This document shows, in pieces, positions 1-64,000 of a stretch of 64,000 nt of DNA. Position 1 is the stretch's first letter, and each line of letters begins with the position of its first letter. This DNA is from an uncultured Gammaproteobacteria bacterium. GTDB taxonomy: Bacteria > Pseudomonadota > Gammaproteobacteria > Eutrophobiales > Eutrophobiaceae. The DNA lies in the NCBI GenBank assembly GCA_958295485.1, contig OY282354.1:558001-622000 (forward strand), written 5' to 3'. A program made the translations under genes and the position numbers. Under the pieces are notes generated by a model, which saw nothing but the letters and a program-made list of their open reading frames with translations, made no database searches and had not been told where the DNA came from.

Positions 1-2
1 GA

Positions 3-386
3 GCGGTGGAAAGAATGGTCGAAGATGCCGGTGATCCGGTCATCCGCTCCGACTGGGACGTGTATCTCGTTGAAGACAGCCTCATCTACGTCAGGGACCC
101 ATGCAGCCCGGAGGACGTTGAACCCGAATTCTTCCTTCACGTGGATCCGGTTGACGTGAACGACCTCCCCAGCCACCGCAAGCAGCGCGGCTTCGACGGC
201 TTCAACTTTGTCTTCAGGAACCACCTTCTCATTGAGGGAGGAGTCTGCGTAGCGCGGCGGGAGCTGACTGATTTCGCCTACGCCATCGCCGCAGTCCGCA
301 CCGGCCAGTTCAACGGCGACGGCCAGATCTGGAACGGCGGCTTCGACCTCGCCGGGCCGTCAGGTGACGGGCAGGCTGCGCCTTGA
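3..386 (+). CDS. C-terminal part of a protein with a DVYL-NDLP domain (5' end outside window)
   Basis: The frame is open to the left edge, so this is the tail of a longer protein. About 126 residues are visible. They begin with a stretch (ERMVEDAGDPVIRSDWDVYL) resembling the linker before the last domain of the minus-strand glycosyltransferase at 6788-9169, so the missing part may be a similar membrane protein (inference). The visible part is one copy of a ~100-residue domain seen seven times in this region: DVYL near the start, a Cys in the DPCSPEDVEP segment, FFLH, NDLPSHRKQ, a second Cys in GVCVARRELTD and a TGQF motif near the end. I do not recognise the domain and assign no function. The downstream gap to 505 holds only the ribosome binding site of the next gene. 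Confidence 0.7.
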   Translation, partial: AVERMVEDAGDPVIRSDWDVYLVEDSLIYVRDPCSPEDVEPEFFLHVDPVDVNDLPSHRKQRGFDGFNFVFRNHLLIEGGVCVARRELTDFAYAIAAVRTGQFNGDGQIWNGGFDLAGPSGDGQAAP

Positions 387-504
387 ACCGCATGAACAGG
401 AAGATGACCGGTCCGCACTGGTCAGTACACGCCGGGGTCGAAGGCGATATCCATCGCCCCTGGGAGGGGGAATCCGCCTGAATGATACGCTTAGGTGATT
501 ACGC

Positions 505-1248
505 GTGAATGAAAAAATCAAGACAGCGTTGGTGATCGGGGCCACATCGGACATCGGTCGCGCCATTGCGCGCAAGCTGGCGGACGCTGGCTATGCGTTG
601 CAGCTCGCGGCGCGTGACCCGGCGCGGCTGGAGAGAGAGATGCGGGACATCCGGGTGCGCACAGGGGTCGCCGTGACCGGGCGCCGGTGCGATGCGCTCG
701 ATGAAGACGGTGGCGTCTCGTTGCTCGACATGCTCGATTCCCTGCCCGACGTGGCTGTGTGCGTCGTCGGGTTGCTCGGCAATCAAGCGGAAAGCCAGCG
801 GGACAGTGTCGCCGCGGAGCGGGTGATGCGAACCAACTACGTGGGTCCCGCGCTCCTGATGGGCGCGCTGGCCGAGCGGTTCGAGCGGCGCGGCAGCGGC
901 ATCCTGGTCGGCGTCAGCTCGGTGGCGGGCGAGCGGGGCCGCGCCGAGAACTATATCTATGGTTCGGCGAAAGCGGGGTTCACCGCGTTCCTGTCCGGCC
1001 TGCGCAACCGGCTGGCTGCGTCTGGCGTCCATGTCGTGACGGTCAAGCCCGGTTTTGTACGCACGCGCATGACTGACGGGATGGCCCTGCCGCCGCGGCT
1101 GACCGCGACGCCCGAGGCAGTCGCCGTTGCGGTTCTCACGGCGGTTCACCGGCGCCGCGACGTCGTTTACGTACGCCGCGTCTGGCGCCTGATCATGCTG
1201 TTCATCCGCGCCGTTCCCGAACGGGTATTCAAACGGCTGAAGCTGTAG
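505..1248 (+). CDS. SDR-family oxidoreductase, DprE2-like
   Basis: A 247-residue short-chain dehydrogenase/reductase. The N-terminus carries the Rossmann motif GATSDIG (about residues 12-18), and the active site shows Ser in GVSSVAGERG and the YGSAK form of YxxxK. The run SSVAGERGRAENYIYGSAKA is like the DprE2 branch (decaprenyl-phospho-ribose epimerase subunit) of the family, so a role with a nucleotide- or lipid-linked sugar is possible, but I would not go beyond SDR oxidoreductase. It starts at GTG with AGGTGA 6-11 bases upstream. Fragments of this gene are scattered nearby: its 3' end recurs at about 4288-4347 and 5285-5342, and its first 22 codons with the same ribosome binding site recur at 12498-12563. 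This is the only intact copy in the window. Confidence 0.85.
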   Translation: MNEKIKTALVIGATSDIGRAIARKLADAGYALQLAARDPARLEREMRDIRVRTGVAVTGRRCDALDEDGGVSLLDMLDSLPDVAVCVVGLLGNQAESQRDSVAAERVMRTNYVGPALLMGALAERFERRGSGILVGVSSVAGERGRAENYIYGSAKAGFTAFLSGLRNRLAASGVHVVTVKPGFVRTRMTDGMALPPRLTATPEAVAVAVLTAVHRRRDVVYVRRVWRLIMLFIRAVPERVFKRLKL

Positions 1249-1313
1249 GCGAGTCCTATAACCGAGGCTTCGTGACACCTGGCCAAGGCAACCCCATACT
1301 TGGCGCTATCCCC

Positions 1314-1342
1314 TTAATATTTTTATCTGACCGGTTTACAAT
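1314..1342 (+). promoter_or_regulatory. Duplicated mnmG promoter, copy 1
   Basis: TTAATA, a 17-base spacer and TACAAT, 10 bases before an ATG. It matches the native mnmG promoter at 16822-16850 almost base for base. It would transcribe the mnmG remnant and then the poly-G glycosyltransferase gene. Confidence 0.55.
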
Positions 1343-1352
1343 AGTTGTCCTT

Positions 1353-1523
1353 ATGGGTATCCCTGCACAAGAATACGACGTGATTATCGTTGGTGGGGGT
1401 CATGCCGGCACGGAGGCCGTCCTGGCTGCCTTGGCCGCCAGGCGGGTCCGACCGGCCCGCGCTACGGCAGCTGGGGCGCCGCCCAGCTTCGCCTTCGAAC
1501 TGTCGCGGAGGCTCGCGCTGTGA
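1353..1523 (+). pseudogene. mnmG 5' fragment, copy 1
   Basis: A 56-residue frame that begins like MnmG ([20 protein letters not shown], with the FAD-binding GGGHAG) and leaves the MnmG sequence after about 25 codons. It then runs into an alanine/arginine-rich tail ending FELSRRLAL, a tail that recurs at the end of the fragment at 14494-14610. The stop lies 37 bases before the start of the next gene. It is not a functional MnmG. It may act as a leader peptide in front of the poly-G gene (inference). Confidence 0.75.
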
Positions 1524-1560
1524 TCTCCCCATGAGAGAACAGGAAAGAAACAACAGGATC

Positions 1561-3999
1561 ATGCCGAACGACACCACGTCGAATGATAGCTGGCGCACTT
1601 TCGTCGCTAGTTGTCTGGGTATGAGATGTGGGGGGGTAACATTGTCCTCTCGGCTGCACAACGCGCTGTTCATCCTGTTCATCGGGGGGACCCTGGCCTA
1701 CGGGGCCGGGTTCGCCTGGTACATGCTTGCCCGCTTCGATCTCATCAACCTCATCCGCGACGTAAGCACCGACGACTCCTTCTATTATTTCCAGATAGCC
1801 TATAACCTCGCCGAGGGCAGGTTCTCCACCTTCGACGACGGCATCACCCGGACCAACGGCTACCATCCTCTATGGCTGTTGCTCATCACGCCGTTCTACT
1901 GGGTATTCGACAAGGAAACTGCGCTGTTCGGCATCAAGGCATTCGAGATCATGCTCGTCGCCGGCAGCGTGGCGCTCGTTGCCATGGCCACCCGGTTGGC
2001 GCGCCTGCCCTGGATTCTGCTATTCGCATTGCTGCCGTTGCTCTACCAATACCACACCTTATTCAGGGGGATGGAAGCGGCCGCCGCCCTGTTCATGTTG
2101 GGAATGCTCTTTTTTGCGCTGGTCCTGTTCGCGCGATATCCGATGCGGTGGAAGTGGTTGCTGGCCGCCGTCACCTTCGCCCTGCCTTGGGTGCGTCTGG
2201 AGTACGTCGCCATATCCTTGGCGGCGACGGCGGCGCTGTGCCTGATCGAGTGGTCATGGCGGGAAGCGACCCTCCCCTCTCTCGTCGAGGGAGAGGCGGG
2301 CCTCGGCGCCCCGGAAAGAGGGTTGGCCCATTCCGCGCTCGCGATGAACGCCGTCGCGCCACTGCTGGGCGCGGTCGCCGGCATCCTCGTGTACTTCGCT
2401 TACAACGGGCTCGTCTTCGGCGGCGTGATGCCTGTGAGCGGCGCGACCAAACAGATGTGGTCGCAGCGGTTATGGGAGCAGGAAGGCGGGTACAGCTTCG
2501 TTCAGAACTTCCGGGACGTCTTGCAGATTCCCGCCTTCGATTACGAGCTGCTGGTCGCGCTGGAGGTTTGCGTCTACGTCGTTCTGGTCTGGTGGTTCGC
2601 CCGCCGTTCCAGGGGCCGGACAGACCGGCTGCTGTTGGCCTTCCTGGTGGGCGTGTTCGGCTTGGCGGTGGGCCACCTCGCCAAGTTCGCGCAGACCGTT
2701 CTCACCGTGCATCCCAACTGGGGGAGTGATGCCTGGTACTTCGTCCCGGCATACCTGCTGAAGACGCTGATTGTTCCAGTACGATGTTACGTCGCCATCC
2801 ACTTCATCCGCCGTTTCCTCGACCTGAGATCGCCCTCGGCAGCCAACATTCTGAGCGTGGGCATCGTTGTTGTCGGAATAACCTTCCTGTTTACCAAGGC
2901 GGACTTCACGGGGCCATTCCAGTTTGTTGACCGTGTCGCCGAGTCAACCCGTCTCAAAATGAAGATTACTTTTTATATGGGTGTGCAAGTTATGAACCGT
3001 GTGCTGCCCGGGGACAGCGTGGTCGGATCGCGGGACGCCGGCGTCATCGGGTATTTCTCGCGCTATCCGGTAGTGAACCTGGACGGTCTGGCCAATTCCT
3101 ACGGTTACCTGCGCGCTCAAAAGGAAGGAACCGAGGCCACGTTCTACCAGCGATACGGGATTACCCATTTCGCCAACATCTGGTTCCCAAAGGAAGGAAC
3201 CGAGATCCACCTTCCGCCAGCAGTACGGGATTACCTGGTTCGAAAACGTCTGGAGCGCCCGAACGTGGGTGAGACCCTGTTCGAAGGCCCACCATATCTC
3301 CATAACAGAAAGAACGTACCGCACAAACGTCAATTCAGACTCCTGACCACCGAGCCGCCGGAGATGTCATCGGGCGAGACCAGTCGTTCCGAGTGGTTCT
3401 GGCAGCGGATGGAGCCGCATTTCGACTACCAATCGGACGACGCCGGGCTGATTGTTGACGAGCGGCTGGTACAGGCCTTCGCCAGGGAATGCGATCCGGG
3501 TGAACTGGTCGTGTGGTCCTGGGCCGGACCAGGGGATGAATCTGCCGCCAGAGCCTGGTCGAAGACGCAAACGGGGCTGTGCGTGAACGGGTACATGCTG
3601 CCCCACAATGCGCTCCCGCCGGTCCGGGTTGAGACAATGCCAGTAAGCAATTATCTGGCGAGGCTGGTTGGAGACCGCCAGCCGGCAATCCACGCCGACT
3701 TTGACGTGTATCTCACCGAAAACAGTCTTGTCTACGTAAAAGAGCAGTGCAGCCCGGAGGACATTGAACCGACATTCTTCCTGCACCTGTACCCGGTTGA
3801 CATGAACGACCTCCCCAGCCATCGCCAGCAGTACGGCTTCGACAACCTCGACTTCGCTTTCGGGGAGCAAGATGTCATCACGAGAGAAGTCTGCGTAGCG
3901 AGGCGGAAGCTACCTGATTACGCCATCGCCACGATCGGCGCCGGCCAGTTCACCGGCGAGGGCCGGGTCTGGGAGGGCAGTTTCGACACCCCCTTGTAG
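1561..3999 (+). CDS. GT-C type membrane glycosyltransferase-like protein with C-terminal DVYL-NDLP domain
   Basis: About 812 residues with roughly ten hydrophobic segments. After the first membrane segment comes TDDSFYYFQIA, then TRTNGYHPLW, the acidic-loop pattern of PMT/ArnT-like (GT-C) glycosyltransferases that use polyprenyl-phosphate sugars. The soluble C-terminal third ends in a DVYL-NDLP domain (about residues 710-812). I chose the ATG at 1561 because AGG lies six bases upstream and because the homologous cassette at 14637 starts at the same point; ATG at 1531 is an in-frame alternative. Codons 24-26 are formed by a run of seven Gs, present at the same place in the other cassettes; here the frame is open. 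Residues near 240 hold a run (PSLVEGEAGLGAPERGLAHS) that looks like an in-frame repeat insertion. A close paralogue lies at 9875-12316. Sugar and acceptor are unknown. Confidence 0.8.
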   Translation: MPNDTTSNDSWRTFVASCLGMRCGGVTLSSRLHNALFILFIGGTLAYGAGFAWYMLARFDLINLIRDVSTDDSFYYFQIAYNLAEGRFSTFDDGITRTNGYHPLWLLLITPFYWVFDKETALFGIKAFEIMLVAGSVALVAMATRLARLPWILLFALLPLLYQYHTLFRGMEAAAALFMLGMLFFALVLFARYPMRWKWLLAAVTFALPWVRLEYVAISLAATAALCLIEWSWREATLPSLVEGEAGLGAPERGLAHSALAMNAVAPLLGAVAGILVYFAYNGLVFGGVMPVSGATKQMWSQRLWEQEGGYSFVQNFRDVLQIPAFDYELLVALEVCVYVVLVWWFARRSRGRTDRLLLAFLVGVFGLAVGHLAKFAQTVLTVHPNWGSDAWYFVPAYLLKTLIVPVRCYVAIHFIRRFLDLRSPSAANILSVGIVVVGITFLFTKADFTGPFQFVDRVAESTRLKMKITFYMGVQVMNRVLPGDSVVGSRDAGVIGYFSRYPVVNLDGLANSYGYLRAQKEGTEATFYQRYGITHFANIWFPKEGTEIHLPPAVRDYLVRKRLERPNVGETLFEGPPYLHNRKNVPHKRQFRLLTTEPPEMSSGETSRSEWFWQRMEPHFDYQSDDAGLIVDERLVQAFARECDPGELVVWSWAGPGDESAARAWSKTQTGLCVNGYMLPHNALPPVRVETMPVSNYLARLVGDRQPAIHADFDVYLTENSLVYVKEQCSPEDIEPTFFLHLYPVDMNDLPSHRQQYGFDNLDFAFGEQDVITREVCVARRKLPDYAIATIGAGQFTGEGRVWEGSFDTPL
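1630..1636 (+). repeat. Poly-G tract, 7 Gs (in frame)
   Basis: Seven Gs within the start of the glycosyltransferase gene. Reading from the ATG at 1561 the tract is read as GGG GGG GTA and the frame continues. It sits at the position where other cassettes carry 22 or 25 Gs. Confidence 0.8.
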
Positions 4000-4008
4000 C
4001 AATATCCT

Positions 4009-4161
4009 TTGCTATTTAAACTTCAGGCTGTTCAGCTACCACCGGTATCTAGCCATCCTCAACGAAGAAATCGAGGCTTCGTGACACTTGACCAAGGCAA
4101 CTCCATACTTGGCGCTATCCCCTTAATATTTTTATCCGACTGGTTTACAATAGTTATCCTT
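4009..4161 (+). other. Mosaic junction: fic 3' end joined to a duplicated mnmG promoter
   Basis: After the stop of the glycosyltransferase gene the sequence joins, at CAGGCTGTTCAGCTACCACC, the last ~50 bases of fic (CATCCTCAACGAAGAAATCG and the stop). It then continues as the mnmG upstream region with TTAATA, a 17-base spacer and TACAAT just before ATG 4162. The same fic-end plus mnmG-upstream joint occurs at about 14340-14494 and, truncated, at 6611-6659. Confidence 0.7.
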
Positions 4162-4338
4162 ATGGGTGTCCATGCACAAGAATACAACGTGATTATCGTT
4201 GGCGGAGGTCATGCCGGCGCCGGCCGGCAGTATTCACAGCGGCAACCATCTCTATCTTGGCAAGCAGGTTCTGGCGCGCTTCGAGGACTGTTCATCCGCG
4301 CCGTTCCCGAACGGGTATTCAAACGGCTGAAGCTGTAG
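4162..4338 (+). pseudogene. Chimeric ORF: mnmG 5' end fused to SDR 3' end
   Basis: A 58-residue open frame. The first ~20 residues are the MnmG start including [10 protein letters not shown]; the last 16 residues (FIRAVPERVFKRLKL and neighbours) are the C-terminus of the SDR protein at 505-1248, in the correct frame. The middle (~20 residues) is from neither. It is a recombination product, not a recognisable enzyme. Confidence 0.7.
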
Positions 4339-4347
4339 GCGAGTCCT

Positions 4348-4469
4348 GTCACCGACAAAATTCCTCTATGATTCCCTTGCGGCAACATCCTTTGTTGTTT
4401 ATACTTAAAGGTCTGAAAGTTTGATGACGACATTAATTGTTTAAAAATCCTTAATAAAGGACTCCTGTT
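4348..4469 (+). promoter_or_regulatory. fic-type upstream region, copy 1
   Basis: AT-rich sequence ending TTAATAAAGGACTCCTGTT before ATG 4470. It closely matches the sequence before fic (5343-5458) and before the ASST lipoprotein gene (12564-12661). It carries the ribosome binding site AAAGGA and presumably a promoter, but no clear -35/-10 pair stands out. Confidence 0.45.
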
Positions 4470-4601
4470 ATGCGATGTGAAGAAACCGGTAGATATGTGA
4501 GAGAGAGGCAGGCTATGTCCCCGTCGAACGATGCGTCGCCGAATGATAGCCGGCGCGCCTTTGCCGCCAATTTTCCGGGGGGGGGGGGGGGGGGGGGGTG
4601 A
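4470..4601 (+). CDS. Head ORF of a poly-G cassette, currently out of frame (phase-off)
   Basis: Starts with the fic start codons (MRCEETGRYV) behind the fic-type ribosome binding site, continues through a second in-frame ATG at 4515 (MSPSNDASPNDSRRAF), and enters a run of 22 Gs read as glycines. With 22 Gs the frame meets TGA at 4599-4601, immediately after the tract. With 20 or 23 Gs it would join the lipoprotein frame that begins at 4598. It has no function of its own that I can recognise; I read it as the switchable 5' end of the next gene. Confidence 0.6.
   Translation: MRCEETGRYVRERQAMSPSNDASPNDSRRAFAANFPGGGGGGG
4577..4598 (+). repeat. Poly-G tract, 22 Gs (phase-off)
   Basis: Uninterrupted run of 22 Gs between the head ORF and the lipoprotein gene. 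Tracts of this length are highly prone to slipped-strand changes. The present length terminates the upstream frame. The exact count may also be uncertain in the assembly. Confidence 0.85.
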
Positions 4602-5278
4602 TGACACTATCCTCCCGGCTGCGCAACGCCCGCGGACACCGCCACGGTTCAGAAATGCTGGCCCGCGACCATCTCAGTTGCGCTGAAATGCCTTCCGAGA
4701 CTATCTCCGGTCAATATCCGTGCCTGATACGAACTATCGTCTTGTGTGGCATAGTGGTGGTGGCTTCACTGCTAGCCTGTAGCACGGTGGAGTCGATCGA
4801 AAGGTCAATGCCAGGTCCAACAGCGGCGCCAGTTGTTACCCAGCCCCCAGACCTTGCACCCACCTTCGTGCAGGCTTCTGACTCCACATCCAGCCCGATT
4901 CGGACCGAGACAATGTCAGTAAGCGATTATCTGGCGAGGCTGGTTGGAGATCGCCAGCCGGCAATCAGCGCCGACTTTGACGTGTATCTCATCGAAAACA
5001 GTCTTGTCTACATAAAGGAGCAGTGCAGCCCGGAGGATGTTGAACCAACGTTCTTCCTGCACCTGAACCCGGTTGACGCGAACGACCTCCCCAGCTATCG
5101 CAAGCAGTATCGCTTCGACAACCTCGACTTTGCTTTCAGGGACCACGGTGTCATCGAGGGAGGAGTCTGCGTAGCGAAGCGGGAACTACCTGATTACGGC
5201 ATCGCCACGGTCCGCACCGGTCAGTCCACCGGTGGTGTCCGGGTCTGGAAGGGGCGTTTCGACATCCCCTTGCGGTAA
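4598..5278 (+). CDS. Small lipoprotein consisting of a DVYL-NDLP domain
   Basis: Up to 226 residues. A hydrophobic segment followed by SLLACST gives a lipobox, and the mature part has a Pro/Thr-rich linker and then one DVYL-NDLP domain to the C-terminus. The start is uncertain: GTG 4598 follows the G tract directly, and ATG 4688 would give a normal-length lipoprotein signal (Cys at about residue 31) but has no evident Shine-Dalgarno. The signal region (ISGQYPCLIRTIVLCG) is nearly identical to that of the two ASST lipoproteins at 12662 and 14833, so the same export signal is joined here to the end domain without the ASST part. Expression from the upstream fic-type start depends on the G-tract length. 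Predicted location is the outer or inner membrane periplasmic face or the cell surface; function unknown. Confidence 0.65.
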   Translation: MMTLSSRLRNARGHRHGSEMLARDHLSCAEMPSETISGQYPCLIRTIVLCGIVVVASLLACSTVESIERSMPGPTAAPVVTQPPDLAPTFVQASDSTSSPIRTETMSVSDYLARLVGDRQPAISADFDVYLIENSLVYIKEQCSPEDVEPTFFLHLNPVDANDLPSYRKQYRFDNLDFAFRDHGVIEGGVCVAKRELPDYGIATVRTGQSTGGVRVWKGRFDIPLR

Positions 5279-5284
5279 CATCCT

Positions 5285-5342
5285 TTCGCGCCGTTCCCGA
5301 ACGGCTATTCAAACGGCTGAAGCTGTAGGCGAGTCCTGTCAC
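5285..5342 (+). pseudogene. SDR 3'-end fragment
   Basis: About 50 bases matching the end of the SDR gene at 505-1248 (codons for AVPERLFKRLKL and stop) followed by the same GGCGAGTCCT trailer. A second such fragment ends at 4338. Confidence 0.75.
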
Positions 5343-5458
5343 CGACAAAATTCCTCTACGATTCCCTTGCGGCGTCGTTCTTTGTTATTTAAACTTAACC
5401 CATGAAAGTTTAATAACGACATTGGTTGTTTAAAAATTTTTAATAAGGGACTCCTGTT
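5343..5458 (+). promoter_or_regulatory. fic upstream region
   Basis: AT-rich leader of fic with the ribosome binding site AAGGGA 9-14 bases before ATG 5459. Near-copies precede ATG 4470 and ATG 12662. Confidence 0.5.
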
Positions 5459-6622
5459 ATGCGGCGTGAAGAAACCGGTAGATATGTGAGTACGAGCGCC
5501 GGCGGCGAGCGGGCGCGCGCCTTCGTGCCGGCGCCGTTGCCGCCGGTTCCCGCCCTGGCGCTGGATGGCTCGTTGCAGCAGGCGCTTGAAGCAGCGACGC
5601 TCGCCCTCGGTCGACTCGACGGTGTATCGACTCTCTTGCCGGACCGGGCGCTTTTTCTCTACGCGTATGTCCGCAAAGAAGCCGTGCTGTCCTCCCAAAT
5701 CGAGGGAACTCAGTCATCGCTGTCTGACCTTATGCTCTTCGAGTTGGAAGAAGCGCCTGGGGCTCCACTCGACGACGTGGTTGAAGTCTCGAACTACGTG
5801 GCGGCGCTCGAACACGGACTGCGCCGCCTGGGTGAGGGCTTCCCACTGTCCAATCGGCTAATTCGCGAGATTCACGAAGTGTTGTTAACCGGCGGGCGTG
5901 GCAGTGGTAAAAACCCCGGCGAGTTCCGCCGCTCCCAGAACTGGATCGGCGGCTCCCGGCCGGGCAATGCCGCGTTCGTGCCACCGCCGCACACCGATGT
6001 ACCCGACTGCATGGCAGCATTGGAACGCTTCCTTCACGCCGAGAATGACGGGCTGTCGGCGCTGCTTCGAGCGGGGCTTGCCCACGTGCAGTTCGAGACC
6101 ATTCACCCCTTTCTCGACGGCAACGGGCGCGTAGGACGATTATTAGTGACACTCCTGTTATGCCACGCCGGGGCGTTGCGCGAACCGCTCCTGTACCTGA
6201 GCCTTTATCTCAAGAAACATCGGACCGATTACTACGACCTGCTAGACCATGTGCGCCGCACTGGTGATTGGGAGGCATGGTCAGGCTTCTTTTTGGAAGG
6301 GGTACGGTTGACTGCCACAAGCGCGGTCTCGGCCGCCCAACGCATTGCCCGGTTGTTTCAGGATGACCGTGGTCGCATCGAGAAGACCGGACGCCGCGCC
6401 GGCTCGGCCTTGCGCATACACGAGGCTATCAAGGCGCAGCCGATACTGTCGCTGTCGGAAGCGGGACGTCGCGCCGGACTTTCCTTTCCGGCGGCATCCT
6501 CGGCAATGGAGCTATTAGTCGAACAAGACATTGCGCGCGAACTGACCGGACGCCAGCGTAAAAGGCTGTTCATCTACGACCGGTATCTAGCCATCCTCAA
6601 CGAAGAAATCGAGGATTCGTGA
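5459..6622 (+). CDS. Fic-family protein (probable AMP transferase) with C-terminal helix-turn-helix
   Basis: 387 residues. The Fic core motif HPFLDGNGRVGR lies at about residues 216-227 with all catalytic residues (His, Asp/Asn, Arg). An N-terminal SSQIEGTQSS near residue 78 matches the inhibitory (S/T)xxxE(G/N) helix, so this is a self-inhibited enzyme of the class with the inhibitory helix before the Fic core. The C-terminal ~90 residues (LSLSEAGRRAGLSFPAASSA) resemble a winged-helix domain, common in stand-alone Fic/DUF4172-like proteins. Such enzymes transfer AMP from ATP to a hydroxyl of a protein; the target is unknown. The gene lies between repeat blocks, and both its 5' and its 3' ends are copied elsewhere in the region. 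Its 3' end runs directly into a piece of the mnmG upstream sequence, suggesting it once stood immediately before mnmG. Confidence 0.9.
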   Translation: MRREETGRYVSTSAGGERARAFVPAPLPPVPALALDGSLQQALEAATLALGRLDGVSTLLPDRALFLYAYVRKEAVLSSQIEGTQSSLSDLMLFELEEAPGAPLDDVVEVSNYVAALEHGLRRLGEGFPLSNRLIREIHEVLLTGGRGSGKNPGEFRRSQNWIGGSRPGNAAFVPPPHTDVPDCMAALERFLHAENDGLSALLRAGLAHVQFETIHPFLDGNGRVGRLLVTLLLCHAGALREPLLYLSLYLKKHRTDYYDLLDHVRRTGDWEAWSGFFLEGVRLTATSAVSAAQRIARLFQDDRGRIEKTGRRAGSALRIHEAIKAQPILSLSEAGRRAGLSFPAASSAMELLVEQDIARELTGRQRKRLFIYDRYLAILNEEIEDS

Positions 6623-6659
6623 CACTTGGCCAAGGCAACCCCATACTTGGCGCTGTCGC
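6611..6659 (+). repeat. Truncated copy of the mnmG upstream sequence
   Basis: The sequence after fic (CACTTGGCCAAGGCAACCCC and onward to CTTGGCGCTGTC) matches the native mnmG upstream region at about 16784-16818 and then breaks off before the promoter. The remaining ~125 bases to the next gene hold nothing I recognise. Confidence 0.7.
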
Positions 6660-6787
6660 CCCGGCGGATCAGCGACTCAAGCGCCAGGCGCGGGTGTCGT
6701 TGCAGTACCGTCAGTACCGCAGGGCGATTGGATTTGGGGATTCTTGATGGTGGACTTCGTTAAGGAGCGGCTGGGCTGAACCGGCGG

Positions 6788-9169
6788 CTACTCAACCCGC
6801 TGAATCTCCCCCTCCCAGAAGTGCTTGTAACCGTCTTCCACCGTCATGTACTGGCCGGTGCCGATGGTGGCAATGGCGTAATCCGGGAGCGGAACCACTG
6901 CCCAGCAGAAGTCGCGGAACCTATTGCCCCACCGGTCAAAGGGGAAGTCCAGGTTGTCAAAGCCGTGCTGCTGGCGCGGGCCGGGCAGGTCATTCACGTC
7001 GGCGGGGATCAAGTGTAGAAAGAATGTGTCCGAAATATCCGCCGGGGCGCACGGTTCCTTGGAGTAAACCAAAAGGTTTTCCCACAGATACACGTCGAAT
7101 TTTGCCCGGATAACCGGCTCGCCGGCAGCTTCGATTATTCTTTCCGCATACCTCAATTCGGTGAAGGTTCCCCAAAAGCGCTTCTCGCCGAGCCGATAGC
7201 CTATAGTAAGCCGATAACCCATACTCATCTGGTAGATGGGGTACTCCGGGAGCTGAAAGACCATTAAGCATTTCCCGTCAAACTTTACGCCCTTCTCGCC
7301 AAAGTCGAAGTATAGAGTGCTCCGATTCCTTCCCCGTTGCTTGAGATATACCGGCAAGTCATTCGCGTCAAATGGGGTTATGGAAAGGATGAAACGGTTA
7401 GCTACATCCTCGGGTTCACAGGATTCGTTGACGTAAGTCAGCGTTTTTTCCGGTTCGTCGTAGTACACGTCAAAGCCACTGCCGCTGACGACCGGAGAAC
7501 CGGTTACCGCATCCCGGTAGATTTGCCGGTAGGCGTCGGCGGTGGTATCGTCCGCTGCCGACAGGTCGAGGGCGGCAACGCTCAGGACGGGGTTGTTATA
7601 TACCTCGCGGCGGTGGACGATGGGAGCAAATACCGCTACCTTCCTTCGGTTAAAGTCGTTGTTAAAGTGGTTGGTCATGTAGAAATCGGGGATGGCCTCT
7701 CCTTCGCCGGTAAGCGCTATCCGCTGCCGGTCCGACTCTGGAAGGAACGCGCGATTCCGATAGTCATGGTTGTTAATCGCCCTCACTTGTATCAGGACGT
7801 CCGGATACGTTTCCATCAGCCAGCGCAGGCCGTCCAGGTAAGCAGTCCCCCAGTATTCCACCGGATACTGGTCGCCGAGGCGCCCCGGCGTTTCCCGGTC
7901 CACCAGGAAATTGAAATATGCTTGCTGATAGGGATGAATCCGAACCATCTGCAGGACAACGAGGAGAATGCCCGCTCCCACGAGGGTGTACACCGCCGCG
8001 CGGACGACGGCGCCCCCCGAGACGGAGGCCAGCCAATGCAGCCCGAACGCGGCCAGGGCGCAAAACGGCGCGTAGAGGAAGTAGGTCTGTCGCCAGCCGT
8101 TGTACATTGAGGGAGTAACCACGACGACGGCGACCCAAGTCATAAGCAGGCAGCTGATTAGCAGGAAGCCAAATTTCAGGTCGGCGTGGCGCAGGACGTC
8201 TCGGGGATTGGCCCAGCCGCGCCGGAGGACGGCGATTATTCCGGCAACGCCCAGCAGGAGCGCGACCGGCGGGGTCGTAATGGCGATCCAGGTTGGGATG
8301 TAATGCGGCGGCAGATCGTCTCCGATTATCAACTCGCCCTGGAATAGTTGGGGGAACACGGTCGGGTAATGGGACAGCGTGACGAACATCTCGACTGTGC
8401 GCTCAATGGGGTTAGCCCAGAGGTAGGGAAGGGTAGCGTATAGGGCGAACATTGCGGCCAGGGCGAACGCGCCGCCGGTGATTAACGCGTGTTTTCTACC
8501 CTCCCCAGAGTCAAAGAGCAAGTCCAGGGCGCGTACGGCCGGCACGGCGGCGAACAAGACCACGCCCAAGATGCGAATGTTGATGAGAATGCCGACGGCC
8601 AGGCCGCACAGCAGAAACGCCCCCACCGTATCTTTGCTGAAGGCCCGGTGCGTCAGGAACAGGGCGACCATAAACATTGCGGCCAGGGGCACGTCTTTGG
8701 TGTTGACGAAGGATTCGGCGTACAGTCGAGGATGCAGCAGGAACAGCAGCATAGCGAACAGCGCGATGACCGTACTGCCGAACAGCCGGCGTATCAGCAA
8801 ATAGCAGAAGAAGCCACCCGCTATGAAGAACAGGTGGCTCAGGATGTGGCGGCTAAGTAAGATAGCGCGGGTGTCGTCTTGCAGTCCCAGGACGCGCTCG
8901 ACAATCAAGAGCGGCATCTCGAAGGTCGTGCCGTAAAACTTATCTTGATTTTCCAGAAGCTCGTCGTCCTGGCCGAGAACGTAGCTGATTGTCTCCAGTG
9001 CAACGTCGCGCTGCTGAAACTCGTCCCACGATACGCCGTAGTCGTCGACGACAGCGACTCCTACCGCGGTGAAGACCACGCATACGGCGAGGGCCCAAAC
9101 CGGATGGGGAACTTGGGACGCGCGGAAGCCAAACGTCTCCAATAATGCCTCAACCCTCAAGTATCCCAT
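6788..9169 (-). CDS. ArnT/PMT-like membrane glycosyltransferase with two C-terminal DVYL-NDLP-type domains
   Basis: About 793 residues. The N-terminal two thirds has about ten membrane segments, with DYGVSWDEFQQRDVA in the first periplasmic loop (acidic GT-C motif) and HPRLYAESFVNTKDVPLA, typical of GT39/ArnT-like enzymes using a polyprenyl-phosphate sugar donor. The C-terminus carries two tandem end domains: a diverged one starting near base 7471 (DVYYDEPEKTLTYVNESC) and a canonical one starting near base 7096 (DVYLWENLLVYSKEPC). I chose the start at 9169 (MGYLRVEALLETFGF); the frame stays open to 9208, but that extension overlaps the nucleotidyltransferase remnant. It is the only clear minus-strand gene of the mosaic and not a close paralogue of the other two glycosyltransferases. 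Substrate unknown. Confidence 0.8.
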   Translation of the reverse strand: MGYLRVEALLETFGFRASQVPHPVWALAVCVVFTAVGVAVVDDYGVSWDEFQQRDVALETISYVLGQDDELLENQDKFYGTTFEMPLLIVERVLGLQDDTRAILLSRHILSHLFFIAGGFFCYLLIRRLFGSTVIALFAMLLFLLHPRLYAESFVNTKDVPLAAMFMVALFLTHRAFSKDTVGAFLLCGLAVGILINIRILGVVLFAAVPAVRALDLLFDSGEGRKHALITGGAFALAAMFALYATLPYLWANPIERTVEMFVTLSHYPTVFPQLFQGELIIGDDLPPHYIPTWIAITTPPVALLLGVAGIIAVLRRGWANPRDVLRHADLKFGFLLISCLLMTWVAVVVVTPSMYNGWRQTYFLYAPFCALAAFGLHWLASVSGGAVVRAAVYTLVGAGILLVVLQMVRIHPYQQAYFNFLVDRETPGRLGDQYPVEYWGTAYLDGLRWLMETYPDVLIQVRAINNHDYRNRAFLPESDRQRIALTGEGEAIPDFYMTNHFNNDFNRRKVAVFAPIVHRREVYNNPVLSVAALDLSAADDTTADAYRQIYRDAVTGSPVVSGSGFDVYYDEPEKTLTYVNESCEPEDVANRFILSITPFDANDLPVYLKQRGRNRSTLYFDFGEKGVKFDGKCLMVFQLPEYPIYQMSMGYRLTIGYRLGEKRFWGTFTELRYAERIIEAAGEPVIRAKFDVYLWENLLVYSKEPCAPADISDTFFLHLIPADVNDLPGPRQQHGFDNLDFPFDRWGNRFRDFCWAVVPLPDYAIATIGTGQYMTVEDGYKHFWEGEIQRVE

Positions 9170-9400
9170 ACCAATCTGAGTCTCCGTCGTAGAGAATAGG
9201 GACAACATCTATGTCGAGGCCTGAGCCGCGGAATGACACCTTCACGCTGTATATCCGGCACGTCACTTGGTCGTGGCTGAAGTTTTGGAAAGGCGGCGCC
9301 AAGCCGATCAGCCAAGTAGTCCACCAGGCTGGAGATGTCATCTGGCGCAGATGTACCCTCAATATCGCTGTGGTTGACGTGTCCTGTTCCCACGGCGCTT
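9150..9400 (-). pseudogene. Remnant of a CD-NTase-like nucleotidyltransferase, frameshifted
   Basis: On the minus strand one frame reads GTGHVNHSDI then SSLVDYLADRLGAAFPK, and, after a shift of frame near 9283, the next frame reads FSHDQVTCRIYSVKVSFRG, then GSGLDIDVVPILYDGDSDW. Joined, these match the middle of nucleotidyltransferases of the 2-5-oligoadenylate synthase / CBASS cyclase type, in which FRGSGLDVDVVPVLY follows the active-site strand. The catalytic N-terminal part is absent or beyond recognition, and the fragment ends where the glycosyltransferase gene begins. It is clearly not functional. The family match is from memory of the motif, not a search. Confidence 0.5.
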
Positions 9401-9629
9401 CTACGATCTCATCGGGACGAGTGTTGCAGCAGGGAGAGCCTGCGCAAACCTGCGCAACTCTGTCAAGTAATGGAAACATAGTGTGGAAATATAGTAATGT
9501 TTGTATATCTATACGGGTGCCCCCGGCTTCGAACTCGACGGCACGCCCACCACCGCGACGAACGGCGCGCAGGCCGTCCATGACCGAGCCGGGTTGTCGA
9601 AGCGCGTTGCTGAAGTATATACTTGACCC
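9401..9629 (+). other. Stretch without a recognisable gene
   Basis: Open frames exist on both strands, but none resembles a known family. The last 25 bases (GTATATACTTGACCC) lead into the ATPase fragment and may hold its promoter. Confidence 0.4.
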
Positions 9630-9935
9630 ATGCGCCGATTCAATACAGAAGGCCCCATCCACCCCGAGGACCACTACCATGTCTCGCCGATGGAAGGGGT
9701 GGATCTCGACCAGATCTTGGACATGCTCCGGCGCAAACGGTACTTCGTGCTGCACGCGCCCCGACAGAAGGGCAAGACCTCCGCCCTCATCGCCTTGCGC
9801 GACCTGCTGAACCGCGGCAGCCCCTTCAACGTGGCGGCCAAGTCGCTGTGCCTCGGTGACTTCTCCGAGTCTGAATGGGCAGGCGCCCGACGCCCCTTGG
9901 ACCGCCGCCTTGGACCGGTGGAAGGAGCGGCTTGA
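9630..9935 (+). pseudogene. N-terminal fragment of a P-loop ATPase
   Basis: The frame starts at ATG 9630 (MRRFNTEGPIHPEDHYHVSP) and continues with VDLDQILDMLRRKRYFVLHA, then PRQKGKTSAL. This is the start of the family of AAA-like ATPases with PI.PEDHY..PPL and a Walker A of the form APRQ(T/K)GKT. The protein resemblance ends soon after LLNRGSPFNV (about base 9835) and the frame stops at 9935, far short of the several hundred residues usual for the family. The next glycosyltransferase gene begins within this fragment in another frame, so the ATPase gene was cut by the insertion of that cassette. Confidence 0.6.
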
Positions 9936-12316
9936 GTGGAGACTGGAGTGATCTTATAAAAGCGCTGCAAATTTTGCGGGGGAGGGGGGGGACTCTGTCC
10001 TCCCGGCTGCACAACGCGCTGTTCATCCTGTTTATCGGGGGGATCCTGGCCTACGGGGCCGGGTTCGCCGTGTACATACTCGCCCGCTTCGATCTCGTCA
10101 ACCTGCTCCGCGACGTGAACGAAGACGACGCCTTCTATTACTTCCAGATCGCCCGCAACCTGGCCGAGGGGAAGTTCTCCACCTTCGACGGCGGCATCAC
10201 CCGGACCAACGGCTACCATCCTCTCTGGTTGTTTCTGATCACGCCGTTCTATTGGGTATTCGACAAGGAAACTGCGCTGTTCGGCATCAAGGCATTCGAG
10301 ATCATGCTCGTCGCCGGCGGCGTGGCGCTCGTTGCCATGGCCACCCGGCTGGCGCGCCTGCCCTGGATTCTGCTATTCGCATTGCTGCCGTTGCTTTACC
10401 AATACCACACCTTATTCATGGGGATGGAAGCGGCGGCGGCGCTGTTCATGCTGGGCCTGTTCTTCCTGGCCCTGATTCTCTACGCGCAGAACCCGACACG
10501 GTGGCGCTGGCCGCTGGCTGCGATAGCCTTTGCCCTGCCTTGGGTGCGTCTGGAGTACGTCGCCATATCCCTGGCGGCCACGGCGGCGCTGTGCCTTATC
10601 GAGTGGTCATGGCGGGAAGCGCCCCTCCCTTCTCCCGTCGAGGGAGAGGCGGGCCTCGGCGCCCCGGAAAGGGGGTTGGCCCATTCCGCGCTCGCGATGA
10701 ACGCCGTCGCGCCACTGCTGGGCGCGATCGCCGGCATCCTCGTGTACTTCGCTTACAACGGGCTCACCTTCGGCGGCGTGACGCCTGTGAGCGGCGCGAC
10801 CAAGCAGCTATGGTCACAGCGGTTATGGGAGCAGGAAGGCGGGTACAGCTTCGTTCAGAACTTCCGGGACGTCTTGCAGATTCCCGCCTTCGATTACGAG
10901 CTGCTGGTCGCGCTGGAGGTTTGCGTCTACGTCGTTCTGGTCTGGTGGTTCGCCCGCCGTTCCAGGGGCCGGACAGACCGGCTGCTGTTGGCCTTCCTGG
11001 TGGGCGTGTTCGGCTTGGCGGTGGGCCACCTCGCCAAGTTCGCGCAGACCGTTCTCACCGTGCATCCCTACTGGGGGAGTGATGCCTGGTACTTCGTCCC
11101 GGTGTACCTGCTGATGAACTTGATTATTCCCGTAAGGTGCTATGTCGCCATCCACTTCATCCGCCGTTTCCTCGGCCTGAGGTCGCCCTCGGCAGCCAAC
11201 ATTCTGAGCGTGGGCATCGTTGTTGTCGGGATAACCTTCCTGTTTACCAAGGCGGACTTCACGGGGCCGTTCCAATATGTTGACCGTCTTGGCGAGTCAA
11301 CCCACCAGAAATGGATGGATACTTCTTATATGGGTGTGCAGGTTATGAACCGTGTGCTGCCCGAGGACAGCGTGGTCGGGTCGTGGGATGCCGGCGTCAT
11401 CGGGTACTTCTCGCGCTTTCCGGTGGTGAACCTGGATGGTCTGGTTAATTCCTACGGTTACCTGCGCGCCCGAAAGGAAGGAACTGAGGCCGTGGCCACG
11501 TTCCACCGACAATACGGGATTACCCACTTCGCCAACATGAACCTATTGGAAAGCCGCGCTCGCAAATACCCGGCGCGCCCGAGCGGGAGCGGGGTCGCGA
11601 TATTGTTCGAAGGCCCGCCGTATCTCCGCTACCCAAATAACGTGCCGCACAAACGTCAATTCAGACTCCTGACCACCGAGCCGCCGGAGATGTCAGCGGG
11701 CGGGATCAATCGTTCCGAGTGGTTCTGGCAGCGGATGGAGCCGCACTTCGACTATCAATCGGACGCCGCCGGGCTCCTTGTTGACGGTCGGTTGGTACAG
11801 GCCTTCGCCAGGGAATGCGATCCGGATGAATTGGCCGTGTGGTCCTGGGCCGGACCAGGGGATGAAACGGTCGTCAGAACCTGGACACGAACGGAAACGG
11901 GGTTGTGCGTGGACATGCTCCTGCTGCCCCACAATGCGCTCCCGCCGGTCCGGGTTGAAACGATGCCGCCGGCAATCCGCTCCGACTGGGATGTGTATCT
12001 CGTCGGGAACAGCCTCATCTACAAGAAGGAACCGTGCGCCCGCGCCGACACGGAGGTGAAGTTCTTTCTGCACCTGACCCCCGCCGACGTGAATGACCTG
12101 CCCAACCATCGCAAGCAGTACGGCTTTGACAACCTGGACTTCGCTTTCAGGGACCACCGTCCTTCCATCAAGGGAGAAGTCTGCTTAGTGAGGCGTGACC
12201 TGCCTGATTATGCCATCGCCGCGCTCCGCACCGGCCAGTTCACCGGCGAGGGCCGGGTCTGGGAGGACGGTTTCGATATTGTCGAGCCGGCGGATGACAG
12301 AAAAACCATGCCGTAG
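9875..12316 (+). CDS. GT-C type membrane glycosyltransferase-like protein with DVYL-NDLP domain (paralogue 2)
   Basis: Up to 813 residues and highly similar over its length to the protein at 1561-3999: EDDAFYYFQIA, TRTNGYHPLW, many membrane segments, then a soluble part ending in a DVYL-NDLP domain (from about base 11990). The N-terminal ~38 codons before TLSSRLHNA come from the truncated ATPase region in another frame, so this start is an accident of the junction, and the true start is uncertain. I see no good ribosome binding site for ATG 9875. A broken G tract (five Gs, A, eight Gs) precedes TLSSRL and leaves the frame open. The same in-frame insert (VEGEAGLGAPERGLAHS) as in the paralogue is present. 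Most divergence between the two lies in the segment after TEGAVATFHRQ-type sequence and in the end domain. Confidence 0.75.
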   Translation: MGRRPTPLGPPPWTGGRSGLSGDWSDLIKALQILRGRGGTLSSRLHNALFILFIGGILAYGAGFAVYILARFDLVNLLRDVNEDDAFYYFQIARNLAEGKFSTFDGGITRTNGYHPLWLFLITPFYWVFDKETALFGIKAFEIMLVAGGVALVAMATRLARLPWILLFALLPLLYQYHTLFMGMEAAAALFMLGLFFLALILYAQNPTRWRWPLAAIAFALPWVRLEYVAISLAATAALCLIEWSWREAPLPSPVEGEAGLGAPERGLAHSALAMNAVAPLLGAIAGILVYFAYNGLTFGGVTPVSGATKQLWSQRLWEQEGGYSFVQNFRDVLQIPAFDYELLVALEVCVYVVLVWWFARRSRGRTDRLLLAFLVGVFGLAVGHLAKFAQTVLTVHPYWGSDAWYFVPVYLLMNLIIPVRCYVAIHFIRRFLGLRSPSAANILSVGIVVVGITFLFTKADFTGPFQYVDRLGESTHQKWMDTSYMGVQVMNRVLPEDSVVGSWDAGVIGYFSRFPVVNLDGLVNSYGYLRARKEGTEAVATFHRQYGITHFANMNLLESRARKYPARPSGSGVAILFEGPPYLRYPNNVPHKRQFRLLTTEPPEMSAGGINRSEWFWQRMEPHFDYQSDAAGLLVDGRLVQAFARECDPDELAVWSWAGPGDETVVRTWTRTETGLCVDMLLLPHNALPPVRVETMPPAIRSDWDVYLVGNSLIYKKEPCARADTEVKFFLHLTPADVNDLPNHRKQYGFDNLDFAFRDHRPSIKGEVCLVRRDLPDYAIAALRTGQFTGEGRVWEDGFDIVEPADDRKTMP
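9978..9991 (+). repeat. Interrupted poly-G tract (5 Gs, A, 8 Gs), in frame
   Basis: Lies at the same place relative to the TLSSRL codons as the 7-, 22- and 25-G tracts. The A would reduce slippage, so this copy may be locked on. Confidence 0.75.
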
Positions 12317-12497
12317 CAAGCAACATGTAGTATTCTTCAAAAAATTGGCATTGGATATATGAAGCATTGTAAACTCGAACAGTCCTGATGTCGCGTCATT
12401 TATCGCAAAATAAGCGCGTGGCAGAGAGGGCTGCTTGCCCCGTGTGCATGATAAACAATCAGGATTGCCAAGTGGGTGGTCGATAGGTGGATTACGC
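12317..12497 (+). other. AT-rich spacer without a gene
   Basis: Nothing coding is recognisable. The last bases reproduce the ribosome binding region of the SDR gene. Confidence 0.5.
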
Positions 12498-12563
12498 GTG
12501 AATGAAAAAATCAAGACAGCGTTGGTGATCGGGGCCACATCGGACATCGGTCGCGCCATTGCG
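12498..12563 (+). pseudogene. SDR 5'-end fragment
   Basis: GTG start, preceding AGGTGGATTACGC and the first 22 codons of the SDR gene at 505 (MNEKIKTALVIGATSDIGRA), identical in sequence, then an abrupt join to the fic-type leader at GCGATTCCCTTGCGG. Confidence 0.8.
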
Positions 12564-12661
12564 ATTCCCTTGCGGCAACATCCTTTGTTATTTAAGTTTA
12601 AGGCTTGAAAGTTTAATAACGACATTGGTTGTTTAAAAATTTTTAATAAAGGACTCCTGTT
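12564..12661 (+). promoter_or_regulatory. fic-type upstream region, copy 3
   Basis: Near-copy of the fic leader, with AAAGGA before ATG 12662. It now controls the ASST lipoprotein gene. Confidence 0.5.
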
Positions 12662-14260
12662 ATGCGGCGTGAAGAAACCGAGGCCATCTCCGGCCAATAT
12701 CCGTGCCTGATACGGACTATCGTCTTGTGTGGCGTAGCAGCAGCTTTACTGCTAGCCTGTAGCACGGTGGCGTTGGCCGAGAGGTCAATGCCACGTCCAG
12801 CCGCGGCGCCGGTTGTTACCCAGCTCCCAGACTTTGCACCCACCTCCGTGCCGGCTCCTGACCCCACAGCTACCCCGACGCCGGTCGCCAAGACAGTCGG
12901 GTTGTTCCTGAACGAGCCGGAGGCATTTAACGGCTATACTTTATTCAATACAAGACGAAGCAAGACGATTTATCTGATTGATAATCAGGGGCGCATGGTT
13001 CACAAGTGGGAGCTGGATGCTGAGGCCCTGTTCCCAAGGTTGCTGGAGAATGGAAATCTGCTAACTTTCGCCAATCGATTCCAAGGCAGTGGTGTTAGGG
13101 GCCGCTATGTGAGGGAGGTTGACCGGAACGGGAACATCCTCTGGCAATGCACTCAGGGCCTTCCGCATCATGACTTCCTTAAAATGCCCAACGGGAATGT
13201 GCTGCTGCTGTCCCGGCAAGATAAAACGCCGGAGGAGGCCATCGCCGCCGGCGCCAACCCGGATTTCATCGGCGCTGATGGCTTGGAGGTGCCGCATATT
13301 GTTGAAGCCCGACTCACCGGGCCGGCAAACTGCGAAATTGTTTGGGAATGGTCGGCGTGGGATCACCTGATTCAAGACTTTGACTCGAGCAAGGCGAATT
13401 ACGGAGTGGTGGCCGAGCATCCGGAGTTGATTGACCTGAACTTCCGCCTTTCCGAGGTATTCAGCAGGGACAACCCGTCGGACTGGATACATAGCAACGG
13501 AATCGACTATAACCCGGAATTGGACCAGATTATGCTATTGCCCCGTCATTTCAGCGAAGTGTGGATTATCGACCACAGTACCACCAGGGCAGAGGCGGCC
13601 AGCCACAGCGGCGGCAAGGGTGGCAAAGGGGGCGACCTGCTGTACCGCTGGGGCAACCCGCGCGCCTGGCGCGCCGGGACTCCCGCTGACCAACAACTCT
13701 TCTGGCCGCATAATCCTCAATGGATTGCCCCTGGCCAGCCGGGCGCCGGCAACATCCTCATTTTCAACAATGGCACCGAGTTCGCGGATTTCCAGCGTGG
13801 TTATTCGTCGGTAGATGAGATTGTTCCGCCGGTGGACGGGGCCAACTATCGGCTGGGTCCCGACTTGGCTTATGCGCCGGTAGAACCGGTATGGGTTTAT
13901 ACTGCCGCAACGCCCAGCGACTTTTTTGCCGAATATATATCAGGCGCGCAACGGCTTCCCAACGGAAACACGTTGATTTGCGATGGGGTGCACGGTACGC
14001 TTTTCGAGGTCACGCCGGCCGGCAAAACGGTTTGGAAATACATCAACCCTCTGACCCGCAACGGCCCTTTGCGTCAAGGCGAGTCGGTACCGCTCGAACA
14101 AGATGAAGATGGTGAAAAACTGCTGGCTAATCAGGTGTACCGCGCTTATCGGTATGCACCGGACTACCCGGGTCTGCAAGGGTTGGATTTGACCCCGGGT
14201 GAGCCGATCGAACTTTACTCCGCATCCAGCCCGATTCAGACCGAGACAAGGTCACAGTAA
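12662..14260 (+). CDS. Arylsulfotransferase (ASST)-like lipoprotein, lacking the end domain
   Basis: 532 residues. The first six codons (MRREET) are those of fic; then comes a lipoprotein signal with lipobox LLLACST (Cys33), a Pro/Thr-rich linker, and an ASST-type beta-propeller: FNTRRSKTIYLIDNQGRMVH, LLENGNLLTFANRF, GLPHHDFLKMPNGNVLLLSR, DWIHSNGIDYNP, WPHNPQWIA and GAQRLPNGNTLICDG. ASST enzymes move sulfate between phenolic compounds in the periplasm using a histidine; several His are present, but I cannot assign the catalytic one with certainty. The protein ends PIQTETRSQ because two extra bases relative to the paralogue at 14833 shift the frame onto TAA; the DVYL-NDLP domain is missing and replaced by a piece of fic. 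No G tract is present, so expression should not be switched by slippage. Confidence 0.8.
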   Translation: MRREETEAISGQYPCLIRTIVLCGVAAALLLACSTVALAERSMPRPAAAPVVTQLPDFAPTSVPAPDPTATPTPVAKTVGLFLNEPEAFNGYTLFNTRRSKTIYLIDNQGRMVHKWELDAEALFPRLLENGNLLTFANRFQGSGVRGRYVREVDRNGNILWQCTQGLPHHDFLKMPNGNVLLLSRQDKTPEEAIAAGANPDFIGADGLEVPHIVEARLTGPANCEIVWEWSAWDHLIQDFDSSKANYGVVAEHPELIDLNFRLSEVFSRDNPSDWIHSNGIDYNPELDQIMLLPRHFSEVWIIDHSTTRAEAASHSGGKGGKGGDLLYRWGNPRAWRAGTPADQQLFWPHNPQWIAPGQPGAGNILIFNNGTEFADFQRGYSSVDEIVPPVDGANYRLGPDLAYAPVEPVWVYTAATPSDFFAEYISGAQRLPNGNTLICDGVHGTLFEVTPAGKTVWKYINPLTRNGPLRQGESVPLEQDEDGEKLLANQVYRAYRYAPDYPGLQGLDLTPGEPIELYSASSPIQTETRSQ

Positions 14261-14282
14261 GCGATTATCTGATTCGTCTGAC

Positions 14283-14416
14283 GGGCGGCATCCTCGGCAA
14301 TGGGGCTATTAGTCAAACAAGGCATTGCGCGCGAACTGACCGGACGCCACCGTAAAAGGCTGTTCAGCTACCACCGGTATCTGGCCATCCTCAACGAAGA
14401 AATCGAGGCTTCGTGA
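14283..14416 (+). pseudogene. fic 3'-end fragment
   Basis: About 130 bases matching the last 43 codons of fic, with scattered substitutions, joined to the ASST sequence at a GGCGGC microhomology. It runs on into the mnmG upstream region exactly as after fic. Confidence 0.8.
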
Positions 14417-14455
14417 CACCTGGCCAAGGCAACCCCATACTTGGCGCTGTCCCCT

Positions 14456-14483
14456 TAATATTTTTATCCGACTGGTTTACAAT
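14456..14483 (+). promoter_or_regulatory. Duplicated mnmG promoter, copy 3
   Basis: TTAATA, 17 bases, TACAAT as at mnmG, ten bases before ATG 14494. Probably drives the poly-G ASST cassette. Confidence 0.55.
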
Positions 14484-14493
14484 AGTTATCCTT

Positions 14494-14610
14494 ATGAGTG
14501 TCCATGCACAAGAATACGACGTGATTATCGTTGGCGGAGGTCATGCCGGCACAGAGGTCGGGGCGCCGCCCAGGTTCGCCTCCGAACTGTCGCGGAGGCT
14601 CGCGTTGTGA
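14494..14610 (+). pseudogene. mnmG 5' fragment, copy 3
   Basis: 38 residues: the MnmG start ([20 protein letters not shown]) joined to the GAPPRFASELSRRLAL tail that also ends the fragment at 1353-1523. The head ORF of the next cassette starts 26 bases downstream. Confidence 0.75.
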
Positions 14611-14636
14611 TCTCCCCTTCGAGAGAGAGGAAGGCT

Positions 14637-14822
14637 ATGTCCCCATCGAACGATGCGCCGCTGAATGATAGCTGGGGCGCCCTTGCCGCTAGTTGTTTGA
14701 GTATGAGCTGCGGGGGGGGGGGGGGGGGGGGGGGGGATAACACTGTTCTCCCGGCTGCGCAACGCCCGCGGACGTCGCTGCGGCTCGAAAACGCTCTCCC
14801 GCGACCGTCTCAATTGCTCTGA
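14637..14822 (+). CDS. Head ORF of the ASST poly-G cassette, currently out of frame (phase-off)
   Basis: Starts at ATG with AGGAAGG just upstream, reads MSPSNDAPLNDSWGALAASC and then glycines through the 25-G tract, and with this tract length enters a frame that ends at 14822. With 24 or 27 Gs it would continue without a stop into the ASST lipoprotein frame (14737 onward, continuous with 14833). It corresponds to the start of the glycosyltransferase at 1561 (MPNDTTSNDSWRTFVAS). No independent function is visible. Confidence 0.6.
   Translation: MSPSNDAPLNDSWGALAASCLSMSCGGGGGGGGDNTVLPAAQRPRTSLRLENALPRPSQLL
14712..14736 (+). repeat. Poly-G tract, 25 Gs (phase-off)
   Basis: Uninterrupted run of 25 Gs. 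One G fewer or two more would connect the start at 14637 with the ASST lipoprotein frame. The exact count may be uncertain in the assembly. Confidence 0.85.
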
Positions 14823-14832
14823 AGCGCCCTCC

Positions 14833-16737
14833 GTGGCCATCTCTGGCCAATATCCGTGCCTGATACGGACTATCGTCTTGTGTGGCGTAGCAGCAGCTTT
14901 ACTGCTAGCCTGTAGCACGGTGGCGTTGGCCGAGAGGTCAATGCCACGTCCAACCGCGGCGCCGGTTGCTACCCAGCTCCCAGACTTTGCACCCACCTCC
15001 GTGCCGGCTCCTGACCCCACAGCTACCCCGACGCCGGTCGCCAAGACAGTCGGGTTGTTCCTGAACGAGCCGGAGGCATTTAACGGCTATACTTTATTCA
15101 ATACAAGACGAAGCAAGACGATTTACCTGATTGATAATCAGGGGCGCATGGTTCACAAGTGGGAGCTGGATGCTGAGGCCCTGTTCGCAAGGTTGCTGGA
15201 GAATGGAAATCTGCTGACTTTCGCCAATCGATTCCAAGGCAGTGGTGTTAGGGGCCGCTATGTGAGGGAGGTTGACCGGAACGGGAACATCCTCTGGCAA
15301 TGCACTCAGGGCCTTCCGCATCATGACTTCCTTAAAATGCCCAACGGGAATGTGCTGCTGCTGTCCCGGCAAGATAAAACGCCGGAGGAGGCCATCGCCG
15401 CCGGCGCCAACCCGGACTTCATCAGCGCTGATGGCTTGATGGCGCCGCATATTGTTGAAGTCAAACCCACCGGGCCGACAAACTGCGAAATTGTCTGGGA
15501 ATGGTCGGCGTGGGATCACCTGATTCAAGACTTTGACTCAAGCAAGGCGAATTACGGGGTGGTGGCCGAGCATCCGGAGTTGATTGACCTTAATTTCCGC
15601 CTTTCCGAGTTAACCAGCTGGGGAAACCTTGCGGATTGGATACATAGCAATGGGATAGACTATAACCCGGGATTGGACCAGATTATACTATTACCCCGTC
15701 ATTTCAGCGAAGTGTGGATTATCGACCACAGTACCACCAGGGCAGAGGCGGCCGGCCACAGCGGCGGCAAGGGTGGCAAAGGGGGCGACCTGCTGTACCG
15801 CTGGGGCAACCCGCGCGCCTGGCGCGCCGGGACTCCCGCTGACCAACAACTCTTCTGGCCGCATAATCCTCAATGGATTGCCCCCGGCCTGCCGGGCGCC
15901 GGCAACATCCTCATTTTCAACAATGGCTATGAGTTCCCGGATTTCCGGCGTGGTTATTCGTCGGTAGATGAGATTGCTCCGCCGGTGGACGGGGCCAACT
16001 ATCGGCTGGATCCCGACCTGGCTTATGCGCCGGCAGAACCGGTATGGGTTTATACTGCCGCAACGCCCAGCGACTTTTTTGCCGAATATATATCAGGCGC
16101 GCAACGGCTTCCCAACGGAAACACGTTGATTTGCGATGGTGTACACGGTACGCTTTTCGAGGTCACGCCGGCCGGCAAAACGGTTTGGAAGTACGTCAAC
16201 CCCATGACCCGCAACGGCCCTCTGCGTCAAGACGAGTCGGTGCCGTTGGCGTTGGAACCAGGCGCTTCTTATGAAGTGCCCGCTAATCAGGTGTACCGCG
16301 CTTATCGGTATGCACCGGACTACCCGGGTCTGCAAGGGTTGGATTTGACCCCGGGTGAGCCGATCGAAATAATGTCAGTAAGCGATTATCTGCTTAGTCT
16401 GACGGGTGGCAGCTCGCCGGCAATCCGCGCCGATTTTGACGTGTATCTCACCGAAAACAGTCTTGTCTACGTAAAAGAGCAGTGCACTCCGGAGGACGCT
16501 GAACCGACATTCTTCCTGCACCTGTATCCGGTTGACACGAACGACCTCCCCAGCCATCGCCAGCAGTACGGCTTCGACAACCTCGACTTTGTTTTCAGGG
16601 ACCACCGTCGTCCCATCAAGGAAGGAGTCTGCGTAGCGAGGCGGAAGCTACCTGATTACGCCATCGCCACGCTCCGCACCGGTCAGTTTACCGACGAGGG
16701 TCGGGTCTGGGAGGGCAGTTTCGACGTCCCCTTGTAG
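14833..16737 (+). CDS. ASST-like lipoprotein with C-terminal DVYL-NDLP domain
   Basis: 634 residues from GTG 14833. Lipobox LLLACST (Cys27), Pro/Thr linker, ASST-type propeller nearly identical to that at 12662 for most of its length, then the linker MSVSDYLLSLTGGSSPAIRA and a DVYL-NDLP domain (from about base 16438) to the C-terminus. GTG 14833 has no evident Shine-Dalgarno; the frame is open upstream to the G tract, and the well-placed start at 14637 would be fused to it with a different tract length. If fused, the signal would lie some 80 residues from the N-terminus, unusual for a lipoprotein, so both modes of expression remain possible. It is the complete form from which the end-domain-less paralogue probably arose. 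Predicted to act outside the cytoplasm; substrate unknown. Confidence 0.75.
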   Translation: MAISGQYPCLIRTIVLCGVAAALLLACSTVALAERSMPRPTAAPVATQLPDFAPTSVPAPDPTATPTPVAKTVGLFLNEPEAFNGYTLFNTRRSKTIYLIDNQGRMVHKWELDAEALFARLLENGNLLTFANRFQGSGVRGRYVREVDRNGNILWQCTQGLPHHDFLKMPNGNVLLLSRQDKTPEEAIAAGANPDFISADGLMAPHIVEVKPTGPTNCEIVWEWSAWDHLIQDFDSSKANYGVVAEHPELIDLNFRLSELTSWGNLADWIHSNGIDYNPGLDQIILLPRHFSEVWIIDHSTTRAEAAGHSGGKGGKGGDLLYRWGNPRAWRAGTPADQQLFWPHNPQWIAPGLPGAGNILIFNNGYEFPDFRRGYSSVDEIAPPVDGANYRLDPDLAYAPAEPVWVYTAATPSDFFAEYISGAQRLPNGNTLICDGVHGTLFEVTPAGKTVWKYVNPMTRNGPLRQDESVPLALEPGASYEVPANQVYRAYRYAPDYPGLQGLDLTPGEPIEIMSVSDYLLSLTGGSSPAIRADFDVYLTENSLVYVKEQCTPEDAEPTFFLHLYPVDTNDLPSHRQQYGFDNLDFVFRDHRRPIKEGVCVARRKLPDYAIATLRTGQFTDEGRVWEGSFDVPL

Positions 16738-16821
16738 CAACATCCTTTGCTATTTAAACTTCAGGCTTGAAAGTTTAATAACGACCTTGGCCAAGGCAAC
16801 CCCATACTTGGCGCTGTCCCC
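16738..16821 (+). other. Short spacer between accessory region and mnmG
   Basis: Begins with the trailer found after other DVYL-NDLP genes (CAACATCCTTTGCTATTTAA) and joins the mnmG upstream sequence at GACCTTGGCCAAGGCAACCC. No gene. Confidence 0.6.
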
Positions 16822-16850
16822 TTAATATTTTTATCCGAGCGGTTTACAAT
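16822..16850 (+). promoter_or_regulatory. mnmG promoter
   Basis: TTAATA (16822-16827), 17-base spacer, TACAAT (16845-16850). The ATG is only 10 bases beyond the -10 box, so the transcript should have a very short leader or none, and no Shine-Dalgarno is visible. Three further complete copies lie upstream. Confidence 0.6.
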
Positions 16851-16860
16851 AGCTGTCCTT

Positions 16861-18750
16861 ATGAGTATCCATGCACAAGAATACGACGTGATTATCGTTG
16901 GCGGAGGTCATGCCGGCACGGAGGCCGCCCTGGCCGCCGCGCGGCTTGGCGCGCGCGCCTTGTTGTTGACTCACAGCGTGGATACCCTGGGGCAGATGTC
17001 GTGCAATCCTGCCATCGGCGGTATCGGCAAAGGTCACCTGGTAAAGGAAATAGATGCGCTGGGCGGGGTGATGGCGCAGGCGGCAGACCGGAGCGGGATC
17101 CAGTTTCGCATCCTGAATGCGCGTAAGGGGCCGGCGGTGCGCGCGACCCGGGCGCAGATTGATCGTGTCTTGTATAGGGGAGTCATTCGATCCTTGTTGG
17201 AAAAGGCGGATAATCTTCACATCTTTCAACAGGCCGTGGACGACTTGATCATCAAGGGCGACGCCGTCAAGGGCGTAGTGACCCAAATGGGTTTACGGTT
17301 CCGCGCCCCGTGTGTAGTGCTGACGGCAGGCACGTTCCTGGCCGGCAGGATCCACGTGGGCGAGAGTAATTACCAGGGCGGACGGACCGGCGACCCACCG
17401 GCAAACACCCTGGCGCAACGCTTGCGCGAGCTGCCTTTCCGCGTGGAGCGGTTAAAGACCGGCACCCCGCCTCGCATCGATGGCAATACGATCGATTACA
17501 GTCAACTTGCCGTGCAGCCGGGTGATGAGCCGACCCCGGTTTTCTCGTTTATGGGAACGCCCGGGCAACACCCGGAACAGGTCTCCTGTCATATTACCCA
17601 TACCAATGAACGTACCCATGACATCATTCGCGCGGCGTTGGACCGTTCGCCCATTTATAACGGGAGTATCGAAAGTATTGGCCCGCGCTATTGCCCCTCG
17701 GTGGAGGACAAGGTCGTCCGGTTTGCGGATAAGACGTCCCACCAGATTTTTATCGAACCGGAAGGGTTGACAACAACGGAGGTGTATCCCAACGGCATAT
17801 CCACCAGCCTGCCTTATGACGTGCAATACGACCTGGTGCGCTCGATCAAAGGGTTTGAACAGGCCCATATCACCCGTCCCGGTTACGCCATCGAGTATGA
17901 TTTTTTTGATCCCCGTGACTTGCATCCGTGGCTGGAAACCAAATTTATATCCGGCTTGTTTTTCGCCGGACAGATAAACGGCACCACCGGTTATGAAGAG
18001 GCGGCCTGCCAGGGACTGCTGGCCGGTCTTAATGCGGCATTGAGGATTAAACAACTCGAGCATTGGAGTCCCGGCCGCGGGCAGGCCTATATCGGCGTGT
18101 TAGTCGATGACCTGATTACCCGGGGCGCTACCGAGCCTTACCGGATGTTCACCAGCCGGGCGGAATACCGCCTGTTGTTGAGGGAGGACAATGCGGACCT
18201 GCGGTTGACTGAAGTCGGCCATCGATTGGGCCTGGTTGATGAAGCGCGCTGGCGTCGTTTCCGGGAAAAGCGCGCTGCCATTGAAAGGGAACAACAACGG
18301 TTGGCTTCCACCTGGGTCACCGCGGATACCTTCCCGCCCGCCGCGGCAACGGTTGTGCTTGACCAACCATTGCAAAAAGACGCCAATTTATTGCAGTTGC
18401 TCCGCCGTCCGGGCGTCAGCTACGCGGACTTGGCCGGGGTTCCCGGTTTCGAACCCGCGGATATACCGGCAGTGGTCGCCGAGCAGCTTGAAGTGCAGGC
18501 CAAATATCACGGCTACATCGAACGGCAGGAGCGGGACATCGTTCGTAATAAACGGGATGAAGCAGCCCGGTTTCCCGTTGACGTCGATTACCTGTCGGTC
18601 ACCGGCTTGTCAACCGAGGTGGCGCAAAAGTTGTCGGCGCAACGGCCGGGCACTTTGGGCCAGGCGTCCCGTATCCCGGGGATCACGCCGGCTGCCGTTT
18701 CATTATTGCGCGTTTATTTGAAGAAACGTTCCTTGCTGAAGAGTGCGTGA
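16861..18750 (+). CDS. mnmG: tRNA uridine-5-carboxymethylaminomethyl modification enzyme MnmG
   Basis: 629 residues, the usual length, and very close to E. coli MnmG throughout: [10 protein letters not shown] (FAD site, residues 14-19), [55 protein letters not shown] and the C-terminal helical domain that binds MnmE (LRVYLKKRS). With MnmE it installs the cmnm5 group on U34 of several tRNAs using FAD, NADH and a folate. It is the first gene of the conserved mnmG-rsmG-parAB block, and its stop overlaps the start of rsmG by two bases, implying coupling. mnmE, usually just upstream, is not in the window; the space is taken by the mosaic region. This is the intact source of the promoter and start fragments seen at 1353, 4162 and 14494. 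Confidence 0.98.
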
Positions 18751-19451
18751 TCTTGTGTGCCGCCGCGCGATCCTTGCAGAAATTACAACGAGGTTTGGCG
18801 GATTTGGGACTGGCCCCACGCGCCTGCCCCTGCGAGGCTTATGGCGGATGCCAGGGCAGGCGCGGGGGCTTGCCCTTACGCCCACGCGCTTGCCTCTGCA
18901 ATGCCTGTATTGAATATACCGGCTTGCTGGCGAAATGGAGCCGGGCTTACAACCTGACGTCGGTACGCGACCGGGAACAAATGATCAGCGCCCACGTTTT
19001 AGACAGTCTTTCCGCGTTGCCCTATATCAAGGGGAACAACTGTCTTGACGTAGGTACCGGGGCGGGGCTGCCGGGATTCATATTAGCCTTGGCGCGCCCG
19101 GAGCAAAACTGGACCTTGTTGGACGGCAACAGCAAAAAAATCCGGTTTTTACAGCAGCTTTTGTTTGAAATGCGGATTGAAAACGTCGAGATCGTTCACT
19201 CCCGGGCCGAGAAATTCTTGTCTTCCGCGCCGTATTCCTCCATCATTTCAAGGGCATTCGGCCCGTTGAATGTTTTATACGAGGCCGTGGGGCACCTGCT
19301 CCGTCCGGGTGTCCGGGTATTGGCAATGAAAGGCGAAGTGCCAAGCGAAGAACTACGGGCGGTTGCTGATTGGCGAGACAATATCTCAATGCAGACACTG
19401 GCGGTCCCCGGCATCGACTCAAAAAGAAACCTGGTGATTTTGGATACATGA
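18747..19451 (+). CDS. rsmG: 16S rRNA (guanine-527-N7)-methyltransferase RsmG
   Basis: 234 residues. The SAM-binding motif [10 protein letters not shown] lies near residue 101, preceded by [20 protein letters not shown] and [11 protein letters not shown], and FLQQLLFEM follows; all are typical. It methylates N7 of G527 in 16S rRNA. It starts at GTG overlapping the mnmG stop. It is about 20-25 residues longer than usual because residues ~23-53 (from [13 protein letters not shown] to PRACLCNA) are replaced or expanded by Cys/Arg/Gly-rich sequence that the DNA shows to be a short repeat element. Since this part is outside the catalytic core and the frame is kept, the enzyme is probably active. 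Confidence 0.93.
18813..18905 (+). repeat. Palindromic repeat inserted in frame in rsmG
   Basis: CGCCTGCCCCTGCGAGG and, 25 bases on, CCAGGGCAGGCGCGGG form inverted arms; CCCACGCGC(C/T)TGCC occurs at both ends as a direct repeat. The core (GGCGCGGGGGC, then TTGCCC) recurs in the minus-strand reading of lnt near 59470-59505 and, as GGGGCAGGCCCCGCGCCCGCC, at 30209-30229. Confidence 0.6.
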
Positions 19452-19499
19452 AGCGCCGCGCGCTCGATACCCGCCACCTGCGCCGCCGAAAAGGCGATG

Positions 19500-19722
19500 G
19501 CGGCAATCCCCTTGCAAGTTCCCCCGCTAAAGGGGATTCAGGGAGTTGTCGCGCCGGATTTGCCTTGGAGGGGGGACAGGTCGCCCGACACCCCCCCTTA
19601 ATCCCCCCTGCTAAAGGGGATTCAGGGGATTATCGCGCCGGGTTTGCCTTGAAGGCGGGACAGGTCGCCATTGACCTTCACCGACACCCCCCCTTAATCT
19701 TCCCTTGTCAGGGGGAGAACAG
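19500..19722 (+). repeat. Two tandem C/G-rich repeats between rsmG and parA
   Basis: Units from GCTAAAGGGGATTCAGGG to GGACAGGTCGCC occur at 19526-19585 and 19610-19669, each followed by CGACACCCCCCCTTAATC; the second has 12 extra bases. Similar CCCCCT...AGGGGG pieces occur at 31020-31050 and 38140-38250. No gene lies in this stretch. Confidence 0.65.
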
Positions 19723-19738
19723 GAGATAAGGAGGGGCA

Positions 19739-20521
19739 GTGGCCAGGATCATAGCAGTCACAAATCAAAAAGGGGGGGTGGGGAAAACAACCACCAGCGT
19801 GAACCTGGCCGCTTCATTGGCCACGACCCGGCGAAAGATATTGCTTATCGACCTGGACCCCCAGGGCAATGCCACCATGGGCAGCGGCATCGATAAAAAC
19901 GCAATGGAATTTACCAGCTACGATGTATTAATGGGCGATAAGACCATAGCGGATGTATTGGTTCACTCGTCAGACTGCGGCTATGACTTGTTGCCGGGCA
20001 ACTCGGACTTGACCGGCGCCGAGGTTGCGCTGATAGATGAAATTGCCCGTGAAATCCGATTGCGCAAAGCCATTGAGGCAATTCGGGATGATTATCATTT
20101 TATTTTTGTTGACTGCCCCCCCGCCTTGAGCATGTTGACGGTAAATGCCCTGGCTGCCGCCGATGCCGTCATCATTCCCATGCAGTGTGAATACTACGCG
20201 CTGGAAGGTCTCACCGCCCTGTTGGGGACAATTGAAAAAATCCGCAAGTATCTTAACCCGCGCCTCGAGATCGAAGGCTTGCTGCGCACCATGTATGATT
20301 CACGCAATAACCTGTCCAACCAAGTGTCAGACCAGTTGATGAAACACTTCGGCGACAAGGTGTACCAGACCATCATCCCGCGCAACGTCCGGCTGGCGGA
20401 GGCCCCCAGTCATGGATTGCCCGCGATTAAATATGACAGAACCTCCCGCGGCGCAATCGCCTATCTCACTTTAGCCGGTGAAATGTTAAATCGGGGGAAA
20501 AGAGCCGCATATCGGAGTTGA
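19739..20521 (+). CDS. parA: Chromosome partitioning ATPase ParA (Soj)
   Basis: 260 residues. The deviant Walker A KGGVGKTTTSVNLAA is at residues 10-16, followed by DLDPQGNATMGSGID and VDCPPALSMLTVNAL, all diagnostic of chromosomal ParA/Soj. It starts at GTG with AAGGAGGGG 5-13 bases upstream, an excellent ribosome binding site. It binds nonspecific DNA as an ATP dimer and, with ParB on parS sites, segregates the origin region. The stop overlaps the TTG that could begin parB. I found no consensus parS site in the window. Confidence 0.96.
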   Translation: MARIIAVTNQKGGVGKTTTSVNLAASLATTRRKILLIDLDPQGNATMGSGIDKNAMEFTSYDVLMGDKTIADVLVHSSDCGYDLLPGNSDLTGAEVALIDEIAREIRLRKAIEAIRDDYHFIFVDCPPALSMLTVNALAAADAVIIPMQCEYYALEGLTALLGTIEKIRKYLNPRLEIEGLLRTMYDSRNNLSNQVSDQLMKHFGDKVYQTIIPRNVRLAEAPSHGLPAIKYDRTSRGAIAYLTLAGEMLNRGKRAAYRS

Positions 20522-20526
20522 CGCCA

Positions 20527-21402
20527 ATGGCTACAAAAAAAAGAGGGTTGGGCAGGGGACTTGATGCCCTGTTGAGTTCCATACCTGCCGCCGATGTCGC
20601 CGGCATGGAAGGCGCGGAGGAATTGCGCATGTTGCCCGTTGACCTTTTGCAACGCAGTCCATATCAGCCGCGAACTGATTTTGACAAAACCGCCCTCCGG
20701 GAATTGGCGGATTCCATCAAGGCGCAGGGCGTAGTGCAGCCCGTCGTGGTCAGGCCCCTTGTCGCCGATGGAAAATTTGAAATCATCGCCGGGGAGCGAC
20801 GTTGGCGCGCGGCGCAACTGGCAGGATTGCACGAGATCCCTTCCGTCGTGCGGAAATTGAATGATCAAGCCGCAATGTGTATTGCGCTTATTGAAAATAT
20901 ACAACGGGAGGATCTCAATCCGATGGAACAGGCCCGTGGATTGTCGCGCTTGATCGATGAGTTCGACATGACCCATGCGGGCATCGCGGAGGCAGTTGGG
21001 CGTTCGCGGCCGGCAGTCACCAATTTATTGCGCTTGCTGGAATTGAATAACGAAGTAAAACAACTGCTGGAAAACCGGCAACTGGAAATGGGCCATGCCC
21101 GGGCCTTATTGACCTTGCCCGAACAAAAGCAATTAGAGGCCGCGCGGTCGATCATCAAATCAGGCTTGTCGGTACGCGCCGCCGAAGCCCTGGCCCGACG
21201 TCTCCAGGGAGCAAAAACAACCCAAAAAACCGGGCAACGCGACATCGACCCCGACATCAAATCACTGGAGACGGAGCTGTCGGAACAACTAGGCGCCGCC
21301 GTCAAGTTACGGCAACAAAAAGGCGGCAAGGGCCTGCTCCAGATAACCTACAGCTCCCTGGACCAGCTAGACGGCATCTTGTCCAGAATCCGCAAAAAAT
21401 AA
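20527..21402 (+). CDS. parB: Chromosome partitioning protein ParB (Spo0J)
   Basis: 291 residues from ATG 20527 (an in-frame TTG at 20518 is less likely). KKRGLGRGLDALL is the usual N-terminus; LLQRSPYQPRTDFD begins the ParB/Srx CTPase domain, with GERRWRAAQLAGL near residue 89 and ENIQREDLNPMEQA after it; a helix-turn-helix (AEAVGRSRPAVTNLLRLLEL) binds parS; the C-terminal dimerisation part follows. It loads at parS, slides as a CTP clamp and stimulates ParA. It follows parA directly and is the last gene before the atp promoter. Confidence 0.96.
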   Translation: MATKKRGLGRGLDALLSSIPAADVAGMEGAEELRMLPVDLLQRSPYQPRTDFDKTALRELADSIKAQGVVQPVVVRPLVADGKFEIIAGERRWRAAQLAGLHEIPSVVRKLNDQAAMCIALIENIQREDLNPMEQARGLSRLIDEFDMTHAGIAEAVGRSRPAVTNLLRLLELNNEVKQLLENRQLEMGHARALLTLPEQKQLEAARSIIKSGLSVRAAEALARRLQGAKTTQKTGQRDIDPDIKSLETELSEQLGAAVKLRQQKGGKGLLQITYSSLDQLDGILSRIRKK

Positions 21403-21443
21403 ACCGGTTTTTTGATTTTCAGTATTTTTGTGCATTGCAGCGA

Positions 21444-21472
21444 TTGACTTGACGCGGCGACATCATTATACT
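21444..21472 (+). promoter_or_regulatory. Promoter of the atp operon
   Basis: TTGACT (21444-21449), 17-base spacer, TATACT (21467-21472): a good sigma70-type promoter in the parB-atpI gap. The expected leader is about 90 bases and contains a small hairpin GCCGTA...TACGGC. Confidence 0.65.
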
Positions 21473-21571
21473 TCACGCCTGTTGCCCCCTGCCGTAGATG
21501 AAGTTACGGCTGGACGGGCGGCAAATAATAAGAATAATAATTAACAGGCTTTCTCCCAGGAACCGCGGCAG

Positions 21572-21964
21572 TTGAGTAGATATTTAAAATCACCGGACTA
21601 TAATCTCGTTCCCAATAGAATCGCCCTGGCGCAGACGGTGTGCGCCTTGTGCATTGCCGGCGTTTTATTGCCGGTGATGGGAATGACGGCGGCCCTCTCG
21701 GCGGTAACGGCGGGTGGCATCAGCGCCTTATCCACCTGGTATGCGGGCAGGAAGGTCTTTAACAGCAGGGCCAAGACCGCCGAGCAGTTTGTGCAAAATG
21801 TCTATTTGGCGCAGTTTATGAAGCTGTTGTTGGTCGTGGCGCTGTTCTGCATTGTTTTCTCATCTTTGGAGGTGAATTTTCTGGTGTTTATCGCCACTTA
21901 CGCAGCCACCCTGACGGTTTACGGGTTCGCGCTTACCGCCCGCCTTGCCGGGGAGAGGGGGTAG
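21572..21964 (+). CDS. atpI: ATP synthase subunit I (AtpI)
   Basis: 130 residues with four hydrophobic segments and the gammaproteobacterial AtpI pattern (SAVTAGGISALSTWYAGRKV, FMKLLLVVALFCIVF). Starts at TTG with CCAGGAA upstream. AtpI assists assembly of the c-ring and is always first in this operon; seven bases separate it from atpB. Confidence 0.9.
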   Translation: MSRYLKSPDYNLVPNRIALAQTVCALCIAGVLLPVMGMTAALSAVTAGGISALSTWYAGRKVFNSRAKTAEQFVQNVYLAQFMKLLLVVALFCIVFSSLEVNFLVFIATYAATLTVYGFALTARLAGERG

Positions 21965-23126
<1,162 letters not shown>

Positions 23127-23131
23127 GTCGA

Positions 23132-23602
23132 ATGAACATTAACCTCACCCTGCTTGGCCAGGCGATTTCACTGTTTATTTTCGTCTGGTTCTGCATGAAA
23201 TACGTTTGGCCGCCGATCATGAACGCCCTGCAGGAGCGCGAGAAGCGTATCGCCGACGGGCTGGCCGCCGCCGAAGCAGGGCAAAGCAAGCTAATGGAGG
23301 CGGACCAACGCCTCACCGACCTGGTCAGCGAGGGGAAGCAACAGGCAAGCGAGATCATTGCCCAGGCGCAAAAGCGCGGTGATGAAATAATGGATGAAGC
23401 CAAGAACGCGGCGAAACTGGAAGGCAAACGGCTGGTCGATGCAGCCCGCGCCGAAATTGATCGGGAGCGAATGCAGGCCAGGGACCAGTTAAAGAATGAG
23501 GTGGCCGTGCTGGCATTGGCCGGCGCCGAGCAGGTACTCATGCGCGAAGTCGACAAAAACGCCCATGATGAAGTACTGGCCAAGCTGAGCGCCGGGTTAT
23601 AA
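23132..23602 (+). CDS. atpF: F1Fo ATP synthase subunit b
   Basis: 156 residues: one N-terminal membrane helix (LLGQAISLFIFVWFCMKYVW) and a long charged coiled coil rich in Ala, Glu and Lys. Forms the dimeric stator stalk that holds F1 against subunit a. Length and order are standard. Confidence 0.96.
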   Translation: MNINLTLLGQAISLFIFVWFCMKYVWPPIMNALQEREKRIADGLAAAEAGQSKLMEADQRLTDLVSEGKQQASEIIAQAQKRGDEIMDEAKNAAKLEGKRLVDAARAEIDRERMQARDQLKNEVAVLALAGAEQVLMREVDKNAHDEVLAKLSAGL

Positions 23603-23619
23603 AACGCCGCTATTTTGTC

Positions 23620-24153
23620 ATGTCAGAGAATATGACCATTGCCAGGCCCTACGCTACGGCGGTTTTTGAACAGGCGCGGGATACCGGGCAGGCGCCGGCG
23701 TGGTCGGACACCCTGGCCTTATTGAGTTTGCTGACTTCCGACCCCGATATGCGTCAATTAATTTCTAATCCCAAGGTCAGCCGCCGCCAGCTCCAGGAGT
23801 TGGTTTTTGAAATTTGCGGGGAGGCTCTCTCCGCCGCCGCCAGGAACCTGGTAAAAACCCTGATCCAGGCCGAACGCCTGCAATATACCCCGTATATAAA
23901 AGAATTGTATGAACAGATGCGGGCAAACGCGGGGGGAAAGGTGGATGTAGAGGTCGTGGCGGCTTATGAACTGGACCAGCGACAGCAGGACGATATTGCC
24001 AGGGCAATAGCGGAACGATCAGGCAAGCGGGTGGATGTAACGACTTCTGTCGATGAGTCACTGATTGGCGGGGTCGTCATCCGCGTCGGCGACTCGGTAA
24101 TAGACGCCTCCCTGCGCGGGAGGTTGACCGAATTGCGTAACCAACTGGCTTGA
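23620..24153 (+). CDS. atpH: F1Fo ATP synthase subunit delta
   Basis: 177 residues: N-terminal helical bundle (ARPYATAVFEQARD) and the C-terminal signature GGVVIRVGDSVIDASLRGRL. Connects the b stalk to the top of F1. Usual length. A large hairpin separates it from atpA. Confidence 0.96.
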   Translation: MSENMTIARPYATAVFEQARDTGQAPAWSDTLALLSLLTSDPDMRQLISNPKVSRRQLQELVFEICGEALSAAARNLVKTLIQAERLQYTPYIKELYEQMRANAGGKVDVEVVAAYELDQRQQDDIARAIAERSGKRVDVTTSVDESLIGGVVIRVGDSVIDASLRGRLTELRNQLA

Positions 24154-24158
24154 TGAAA

Positions 24159-24222
24159 ATATATCCGCAGGCGACGCAGGTGAGCGCCTGAAAAATCTTG
24201 ACCTGCGCCGCCTGCGGATATA
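24159..24222 (+). repeat. Long inverted repeat between atpH and atpA
   Basis: ATATCCGCAGGCGACGCAGG and ACCTGCGCCGCCTGCGGATA are the arms (21 bp, one mismatch that would pair as G-U in RNA), with a ~21-base loop. No T run follows, so it does not look like an intrinsic terminator. It could stabilise or process the atp transcript ahead of the highly expressed F1 genes. The motif CTGCGCCGCCTG also occurs in the repeats before rraA. Confidence 0.75.
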
Positions 24223-24242
24223 ACAAAAAATGAGGAACAGCG

Positions 24243-25784
24243 ATGTCAATCAGCGCAACAGAAATCAGTGAACTGATAAAAAAGAAGATACAGGACTTCG
24301 ACCTGGATACTGAAGCACGCACCGAAGGAACGATAGTCAGTCTGTCCGACGGCATTGCCAGGATCCATGGTCTCAGCGACGCCATGCAGGGGGAGATGAT
24401 CGAATTTCCCGGCAACACGTTTGGGCTCGCCCTCAACCTCGAGCGTGATTCGGTGGGCGCGGTAGTGCTGGGCGCTTATGAACATATCTCCGAGGGGGAT
24501 ACCGTCAAGTGCACCAAGCGCATATTGGAAGTCCCGGTTGGTGAAGCATTGTTGGGGCGCGTGGTGAACTCCCTGGGGAACCCCATTGACGGGAAGGGCG
24601 GCATAAACGCCAGCGAATCATCTCCGATTGAGAAAATTGCGCCCGGCGTTATCCAGAGACAATCCGTCTCGCAACCGGTGCAAACCGGGTTGAAATCCAT
24701 CGACTCGATGGTGCCCATCGGCCGCGGGCAGCGTGAATTGATTATCGGCGACCGGCAGACCGGCAAGACCGCGCTGGCGGTGGACACCATCATCAACCAG
24801 AGGGGTACCGGCGTCAAGTGCATCTACGTGGCGATAGGACAAAAGGCATCTTCCATTAACGTCGTCATCCGTAAATTGGAAGAGCACGGCGCTTTAGAGC
24901 ACACTATCGTGGTGGCGGCGACCGCCTCGGACTCGGCGGCCATGCAGTACATCGCGCCTTACGCCGGTTGCGCCATGGGTGAATTTTTCCGTGATCGCGG
25001 TGAAGACGCCTTGATCATTTACGATGACTTGACCAAGCAGGCCTGGGCCTATCGCCAGGTATCGTTGCTGTTGAGACGGCCGCCGGGCCGCGAAGCCTAT
25101 CCGGGGGACGTTTTCTACCTGCACTCCAGGTTGTTGGAACGGGCCTCGCGCATCAATGGGGAAGCCATCGAGAAATTGACCGAGGGCAAGGTCAAGGGCA
25201 AGACCGGGTCGCTCACGGCCCTGCCCATAATCGAAACCCAGGCCGGCGACGTATCCGCGTTCGTTCCCACCAACGTGATTTCCATTACCGACGGTCAGAT
25301 TTACCTGGAAACAGACTTGTTCAACGCCGGTTTTCGCCCGGCGATTAACGCCGGCCTGTCGGTTTCCCGGGTGGGCGGCGCCGCCCAAACGCAGATCATC
25401 AAGAAATTAGGCGGCGGCATTCGCTTGGCGTTGGCCCAGTACCGGGAACTGGCCGCGTTTGCGCAATTTGCCTCCGATTTGGATGAAGCCACGCGCAAAC
25501 AGCTGGAGCGCGGCCAGCGGGTCATGGAGTTGATGAAACAAAGGCAATACTCGCCCTTGAGCGTTGCCGCCATGGCGGTGAGCCTCTATGCGGTTGAAAA
25601 CGGTTACGTCGATGACGTTGAACTGGAAAAAATCGGTGATTTCGAGGCTGCGTTGCACGGCTACATGCACAGCGACAAGAAAGACCTCATGGCGGAGATA
25701 CAGGAAAAAGCGGAATACACGGACGCCATCGAAGCCGCGTTGAAAAACAGCCTCGAGGAATTCAAGCAGAATCACACGTGGTGA
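24243..25784 (+). CDS. atpA: F1Fo ATP synthase subunit alpha
   Basis: 513 residues, the standard length. Walker [10 protein letters not shown] near residue 169, [11 protein letters not shown], the signature [17 protein letters not shown], and the conserved arginine finger segment before it. Holds the noncatalytic nucleotide sites of the alpha3beta3 ring. Ribosome binding site GAGGAACAGC just upstream of ATG. Confidence 0.98.
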
Positions 25785-25819
25785 AAACCAGTGACGAGAA
25801 ACAAGGTCGGGAAAAATAA

Positions 25820-26683
25820 ATGGCGGTAGGCAAAGAAATCCGAACCAAGATCGCCAGTGTGAAAAACACCCGGAAGATCACCAAGGCCATGGAAATGGTA
25901 GCTGCCAGCAAAATGCGCAAGGCCCAGGAGCGTATGCGCGCCGCCAGGCCTTATGCCGACAAGATACGCAACGTGATCTCACATCTCAGCGTGGCTAATC
26001 CTGAGTATAAACACCCCTATCTCGTCGCTCGTTCGGAAATTAAACGGGTCGGTCTGATAACCATATCCACCGATCGCGGCCTCTGCGGCGGCCTCAACTC
26101 GAACCTGTTCCGGGACGTGTTGCTGAAAATGAAAGAATGGGATGACGCCGGCGTTGGCGTTGATTTAAGCATCATAGGCAATAAAGCGGTGGGTTATTTT
26201 CGCCGGCTGGCGGTGAACGTCACCGCCCAGGTGACCCATATCGGCGATTCGCCCGGCCTCGATACGTTTATAGGCGCGGTCAAGATCATGTTGAACGCCT
26301 ACGCGGAGGGGAAAATCGATGAGTTGTACGTCGTGTCCAACGAGTTCGTCAATTCAATGATACAAAACCCGTCTATTGAACGGCTGATCCCGATTCAACA
26401 CGTCGAAGACGGAGAAATAAAACACTACTGGGATTACATCTACGAACCCGAAGCGAGAGAAGTGCTCGACCAGTTATTGCAACGTTATATCGAATCCCTG
26501 GTTTACCAGTCAGTAGTGGAAAATATCGCCTGTGAACAAGCGGCGCGCATGGTCGCCATGAAGAGCGCATCCGATAATGCAGCCACGTTGATAGAAGAAC
26601 TGCAATTGATTTACAACAAGGCGCGCCAGGCGGCGATCACCCAGGAGATTTCAGAAATCGTCGGCGGCGCCGCGGCAGTATAA
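25820..26683 (+). CDS. atpG: F1Fo ATP synthase subunit gamma
   Basis: 287 residues. N-terminal coiled coil ([20 protein letters not shown]), the central [15 protein letters not shown] segment and the C-terminal helix ending in [20 protein letters not shown] are all typical. The rotating shaft between the c-ring and alpha3beta3. Confidence 0.97.
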
Positions 26684-26750
26684 TCGGCGGGTGTCACAGG
26701 AAGACAAAGCATATCCGCGGAACAAGAACATAATTTAATAAAGAGGATAA

Positions 26751-28160
<1,410 letters not shown>

Positions 28161-28177
28161 CCTGCGGATATGACAAT

Positions 28178-28603
28178 ATGGCTACCATACACGTCGATAT
28201 AGTCAGCGCCGAACGGGAAATCTTCTCCGGTGAGGCGGAGATGGTTTTCGCGCCGGCGATATTGGGAGAGCTGGGTATCGCGCCCGGCCATACCCCGTTG
28301 ATAACGCAACTTGCCCCGGGCGAAGTCCGGGTCAGACAAGCTGGCGGCAGCGAGGAAGATTTTTACGTGTCGGGGGGCATGTTGGAAGTTCAGCCGAAAG
28401 TGGTAACGGTGCTTTCAGATACGGCAATGCGGGCCGAGGACCTGGATGAGGCGGGGGCGCTCAAGGCCAAGGAGGAAGCGGAACGGCAACTGCACGACCA
28501 TGAAGCGGACCTGGACTATGCAACGGCCCTCGCGAAAAATGCGGAAGCCGCGGCGCAATTACAGGCCATCCAGAGACTGCGTAAACGAACCGGGCGGTCT
28601 TAA
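28178..28603 (+). CDS. atpC: F1Fo ATP synthase subunit epsilon
   Basis: 141 residues: the N-terminal beta sandwich ([32 protein letters not shown]) and the C-terminal two-helix hairpin that can inhibit hydrolysis. Normal length. Its last 28 codons are repeated directly after the gene as part of a 157-bp tandem duplication. Confidence 0.96.
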
Positions 28604-28833
28604 CCGATTATGGGGACAGTTTACTTGTATCGGCATATCGACAGGGGATTGCCCGCTATCCCGTCGGGATAACATTGCAACGGCCCTCGCGAAAAATGCG
28701 GAAGCCGCGGCGCAATTGCAGGTTATCCGGAGGCTGCGTATACGAACCGGGCGGTCTTAACCGATTATGGGAACAGTTTACTTGTATCGGCATACCGACA
28801 GGGGATTGCCCGCTATCCCGTCGGGATAATATT
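28520..28833 (+). repeat. 157-bp tandem duplication of the atpC end
   Basis: Unit 1 (28520-28676) holds the last 28 codons of atpC and its trailer; unit 2 (28677-28833) repeats it with a few substitutions and no start codon. Both contain CGATTATGG(G)GACAG/AACAG, GTTTACTTGTATCGGCATA and the hairpin TATCCCGTCGGGATA. Fills the atpC-glmU gap. Confidence 0.85.
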
Positions 28834-28836
28834 TTT
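28814..28836 (+). terminator. Possible weak terminator of the atp operon
   Basis: TATCCC GTC GGGATA (6-bp stem, 3-base loop) followed by ATATTTTT, six bases before the glmU start. The short stem and position make this uncertain; it could also be the glmU leader. Confidence 0.3.
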
Positions 28837-28841
28837 CGCAC

Positions 28842-30209
28842 ATGTCCCTGAGCGTCGTCATCCTCGCCGCCGGCAAAGGCAAACGCATGTGTTCCTCCCT
28901 GCCGAAAGTCATGCACCCGTTAGCGGGGAAGACCTTGCTGGAACACGCGCTCGCCGCCGCCACCCGCTTGCCCTGCCGGGAAATATACATCGTTTATGGT
29001 TACGCCGGGGATAAATTGCGGCAGGCCCATCCCGGTTTCGAGGCGCAATGGGTCGAGCAGGAAGAGCAATTGGGGACCGGCCATGCCGTAGCGCAGGTTA
29101 TCGCCGCCATCCCTGATGAAGATGACGTGATGGTTTTATACGGCGACGTCCCGTTAATTACCTCCCAAACCCTGACCAGACTCGTGGCCGCCGCCGCTGA
29201 AACCGGGTTCAGCCTCCTGACCTCCCATATCGAAGACCCGACGGGCTATGGCCGGATAGTCCGGGATGACGAGGGCAATATCTTGCGCGTCGTCGAGGAA
29301 AAAGACGCGGGTGACCGGGAAAAATCCATCAACGAAATCAATACCGGGATGATGGTCGTAAAATCCAGGTGGATGAAAAAGTGGCTGGGTTCGCTAACCG
29401 TCGGGAATGCGCAAAAAGAATATCTCCTGACGGATATCGTCAACCTCTCCGTCAACGAAAAAATCCCCGTCCAATCGGTCAGCCCGGATTCCGTCATGGA
29501 AATAAAAGGCGTGAATGATCGGCTGCAATTAGCCGAATTGGAAAGGCGCTATCAACTTGTGCAAGCGCAAGGCCTGCTGCGCCGCGGAGTGACCCTGGCC
29601 GACCCGGCCCGGTTCGACCTGCGGGGTGAGTTGGAAACGGGACGCGACGTCGTTATCGACGTCAACGTCGTTATCGAAGGCAGGGTGAGTATCGGCAGCA
29701 ACGTCTCAATCGGGCCTGGTTGCGTCATTAAAGATTCGGACATCGGTGACGATGCTTCCATATCGGCGAATTGTGTTATCGATGGCGCGGTCATCGGCAA
29801 GAGAAACAAAATAGGCCCCTTTGCCAGAATCCGTCCGGGGGCCAGGTTCGCAGGGGACGTGCAAATCGGCAATTTTGTCGAGATAAAAAAATCAGGGATA
29901 CAAAAGGATGTGAAAATCAACCACCTGACCTACGTCGGGGACAGCGAGATCGGTGAACGGGTCAACGTAGGCGCCGGTACCATTACCTGTAATTACGACG
30001 GGGTTGAAAAGCATAAAACCGTCATCGGCAACGACGTATTCATCGGTTCCAACACCGAGTTGATCGCCCCCGTAAAAATAAATGACGGCGCCACCATCGC
30101 CGCCGGCACCACCGTCAACAAAGACGTCGAGGCCGGCGCCCTGGAAATGAGCAAGCGGGAACGAAAAACAATAAAAAAATGGAAAAGACCAAAAAAACAA
30201 TCCCCGTAG
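28842..30209 (+). CDS. glmU: Bifunctional GlmU (GlcN-1-P acetyltransferase / GlcNAc-1-P uridylyltransferase)
   Basis: 455 residues. The N-terminal pyrophosphorylase motif LAAGKGKRM (residues 8-16), EQEEQLGTGHAV and VLYGDVPL are present; the C-terminal left-handed beta helix shows hexapeptide repeats (IGSNVSIGPGCVIKDSDIGD) and the acetyltransferase site (NFVEIKKSGI, LTYVGDSEIGERVNVGAGTI). Makes UDP-GlcNAc for peptidoglycan and lipopolysaccharide in the cytoplasm. Its position after the atp operon is the common gammaproteobacterial one. Confidence 0.97.
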   Translation: MSLSVVILAAGKGKRMCSSLPKVMHPLAGKTLLEHALAAATRLPCREIYIVYGYAGDKLRQAHPGFEAQWVEQEEQLGTGHAVAQVIAAIPDEDDVMVLYGDVPLITSQTLTRLVAAAAETGFSLLTSHIEDPTGYGRIVRDDEGNILRVVEEKDAGDREKSINEINTGMMVVKSRWMKKWLGSLTVGNAQKEYLLTDIVNLSVNEKIPVQSVSPDSVMEIKGVNDRLQLAELERRYQLVQAQGLLRRGVTLADPARFDLRGELETGRDVVIDVNVVIEGRVSIGSNVSIGPGCVIKDSDIGDDASISANCVIDGAVIGKRNKIGPFARIRPGARFAGDVQIGNFVEIKKSGIQKDVKINHLTYVGDSEIGERVNVGAGTITCNYDGVEKHKTVIGNDVFIGSNTELIAPVKINDGATIAAGTTVNKDVEAGALEMSKRERKTIKKWKRPKKQSP

Positions 30210-30232
30210 GGGCAGGCCCCGCGCCCGCCTCC
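30206..30232 (+). repeat. Interspersed GC-rich palindrome
   Basis: GTAGGGGCAGGCCCCGCGCC followed by CGCC. The same element, in variants, is inside rsmG, inside lnt and at 38272-38305. Confidence 0.55.
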
Positions 30233-30241
30233 GAGGGAATT

Positions 30242-30460
30242 GAACCTGAGGTTCACGCCAGCCAATGTTTTCACCTGCGTAAATCTGCGCCGCCTGTGGC
30301 TGCAATAGGGGGTCGAACGTGAGGTTCACGCCAGCCGGTATTTTCACCTGCGTAAATCTGCGCCACCCGTGGCTGCGACAGGGGGTTGAACGTGAGGTTT
30401 ACGCCAGCCGGTATTTTCACCTGTGTAAATCTGCGCCACCCGTGGCTGCGACAGGGGATC
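30242..30460 (+). repeat. Three tandem 73-bp repeats before rraA
   Basis: Units begin at 30242, 30315 and 30388, each starting GAAC(C/G)TGAGGTT(C/T)ACG and containing CCTG(C/T)GTAAATCTGCGCC. The next unit start, at 30461, is the start of rraA itself, so each repeat carries a copy of the rraA start region. No other gene lies between glmU and rraA. Confidence 0.85.
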
Positions 30461-30464
30461 GAAC

Positions 30465-30944
30465 GTGAGGTTTACGACAGCAGACCTGTACGATGAACAC
30501 GAGGGAAAAGTTCAAGTCGCCACCGCCCTCCTGAAGAGTTTCGGACAAAAGACACATTTTTTCGGGCCAATCTCAACGGTAGGATGTTTCGAGGATAATT
30601 CCCTGGTCAGGACGGCATTGGAGGAAAAAGGCGAAGGCCGGGTGCTGGTGGTCGATGGAGGCGGTTCAATTCGCTGCGCGCTGGTGGGAGACAATCTTGC
30701 GAAGACAGGCATAAGGAACGGCTGGGAAGGCATGATAGTTTATGGGTGCATCCGTGATTCCGCGGTCATTGCATCTTTGAATATCGGCATAAAAGCCCTT
30801 GGCGCCAATCCCAAAAGAAGCGTCAAAAAAGGCGCCGGCGTCCGGGATGCCATAGTAAATTTTGCCGACGCAACCTTCACCCCGGGACACTATATCTATG
30901 CCGACGAGGATGGAATCCTGCTCAGTGACGTAAAACTGATCTAA
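30465..30944 (+). CDS. rraA: RraA-family protein (ribonuclease E activity regulator A)
   Basis: 159 residues, the usual length. TTADLYDEHEGKVQV, VLVVDGGGSIRCALVGDNLA, WEGMIVYGCIRDSAVI and YIYADEDGILLS are family motifs. In E. coli RraA binds RNase E and slows mRNA decay; related proteins are 4-hydroxy-4-methyl-2-oxoglutarate aldolases, and the conserved GGGSxRxA(L)xGD residues do not separate the two. The GTG start at 30465 coincides with the start of the last unit of a 73-bp repeat array, and no clear Shine-Dalgarno is seen. Confidence 0.9.
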   Translation: MRFTTADLYDEHEGKVQVATALLKSFGQKTHFFGPISTVGCFEDNSLVRTALEEKGEGRVLVVDGGGSIRCALVGDNLAKTGIRNGWEGMIVYGCIRDSAVIASLNIGIKALGANPKRSVKKGAGVRDAIVNFADATFTPGHYIYADEDGILLSDVKLI

Positions 30945-31115
30945 CCCGCATTCCCCGCCAGGAGCCTGCGTCAAGGAAGGCGTAATTCCCTCTCTTTGAG
31001 GGCGTCGCAAAAGCGCGCCGCCTGTTCCCCCTGACAGGAGGGACTTTGTTTCCGCGCCGCCGGTCCCGGGGAATGTGCTATACTCGAAACACATTTCATA
31101 TTCGGAGGAGCATTC

Positions 31116-31571
31116 ATGCTGGCAAAAAAAATCGCCTTGGGATTCGGCATTGCCATTGTATTCCCGATGATGCTCTATTACGGCGTCAGCGCCTTCAGCC
31201 CGCCGCCGGATTGGCGGGATTATGAGGTGGCGAATTTCTATGAACGTCACGAGCGGGCAAGCGTTGAAGAGCAAAAACAGATGGAAGCTGAAAGGACCGA
31301 GTTGGAAGGCCAGTTCATGGCGGAAAGCATACAATTCCAAAAACGCCTTTTCTACGTCGATGTCCCCTTCGGCATTGCCGCGATCATCACCGGCGCCTTG
31401 ATTACGTTGCCGGCGGTCGGGACCGGACTCATCTTCGGTGGCATCATCAGCATTACCGTCGGCTACATCGGTTATTGGAACGAGTTGCCTGAACCCCTGC
31501 GTTTTATTTCACTACTCATCGCTTTTATCGTCTTGATTTTTGTCGGCTACAAAAAACTGGAGAAACGCTGA
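31116..31571 (+). CDS. Small membrane protein of unknown function
   Basis: 151 residues: an N-terminal membrane helix (IALGFGIAIVFPMMLYYGVS), a charged 60-residue stretch (VANFYERHERASVEEQKQME), and three further hydrophobic segments ending YKKLEKR. GGAGG lies eight bases before ATG, so the start is well supported, and TGTGCTATACT at about 31074-31084 looks like an extended -10 box. The layout resembles small hypothetical inner-membrane proteins; I do not recognise the family. Confidence 0.75.
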   Translation: MLAKKIALGFGIAIVFPMMLYYGVSAFSPPPDWRDYEVANFYERHERASVEEQKQMEAERTELEGQFMAESIQFQKRLFYVDVPFGIAAIITGALITLPAVGTGLIFGGIISITVGYIGYWNELPEPLRFISLLIAFIVLIFVGYKKLEKR

Positions 31572-31678
31572 GTATTCCACCGCTCTCCCGGGCATTGTTG
31601 TCGCTGGAAAAATCCTTAATCGGGTTCAAATAGCAAGATTCGGGTGGAGGGGGGTGTCGGTCGGCTTATACTTGGGGT

Positions 31679-32533
31679 ATGAAAACGACTTCTCGCGCAG
31701 GCCCGGCAGGTGATTACGACCGTATCGCGAAGGCGATTGTTTATATCCGGGATAATATCAGGGAACAACCTTCTCTTGAGCAGGTTGCATCCCACGTCGG
31801 ATTAAGTCCTTATCATTTTCAGAGGAAATTTCGGGAATGGGCAGGGGTCAGTCCCAAACGTTTCCTGGAGCACCTGACAGTGGACTACGCAAAGGAGCTT
31901 ATAGACGACTCCGCGAATATTTTGGATGCTTCACTTGAACTCGGCCTCTCTGGCCCGTCCCGACTGCACGAGCAGTTCGTGTCAATCGAGGCAGTGACGC
32001 CCGGACAGTATAAAACTAAGGGCGACGGACTGGAAATCCGCTACGGCTTTCATCCCGGCCCCTTCGGGCGGATGTTGTTGGCCCGCACCGGGAGGGGCAT
32101 TTGCGCCCTGGTATTTGTCGGTGACGGTGACCCGCAAGGAGAGGTCGCGGCGCTGTCCAGGCTTTGGCCCGGCGCGCGCGTCAGCGAGGACGCCCCCGGC
32201 ACGGAGACCAGCGCAAAAGCGATATTCGATGCCAGGCAAGCGGTTGGTCAAAAATTCCATCTTGCGGTGCGCGGCACGAATTTCCAGGTGAACGTGTGGC
32301 GCGCGCTGTTGAAGATTCCACCAGGCCGGGCCATTTCCTACCAACAGTTGGCGGCCCACGTGGGCCGGCCGGCTGCCGTCCGCGCAACCGCCAATGCCGT
32401 TGCCGCCAATCCCGTCGCGTACCTTATTCCCTGCCATCGCGTCCTGCGTAAAACCGGCGCCCTGGGCGGTTACCGCTGGGGTACCGACAGGAAACGATTG
32501 TTGCTGGCCTGGGACGCGGCGCTTGCTAATTGA
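31679..32533 (+). CDS. Ada-like regulator/repair protein: AraC-type DNA-binding domain plus O6-alkylguanine methyltransferase
   Basis: 284 residues. Residues ~15-110 are an AraC-type helix-turn-helix domain (SLEQVASHVGLSPYHFQRKF, SVEAVTPGQYK-like end); the C-terminal part is a methylated-DNA:cysteine methyltransferase with the active site IPCHRV (Cys at about residue 252) and GGYRWGTDRK. It lacks the N-terminal zinc domain of E. coli Ada that repairs phosphotriesters. The protein should remove alkyl groups from O6-guanine by suicide transfer and may control its own or other repair genes. TATACT at 31667-31672 lies just before GGGGT and the ATG. It is monocistronic by spacing. Confidence 0.9.
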   Translation: MKTTSRAGPAGDYDRIAKAIVYIRDNIREQPSLEQVASHVGLSPYHFQRKFREWAGVSPKRFLEHLTVDYAKELIDDSANILDASLELGLSGPSRLHEQFVSIEAVTPGQYKTKGDGLEIRYGFHPGPFGRMLLARTGRGICALVFVGDGDPQGEVAALSRLWPGARVSEDAPGTETSAKAIFDARQAVGQKFHLAVRGTNFQVNVWRALLKIPPGRAISYQQLAAHVGRPAAVRATANAVAANPVAYLIPCHRVLRKTGALGGYRWGTDRKRLLLAWDAALAN

Positions 32534-32714
32534 TCTCGTCCATGACTTTGAGGATGGTGGCGCGCTTTAATAAAACGGGATAACTTCATTCCAATTTGAT
32601 ATATTTCGTCCTGGCCCTGGCCCCCATCTTTGAACTTGCTCACAAATTCAAGCATGGGGTCCGACCCTCTTATGCCGGCAGGAGAAGGTTTGCTTCCGCC
32701 ACGAAAAAAATGTC

Positions 32715-33305
32715 ATGCCGAAAGATTACAAAAAAAAAATGGGTAAATCCAGGCAGGAAAAAAGCCCGCTGTTTGGGAACATATTATCTTTTCTCTCCGG
32801 GTTATCCATAGGTTTATTCATCACGTTTTATGTTTTTCTTCGTTATCAACTACCCGGACCTGTTTCAACCGTCACCGGCAAGCCGGATAATGATAACCCC
32901 CCGCCAGCCGCAACAGACACGCAACCTCTGCCGGAACCCGTTTTTGATTTTTATAAAATACTCCCCAATAAAAAAATCAATATTTCAGAGTGGATGCCCG
33001 AAGAAGAACACGATGAAGAACAGGAGGTCAGGGCCGAGCGCGGGGCAGAGCATAACGTCTATGTTGTACAGGTAGGTTCATTCAAAGACTTCAAAGCCGC
33101 CGATCAAATCAAAGCCAAACTTGCGTTAATGGGAGTCTTCGCTGACATTCAGCGTATCGTGATCAATGGACAGGACATTTGGCACCGGGTTCGCCTTGGC
33201 CCTTACAAGAGCGTCGATGAGATGAAACAGGTCCGGCAGATACTGGAGGATAACCGGTTCGAGTTCGTGGAACTGAAACTACCACTCGAAGAAGATACGG
33301 GTTAA
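32715..33305 (+). CDS. SPOR-domain protein, FtsN-like
   Basis: 196 residues: basic N-terminus, one membrane helix (LSFLSGLSIGLFITFYVFLR), a Pro-rich linker and a C-terminal SPOR domain (VYVVQVGSFKDFKAADQIKA to about residue 185) that binds denuded glycan strands at the division site. Size and layout match short FtsN proteins, and the position next to priA is the FtsN position in many gammaproteobacteria, though argS, usually between them, is absent. I therefore think FtsN is likely but keep the general name. Confidence 0.8.
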   Translation: MPKDYKKKMGKSRQEKSPLFGNILSFLSGLSIGLFITFYVFLRYQLPGPVSTVTGKPDNDNPPPAATDTQPLPEPVFDFYKILPNKKINISEWMPEEEHDEEQEVRAERGAEHNVYVVQVGSFKDFKAADQIKAKLALMGVFADIQRIVINGQDIWHRVRLGPYKSVDEMKQVRQILEDNRFEFVELKLPLEEDTG

Positions 33306-33312
33306 AGCAGGC

Positions 33313-35334
33313 TCATAACATATCCTGCGGGTCGATGTCCAAAGACCACCTTGTTTTGTTTGCCCCCGGCAGGGCTTCCAATAATTGACACCAAGGTGTC
33401 ATCGCCTTTCTCAAGGTATTCCTGTTATTGGACTGGACTATTAATTGATTGCGAAAACGCCCCTTTCTTTTTTCTATCGGCGCGACAATCGGCCCGAAGA
33501 TTTCGAGTCTGGCGTCGAATTTTTCCAGGCGCTGCCGGGCGTTTTCCAGGAATTTTTTTGCCGTTGCCTGGCTGGTCGCTTCCGCCCCGAGCAATGCAAG
33601 GTAGGAATAGGGCGGCAGTTGCGCGTTTTTCCTTTCAGCAAGCAATAATTTTGCAAAATCCTCATAACCTCGTCTCAGCAGGGTTTGCAATAAGGGATGA
33701 GCGGGGAAGTGAGTTTGGATAAAGACGGTACCGGGCTTATGCTCCCGCCCGGCCCTGCCGCTGACTTGGACGATTAGCTGGGCCATCCTTTCGCTTGCGC
33801 GAAAATCGGCGCTCAAGAGACCCCCATCCGCATCAATAATGCCTACCAGCGTCAGTTTCGGGAAATGATGACCTTTTGCCAACATTTGAGTCCCGATCAG
33901 TATATCCGCATCCCCCGTGGTGATTTCTATCAGCATTTTCTCCATCGATCCCTTGCGCCTGGTGCTGTCGCGATCTATTCGAAGTATTCTCGCATTCGGG
34001 AAATGCCCTGAGAGGGTTTGATCCAGGCGTTGCGTGCCATGACCGACTTCAACAAGCTCGGCCTTGTCGCAATCCGGGCACCGCATTGGCAAGGCTTGCC
34101 GGGCGTCACAATGATGACAAATCAACCTGTTTTTCTCTTTATGAAAGGTCATTTTGACACTGCAACGCCGGCATTCGGCGTACCAGCCGCAGCCGTGACA
34201 GAGAATGACGGGGGCGTAACCCCGCCGGTTTAAAAACAATAAAACCTGGTTGTTTTTCTTCAAGACATCGCTAATCGCATCGAGTAACGGTCTCGATATG
34301 GCGCCGGAGACGGGTTCGTTTTGCAGGTTTATGACCTGAATTTCCGGCGGTTGCATCCCGGATGCCCGCAGGGGCAGGTTCAGTCCTGAATATTTACCGC
34401 TTCTTATATTTTTTATGGTTTCAAGGGAAGGCGTCGCGGAACCTAATACTACCGGCGCGTTGTCGAATTTACCCCGAACGACAGCGATGTCTTTTGCTGA
34501 ATAACGGAAGCCGGTTTCCTGCTTGTAAGACAAGTCGTGTTCTTCATCGACGATATAGATTCCAGGAGACTTCAGCGGCGTCCAAATCGCCGAGCGGGCG
34601 CCGATGACGACCGCCGCTTCTCCGTCCCTGGCCGCCAGCCAGTTCTGCAACCGTTCTTTTTCAGTCAATCCCGAATGTTGTATCCTGATGTCAACCGGCA
34701 ATCTTTGTTTCAGCCGGTCGATAAATTGCGTTGTCAAACCGATCTCCGGCACCAAAATCAAGGCCTGTTTGTTGCGATTTATGACATGTTTGACTGCTTC
34801 AATATAGACTTCAGTTTTGCCGCTTCCGGTAATTCCCTGTAGCGCGTAAACGCAATGAATATCCGGGTTTGAGGTGATTGAATTAACCGCGCTGATTTGT
34901 CGCTCATTCAGCTCGAACCCGTTGTTTTCAATTTTGTGTTCGGCCTGGCCGCCAAGACCGGTTTCCGTACGCGCGACAAGCCCTTTTTCGATTAGCCTGC
35001 CCCGGCGCAACAGGCCCGGAATGGCGCTGAACAGCGCTTCGCCAATCGGATGCTGGTAATAGTCACTGGCCCAATCCAGCAATCGAAGATGCTCAGGCGA
35101 AAAAAGCGGCTCATCATCGATAATGTGATTGATGGACCTGAGCTTGGCCGGTTCCAGGCTGGTTTGCTTCAAGACCTTGAGGGCAATGCCGATTTGATTT
35201 TTACGTCGTCCAAAGGGCACGTCTACCCTGACGCCGGGCAAGAATTCCACGTGCTCAAAACGCTCGTCGATTTTATACTCATAACAGCGGCGCAACGGGA
35301 CCGGTAACGCCACCTGTAAAAACCGCTGTTTCAT
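33313..35334 (-). CDS. priA: Primosomal helicase PriA
   Basis: About 673 residues from the ATG at 35334, which has AAAGGGAATG upstream; the frame stays open to 35472, but that extension lies in a repeat. N-terminal DNA-binding domain (QVALPVPLRRCYEYKI), Walker A GITGSGKTE near residue 165, DEEHDLSYKQETGFRYSAKD, eight zinc-binding Cys (CHGCGWYAECRRC and CHHC...CPDC), and helicase motif GTQMLAKGHHFP. Restarts stalled replication forks by loading DnaB away from oriC. It converges with the SPOR gene, with only seven bases between. Confidence 0.95.
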   Translation of the reverse strand: MKQRFLQVALPVPLRRCYEYKIDERFEHVEFLPGVRVDVPFGRRKNQIGIALKVLKQTSLEPAKLRSINHIIDDEPLFSPEHLRLLDWASDYYQHPIGEALFSAIPGLLRRGRLIEKGLVARTETGLGGQAEHKIENNGFELNERQISAVNSITSNPDIHCVYALQGITGSGKTEVYIEAVKHVINRNKQALILVPEIGLTTQFIDRLKQRLPVDIRIQHSGLTEKERLQNWLAARDGEAAVVIGARSAIWTPLKSPGIYIVDEEHDLSYKQETGFRYSAKDIAVVRGKFDNAPVVLGSATPSLETIKNIRSGKYSGLNLPLRASGMQPPEIQVINLQNEPVSGAISRPLLDAISDVLKKNNQVLLFLNRRGYAPVILCHGCGWYAECRRCSVKMTFHKEKNRLICHHCDARQALPMRCPDCDKAELVEVGHGTQRLDQTLSGHFPNARILRIDRDSTRRKGSMEKMLIEITTGDADILIGTQMLAKGHHFPKLTLVGIIDADGGLLSADFRASERMAQLIVQVSGRAGREHKPGTVFIQTHFPAHPLLQTLLRRGYEDFAKLLLAERKNAQLPPYSYLALLGAEATSQATAKKFLENARQRLEKFDARLEIFGPIVAPIEKRKGRFRNQLIVQSNNRNTLRKAMTPWCQLLEALPGANKTRWSLDIDPQDML

Positions 35335-35392
35335 AAAGACATTCCCTTTACCATGATGCTTTTTGGGGGACGGAATACCCCGCCGTTTGAGA

Positions 35393-35472
35393 GTGTCGCA
35401 AAAGGGGAGTGTCCGGTTCAGGCAAGCATGGCCCGCGCCCCACGGGCCTTTCCAACGCCCCTTTTGCGACAC
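35393..35472 (-). repeat. Inverted repeat upstream of priA
   Basis: GTGTCGCAAAAGGGG (35393-35407) and CCCCTTTTGCGACAC (35458-35472) are perfect 15-bp arms 50 bases apart; a second hairpin GCCCG...CGGGC lies inside. Part of the arm (GTCGCAAAAG) recurs at 31006. It looks like a small mobile palindrome without coding capacity. Confidence 0.65.
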
Positions 35473-35543
35473 CCTCGATTATAAGGATGATTTTTTCACC
35501 GGATGCCGGCTTATGCCGGAATGACGATCCATTTATAAGTCGC

Positions 35544-38093
35544 TCAGAAAATCCGTTCGGGATTCTTGATTGATTCTGTATTTTTATCGTAGGGAATTTC
35601 CAGCTTGTCGCATTCAGCGTTATCGGGTAACTGGTTTGCCATGAACACTTCAAATTCCGCATTGGCGTCATCCGCGCTTGCCGGACAGCCGGATTCTTTA
35701 TTGATCTTGATATTAACGATGCCAACAGGTCGTTTCATTATGGCGGTGGGAGTATTTTGCAAAGCCACCCGCATATACTCGATCCACATCGGCAAGGCTG
35801 CCCTGCCGCCAACCTCGCCTTTTCCCAGCGGTCCAAAGCTGTCAAAGCCCACCCAGGCAACTGCCACGATGGAAGCATTAAAACCGGCAAACCAGGCATC
35901 CCGTTGATCATTTGTGGTGCCTGTTTTGCCTGACAGGTCATCTCTTTTTAATTCCCTGTATGCTTTTGCGCCGGTGCCCCGCCTGATAACGTCCCGGGTA
36001 AGATGATTCGTGATCCATATGTTTTGCGGGTTGACTACCCTTTCAGCGATATTTACCGGAACCGGATTGATTTCCGTATTTTCAGGTTCCGGCAGTTCAT
36101 CGTCCTGTCCCGTTGTTTCTTCAGGTTCCGGCAGTTCATCGTCGCGTCCCGTATTTTCAGGCTCCGGCAGTTCATCATCGCGCCCCGTTGTTTCAGGTTC
36201 CGGCAATTCATCGTCGCGTCCCGTTGTTTCTTCAGTCTCATTCCCCACGTCTTCCGGGCAATCGACGCACACTGTTGCGGGGTTCGCCTGAAACAGCAGT
36301 TCATCCGAGTAGGTTTCAATGCGCTCGATGAAGTACGGCTCGACGCGATAGCCGCCATTGGCAAAAACAGTGTAAGAACCGGCAAGCTGCCATGGGGCAA
36401 CGACCCCGCTGCCCAAGGCTAAAGAAAGATTTTTTGGCAATTCATCCGTATTGAAACCAAACCTGGCTATGTGTCTTAATGCCTTTTTTACGCCTATGGC
36501 ATGGAGCAACCTGATCGATACCAGGTTTCTCGAGTGGCGCAACGCCACCCTCAGTCGGGTCGGGCCGAAAGTCCTGCCACTGTAATTTTCAGGCCGCCAT
36601 TTGTCTTCAAGCCCGGCGTCGGCATGAACAATCGGCGCATCATTAATGACACTTGCCGGCGTATAGCCGTTTTCCAGGGCGGCTGAATAAATAAACGGTT
36701 TGAAACTCGAGCCGGGTTGACGTTTGGCCTGGGTAACCCGGTTGAATTTACTGCGGTAGAAATCAAACCCGCCGACCAACGCCAAGGTAGCGCCGTCTTG
36801 TGGGTCCAATGAGACCAGGCCGCCTTCAACGGCGGGTATTTGCGCTAAGCGCCATTCCCCATCAGCATCTTTTCTTACCCTGACGACATCACCCGCGTTG
36901 ACTATTTCGTTTGCGTTCCGGGGGTTAGGGCCGCGCCAATTTTCAGTGATATATTCACGGGCCCAATTCATCCCGCGCCATTCAATATCGATTAAACCGG
37001 CGCCGGAGAGCCAGGCCGATGCAGACTGCTCCCTGACTTCGGTAATCAGCGCCGGGAACAAGCCGCCAATCGACGTGTAAGCGTCAAGAAGCTGCTCCCA
37101 CGTATTCTCATCGGCGGTTTCGTCCAGTTCATAATTGTGCTCAGGGCCACGATAACCATGTCTTTCATCGTATTGCAGCAGGGCCAGCGCAATGGCCTGG
37201 TTTGCCGCAACCTGGTGTTTGTCGCGGATTGTTGTCGTCACTTTATATCCTGCGCTGTAGGCTTCGTCGCCAAACTCTTCGGTAAGACGCTTGCGCACCA
37301 TCTCGGCGACATACGGCGCTTCCAGGTCAATACTCGCCCCGTGCAGCGTTGCGGTCACGGGGGCGCTGTCAGCCGCATCGAAATCATCTTGATCTATGAA
37401 CCCGAGTTTCAACATTCGCCCTAATACATAGGCCCTGCGTTTTACCGCCTGTTCCGGGTTGCTTACCGGATTCGTTTTTGAAGGGGCTTTGGGCAGCCCG
37501 GCCAACATGGCCTGTTGCGCCAGGTTCAGGTCAGAGACGGTTCCACCGTAATAAACCTGGGCCGCCGCGCCCACGCCATAGGCGCGTTGACCCAGGTAAA
37601 TTTTATTTATGTAGAGTTCCAGTATTTCTTCTTTTGTCAGTTCACGATCGATTTTGAATGCCAGGAAGATCTCGTTTAATTTTCTCATGTAGGATTTCTC
37701 CCTCGACAAGAAAAAATTACGGGCGACTTGCATGGTAATAGTGCTGCCGCCTTGTTTCTTTTCTCCGGTCACGGCCAAGGCGATGACGGCCCTCAGGATG
37801 CCTTGCCAATCGACGCCGGGATGCTCGAAGAACCGATCATCTTCAGCCGCAATAAATGCTTCGATTAACTGTTTGGGGGCATCATCGATGGACACCGGCG
37901 CGCGCCGCTTTTCACCGAATTCCGCAATTAATGAGCCATCCTGACTATAGACCCGGAGGGGAACCTGCATGTGCACGTCACGAAGGGCATCAATGGCCGG
38001 CAGCTTGGGAACGATGTAAAAAGTGGTCAGAGCGATAACCAGGACAGCCAAGATAAAAACCACAAGCAGACTTTTGGATAAGATGCTCAACAT
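35544..38093 (-). CDS. mrcA: Class A penicillin-binding protein 1A
   Basis: About 849 residues from ATG 38093 (MLSILSKSLLVVFILAVLVI). Membrane anchor, then a glycosyltransferase domain (IEAFIAAEDDRFFEHPGVDW with the catalytic Glu; GGSTITMQVARNFFL), an OB-like insert, and a transpeptidase domain with SSFK, SRN and KTGTT. It polymerises and cross-links peptidoglycan. Unlike its relatives it carries an acidic tandem repeat of ~12 residues (TTGRDDELPEPE) four times before the KTGTT box. It is divergent from aroKB, as PBP1A commonly is in gammaproteobacteria, though the pil genes often between are absent. Confidence 0.94.
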   Translation of the reverse strand: MLSILSKSLLVVFILAVLVIALTTFYIVPKLPAIDALRDVHMQVPLRVYSQDGSLIAEFGEKRRAPVSIDDAPKQLIEAFIAAEDDRFFEHPGVDWQGILRAVIALAVTGEKKQGGSTITMQVARNFFLSREKSYMRKLNEIFLAFKIDRELTKEEILELYINKIYLGQRAYGVGAAAQVYYGGTVSDLNLAQQAMLAGLPKAPSKTNPVSNPEQAVKRRAYVLGRMLKLGFIDQDDFDAADSAPVTATLHGASIDLEAPYVAEMVRKRLTEEFGDEAYSAGYKVTTTIRDKHQVAANQAIALALLQYDERHGYRGPEHNYELDETADENTWEQLLDAYTSIGGLFPALITEVREQSASAWLSGAGLIDIEWRGMNWAREYITENWRGPNPRNANEIVNAGDVVRVRKDADGEWRLAQIPAVEGGLVSLDPQDGATLALVGGFDFYRSKFNRVTQAKRQPGSSFKPFIYSAALENGYTPASVINDAPIVHADAGLEDKWRPENYSGRTFGPTRLRVALRHSRNLVSIRLLHAIGVKKALRHIARFGFNTDELPKNLSLALGSGVVAPWQLAGSYTVFANGGYRVEPYFIERIETYSDELLFQANPATVCVDCPEDVGNETEETTGRDDELPEPETTGRDDELPEPENTGRDDELPEPEETTGQDDELPEPENTEINPVPVNIAERVVNPQNIWITNHLTRDVIRRGTGAKAYRELKRDDLSGKTGTTNDQRDAWFAGFNASIVAVAWVGFDSFGPLGKGEVGGRAALPMWIEYMRVALQNTPTAIMKRPVGIVNIKINKESGCPASADDANAEFEVFMANQLPDNAECDKLEIPYDKNTESIKNPERIF
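36081..36230 (-). repeat. Tandem repeat of four 36-39 bp units within mrcA
   Basis: Units starting at 36081, 36120, 36156 and 36192 encode the acidic motif (T/N)TG(R/Q)DDELPEPE. All units are multiples of three, so copy-number change keeps the frame. Confidence 0.85.
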
Positions 38094-38407
38094 GTCATGT
38101 AGTGTAATTGATTTATGTCCAGGGCATACGGATTTTTGCGAGCTGCCCCCCTTCCTGACAAGGGGCGCTGGGGGGTCAGGGCAGGGTGACGACAGGTCGA
38201 TACGAACTCCCTGCATCCCTTTATCAGGGGGACTGGCAAGTTTATCCCATTGTCAGAAGGCGATGGACATTCATCTCGCAGGGGCAGGCACGGAGGGTTG
38301 CCCCTGTAAAATACCGGGCAAGACTGAGTGAAATATCTTTGACTGTTTCTGGTATTATCGTTCTGTTATTTTATCCCTGCGTTCTCCCTGTTCGGTGATA
38401 TTTATTC
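38094..38407 (+). other. mrcA-aroK intergenic region with interspersed repeats
   Basis: Contains CCCCCCTTCCTGACAAGGGG (38147-38166) and CCCTTTATCAGGGGG (38217-38231), related to the repeats before parA, and a palindrome GCAGGGGCAGGC...GTTGCCCCTG at about 38278-38306, related to the element in rsmG and lnt. No gene. Divergent promoters of mrcA and aroK must lie here, but none is clear. Confidence 0.5.
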
Positions 38408-38938
38408 ATGATTGTAAAAGTGAAACGTACTGATAATATCTTTCTCATCGGGCTGATGGGCGCGGGCAAATCGACCATCGGAAGACAATTGGCTAAAAAT
38501 TTGGGCAAGAAATTCAGGGATTCAGACAGTGAAATTGAAAAGAGAACCGGCGTCGACATCGATATGATTTTTGCCATAGAAGGCGAGGAGGGATTTCGTC
38601 AACGGGAGACCGGGATGATCAAGGAGTTGGTGGAAGAACGCGGGATCGTGCTGGCGACCGGCGGCGGCGCGCCGCTGTCCGACGAAAATCAACAATTACT
38701 CAAAAATAACGGCTTGATTATTTACCTGCGGGCATCCGCAGAACACCTGGCCGGCAGGACAAGCAGGAATAAAAAACGCCCACTACTCCAGTCCGGCGAT
38801 AAATTCAAAAAGATAAGCGAGTTATCCGTCCAAAGAGAACCGATTTACAGCAAACTGGCGGATATTACCATCGAGACCGGCGCGAGAAGCGTTCGCCACG
38901 TTGTGAAAGAGATCAGCAGGATGGTAAACCAACCATGA
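38408..38938 (+). CDS. aroK: Shikimate kinase
   Basis: 176 residues. Walker A GLMGAGKST, DSDSEIEKRTG (shikimate binding), FRQRETGMI, LATGGGAP and the lid RNKKRPLL are all present. Phosphorylates shikimate in the aromatic amino acid pathway. Overlaps aroB by four bases (ATGA). Confidence 0.96.
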   Translation: MIVKVKRTDNIFLIGLMGAGKSTIGRQLAKNLGKKFRDSDSEIEKRTGVDIDMIFAIEGEEGFRQRETGMIKELVEERGIVLATGGGAPLSDENQQLLKNNGLIIYLRASAEHLAGRTSRNKKRPLLQSGDKFKKISELSVQREPIYSKLADITIETGARSVRHVVKEISRMVNQP

Positions 38939-40014
38939 AACAGGTTTCAGTTGAACTTGGCAACCGGTCTTATCCCATCTATATCGGCGGCGGTTTGATG
39001 CAAATAGCAGCGGATTTCATTGGCGACCGATTAACCGGACAGACCCTGGTCGTCACGAATACCGTCGTCGAACAGTTATACCTGGAAAAATTGCTGGCCG
39101 GTTTGTCAGGGAGCCATGCCGAGACGCTTGTCATCGAAGACGGCGAGCGGCATAAGACCGTTGATACCATGAATAAAATTATCACCAGGTTATTGGAAAA
39201 ACAGTTCAGTCGCACTTGCACGCTGATTGCCCTGGGCGGCGGCGTTATCGGTGACTTGACCGGGTTTGCCGCCGCCTGTTATCAACGTGGCGTCAGTTAC
39301 ATACAGGTACCCACCACCTTGCTTGCGCAGGTTGATTCCGCCGTAGGGGGCAAGACCGCCGTGAACCACAGGCTGGGTAAAAACATGATCGGCGCATTTC
39401 ATCAACCCGCGGCGGTTATCAGCGATACGGATACCCTGGCTTCGTTGCCGCCGCGGGAATTTCGCGCCGGCGTGGCCGAGATCATCAAATACGGATTGAT
39501 CAACGATGCCCCGTTCTTTCGCTGGCTGGAAGAAAATATCGATGGACTGTTGCAGCGGGAACCGGCCTGCCTTATCCATGCAATAGAAGTTTCCTGTCAG
39601 AACAAGGCAAAGGTCGTGGCCCGGGATGAACGCGAGTCCGGTTTACGCGCCATTCTCAACCTGGGCCATACCTTCGGGCACGCGCTGGAGACGGCCTTGA
39701 ATTATGAAACCTGGTTGCACGGTGAAGCCGTGGCGGCAGGCATATCCATGGCCGCCCATCTTTCCGTAAAAACAACCGGATTTGCGCCGGCGGACGCCAA
39801 CCGGATCAATGCGCTACTGGAAAAAGCGGGATTGCCCGTCAGCCTGCCGAAAGCGGTCCAACGGGAGCAGCTCAGGGAATTGATGTCCGTAGATAAAAAA
39901 ACGCAGCGCGGCCAACTGCACCTCGTGCTGTTGCGGGAAATAGGCAAAGCCGTGATCACCCCGGAGTTCAGCGAAGCAGACCTGGCCGAAACCCTCGCAT
40001 ATTATTCAACATAG
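38935..40014 (+). CDS. aroB: 3-dehydroquinate synthase
   Basis: 359 residues. The NAD-binding GGGVIGDLTGFAAACYQRG, VDSAVGGKTAVNHR, and metal ligands in the RAGVAEIIKYG, NLGHTFGHALE and LHGEAVAAG segments are present. Converts DAHP to 3-dehydroquinate. Translationally coupled to aroK; converges with the minus-strand dprA-like gene. Confidence 0.97.
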   Translation: MKQVSVELGNRSYPIYIGGGLMQIAADFIGDRLTGQTLVVTNTVVEQLYLEKLLAGLSGSHAETLVIEDGERHKTVDTMNKIITRLLEKQFSRTCTLIALGGGVIGDLTGFAAACYQRGVSYIQVPTTLLAQVDSAVGGKTAVNHRLGKNMIGAFHQPAAVISDTDTLASLPPREFRAGVAEIIKYGLINDAPFFRWLEENIDGLLQREPACLIHAIEVSCQNKAKVVARDERESGLRAILNLGHTFGHALETALNYETWLHGEAVAAGISMAAHLSVKTTGFAPADANRINALLEKAGLPVSLPKAVQREQLRELMSVDKKTQRGQLHLVLLREIGKAVITPEFSEADLAETLAYYST

Positions 40015-40046
40015 GAAATAGCCGCCTGCCTTTCGCTATTACTTCC

Positions 40047-41360
40047 TTAGAACCCTTGGATAAGCGTCTGTGGCGCGTCTTTTCCCTGGCAAGCGCTTTG
40101 TCGAACGACATAGCTTGCCGGCTTGGTGCGTTTCTCCAAAACATCTTCTGCAACAAGCCGTTTCAACCACTTCTGAGCTTGAGGCTTAGTGACGTTCAGT
40201 TCCTTGGCAACTTCATCGGCTGTTTTGGGTTTTGCAAGAAAAGAGATAATCAGCGAATGTACCGTTTGATACAGTTCCCCGGCGCGAGCAGAAGCCGGGT
40301 CGTCGCCCACTCGTGATGTTGGCGCCGCGCCTATTTGTAATTCCGATTTTGTGGACGCCTGTCGGGCATTGAGCGACAGCTCAACTTGGGCCGTCTTGGT
40401 TGGCGGTTTGGGGACGTTGGGGTAAAAGACTACCTCAAGGCTATCTGTATCTCCTGGATTCGGCCATGGCCGCCCTCCCATGTTCTTCAGGGCGTCAAGA
40501 GCCTTGGATGACTCGCCAGTCGAACGTACATAAATGGGTATTAGACGCAGCTTTTCCAATTGCTCTCTTGCACCGGCCCAGGTTCCCCCTTTATTCATGT
40601 CAGCGTTCACCACAAGAGCCGCATCCGCCAAGGCATAGATCACTTTATTGCGTTGCATTGCGTGGCCTGCGTTGAATCCGGCATTCGGGTCATAGGGCGA
40701 GATCAATACGAGTCGCTCTTCCAACAGCAGGTTTCGATGCTCGCGGTTCATGGCTGTTTTTTCAAGGCTGTCCGCTAATACGCCAACGACCCTGCCGCCC
40801 TCTTCCAGTACCGCGCGCATGGCTGCCTGATCAACGCCCCTGGCGCCGCCGGATACCAGAGTTCGTCGGGCTTTTGCCACCAAGTGCCCAACTTCGTGAG
40901 TGTACTCGATTAACGAGTCATTCGCGTTACGAGAACCGACAACCGCCAGTCCACCGGAATTGAGAACCTTCCTGTCCCCGCAACCATACAGCAAGATCGG
41001 TGAGTCCTTCTTCAACCGCGCCTTGAGTTTCCGCGGATAAGTGTCATCGGCGCGGCTTGCCACCCAAATCGCCCGTGTCTGCCAGCGCTCGATTGCCTGG
41101 CTCAACAGGAAACCTCGATCCAGCAGGCGTTTGAGCCGGTCCTTGTCGAGTATGCGGCAGCAGTCCCCGAGAAGTTGATCTGCGTCTGGCGTCAGCAAAT
41201 CAGCAGGCTGTCTCCCCGTTTCCTGGAGATACCGGGCGAGTTTCGCGTACTCCCGCGGCGTCAGCAGGTTGGCTGATCTCTCACCCTTGCGGCGTCCGGC
41301 GATCAAGGGCGCAGTCAACAACAGAATCGCTTTGGTATTCAGGGATACCGCATTACTCAT
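40047..41360 (-). CDS. DprA-family (SMF) protein linked to a RecQ-type helicase
   Basis: 437 residues from the ATG at 41360, which overlaps the helicase stop by one base (TAATG). The Rossmann core has [25 protein letters not shown] and [10 protein letters not shown], and later INPYDP-like [19 protein letters not shown]; the C-terminal ~60 residues ([20 protein letters not shown]) are a winged helix, as in DprA. Classical DprA loads RecA on incoming single-stranded DNA during transformation. This one is longer, diverged, and encoded with a RecQ/phosphoribosyltransferase protein rather than with smg or topA, so I think it serves a mobile defence or DNA-processing module rather than being the housekeeping copy. 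Only the family is certain. Confidence 0.8.
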
Positions 41361-43432
41361 TATCTGCCTCCCGCCTGGGCAAGCGCCAACGGCCATACTT
41401 CTCCGCTTCCGTGCGAGCGAAGCAGCCAGGTTGCAACGGTAAAGGTCCAGCGAGAATCTACCATGTCGTCCACGAGCAGCAACGCTCCGTCAGGCAACGC
41501 TTCATCGGCCAGCTCCAATGAACCGTCAATGTTACGTGCTTGTTGAACGCTATTCGCCATTGTCTTCTGTTCCGGGCGGTCCTGTGTCTTTATTAATACC
41601 TGCTTGAATGGAAGATCAAGGGTTTCGGCCAAGCGTCGGGCGAAATCGGGCACCAGGTCCGGGTGTCGCGGTGAAGGAGCGCAGGTTACCCATTCAGGGG
41701 CTGGTTGTGGGTTCCATTCCTCGACCAATTTCTTGCAAGCAACCAACAGATCATCAGAGAAGCGCCCATCATGGTATTTGCCTTGACGCACCGAACCACC
41801 CCAGCCGGCATCGCCCCAGATGCAGAGCGCCTTTCCGGGCTGGGCCTGGAGGTTGGGATCAATTCTCCCGGAGAGATTATAGTGCGGCAGCCCTCCGGAT
41901 GGCCATTGCTTTCGCGGTTCGATCGGCAAGCTTGTGCGGCGCAGGAAAGCAACCGTCTCCTGAACCAGTACCGGGTCCGGTTCAGTCGGTAAAGGCAACA
42001 AGCCCGTTGGAGAGATATTTTCTGGTTCTCCATCCAGGGCTTGAATCAGGAACCCCATGTGACCGGAAGTCAGCCTTACATATTCCTGCATCTGTGCCTG
42101 CTCCACTCGCCGTAGTTCCGTAAGCCGCTCCGCCCGTTCCCAGAAAGTGTTGTCCAGGGTTGCGGCGGTCAATTGCCACTTGGTTCCCTGCTTGGCAATT
42201 GGTGCAGGCGTTTCCAAAGAAAGGAGTTGTATGGTCTTCTGTATACGACCCTTACTGATGTTGACTACGCTTGGAAACTGGGGGATCGATAGTCCTCCAG
42301 GGGCCTCCTCCAAGGCATTGAGTACCGCTTCCACTTCGTCTATGGTCGGAAACGCGCTCTCGATAAAATAGTCAGTGATCTCGGTTTCTTCCTCACCACT
42401 AAGCAGCACTCCGTAGGCTGTGTCAAGCGCCCTCCCGGCGCGACCGACTTGTTGATAGTATGCCACTACGGACCCCGGCGTCTGGTAATGAATGACGAAA
42501 GCCAAGTCAGGTTTATCAAAGCCCATGCCCAAGGCTGTCGTCGCCACCAGCGCTTTAACTTCGTTTTCAAGAAGCGCATCTTCCAGTTTTGGCCGTTGAT
42601 CGCCCGTCTCCCCCGTGTAGGCCTCGACGTTCAGTCCGCGAGACTTGAGCCATCCACTTACTTGTTCCGCATCACGGATCGTGAGCGTATAAATGATCCC
42701 GTTGCCCGGGAGAACAGGTAATTGCTCTGCTAACCATGCTAACCGTTCAGCTTGGCTCGGCAAGCGGATTGTCTGAAGGGTAAGGGAAGGTCGGTTGAGA
42801 TCACCACGGGAGATTTCCAGGTTCGGTCCGAGCACTTCTTTCAAATCATCGATTACCCGGTCATTCGCCGTTGCGGTAGTTGCCAGCAACCGGAGATTCG
42901 AAGGCAAATTGCGCATGATACGTTCGATCCGACGGTAGTCCGGACGAAAGTCGTGACCCCAGTCGGAGATACAGTGCGCCTCGTCGATCACGAGTAATGC
43001 AATCTGGTCGCTAACCTTCGCCAGCGCCTCACTACGGAAACGCTCGTTAGCCAGTCTTTCGGGTGAGATGAGCAGGATGTCCACCGCGTTACGCTGGATA
43101 GCGTTTTCAACTGTTTCCCATTCGGCTTGATTGTCAGAATTAATAGTCTCAGCGCGAACGCCCATCCGCTCCGCCGCGGCGATCTGATTACGCATAAGCG
43201 CCAGTAACGGACTGATAAGAAGCGCAGGGCCCATGCCCGCTTCACGCAGCAGCTTCGTCGCGATAAAGTAAACGAAGCTCTTACCCCAACCGGTCTTCTG
43301 TACGACCAATATCCGACCATCACCATTTACGATATGCCGGATGGCCTCTTCCTGGCCCTCACGGAACTCTGCATCAAGTTGGTTGGAGCCCGCTCGCAAC
43401 AGTTCCAAGGCACGTTCCGACTTGTACCTCAT
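41360..43432 (-). CDS. RecQ-family helicase with C-terminal phosphoribosyltransferase-like domain
   Basis: 690 residues. Helicase motifs: QKTGWGKS (residues 45-52, Walker A), [20 protein letters not shown] (motif II/RecQ aromatic-rich loop), [29 protein letters not shown] and QQVGRAGR. The usual zinc-binding RQC cysteines are not evident; a winged-helix-like stretch ([14 protein letters not shown]) follows. The last ~150 residues contain [12 protein letters not shown], the phosphoribosyl-pyrophosphate loop of ComF-like phosphoribosyltransferases. Such fused helicases occur with DprA-like partners, as here. ATP-driven 3'-5' DNA unwinding is probable; the role of the transferase fold is unknown. 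A methylase remnant reads into its start. Confidence 0.85.
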
Positions 43433-43650
43433 ACCTCGACTTCTCCCGGGGTTATCGTCGGATTATCCATAGGGTAGATTGGAAAGCATGAAGTCGAACT
43501 CGCGGGACGGGAAGGCATTGTTGGCGAATGTCCTGCCCCGCCGCCGATGTTGCCTGCCGCATCACCTTTACCATTGAGCAGCAGGTCGGCCTGTTTGCGA
43601 TACTCCAGATGTAGTTGGCAATCCAGTTGAGTTGACCTTGTTGAATACAC
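43429..43650 (-). pseudogene. Remnant of a type I restriction methylase (HsdM), frameshifted
   Basis: One frame reads YRKQADLLLNGKGDAAGNIG; after a shift near 43540 another reads GRTFANNAFPSREFDFMLSN, then LPYG and a stop at 43463. Together they match the HsdM region around motif IV (KADLL...NI.FG.T...FDYMLSNPPYG), with NPPY changed to NLPY. The rest of the gene is gone. The first frame continues to 43429 and overlaps the helicase start by ATGA, probably by chance. Confidence 0.6.
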
Positions 43651-43699
43651 ATGATCCGTGATGATACCCGCACTCCCCGGTGTCAGACAAGCGGGCAAT

Positions 43700-43927
43700 T
43701 CATTGGCTTTCGGTCATTGGTATGCTGCTGTTATGCTACAAACAGGTCAATGTGCGAAGTGGCAAGAGACCCGTCATTCTGACATTCGCCAAAATGACGG
43801 GGGGCGGATTCAAAAGTATGTGTTTGTCCCGCTTCCTGTCCCCCATCTGTTGCCGCTTGGCCCGGACCCCTATATACTGTATTTTCTAATTCATCCACGT
43901 CTGAAATTACACAGGTACTGTCCCCTT
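43700..43927 (+). other. Spacer without a recognisable gene
   Basis: Short open frames only. TATACT near 43873 lies about 55 bases before the small ORF at 43928. Confidence 0.4.
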
Positions 43928-44131
43928 ATGAACGACCTGCAGAACAGGCTTCTCCGAGAGGGTATCATGCGTACAGAGGGAATCTATCCTGCGGCGGACC
44001 GTCTCAGGGTTGGATTGAACGCAATCGTAGGACGCCCGGACGGCTCAGTAATCAAGTTATGTCCCGATGGAACGGAAGAAGTACTGGTCCCGCCCAAGCA
44101 ACAACGTTATTTCACTATTGAGGACGATTAA
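43928..44131 (+). CDS. Small protein of unknown function
   Basis: 67 residues (MNDLQNRLLREGIMRTEGIY, then LNAIVGRPDGSVIKLCPDGT and a Lys/Gln-rich end). Codon use looks coding-like and the frame is clean, but I see no Shine-Dalgarno and do not recognise it. It sits among toxin-antitoxin and restriction remnants, so it may be an accessory or antitoxin-like gene (inference). Confidence 0.4.
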   Translation: MNDLQNRLLREGIMRTEGIYPAADRLRVGLNAIVGRPDGSVIKLCPDGTEEVLVPPKQQRYFTIEDD

Positions 44132-44194
44132 GGAAGGCTTGAGCGATGGCGCCTTGTGGGCTGCGGTGGATGAATTGGTATCAAGAAAACGCAT
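44057..44194 (-). pseudogene. Truncated PIN-domain toxin (VapC-like)
   Basis: Starts MRFLDTN, the usual beginning of PIN-domain toxins with the first catalytic Asp, and overlaps the end of the antitoxin gene by 14 bases as in vapBC operons. After seven residues the resemblance ends and the frame stops after 45 residues, so the toxin is lost. Confidence 0.55.
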
Positions 44195-44444
44195 CCCTGC
44201 CGTGCAATGCGTCACGAGGGAGATTATCAGCCGACCGCAATCCCCCGCCGCGAACCTGGATGGCTTCCAGCGTCTCATCCTGGAGCCTGCGCCGGCGATC
44301 GAAATCTGTCTCGGGAACCTGGCCCTGAATCAGGGCAACGAGGTAGGCGCGGACCAGCGCTGATACCGATGTTCCAGCCTCAGCTGCCTTGACCCGGGAG
44401 AGTCTGTAGGTCTCTTCGTCGATAGAGATAGTAATATTCTTCAT
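44181..44444 (-). CDS. VapB-like ribbon-helix-helix antitoxin
   Basis: 87 residues from ATG 44444 (MKNITISIDEETYRLSRVKA, AEAGTSVSALVRAYL), a ribbon-helix-helix DNA-binding domain followed by a tail that in intact pairs wraps the toxin. The sequence fits the antitoxins of PIN-domain toxins. Its partner at 44057-44194 is broken, so it is probably an orphan that could still repress its own promoter. Confidence 0.7.
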   Translation of the reverse strand: MKNITISIDEETYRLSRVKAAEAGTSVSALVRAYLVALIQGQVPETDFDRRRRLQDETLEAIQVRGGGLRSADNLPRDALHGRDAFS

Positions 44445-44484
44445 GGACACAGCCTCATAGTTACTGTGTTTCACAGCATACAAG

Positions 44485-44771
44485 AGTGTCAGGGATAATG
44501 CACGGCAGATAACGGAAAATCAGCGATTCCCGCTAACGGAAAATGGACAGTCTAATTCTATCCCACATCATCATGCTGTAAGGTCGGCGGGTTTTGTATC
44601 CTGGCAAAGGCTGGTTTCAGTCCGCGTGGCTGATAATACGATATGGAATCACCCAACTATACTATGCCTGTTGGTCAACGTGATAAACTTCCACAGGATG
44701 AAATCGCTGATTTTCGTTAAAATTCTTTTATTTGTATCTAATTCCTTCTAACTTCAATTTTATATTTGGTC
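44485..44771 (+). other. AT-rich spacer with a dispersed inverted repeat
   Basis: AACGGAAAATCAGCGATT (44511-44528) is found in near-inverted form as AATCGCTGATTTTCGTT (44703-44719); CTAACGGAAAA is repeated once more at 44537. No gene. Confidence 0.45.
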
Positions 44772-44800
44772 GTGACATGGGATTTCGGGTCTGCTATAAT
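44772..44800 (+). promoter_or_regulatory. Promoter of gltBD
   Basis: GTGACA, 17-base spacer, TATAAT. It implies a leader of about 180 bases before gltB; I see no defined attenuator in it. Confidence 0.65.
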
Positions 44801-44988
44801 GCGGCTTCCTTTGAGGTGACAAAATAAGAGATGCGGATGGGCGCGGGTTATATCAGGGGATATAAGCGCGTATCAGACTTGAGCATCCAGCCGAATGCGG
44901 CAGGGCAGATGGCCCTGTCCGGGAGTTCGGCGACAAACGAAGACCGGCGCCGGTTTCCCTTGCGGGAAGGCGGCGAAGGACGAAATCC

Positions 44989-47900
44989 ATGCAAAATTCA
45001 AAGAACAAAAATTGGCAAGGGCCCAGCGCCCAGGGCCTTTATGACCCTGCTCAGGAGCATGATTCCTGTGGCGTGGGGTTTGTGGTGGATATTCAGGGGC
45101 GCAAGTCCCACCGCATCGTCAGCAATGCGCTGACGATTTTGCAAAACCTGCTGCATCGCGGCGCCTGTGGCTGTGAGGAGAATACGGGTGACGGCGTGGG
45201 CATCCTTATTCAAAAGCCCCATAAATTTTTCCTGCGCGAGTGCGCGAAATCCGGCTTCCGGTTACCCGATGAAGAGCGCTATGGCGCCGGGTTGGTATTT
45301 TTGCCGCGGGATGCGGCTGAAGCGGAACAATGCCGGCAGGCATTCCAGCGCATCGTTGCCGAGGAAGGACAAACCGTGCTGGGCTGGCGCGTCGTTCCCA
45401 CCGACGATTCCCTGCTGGGGCCTACGGCTTTGGAGGGTGAACCCACCTTCAAGCAGATCTTCATAGGACGCAGTGAAAACATCAAGGACGCGGCGTCTTT
45501 TGAACGCAAGCTCTACGTGATTCGAAAGCGGGTGGAGCACGAGATCTGGAATTCGGACCTGGCGCAACGGGACTTGTTTTATATTCCTTCGTTGTCGTAC
45601 CGCACGTTCGTGTACAAGGGCATGTTGACCGGGTCGCAGTTTGGACCCATGTTCCCGGACATTACCGACCCGGACGTGGAGTCCGCGCTTGCCCTGGTTC
45701 ACCAGCGATTTTCCACCAATACCTTTCCGTCCTGGCGTTTGGCCCACCCCTTCCGCTACCTGTGCCATAACGGTGAAATCAATACCGTGCGCGGCAACAT
45801 CAACTGGATGCATGCCCGGGAGGCCCTGTGTGACTCCGAGTTGTTCGGCGATGACCTGAAGAAGATTTTTCCCATTGTCATTGAAGGGGGCAGCGACTCC
45901 GCCATATTCGACAACGCGATGGAGTTTCTGCACATGACCGGCAGACCCCTTGCCCATGCCATGCTCATGATGATTCCCGAGGCCTGGAGCGGCCATGAAA
46001 CCATGGATGAGGCGCGCAAGGCTTTTTACGAATATCACGCCTGTCTGATGGAGCCTTGGGACGGGCCTGCTTCAATCGCATTTACCGATGGCGAGGTCAT
46101 AGGCGCGGTGTTGGACCGAAATGGTTTGCGCCCGTCAAGGTATTACGTCACCCATGATGACATGGTGATCATGGCCTCCGAGGTTGGCGTGCTCGACGTC
46201 GCGCCTGAAAACGTCAAGCTCAAGGAGCGGTTGCATCCCGGGCGGATCTTTTTGGTGGATACCAAAGAGGGCCGTATCATCGAAGATGATGAGCTGAAAC
46301 GACAGTACGTTAATGAATACCCCTATGGGCGGTGGTTGAAACAAAACCTGGCGCCGTTGGAGAACCTGCCCAACCCGAAAAGCATTCACGGCACCGACCC
46401 CGATACTTTATTGCAACGTCAGCAGGCCTTCGGCTATACCCATGAAGAGTTGAGGATCATCGTGGCGCCCATGGCCAGCAGTGGCGAAGAGCCCATCGGT
46501 TCAATGGGGACGGACGCCGCCCTGGCCGTGTTATCCAACCGCCCCCGGCTGTTATATGACTATTTCAAACAGTTATTCGCCCAGGTCACCAACCCGCCCC
46601 TGGATGGCATTCGTGAAGAATTGGTCACCCAGGTCTCCACGACCATCGGGCCCGAAGGCAATTTGCTTAAACCGGGACCCTTGAGCTGCCGGCGTATTCG
46701 CATCCCCTCGCCGGTACTGACCAATGCCGAGTTGGCCCGCATCCGCGATGTGAATTTGCCCGGCCTCAGCGCCAAAACCATATCCATCCTGTACCCGGTA
46801 GCCGAGGGGGGACAAGGATTGGAAAAGGCCTTGGGTGAGGTGTGCGCCCAGGTCGACAGGGCCATAGAGGAGGGATACAGCCATATCATCCTGTCCGATC
46901 GCGGGGTTGATGAAAAGCGCGCGCCCATCCCGGCGTTGCTGGCCGTCGCCGGCGCGCACCACCACATGATCCGCAGCGGCAGCCGCACCAGGGCCGGCCT
47001 CGTGCTGGAGTCCGGCGAACCCCGGGAAGTTCATCATTTTGCGGTTTTGATCGGTTACGGAATTGACGCGGTCAACCCCTACCTGGTCTTTGAGAGCATC
47101 GGCGGTCTGATTGGCGAGGGTTTTGTGCCGGAAATGGAATTCGACAAGGCCGTGAATAATTTTATCAAGGCGGTCAACAAGGGGCTTATCAAGACCATGT
47201 CCAAGATGGGCATCTCCACCGTGCAGTCCTACCGCGGCGCGCAGATTTTCGAGGCCGTCGGTCTCGATAAGGAATTCGTCGATCAATACTTTACCTGGAC
47301 TGCATCGCGTATCGGCGGCATTGGTCTCGACGTCGTGGCGGCCGAGAGCATGATGCGCCACCATAACGCCTTCCCGGAAAGGCCGGTAAAGCGCCCGGAC
47401 CTGGAATGGGGGGGCGAGTACCAATGGCGGCGCGACGGGGAATATCACTTGTTCAACCCGGAGACGGTATTCAAGTTACAGCACGCAACCCGTTCCGGCC
47501 AGTATCAGATCTTCAAGGAGTATACCAGGCTGGTTGACGATCAAAGCGAGGATATGGCCACCTTGAGGGGATTGATGAAATTCAAGGCGACCGGCGACCC
47601 CGTCCCCCTGGATGAAGTCGAACCCGTTGAAAATATCATGCGACGGTTTTCCACCGGCGCCATGTCATACGGTTCTATCAGCAAAGAGGCCCACGAAACC
47701 CTGGCCATCGCCATGAACCGCATCGGCGGGAAGTCCAACACGGGTGAAGGGGGCGAGGACCCGGCGCGTTATACCCCGGACGAGAACGGCGACCTGCGGC
47801 GCAGCGCCATCAAGCAGGTGGCCTCCGGTCGTTTCGGCGTAACCAGTGAATACCTGGTGAATGCGGATGACCTGCAAATCAAGATGGCGCAAGGCGCGAA

Positions 47901-49569
47901 ACCGGGAGAAGGGGGACAACTGCCGGGACCCAAGGTCTATCCGTGGATTGCCGAGGTCAGGCACTCCACGCCCTGGGTGGGGTTGATCTCGCCGCCGCCG
48001 CACCATGATATTTATTCAATTGAGGACTTGGCCCAGTTAATTCACGATCTCAAGAATTCCAACCCCGAGGCGCGCATCCATGTAAAGTTGGTGGCAGAGG
48101 TCGGCGTCGGCACCGTGGCGGCGGGGGTTTCCAAGGCGCATTCCGATGTTGTCCTTATCTCCGGCTATGATGGCGGCACGGGCGCCTCTCCCGTCAGCTC
48201 CCTGAAGCACGCCGGGTTGCCCTGGGAGTTGGGTCTGGCGGAGACCCAACAGGTCCTGGTGCAAAATAAATTGCGCGACCGCATTGTCGTGCAAACCGAT
48301 GGTCAATTGAAAACCGGCCGGGACGTGGCCATCGCGGCCTTGCTGGGCGCGGAAGAATTCGGCTTCTCCACCGCGCCCCTGGTGGTGAGCGGCTGTATCA
48401 TGATGCGCGTGTGTCATTTGAATACCTGTCCCGTGGGCGTGGCGACCCAGGACAAGCGCCTGCGGGAGAAATTTACCGGCCAGCCGGAGTTTGTCGAGAA
48501 CTTTTTCAGGTATGTCGCCGAGGAGATGCGCGAGTACATGGCGCAGCTTGGTTTCAGGACGGTCGAGGAAATGGTCGGGCGCAGCGATAAACTGGATATG
48601 AACCGCGCGGTGGAACATTGGAAGGCGGCGGGCCTGGATTTCTCGAACATTTTGTATAAACCGGAAATGGGTCCCGAGGTCGGTATTTTCTGTTCGCAGG
48701 AACAAGACCACGGGTTGGAAAAGTCGCTGGACATGACTGAATTGGTACCCCTGTGCAAAGGGGCGTTGGAGCGGCGCGAGCCGGTCGATATCATCTTCCC
48801 CATCAGGAATACCAACCGCACCGTCGGCACTATCCTGGGCTATGAGATTACCAAACGCCATGGCGCCGGCGGGTTGCCGGAAGACACGATAAGCATCCAT
48901 TTCAACGGTTCCGCCGGGATGAGTTTCGGCGCTTTCGTCCCGAAAGGCGTGACCATGACCCTGGAAGGCGATTCAAACGATTACCTGGGCAAGGGTTTAT
49001 CCGGCGGCAAGATTATCGTCTATCCGCCGCGGGCATCGACGTTCGTGCCCGAGGAAAATATCCTGATCGGCAACGTGGCGTTATATGGCGCTACCGGCGG
49101 CGAGGGTTATTTCAGGGGCATAGCCGGTGAACGGTTTTGTGTAAGGAACAGCGGGGTGCACGCCGTGGTGGAAGGCGTGGGGGATCACGGTTGTGAATAT
49201 ATGACCGGCGGTCGGGTCGTCATCATCGGCAAGACCGGCAGAAACTTTGCGGCGGGCATGTCCGGCGGCATTGCCTATGTGTTGGATGAGAATGAAGATT
49301 TTCACATTCGTTGCAATCGGCAGATGGTCAACCTCGAGGCCATTGAGGAGCAGGAAGACATCAATACAATCCGGCGTCTTTTGACAAAACACGTCCAATA
49401 CACCCAGAGTAGCGTCGCGCAGAATATCCTGCATAATTGGTCGGCTTACCGAAAAAGATTTGTCAAGGTGATGCCCAGGGATTACAAGATCGTGCTGGAC
49501 GCCATCAGGAAAGGGCGTGAGAAAGGGCTATCGGAAGAGGAGGCCATCATGGAAGCGGCCCATGGGTAA
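44989..49569 (+). CDS. gltB: Glutamate synthase (NADPH) large subunit
   Basis: 1526 residues, the usual size. The short propeptide ends before Cys27 (HDSCGVGF), the N-terminal nucleophile of the glutaminase domain; the FMN/2-oxoglutarate domain follows ([30 protein letters not shown]), with the 3Fe-4S cysteines in [19 protein letters not shown], and the C-terminal GXGXG beta-helix domain ([20 protein letters not shown]). Converts glutamine plus 2-oxoglutarate to two glutamates. The stop overlaps gltD by eight bases. Confidence 0.98.
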
Positions 49570-51007
49570 GATTACCGGCTATATCGAGTTCGGACGGGAA
49601 AAACAACCGTATCGTCCGGTTGCGGAAAGACTCAATGATTGGCGGCAGGTCATGGCGCCCTGGCCGGTTGAACCCTTGAAGACCCAGGCCTCCCGCTGCA
49701 TGGACTGTGGCATTCCTTTTTGTCACCAGGGTTGTCCGTTGGGAAACCTGATCCCGGACTGGAATGATCTCGTCTACCGGGACCAATGGCTGGAGGCCAT
49801 TCATCGCCTGCACGCCACGAATAATTTTCCTGAGTTTACCGGCGCCCTGTGCCCGGCCCCGTGCGAAGGCTCTTGTGTATTAGGCATCAATGATGACCCC
49901 GTTACCATTAAAGCGGTGGAACTTTCAATTATCGACAAGGCCTGGGAAAACGGCTGGATTAAACCGCAGCCGGCTGGGAAAAAGACTGGTAAGCGGACCG
50001 CCGTCGTCGGTTCCGGTCCGGCGGGCCTGGCTGGGGCGCAACAACTGGCGCGGGCCGGCCATGAGGTAACGCTGTTTGAGCGGAGCGACCGTATCGGTGG
50101 TTTACTGCGCTATGGCATACCGGAATTCAAGATGGAAAAGAGGGTGTTGGACCGGCGTCTCGACCAGATGGAACTGGAGGGCGTGATCTTCAAACCCGGC
50201 TGCAATATCGGCGTGGACGTTGACGCCGGTGATTTATGCAAGGAATATGATGCGGTTTTATTATCCGGTGGCGCGACGGTGTCGCGGGACTTGCCGGTTC
50301 CCGGGCGTGAGTTGACCGGGATCCATCTCGCCATGGACTTCCTGCCGTTGCAAAATAAGCGTTGCGAAGGTGATGAGATCCCTGCCGGTGAATTCATCAG
50401 CGCCGGGGGAAAACACGTCATTATCATCGGCGGCGGCGATACCGGCGCTGATTGTCTGGGCACGGTTAATCGGCAGGGCGCCAAGTCGGTTCACCAGTTG
50501 GAAATCATGCCCAAACCCCCGAATTCCCGCGCTGAGGATAATCCGTGGCCCGAGTGGCCGCGGATTTACCGGGTCGCCTCGGCCCATGAGGAAGGCGTTG
50601 AACGGGTATATGCGGTTTCCACGAAAAAATTCATCGGCAATGAACAAGGTCAGGTGCAGGCGTTGGAGCTGGTCGAGGTGGAAATGAAAAATACCGGTGG
50701 CCGGCTGACTTTCGAGGAGATACCGGGTACTGACTACCAGTTACCCTGTGACCTGGCTTTGCTGGCAATGGGTTTCCTGGGTCCGGAAAAGGCGGGTATG
50801 CTGGAACAATTAGGCATCGAGTTGACCGAAAGGGGCAACGTGAAAAGGGACGGGAACTGGATGACGAACGTGGCGGGCGTTTTTACCGCCGGGGACATGC
50901 AGCGGGGCCAGTCTCTTATCGTTTGGGCGATTGCCGAAGGCCGCTCGGCCGCGCGGGCAATGGATAAATTCCTGATGGGGGCATCCGACCTGCCTGCTCC
51001 GCTTTAA
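49562..51007 (+). CDS. gltD: Glutamate synthase (NADPH) small subunit
   Basis: 481 residues from ATG 49562 ([20 protein letters not shown]), which overlaps the gltB end. N-terminal cysteines for two 4Fe-4S clusters ([30 protein letters not shown]), an FAD site ([20 protein letters not shown]) and an NADPH site ([13 protein letters not shown]). Passes electrons from NADPH to GltB. Confidence 0.97.
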
Positions 51008-51019
51008 CCCGCATCTCTT

Positions 51020-51560
51020 GCCAAAGGGAGCGGAAGATCCGGGAGAAATGGCGAATATCGTGCTGTCGACCGAGAGGGTTTGGGGGCTGTTTTTCCGTTC
51101 CGCGCGAAGTCACTCCAAAACAGCCCCCAAACCCTCTCTTGGCTTGGTCAGCTTTGCGAGTATGGTCTTGTTCTGAGGGGCGGCGGGGCAAACGCATGCT
51201 TTTTTGGGGAGCGGGGAATCCGGGGGAAATGGCGAGTATGGTGCTGTCGACCGAGAGGAGTTGGGGGCTGTTTTTCCGTTCCGCGCGAAGTCTCTCCAAA
51301 ACAGCCCCCAACTCCTCTCTTGGCATGGTCGGCTTTGCGGGTATGGTCTTGCCCTGATGGGCGGCGGGGCGAACGCATACTTTTTTGGGGAGCGGGGGGT
51401 CCGGGAGAAATGGCGAGTATTGTGCTATCGACCGAGAGGAGTTGGGGGCTGTTTTTCCGTTCCGCGCGAAGTCACTCCAAAACAGCCCCCAACTCCTCTC
51501 TTGGCATGGTCGGCTTTGCGGGTATGATCTTGTTCTGGGGGGCGGTTAAAAGGATTATGT
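51020..51560 (+). repeat. Three tandem 181-bp repeats, each with a long hairpin
   Basis: Hairpin arms at 51072-51093/51117-51138, 51253-51274/51298-51319 and 51434-51455/51479-51500: 22 bp, perfect in all three, with a 23-base loop (CCGTTCCGCGCGAAG core). Spacing is exactly 181. Unit 1 differs from the others at two adjacent stem positions, and both changes are matched on the other arm. The frames running through the units are most likely not genes. No T run follows the hairpins. Confidence 0.85.
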
Positions 51561-51591
51561 CGGCGGGTTTATTTTCCGTATAATTTTCAGT

Positions 51592-52524
51592 ATGTCCGGA
51601 TCCATCCAATCTGAAAATATGACTGCCGCCATGGTGTTAATCCAAAGCAAGGTGCCTGAGCAGGCAATGACGGCAGGCATCCTTGGCGCCGAACGCGCGG
51701 GTCACGGCATTCGCATCCGTCAGGACGGTTTGATCGCCACAGTGGGTTATCTCGTGCTTGAAGCGGAACAGATTTGGGTAATATCCCATAACGGCCAGGG
51801 CGCGCCTGCCTATATTGTCGCCCAGGATTATGATTCCGGCATCACTTTGTTAAAACCGACGATTCCGCTGGGGGATACTCATGTAATTCCCGGTTCAATA
51901 AAAGAATTGTCCGTGGGCGAGTCGCTGGTTATTTATCGAAGCGGTTATAGTGACTTGTTTCCTTGCCAGTTGTTTGCCAAGCAGGAATTCGCCGGTCGCT
52001 GGGAGTATTTGCTTGATGAGGCCTTGTTTACCTCCCCTGGTTGCAATGACTGGGCCGGCGCGGCGTTGCTCAATCAATACGGACAGGTTTGTGGGGTGGG
52101 TTCCTTGTTGATGGAAATACCACACGGGGACGATGAAGAAATATTGGGCAACATGTTTATTCCCATGGACTTGGTTACGCCTTTTCTCGATGAGATGTGC
52201 AAGTACGGCCGGCGCAGGACACCGCCTAAGCCCTGGCTGGGGATCCTGGTGCAGGAATACGAAGGGAAACTTGTGGTAGTGGGCGTGTATCCCGAATGTC
52301 CCGCTGGTCTTGCGGGGGTGAAACCGGGCGACATCGTGTTGTCCGTGGATGATGAGCCTGTATACAATCTTTCAGGCATGTTCCGCAAGGTATGGAGTCT
52401 TGGCAGCGCCGGGGTGGAGGTCCCGCTACTCTTGTCTGATGCCGGCAATCTGCGCGATTGTCGGCTTAAATCAATTGACCGCGCTATTTTTTACCAGCCC
52501 GCCTCAGCGGATTCCGTCAACTGA
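51592..52524 (+). CDS. HtrA/S1C-like PDZ protein without recognisable catalytic residues
   Basis: 310 residues: a trypsin-like fold of the HtrA type (DGLIATVGYLVLEAEQIWVI, AQDYDSGITLLKPTIPL, LGNMFIPMDLVTPFL) and a C-terminal PDZ domain (PWLGILVQEYEGKLVVVGVY, AGVKPGDIVLSVDDEPVYNL). The catalytic His position reads TVGYLV instead of TNxHV, and the nucleophile region reads CNDWAGAAL instead of GNSGG, so it is probably not a protease. No signal peptide is visible, so it may be cytoplasmic. TATAAT at 51579-51584 lies seven bases before the ATG with no Shine-Dalgarno, suggesting a leaderless transcript. A scaffold or binding role is possible. Confidence 0.75.
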   Translation: MSGSIQSENMTAAMVLIQSKVPEQAMTAGILGAERAGHGIRIRQDGLIATVGYLVLEAEQIWVISHNGQGAPAYIVAQDYDSGITLLKPTIPLGDTHVIPGSIKELSVGESLVIYRSGYSDLFPCQLFAKQEFAGRWEYLLDEALFTSPGCNDWAGAALLNQYGQVCGVGSLLMEIPHGDDEEILGNMFIPMDLVTPFLDEMCKYGRRRTPPKPWLGILVQEYEGKLVVVGVYPECPAGLAGVKPGDIVLSVDDEPVYNLSGMFRKVWSLGSAGVEVPLLLSDAGNLRDCRLKSIDRAIFYQPASADSVN

Positions 52525-52853
52525 ACCGGATATTGCGCCAGTCCTTGGGCTTCTAACGTTGTTACATGGCCAGTTATATGCGGCCTGTCAACGCCTGGAG
52601 CGCACGGAATACACTGAGGAAGATGAGAACGGCGCAGGACTGAGATGACAATCTGTGAAGGTAACTTTTGCGCCCGAGTCCGACAGGCTGTTAACCGAAC
52701 CAAGGTTGTGAATTACGATTTTATACCCTATGCTGAACCGTAAAACACTTGGGGTCGGGTTTGCGTAATCATTCGATTTTATTCTATAGTTCTTCCTGTT
52801 CCGGGGTGCTTTCCATCCTTGGAAAGGTTATATCAGTGGCGCAATGGGGGGGC

Positions 52854-53438
52854 ATGCGCAAAAATCAATTAACCAGGCGATTGGTCTCGGTTTTTCTCCT
52901 GGTGTCGATGGGCGGCTTGTCTTTTGCGGTGAATGCCGGCGATACGGATAAATTCAATGGCGTCTGGGTCGTTAATGAAGAATTGAGTGATAATCCGGAT
53001 AAGCGGGTAGAAAAGGCCATCAAGAAAATGGGGGGGAAAATAAAAAGACCCAAAAAGAAGGGAAAGTATCGGTATAAGGGCGGCCCGCCTGAACAGGAGC
53101 TTTATGATCACCTGGCCTATAGTGAAATCCTCCGGTTTCATTATGTCGAGCCTGAGTTTATTCTCCTGTACGATAATGACTTCAAGCGGGTGTTTTATTC
53201 CGATGGCAGGGGCCGGACAGTAAGCGCCAGCGGTTCCGCCGCCCGGGAAGATTATTCGTTTGCAGCCTGGGACGGGAATGCGCTTTACGTGGAAGCGAGA
53301 CCGCGGGACGGCGGTACCACCTCCGAGGTTTATTCACTGCAATCACAGGGCGATCAACTTCGGATAGAGCTTAAGCTTAAACCGGTATCATTTGGTATCC
53401 CGGTGGAAATTACCCGCATCTATGATCGACGGAAATAA
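52854..53438 (+). CDS. Secreted or periplasmic protein of unknown function
   Basis: 194 residues from ATG 52854: signal peptide LVSVFLLVSMGGLSFAVNAG, then a mature part starting DTDKFNGVWVVNEELSDNPD, with a basic Lys-rich stretch and beta-rich C-terminal half (FILLYDNDFKRVFYSDGRGR, ending EITRIYDRRK). The pattern FNGVWV...L....L...YDG resembles lipocalin-like stress proteins of unknown function, but I cannot place it. Stands alone between spacers of more than 100 bases. Confidence 0.7.
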   Translation: MRKNQLTRRLVSVFLLVSMGGLSFAVNAGDTDKFNGVWVVNEELSDNPDKRVEKAIKKMGGKIKRPKKKGKYRYKGGPPEQELYDHLAYSEILRFHYVEPEFILLYDNDFKRVFYSDGRGRTVSASGSAAREDYSFAAWDGNALYVEARPRDGGTTSEVYSLQSQGDQLRIELKLKPVSFGIPVEITRIYDRRK

Positions 53439-53561
53439 CGTGTGAATTACAAAATCAATTCACACAACATAATATGTAACACATTGAAATATAATACAAT
53501 TAATGTTGCCCCTATTAATACGTAGTTGCTGTCTAACCCATAACTCTGACTAAAAATTGGA

Positions 53562-54371
53562 ATGCTTGATTATATAGAAGCCTTAATTCTGTACTCCGTT
53601 GATACGGGGGTGAAACCCGTCAGCGCATCCTTTAAGCAGGGTGGTCGAATTGAATATTTGAATTCCACGTTTGATGAGCGCGTTGTTAAAGTCCGAAATG
53701 GTCGAAAAGCGCTTGATGACTTGCTCTTTGACCGGCATGGTTTCGTGTTTGTCAACCATGCTACCCGGGTAGAAAATTTTTACGATAAAGGCGAGGTTGA
53801 AGCGGTTTACTACCCTGAAGCCGCCTCGTTGATTAAACAGGTAACCGGCGCAGACCGGGTTCATGCTTTTGATCATACCGTTCGTTCGGGCGATGCCATT
53901 CAGCAAGAGAAAGGAATTCGCGAACCGTTAAAACAGGTTCACAATGATTATACCGACTGGTCTGGCCCGCAACGGGTAAGAGACCTTTTACCGGAAGAAG
54001 CGGAAGACTTGTTGCAGCGCCGTTTTATGATTGTACAGGTCTGGCGCGCCATCGGCGCGGCTATCGTCAGCGAACCCCTGGCAATCTGTGATGCGCAAAG
54101 TCTGGATGAGGGCGATCTCATTAAAACGGAGCGTCGTCATCCGAATCGCGTCGGTGAAACGTACACCATCTCTTATAACCCTTCCCATCGCTGGTATTAC
54201 TTTCCGAAGATGCGTCGTGATGAAGCCATAGTTTTCAAGGTGTATGATTCTGTCGCTGATGGCCGTTCACGTTTTACAGCCCACGGTTCATTCGATGATC
54301 CCGCTACCCCGGAAAATGCGCCACCCCGGGAAAGCATCGAATTAAGGGCGCTGGTATTTTTTGCCACATAA
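53562..54371 (+). CDS. CmcJ/NvfI-family oxidoreductase
   Basis: 269 residues. RVHAFDHTVRSGD, VHNDYTDWSGPQRVRDLLPE, VQVWRAIGAAIVSEPLAICD, HRWYYFPKMRRDEAIVFKVY and PPRESIELRALVFF match the CmcJ/NvfI-like family (proteins named after the cephamycin CmcJ and the fungal NvfI oxygenase). The His in VHNDYT and in HRWYYF are the likely metal ligands. Members modify secondary metabolites or unknown substrates, so no reaction is assigned. The AT-rich 120 bases upstream hold TATAAT near 53491. It is followed by an SDR gene; the two may form a small pathway. Confidence 0.8.
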   Translation: MLDYIEALILYSVDTGVKPVSASFKQGGRIEYLNSTFDERVVKVRNGRKALDDLLFDRHGFVFVNHATRVENFYDKGEVEAVYYPEAASLIKQVTGADRVHAFDHTVRSGDAIQQEKGIREPLKQVHNDYTDWSGPQRVRDLLPEEAEDLLQRRFMIVQVWRAIGAAIVSEPLAICDAQSLDEGDLIKTERRHPNRVGETYTISYNPSHRWYYFPKMRRDEAIVFKVYDSVADGRSRFTAHGSFDDPATPENAPPRESIELRALVFFAT

Positions 54372-54463
54372 AAATTAAAGAGACAGGCAATGAATATCGC
54401 CATCACTATGAGCCGTCTCGTTCCTGCTCGGTCAATACCCGGTTTCAACAATACCTGGATATT

Positions 54464-54628
54464 ATGCTGAAGGAACCGGGGATTTCCCCCTACAGGAAAA
54501 GGCCTGATATATTTGCGGAAATATTTTCACAATACGGGGCGAAAGATTACCGGGATGTCTTCGATGAATATTTCAATAAACCTGAAAGACGCGACGCCCC
54601 TGTAATATCATTGCCATTAAACACCTGA
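54464..54628 (+). CDS. Possible small protein
   Basis: 54 residues (MLKEPGISPYRKRPDIFAEI, FSQYGAKDYRDVFDEYF) between the CmcJ-like gene and the SDR gene. The composition looks coding and the frame is open further upstream, but no convincing start signal is seen, and it could be the remnant of a longer gene. Confidence 0.35.
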   Translation: MLKEPGISPYRKRPDIFAEIFSQYGAKDYRDVFDEYFNKPERRDAPVISLPLNT

Positions 54629-54651
54629 AAAACTTGAAGAGGAGAAATGCT

Positions 54652-55371
54652 ATGCAAACAGCAATCGTAATGGGAGTGGGGCCGGGACAGGGTCTTGGCG
54701 CGCAATTATGTAAACGGTTCGCCAGCCTGGGCCTGAATGTTTTTGTGGCGGGGCGCACGCAGGAAAAACTGGATGCCGTTGTCGCCATGATTGAAGCGAA
54801 TGGCGATAAGGCAAGCGCCCACGTCGCAGACGCCACCGCCGAGACGGAGGTAAAAGGGTTATTTGATGCGGCGTCACAGGCTGGCCCCTTGTCCGTTGCA
54901 ATATATAACGCCGGCAATAACACACCGGGTAAAATCGTGGATATGGAAGCCGATTATTTTGAGAGCAGTTGGAAAATTTGTTGTTTTGGCGGGTTCTTGT
55001 TTGCGCGGGAGGCGTTAAAGCGGATGCGGCCGTCCGGCGGCGCGTTATTGTTTACCGGCGCCAGCGCATCACTCCGGGGCCGTCCTGGTTTCGGCGCCTT
55101 CAACTCATCCAAGGCGGCGTTACGTACATTAGCCCAGGCCTTGGCAAAAGAATACGGGTCTGACAATATCCACGTTGGTCACGTCATTGTAGACGGCGCG
55201 ATCAATGGCGAAAAGATCAAAACCAGGTGGCCTGAATATGCAGAAAAATTAGGCGATGAAGGCATGATCAGCATCGATGGCATCGTCGATGCCTATGAGT
55301 TCCTCTATAAGCAACCCAAGGCCGCCTGGACTTTTGAAGTGGACCTGCGCACGTCAATTGAGAATTGGTAA
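54652..55371 (+). CDS. SDR-family protein with Phe at the catalytic Tyr position
   Basis: 239 residues from ATG 54652, with AGAGGAG eight bases upstream. Rossmann motif GVGPGQGLG, a NAG-type motif (YNAGNNTPG), active-site region LLFTGASASLRGRPGFGAFN followed by SSKAA. The usual YxxxK is FxxxK here, as in some SDR subgroups of unknown activity, so the activity is uncertain. Found after the CmcJ-like gene. Confidence 0.8.
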   Translation: MQTAIVMGVGPGQGLGAQLCKRFASLGLNVFVAGRTQEKLDAVVAMIEANGDKASAHVADATAETEVKGLFDAASQAGPLSVAIYNAGNNTPGKIVDMEADYFESSWKICCFGGFLFAREALKRMRPSGGALLFTGASASLRGRPGFGAFNSSKAALRTLAQALAKEYGSDNIHVGHVIVDGAINGEKIKTRWPEYAEKLGDEGMISIDGIVDAYEFLYKQPKAAWTFEVDLRTSIENW

Positions 55372-55464
55372 ATAATCAGGAGTTCCCGCGGGTCGTAAAT
55401 AATCGACTAACCCGTTGAGTTCAGTGGTGTCCGCCTGTCATGAGGTTTGAAATGGGGGGGCGGA

Positions 55465-55965
55465 TCAAAGCTCATCTTCGTTCAGCAGGTCATGGACCCC
55501 GGAATTCTTCAGCGCCGCATTATCCTTCGCATAGTCCGAGGGGAGCTTGCCCTTATCCCGCGCCTTGATGTCTGCCCCGGCATCCAGCAGCGTGAAGACG
55601 ACTTCGGGATTGTTGCTGTGCTCGGCCGCTGCATGTAGCGGGGTGCTGTCTGATTCGTCCCGTGTATTCAACTCCGCCCCGGCATCCAGCAGCGCGGCGA
55701 TGATGTCCGGATTGTTGGTGGACCAGGCTGCCCAGTGCAATGGAGTGGCGCCCCACTCGTTATCTCGCGCTTCCAGGTTCGCCCCGGCATCCACTAATAC
55801 GGCGATGAGACCCGGATCGTTGTTGAACGCTGCCGCAAAATGCAGTGGGGTGTAACCCCACATGTCTTGTGCATTCGGGTCAGCCCCGCCCTCAAGGTAA
55901 GCTGTCACAGTTTCTACAGTGGCGGTTTCAAAAAAAACCATCGTGTTCCAGTTTGTACTTACCAT
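55465..55965 (-). CDS. Ankyrin-repeat protein
   Basis: 166 residues from ATG 55965, which has GGAGGAACTAGA upstream. Four ankyrin repeats of ~33-36 residues (ADPNAQDMWGYTPLHFAAAF; ANLEARDNEWGATPLHWAAW; AELNTRDESDSTPLHAAAEH; ADIKARDKGKLPSDYAKDN). No signal peptide. Ankyrin repeats bind proteins; the partner is unknown. It converges with the SDR gene. Confidence 0.88.
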   Translation of the reverse strand: MVSTNWNTMVFFETATVETVTAYLEGGADPNAQDMWGYTPLHFAAAFNNDPGLIAVLVDAGANLEARDNEWGATPLHWAAWSTNNPDIIAALLDAGAELNTRDESDSTPLHAAAEHSNNPEVVFTLLDAGADIKARDKGKLPSDYAKDNAALKNSGVHDLLNEDEL

Positions 55966-56264
55966 TCTAGTTCCTCCGCGGTCTTGGCGATATTTAGCCA
56001 TAAATGAATTATCAAGTCAATCAACCAGACATTCCCGCTATTTGTCGAGAAGTGAGTTCGGGATCAGTGGCAGACGCTCCCGCTGTTCGCCGAGAGTGGG
56101 TTTGGGCGGCATTTTCGGACGCTGCCGTCAATGAACAGTCTTTATCCAAACTCTTTCCAAGGACGCAAAAGAGAGAAATGCAATTCCCGAATGCCGTCGG
56201 ATAAAAGGATTTTTGAGCGATTTTCCGGTATGCTCTCGCCGATTAAATCAAGGTATCAATATCA

Positions 56265-57338
56265 ATGTCCGTAAAGCTGATTAATGATCGTTTGTTGCGA
56301 GCGCTAAGGCGCCAACCCGTCGATATGACACCCGTGTGGATCATGCGCCAGGCCGGCCGGTATTTGCCGGAATATCGCGCTACGCGAAAGCAGGCGGGTG
56401 ATTTTATGACCTTATGCAAAACCCCTGAACTTGCCTGTAAAGTAACCTTGCAACCTTTGCAACGCTTCAATTTGGATGCGGCTATCTTGTTTTCCGACAT
56501 TCTTACCATTCCCGACGCCATGGGATTGGGCTTGAGGGTTGTGGAAAATCAAGGGCCGCAGTTTGCCCATCCGGTGCAATCAAGGGAAGACATTCAGAAA
56601 TTATCAGCGCCGGATATCGATACCGACTTGCGCTACGTCATGGACGCCGTAAGGCTGATTAAACGGGAATTGGGCAACAAAGCGCCGTTGATTGGCTTTG
56701 CCGGCAGTCCCTGGACAATCGCCACCTATATGATTGAAGGTGGTTCAAGCAAACAATTCAGCCGGGCTAAAGGCATGTTGTATGAACAACCGGCGTTAGC
56801 GCACCGGCTTTTGGAAGTATTGAGCCAATCCATCATCGATTACTTGAATGGTCAGATTGAAGCGGGCGTGGATGTAGTGATGATCTTTGATTCATGGGGG
56901 GGGATATTATCCCACGATGCCTATAAGGAATTTTCGCTCAGCTATATGGAACAAATCGTTGACGGTCTTGACACCGGGGATGGAGAAAATAATGTGCCCG
57001 TGATTTTGTTCACCAAGGGCGGGGGGCTTTGGGTTGAGGCTATGGCAAAGTCCGGCTGTGACGCCCTGGGGGTGGACTGGACTGTGGACATCGGCGCCGT
57101 GCGAAAAAGGTTGGGGGGACGGGTTGCGTTACAAGGCAACCTGGATACGGCGGTATTGTATTCCGACCCCATGATGATACGAAAGGAAGTCGCCAAGGTG
57201 TTGGCCTCATACGGAGAAGGCAGTGGTCACGTGTTTAATCTCGGGCACGGCATTCACCCGGACATAGACCCTGATAACGTTGCCGCGCTTGTAGACGCGG
57301 TGCATGAACTGAGCGAACCATTTCACTCAGGCGGATAA
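56265..57338 (+). CDS. hemE: Uroporphyrinogen decarboxylase
   Basis: 357 residues. [19 protein letters not shown] with the active-site Arg pair, [44 protein letters not shown] and [16 protein letters not shown] are the family signatures. Decarboxylates uroporphyrinogen III in heme synthesis. Nine bases separate it from the DUF368 gene. Confidence 0.97.
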
Positions 57339-57346
57339 CGCATCTT

Positions 57347-58273
57347 ATGAAGCAAGAGCTTTCCCTGAAATTGAAAGAACGATGCCTGTTGATACTCAAG
57401 GGTTTCTGCATCGGCGCGGCGGATGTCGTCCCCGGGGTGAGCGGCGGCACTATGGCGTTTATATTAGGCATTTACGCTGAGCTCATTGCCGCAATTAAAT
57501 CCTTCGACCTTGCCTGGCTTGCATCCCTGGTCAAGCTGGATTTCAAGCTCGCCATATCAAGACCGCATTTCGGTTTTCTCCTGCCGTTGTCATGCGGCAT
57601 CGTTGCCGCCTTGCTGTTTTTTGTCCGCATCGTGGAACTGCCGCAATTGTTGGTGGAGCATCCTCAAGAGATATATGGTTTGTTTTTTGGTTTGATTGCC
57701 GGCTCAATCGTGACCCTCCTGATGGAGTTGAAGGCATTAACCATAAAAGAAGCCATTTTATTATTAACAGGGATTGTTTCAGGCTTGATCGTATTCAACC
57801 TGACGCCCGGCCAGACCCCCGATGACAGCTGGTTTATATTTATCGCCGGCGCCCTGGCGATTTGCGCCATGATCCTGCCGGGCATATCAGGTTCATTTGT
57901 ATTATTGATACTGAATAAATATACCTATGTATTTAATGCAATCGGTTATTTCAAGTTATCCGTATTAATTCCCTTTGCCTTGGGCGCCGTCACCGGGATC
58001 GTCTTGTTCAGTCGTTTACTGTCGTATGTTCTCAAACATTATTATCGCCTTACCATGCTTTTCATCACCGGGGTCCTGGTGGCGTCGTTATCGGTTATCT
58101 GGCCTTTCCAGGAAAGCATCCATGAAACAGCAGGCGGCAATCCGGGCCTGATTGATACGGACCCCATGGCCCAGTCCGTATTAGTCTCAGTCTCACTCAT
58201 CATAGCGGGTTTTGCCGTCGTTCTTGGCATCCGGGCAATAGGGAACAGCCAGCAGGCAGCAGGCAACGGGTGA
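57347..58273 (+). CDS. DUF368 membrane protein (PopT-type polyprenyl-phosphate translocase family)
   Basis: 308 residues, about eight to ten membrane segments. GAADVVPGVSGGTMAFILGI near the N-terminus and its inverted-repeat partner LPGISGSFVLLILNKY in the second half are the DUF368 signature. Members have been reported to recycle undecaprenyl phosphate across the membrane. It probably shares a transcript with hemE and converges with lnt 13 bases away. Confidence 0.88.
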   Translation: MKQELSLKLKERCLLILKGFCIGAADVVPGVSGGTMAFILGIYAELIAAIKSFDLAWLASLVKLDFKLAISRPHFGFLLPLSCGIVAALLFFVRIVELPQLLVEHPQEIYGLFFGLIAGSIVTLLMELKALTIKEAILLLTGIVSGLIVFNLTPGQTPDDSWFIFIAGALAICAMILPGISGSFVLLILNKYTYVFNAIGYFKLSVLIPFALGAVTGIVLFSRLLSYVLKHYYRLTMLFITGVLVASLSVIWPFQESIHETAGGNPGLIDTDPMAQSVLVSVSLIIAGFAVVLGIRAIGNSQQAAGNG

Positions 58274-58286
58274 CCGGCGCAGGTAT

Positions 58287-59840
58287 TTATCGGGGAGATT
58301 TATTTGCGCGGGCTGTCCCGGGTTTAATTGGGGGACGGCTCCAGACCAGGAGCAACAGGAGAAGTGACAGCAGCGCTACGGGAATATCGCCGGTCAGGGC
58401 GTAGGGGGTATTCCCCCTGAACAGGGAGATTTTTGTGGCGACGGCGTCCGGCTTGAATTGAGTCGTCTTGCCGATAATCCTGCCTTTTTCATTGATAATT
58501 GCGCTGATGCCGGTATTGGTGGCCCGTGCCATGTACCTGCCGGTTTCAATGGCCCTCATTCGCGCCATTTGCAGGTGTTGGTGGGGCGAGGCTGAATCGC
58601 CAAACCAGGCGTCATTGCTGACGTTTACGAGGAGATCGGCGTCCGGGAGAGCTTCGATGATTTCATTGCCGAACGTGTCCTCGTAACAGATTGAAACCCC
58701 CATGGAAAATTCGGAACCGTGAAGAACAGGCCGGGCGTTCAAATCGCCGGGGGTGAAATTCGACATGGGTATTTGCATGAGTGCAATGAGATCGCCAAGG
58801 AGGGGCTTGAGGGGCACGTATTCACCGAACGGAACGAGGTGGCGTTTATTATAAACCTGTTCTTTCCCCCCAAGCAGCAGCAGGCTGTTGAAGTGCTCAC
58901 CGGTATCGAGGTCTTCAGTCGGCAGGCCAACCAATAGCATGGCGCCGTTGTTTCTTGCGATTGAGTCCAGTTCGCCGATAAATTCCCGTTCATTGTGTAA
59001 ATACGAGGGGATTGCCGTTTCCGGCCAGATGATTAAATCATACGCCCGGAAAGGTTCAGTCAGTGAGAGATACAGTTCCAAGGAAGATTTTTTATACTCC
59101 GGCAACCATTTTACTTCTTGGGGTATGGCGCCCTGGATGAGGGCTACTTCAATGTCAGCGCCCCTGTTTTCAGTCCATTGTTGTTGCCGGGACCACCAGC
59201 CGAAAGCTAAAACCGCCAACAGGATGGATGTCAATAATATCTTTTTGTCCGACCTGGCGAGGAGTACGAAAACGCCGGATAAAAAAACAATGATAAAGCT
59301 GACGCCGAATGTCCCGATTAAACTTGCATAGCCGGACAGGATGGTATCGGTTTGAGTGTATCCCAGGGATAACCAGGGGAACCCGGTGAATAACCAGGAA
59401 CGAACCCATTCACTCAAGGCCCACAAGGCCGGCATGAGCGCCAGGAAATAGCCGTAATCCGACTGTAGCGGGTGCAGGGGCAGGCCCCCGCGCCGGCCTT
59501 CTCCAAGATAGCTTCCAAGGTAGCCGACCAGGGCGGGGAACAGGGACAGGTAGGCTATTAATAAAAACGTCAGCGCGTATGCGCCGATTAAATTTACCCC
59601 GGCAAAAAGGTTGATGCTGATGTGCAACCAATTGACGCCGACGCCGAATAATCCCAGGCCGTATAAATATCCGTTGATAAAGGCTTTGGTTTTATTGTTC
59701 TTGCGCCAGGTAATAAAGAGAATGGCTAAGGTGATAAAAGGGATGATATATATATTATATGGAGCGAATGCGAACGCAGTCAGGCCGCCGACTGACAAAC
59801 AGAGTAATCCCTGGGGTATTTTTGCAAGTAGCTTGCCCAT
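58287..59840 (-). CDS. lnt: Apolipoprotein N-acyltransferase
   Basis: 517 residues: about eight membrane segments (FTGFPWLSLGYTQ is typical), then a nitrilase-like domain with the catalytic Glu in WPETAIPS and Cys in SICYEDTFGNEI. Adds the third acyl chain to the N-terminal Cys of lipoproteins, which would include the ASST-like lipoproteins in this window. Residues around 125-140 ([18 protein letters not shown]) are extra relative to relatives and coincide with a DNA repeat. Last gene of the miaB-phoH-ybeY-corC-lnt block. Confidence 0.95.
   Translation of the reverse strand: MGKLLAKIPQGLLCLSVGGLTAFAFAPYNIYIIPFITLAILFITWRKNNKTKAFINGYLYGLGLFGVGVNWLHISINLFAGVNLIGAYALTFLLIAYLSLFPALVGYLGSYLGEGRRGGLPLHPLQSDYGYFLALMPALWALSEWVRSWLFTGFPWLSLGYTQTDTILSGYASLIGTFGVSFIIVFLSGVFVLLARSDKKILLTSILLAVLAFGWWSRQQQWTENRGADIEVALIQGAIPQEVKWLPEYKKSSLELYLSLTEPFRAYDLIIWPETAIPSYLHNEREFIGELDSIARNNGAMLLVGLPTEDLDTGEHFNSLLLLGGKEQVYNKRHLVPFGEYVPLKPLLGDLIALMQIPMSNFTPGDLNARPVLHGSEFSMGVSICYEDTFGNEIIEALPDADLLVNVSNDAWFGDSASPHQHLQMARMRAIETGRYMARATNTGISAIINEKGRIIGKTTQFKPDAVATKISLFRGNTPYALTGDIPVALLSLLLLLLVWSRPPIKPGTARANKSPR
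59455..59512 (-). repeat. Palindromic repeat inserted in frame in lnt
   Basis: Plus strand GCAGGGGCAGGCCCCCGCGC, then CGGCC. It encodes [10 protein letters not shown] in lnt; the rsmG element encodes [10 protein letters not shown]. Both insertions use the same reading frame of the same element. Confidence 0.6.
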
Positions 59841-59955
59841 CAGTAGTTCCCGCTAACAGCGAGTTTGAGGCCTGTTTTTCCGGTTAGTGGGAGCCGCCGC
59901 TCATCCATGAAGAAGCAGGCGTCAGGAGGCGGGCCGGTAACGACATCGCATGTAT

Positions 59956-60795
59956 TCAGTTCAGTTTTTCAAATCGCAATAAATGCAATCTTCTTTTGTC
60001 GGCCCTGAGTATTTTCACGTTATGACCGGCAAACTCAATCAGTTCTCCCCGTTTCGGCAAATGACCGAATGCGTTAACGATCAAGCCGCCGACTGTTTCA
60101 TAATTATCATTGCTGAGGTCCGTGCCGAAATAACTGTTGAATTCATCAATAGGAGTGAATGCCTGCACCGTGTAACGGTTTCTTCCATGTTGTTTTATGG
60201 GCGTTTCTTCGGCGGGGTCATGTTCATCTTCGATCTCGCCTACAATTTCTTCTATCACGTCTTCAATGGTGACCAGGCCGGCGATGCCGTATTCATCGAT
60301 AACAATCGCCATGTGGTTGCGGTTGGTGCGGAAATCCCTCAGTAATATATTCAGGTGTTTGCTCTCAGGCACAAATACGGTGGGTCGCATCAGGTCTTCT
60401 ATTTCAAACTCCCCTGCATCGTTATCGACAAAATAAGGCAATAAATCCTTTGCCAGGAGGATCCCCAACACCTCGTCCTGGTCATCGCTGACTACCGGAA
60501 AGCGCGAATGGCCCGACTCGATCACCGTATTTACAATGCTTTCCGGCTCGGCATCGTGATTGATGACAATCATTTGCACCCGGGGAACCATGATGTCCCG
60601 AACCTGCATCTCCGATACATGGATAGCGCCTTCAAGCATCGACAATACATCGGGGTTCAGTATGTTTCTTGATTCAGAATCGCGCAGTATTTCAATTAAT
60701 GCCTGTAGATCCTGGGGGCTGTCTGATAAGGCGGTTTTAAGCTGCTCCCACCATGATTTTTTGCTTTTACTCGACGGAGGTTTGTCTTTACTCAT
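59956..60795 (-). CDS. corC: CorC/YbeX-type CBS-domain protein
   Basis: 279 residues: an acidic/basic N-terminus, two CBS domains (VRDIMVPRVQMIVINHDAEP; IEDLMRPTVFVPESKHLNIL, IVIDEYGIAGLVTIEDVIEE) and a C-terminal CorC_HlyC domain (YETVGGLIVNAFGHLPKRGE). Related to magnesium efflux; the operon position next to ybeY and lnt is the standard one. Separated from ybeY by three bases. Confidence 0.93.
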   Translation of the reverse strand: MSKDKPPSSKSKKSWWEQLKTALSDSPQDLQALIEILRDSESRNILNPDVLSMLEGAIHVSEMQVRDIMVPRVQMIVINHDAEPESIVNTVIESGHSRFPVVSDDQDEVLGILLAKDLLPYFVDNDAGEFEIEDLMRPTVFVPESKHLNILLRDFRTNRNHMAIVIDEYGIAGLVTIEDVIEEIVGEIEDEHDPAEETPIKQHGRNRYTVQAFTPIDEFNSYFGTDLSNDNYETVGGLIVNAFGHLPKRGELIEFAGHNVKILRADKRRLHLLRFEKLN

Positions 60796-60798
60796 TTA

Positions 60799-61254
60799 TC
60801 ACTGGTTCAGGTAAGGGTTGGGGAAGCCCAGGGTTTTCAGTATCGAAATTTCTTTTTCTTCCATTATCTTCGCATCCTTGTCTTTAACATGATCATAGCT
60901 CATTAAATGCAAAATGCCATGAATAATCATATGCGCCCAATGCGCCGGCAGTGATTTATTTTGCGCGGCGGCCTCTTGTTTGATGATTGGGGCGCAAATG
61001 ACTATATCGCCAAGTAAAATGGATGGGGGACCGCCGGCGTCATTCAGCGGGAATGACAGTACGTTGGTCGGTTCGTCGATATGCCGCCACCTGGCGTTCA
61101 GTGATTGAATTTCATCCTCATCCGTAATGCGCAACGTGATTTCCGCCTCTTTTATGTTCCCGTCCAATGCTGACCTGGCCCACTGGACAAGTTTATTTTC
61201 AGGTGGCGCGGAAGGCTCCGCGGCTATGGATTGAACCGTTATATCAATACCCAT
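60799..61254 (-). CDS. ybeY: Endoribonuclease YbeY
   Basis: 151 residues with the metal-binding motif HGILHLMSYDH and NVLSFPLN. Takes part in 16S rRNA 3'-end maturation and ribosome quality control. Genes on both sides are its usual partners. Confidence 0.95.
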   Translation of the reverse strand: MGIDITVQSIAAEPSAPPENKLVQWARSALDGNIKEAEITLRITDEDEIQSLNARWRHIDEPTNVLSFPLNDAGGPPSILLGDIVICAPIIKQEAAAQNKSLPAHWAHMIIHGILHLMSYDHVKDKDAKIMEEKEISILKTLGFPNPYLNQ

Positions 61255-61291
61255 TATTTACCCCTTTTGCGCCGCGCCCGGCAGCCGCGGG

Positions 61292-62278
61292 TCAACCCGC
61301 ATTGTTGTTTTCGTGCCGTTCATAGGCGTTTAATATTCGCGCTACGAGGGGGTGGCGCACCACGTCCCTGGGTTTGAAAAAGGTAAAACTGATCCCGGGT
61401 TCGTCATCGAGAATGTCAATCACGTGGCGCAACCCTGATTTTTTTCCCTGGGGCAGGTCGATCTGGGTGATGTCGCCCGTAATGACGGCTGTCGAGCTGA
61501 AGCCAATCCGCGTCAGGAACATTTTCATCTGCTCGATGGTGGTATTTTGCGCTTCATCCAGGATGATGAAAGATTCGTTCAGGGTCCTGCCGCGCATGAA
61601 GGCGAGGGGCGCCACTTCAATCACGTTTTTCTCGATATATTTTGTGACCCGGTCAAATCCCAGCATTTCATATAATGCGTCATACAGGGGACGCAGGTAC
61701 GGGTCGACTTTCTGCACCAGGTCGCCGGGCAGGTAGCCTAATTTTTCCCCGGCTTCCACCGCCGGCCGGACAAGGACCAATCGCCGCGCCTGGCTTTGCT
61801 CCAAGGCGACAACGGCGCTGGCGACGGCCAGGTAGGTCTTGCCCGTGCCGGCCGGCCCTATGCCGAAACTGACGTCATGCTCCCGGATATTCCTCAAATA
61901 CAAGCGTTGATTAGGGCTACGGCCTTGAATGACGCCCCGTTTTGTTTTGACAATGACATCTTTTTCCCCATATTCCTCCACGGCGTCATCGATTGCTTTG
62001 TCCTGCAAAGACAGGTGAATTTTTTCGGCTGATAATACGTCGGTTGCCGTTGAGTCATATAGCTCACTCAATAATCGGCTGGCGATGTCAACGGTTTCGG
62101 GATTCCCGATAATGCGGAACCTGTTCCCGCGATTATTTATCTCGACCCCTAAGCGTCTTTCAATCAGCCGCAGGTGAGAATCCAACGAACCACACAAATT
62201 AGCCAATCTCTCGTTATCAGCCGGTTCGAGATTAATTTCAGAGGATAGCGGGAGGACGTTGTCCGAGGAAGCGCTCAA
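61292..62278 (-). CDS. ybeZ: PhoH-like ATPase (YbeZ)
   Basis: 328 residues: N-terminal KH-like part (NNRGNRFRIIGNPETV), then the PhoH ATPase domain with Walker A GPAGTGKTYLAVASA, RPAVEAGEKLGYLPGD, IILDEAQNTTIEQMKMFLTR and GDITQIDLP. Works with YbeY on RNA. Three bases separate it from miaB. Confidence 0.95.
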   Translation of the reverse strand: MSASSDNVLPLSSEINLEPADNERLANLCGSLDSHLRLIERRLGVEINNRGNRFRIIGNPETVDIASRLLSELYDSTATDVLSAEKIHLSLQDKAIDDAVEEYGEKDVIVKTKRGVIQGRSPNQRLYLRNIREHDVSFGIGPAGTGKTYLAVASAVVALEQSQARRLVLVRPAVEAGEKLGYLPGDLVQKVDPYLRPLYDALYEMLGFDRVTKYIEKNVIEVAPLAFMRGRTLNESFIILDEAQNTTIEQMKMFLTRIGFSSTAVITGDITQIDLPQGKKSGLRHVIDILDDEPGISFTFFKPRDVVRHPLVARILNAYERHENNNAG

Positions 62279-62281
62279 GAA

Positions 62282-63649
62282 TCAGGTTGCCGTGGCTTGT
62301 TGCCGGAATGACTCGTTATCATGGTTTGATAATAACTCCCCGCGCAGTGAATTGGGAAGCGCCCGGGTGATTTTTACGTTGACCATCTCGCCGATAAGCT
62401 CAGCTGCGCCGGCGAAGTTCACAACGCGGTTGTTTTCAGTCCGCCCGGCCAGCTCAGCCGGATTTTTACGGGACGGGCCGTCGATTAAAACCGATTGTAT
62501 CGAACCCGTCATGGCTTGACTTAGGTTTTGCGCCTGTTGATTTATCCTCAACTGGAGCAGCTGCAGTCGTTGCTTTTTCTCTTCCCTCGGGGTCTCGTCG
62601 GGATAGGTCGCCGCCGGCGTGCCGGGTCTTTTGCTGTAGATAAAACTGTAGGACTGGTCAAAACCGATTTCCGCGATCAAGTCCATGGTGGCCCGGAAGT
62701 CAGCATCGGTCTCGCCGGGGAAGCCGACGATAAAATCGGACGATATGCTGATGTTCGGCCTTATTTTTCTCAGTCTTCTTATCTTCGACTTGTATTCCAA
62801 TATCGTGTGTCGCCTTTTCATCAGGGACAGTATGCGGTCCGACCCACTCTGCACGGGCAGGTGCAGGTGGTCAACGAGTTCAGGCACGCGGGCGTAAACG
62901 TCGATAAGCCGGTCTGAAAATTCTACCGGGTGTGAAGTCGTGTAACGGATCCGCCGGATACCGTCAATTTCAGCGATGTATTCTATCAACTCCGCTAAAT
63001 CAGCAATGTCGTGGTCGTATGTCGGGCCGCGATAGGCGTTCACGTTCTGGCCAAGCAACGTGACTTCCCGCACCCCTTGCGCCGCGAGATCGGCCACTTC
63101 CGCTATGACGTCATCTAATGGCCGGGAAATCTCTTCCCCCCGCGTATAGGGCACGACGCAAAAAGTGCAATATTTACTGCAACCTTCCATGATTGATACG
63201 AAGGCAACGGGACCGTCCGCCCGAGGCTCAGGCAATTGATCGAATTTTTCAATTTCGGGGAAAGAAATATCCATCACCGGCTTAGCGGATTGCTTCGCCT
63301 CATCGTATAACTGCGGCAGCCGGTGCAATGTTTGCGGGCCGAAGACGATATCGACATAGGGCGCCCTTTGATAAATCGCCGCGCCTTCCTGGCTGGCGAC
63401 GCAACCGCCCACGGCTATCATGAAATCCGGCTCAGCCTGCTTCCGCTGCCGCCAGCGCCCCAATTCCGAGAACAGTTTCTCCTGGGCCTTCTCCCGAATA
63501 GAGCAGGTATTGAAGATAAGCATATCCGCTTCTTCCGGCGCCTGTGCCTCTTCCATGCCATGGGAAGCGTTCAATACGTCCCGCATTTTATCCGAGTCGT
63601 ACTCGTTCATCTGACAACCGAAGGTCTTGACAAACAGTTTCTCGCTCAT
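62282..63649 (-). CDS. miaB: tRNA-2-methylthio-N6-dimethylallyladenosine synthase MiaB
   Basis: 455 residues from ATG 63649 ([20 protein letters not shown]); the frame is open upstream without a better start. The N-terminal UPF0004 cysteines ([22 protein letters not shown]) hold one 4Fe-4S cluster, the radical SAM motif [15 protein letters not shown] the other; a C-terminal TRAM domain begins near [16 protein letters not shown]. Adds the methylthio group to i6A37 of tRNA. First gene of the five-gene minus-strand block. Confidence 0.97.
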
Positions 63650-63873
63650 CTTTATTCCAGGGTTTGAATCCTCACCAGGCGCATCGATTAACGATGAGTA
63701 TAGCCCACGCAACCAATGCAACCACGCTGATAGTCAAAAGTAAAACCGGGGCCTTGAAAAAATTCCGGGCTGCCCGGCTGACCCTCGCGTTTCACCGCAA
63801 GCCCTGATTTTGGGTCAAGTTGAGCGCCTGGTCAAGCGCTGAAAGGTTTATCTCCCGTGACCCCGCCGGTTCG

Positions 63874-64000
63874 TTAATGCACGTTTCCCGATGGAGTTTC
63901 ATCGATGAGGTCCGGCGCCGGGCCGGCCTGGTGATGGAGCAACTTCCATGAATCGTTTTCCAGGCTGAATATGTTGGTCGCGATTAACGTGTTGCTGGTC
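63874..64000 (-). CDS. C-terminal end of a SnoaL-like protein (5' end outside window)
   Basis: The minus strand reads LIATNIFSLENDSWKLLHHQ, then AGPAPD to a stop at 63874. The pattern ATN.F....W.L.HH.AGPAP is the end of SnoaL/DUF4440-type (NTF2-fold) proteins. About 42 codons are visible. No function can be given. The 220 bases between it and miaB hold no gene that I recognise. Confidence 0.6.
   Translation of the reverse strand, partial: TSNTLIATNIFSLENDSWKLLHHQAGPAPDLIDETPSGNVH

Follow-up and report, generated by a model that had tools for sequence, protein, structure and literature searches.

Correia elements of Neisseria carry sigma-70-like outward promoters, contribute hairpins to transcripts and have been reported to undergo inversion (PMC10969869). 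A structured RNA motif, TwoAYGGAY, has been proposed to be a CsrA-binding RNA (PMC4333381). As a mutational process, template switching homogenises the arms of inverted repeats and inverts their spacers (PMC8604942), and it can generate compensatory changes in hairpins (PMC8794818).

Here, we analysed a hairpin array in a 64-kb stretch of gammaproteobacterial DNA (hereafter the window), which, according to the original prediction, could be either a palindromic mobile repeat or a set of small RNAs. The evidence came down on the side of a mobile repeat, with dispersed copies, terminal motifs, 9–10 bp duplications and empty sites, and gave the small-RNA option no positive support. We consider it about 80% probable that the array represents tandem copies of a small non-autonomous MITE-type element inserted between gltD and a PDZ protein gene, with their arms matched by conversion at the DNA level.

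The array and its insertion site

The features of the locus are as follows (types A and B of the element are described in the next section).

49517–51007, + strand: gltD-like glutamate synthase small subunit, left neighbour
51026–51206, + strand: unit 1, a type-A MITE copy with a degraded left end, plus an 8-bp spacer
51072–51138, unstranded: hairpin 1 (arms 51072–51093 and 51117–51138), perfect 22-bp stem GAGAGGGTTTGGGGGCTGTTTT, 23-nt loop TCCGTTCCGCGCGAAGTCACTCC
51176–51183, unstranded: 8-bp spacer between units 1 and 2, AGGGGCGG
51207–51387, + strand: unit 2 in the repeat-finder register; the element proper runs from CGGGGCAA (51184) to TTGCCCTG (51356)
51253–51319, unstranded: hairpin 2 (arms 51253–51274 and 51298–51319), perfect 22-bp stem GAGAGGAGTTGGGGGCTGTTTT; the A/T position of the loop is T
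51320–51347, + strand: promoter-like TTGGCA-16-TATGGT in unit 2, a consensus match only
51349–51356, unstranded: right terminal motif of unit 2, TTGCCCTG, the inverse of the left end CAGGGCAA
51357–51364, unstranded: 8-bp spacer between units 2 and 3, ATGGGCGG
51388–51568, + strand: unit 3 in the repeat-finder register; the element proper stops at TTGTTCTG (51537)
51434–51500, unstranded: hairpin 3 (arms 51434–51455 and 51479–51500), stem identical to that of hairpin 2
51501–51528, + strand: promoter-like TTGGCA-16-TATGAT within the right-hand flank of unit 3, directed outward and upstream of the PDZ gene, a consensus match only
51538–51545, unstranded: 8-bp spacer 3′ of unit 3, GGGGGCGG
51592–52524, + strand: trypsin-like/PDZ protein, right neighbour

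The distance from the gltD stop codon to the PDZ homology was approximately 30–60 bp in five congeners compared with approximately 580 bp here. The site is thus empty in these congeners, showing that the array is an insertion in the present lineage and that it parts two genes which are nearly adjacent in the congeners. A repeat finder resolved the insertion into three 181-nt units, the other two being 90% and 80% identical with unit 1. The three predicted hairpin units were borne out, each containing a perfect 22-bp stem whose arms enclose 23 nt; the predicted extent (51072–51500) located the array correctly but was too short, as the true array spans 51026–51568. The arm sequences likewise confirmed two compensated stem differences, with GAGAGGGTTTGG in unit 1 compared with GAGAGGAGTTGG in units 2 and 3 and the opposite arms altered correspondingly. 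As an 8-bp spacer also lies 3′ of unit 3, the tandem unit consists of the element plus 8 bp; this spacer, RKGGGCGG, is the array's own and is present behind each of the three copies.

No other arms of at least 16 nt with 100% complementarity within 120 bp were found elsewhere in the 64-kb window. The array hairpins folded far better than shuffled sequences (z of approximately −6 as RNA on either strand and −6.3 as DNA), and no Rfam family reached its cut-off at the array. A 167-aa ORF spanning the array (51080–51583) was regarded as merely an open frame through the repeats. Two promoter-like matches (units 2 and 3) were directed toward the PDZ gene, compared with 0.2 expected, and any read-through transcript would receive three very stable predicted hairpins from the array. 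Any such effect on RNA, whether through hairpins in a gltBD–PDZ transcript or through an outward promoter, would follow secondarily from the insertion; Correia elements show effects of a similar kind (PMC10969869).

Copies, ends and mobility of the family

The search of the 3.74-Mb genome for the loop that the original prediction had proposed revealed 51 occurrences of CCGTTCCGCGCGAAGTC with no more than two mismatches, compared with 0–1 for a reversed-pattern control. A covariance model gave 83 matches, both strands of some palindromes being counted, and together with BLAST searches using unit 1 and a type-B element it identified about 70 hairpin cores plus partial copies, scattered over about 50 loci in either orientation. 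The AGTT stem form of units 2 and 3 also fills a second array (C1:2467.7–2468.2 kb). Thus the compensated differences in the window are not independent local events, and the AGTT stem of units 2 and 3 was probably inherited. Beyond this genome, the loop pattern had no match among 368 other genomes of the class and the family was absent from the GTDB genome contigs, viral contigs, plasmids and phages searched; the covariance model detected distant relatives in two of six congeners. Among the 51 copies the loop and inner stem were nearly invariant while the flanks diverged, suggesting that some factor may recognise the hairpin tip. Two type-A copies (L089 and L090; C1:2472523–2472591 and 2346737–2346804) were both broken in the loop at CTGTTTTTCC, no more than 2 bases apart, as if the hairpins had been cut or deleted at the tip.

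Inspection of copies with their flanks showed that the hairpin core is common to two related types of element. Type A, which includes the window array, is approximately 173 bp long with CAGGGCAA...TTGCCCTG ends and imperfect terminal inverted repeats, and often occurs in tandem (one to four copies) with spacers of 8–10 bp or with fused ends. Type B is approximately 105–140 bp long, with imperfect terminal inverted repeats CAGNAGTTCCCGC...GCGGGAACTNCTG (CAGNAG...CTNCTG) and a loop that is short in some copies and long in others. Several type-B elements (L128, L135, L137 and L143) are adjoined by another short repeat, with the pattern TTCACACTTCAAACTTCACACTTCGCG.

Both types are flanked by target duplications. 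For type B, the flanking 9-mers agreed at 7.4 of 9 positions compared with 2.3 for mismatched loci, a value reached in none of 20000 permutations; for type A, the flanking 10-mers agreed at 7.4 of 10 positions compared with 2.9, the minimum attainable p for the five loci used, several element boundaries in the test being set by eye to within one base either way. The window array has no clean outer target duplication, owing to the degraded left end of unit 1. The spacers between tandem copies are approximately as long as a target duplication, and the spacer GGGAGAGCTT recurred at several type-A loci, suggesting that dimers moved as units. The family therefore has the attributes of a MITE: many dispersed copies of approximately 105–180 bp, no coding capacity for a transposase, terminal inverted repeats, and target duplications of 9 bp (type B) and 10 bp (type A). 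From the arrays of one to four copies, which resemble VNTRs, one might infer simple tandem repetition, or inverted repeats arisen by chance, without any mobility; this reading is already refuted by the dispersal of loop copies over about 50 loci, by single copies with target duplications and by the empty congener sites, and we give it next to no weight.

The element was probably moved in trans by a putative DDE-type transposase, and its tandem copies probably arose when the short duplications at its flanks recombined or allowed slippage. No autonomous partner with matching ends was seen, the domain searches covering PF13808 and PF01797. ISAs1 elements have ends starting with CAGGG and target duplications of 8–10 bp; an ISAs1 transposase was rejected as the parent because PF13808 is absent from the genome. 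A one-sided type-B copy at 3242.8 kb (L119; G000:C1:3242780–3247200) was rejected as the edge of an autonomous element, since there was no second end; this half-element abuts ATPase and AbiEi/AbiEii-like genes, named from their translations, which possibly mark the boundary of a defence island.

The genome does contain a single Y1_Tnp (RAYT-like) gene of 285 aa (L061/L091; G000:C1:3150891–3151211), and the repeats, being intergenic hairpins in tandem arrays, could on this basis be REP-like sequences mobilised by a REP-associated tyrosine transposase. However, no family copies lie within about 2 kb of this gene, and the absence of linked copies led us to reject the RAYT as mobiliser. Y1 transposases are not known to produce target duplications of 9–10 bp. 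REPs measure 20–40 bp (PMC3733652). We therefore regard this explanation as very improbable.

Origin of the matched arms

The covariation across copies, which the original prediction had put forward as a test, was strong: in 50 distinct cores, 11 of the 22 stem pairs were altered on both sides, a number reached by none of 500 shuffles. Stem covariation is routinely taken as proof of a functional RNA, and the units might accordingly yield or form part of a hairpin RNA under purifying selection, for example acting as an sRNA or a protein decoy or stabilising an mRNA. The highly stable fold of both strands and the near-invariant loop would suit such an RNA, as would the minus-strand likeness of long-loop relatives to TwoAYGGAY, the proposed CsrA binder (PMC4333381), considered below. 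However, only 20 of the 51 short-loop copies had a perfect 22-bp stem; the other 31 carried mismatches, so that, of the two things that the original prediction had named as together refuting it (many copies with uncompensated stem changes, and no transcript), the first was indeed found. The mismatches were A.C or C.A at stem positions 4, 8, 14, 16, 17 and 19, C.C at positions 10 and 11, G.G at 16 and G.T at 21; positions 20–22 also break where pairing runs out, position 22 being variable, and the tally omits one out-of-register copy.

An A.C mismatch on the plus strand corresponds to G.U in a minus-strand transcript. By hand count, one-sided states were G-U-compatible about equally on either strand, and both kinds were present in the older long-loop set, so neither strand is consistently favoured; C.C and G.G states also persist. 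Copy pairs with the closest flanks differed at ten one-sided sites compared with one two-sided site, indicating that unpaired intermediates persist. These observations all count against a selected RNA, as do the scattered sites in both orientations, the lack of an Rfam family at its cut-off in the window, the absence of two GGA tip hairpins from the window copies, and the target duplications and patchy presence, which suit mobile DNA. Taken together, we consider a structured RNA array unlikely.

Of the two causes proposed in the original prediction, structural selection and conversion between arms, it was the second that the flipped cores and compensated indels supported. Compensated indels were found at 2618k and 2788k. 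With respect to the outer ends, the core was inverted in type-B copies at 365k, 823k, 911k, 981k, 1357k, 2865k, 274k and 1994k and in type-A copies at 3401k and 3505k, giving about 9–10 copies with flipped loops overall; in the 2747k copy both outer ends were of one type. The congener elements were in the standard orientation as judged by eye, hence the flips look derived. Homogenised arms and inverted spacers are the published signature of template switching, and we therefore prefer arm conversion at the DNA level. Judged from these sequence patterns, the compensatory changes appear to be best explained by template switching. Complementarity would be maintained in the DNA by such switching, or by the two arms exchanging strands, with changes and indels copied from arm to arm and the loop sometimes inverted, and the compensatory changes would be chiefly a by-product of palindrome mutagenesis. 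As strong covariation here accompanies DNA-level signs (compensated indels, strand-neutral uncompensated intermediates and flipped loops), the family provides a natural data set for separating RNA selection from DNA-level causes of covariation.

Long-loop relatives and comparison with known systems

In the long-loop type-B copies, as in the congener elements (L156–L160 and L164), the loop is conserved and two small hairpins form within it, although the stem sequence of the congener elements is very different from that of the present genome. Here and in two congeners, the tip of the long-loop relatives forks into two hairpins with CANGGATG loops on the minus strand; the best Rfam match of these relatives was TwoAYGGAY (RF01731) at 29–34 bits, below the gathering score of 43. 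A further congener element (L168; G006:C178:3352–3472) combines a perfect 27-bp unrelated stem with two CATGGATG hairpins (GCCATGGATGGC and GTACATGGATGTA) in the TwoAYGGAY architecture, scoring 32.9 bits. In the window region there was no TwoAYGGAY match, and both AYGGAY-loop tip hairpins are absent from the window copies. These copies are therefore derived relatives at best, and we do not class them as TwoAYGGAY members; by sequence, they look like tip-deleted descendants of older long-loop copies. A bacterial small SRP RNA (RF00169, 54.9 bits; L160:1371–1465, minus strand) lies directly beside one congener hairpin element.

TwoAYGGAY matches above threshold were patchy, occurring in 15 of 369 genomes of the class and often several per genome. 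In seven genomes checked, two TwoAYGGAY loci of the same genome aligned over approximately 165–590 bp, like dispersed repeats. The matches in other Gammaproteobacteria (L169–L198) were multi-copy dispersed repeats, and in several of these genomes two inverted matches lay approximately 150–180 bp apart, edge to edge. We tentatively raise the possibility, which we think rather doubtful at present, that in this genus at least the TwoAYGGAY-type RNA motif is a mobile DNA palindrome spreading as a MITE, with 9–10 bp target duplications, a forked tip bearing paired CsrA-like GGA hairpins, and descendants that, like the window array, have lost the tip. If so, its strong covariation would stem largely from arm conversion rather than RNA selection. 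The family also raises the question of where TwoAYGGAY-like motifs come from.

Compared with TwoAYGGAY itself, the long-loop relatives have the same long stem, junction and two small CANGGATG-capped hairpins and matched over the full model, but they score below the cut-off and the window copies have lost the tip hairpins. REP/BIME/REPIN sequences with their RAYTs are likewise arrayed intergenic palindromes, whereas the present elements are longer, have target duplications and are unlinked to the RAYT gene. ISAs1-derived MITEs differ in that the present genome lacks the PF13808 transposase domain. Correia elements (NEMIS) of Neisseria are similar as small, intergenic, non-autonomous MITEs with terminal inverted repeats and many copies; this likeness is one of description. 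Their ends differ, and in the present family there is a distinct palindrome at the centre and copies are arrayed in tandem with 8–10 bp spacers. Finally, template switching at quasipalindromes and inverted repeats is alike in arm homogenisation, compensated multi-base changes and loop inversion (PMC8604942, PMC8794818), but it is known as a mutational process, whereas here it would have acted across the whole repeat family of one genome.
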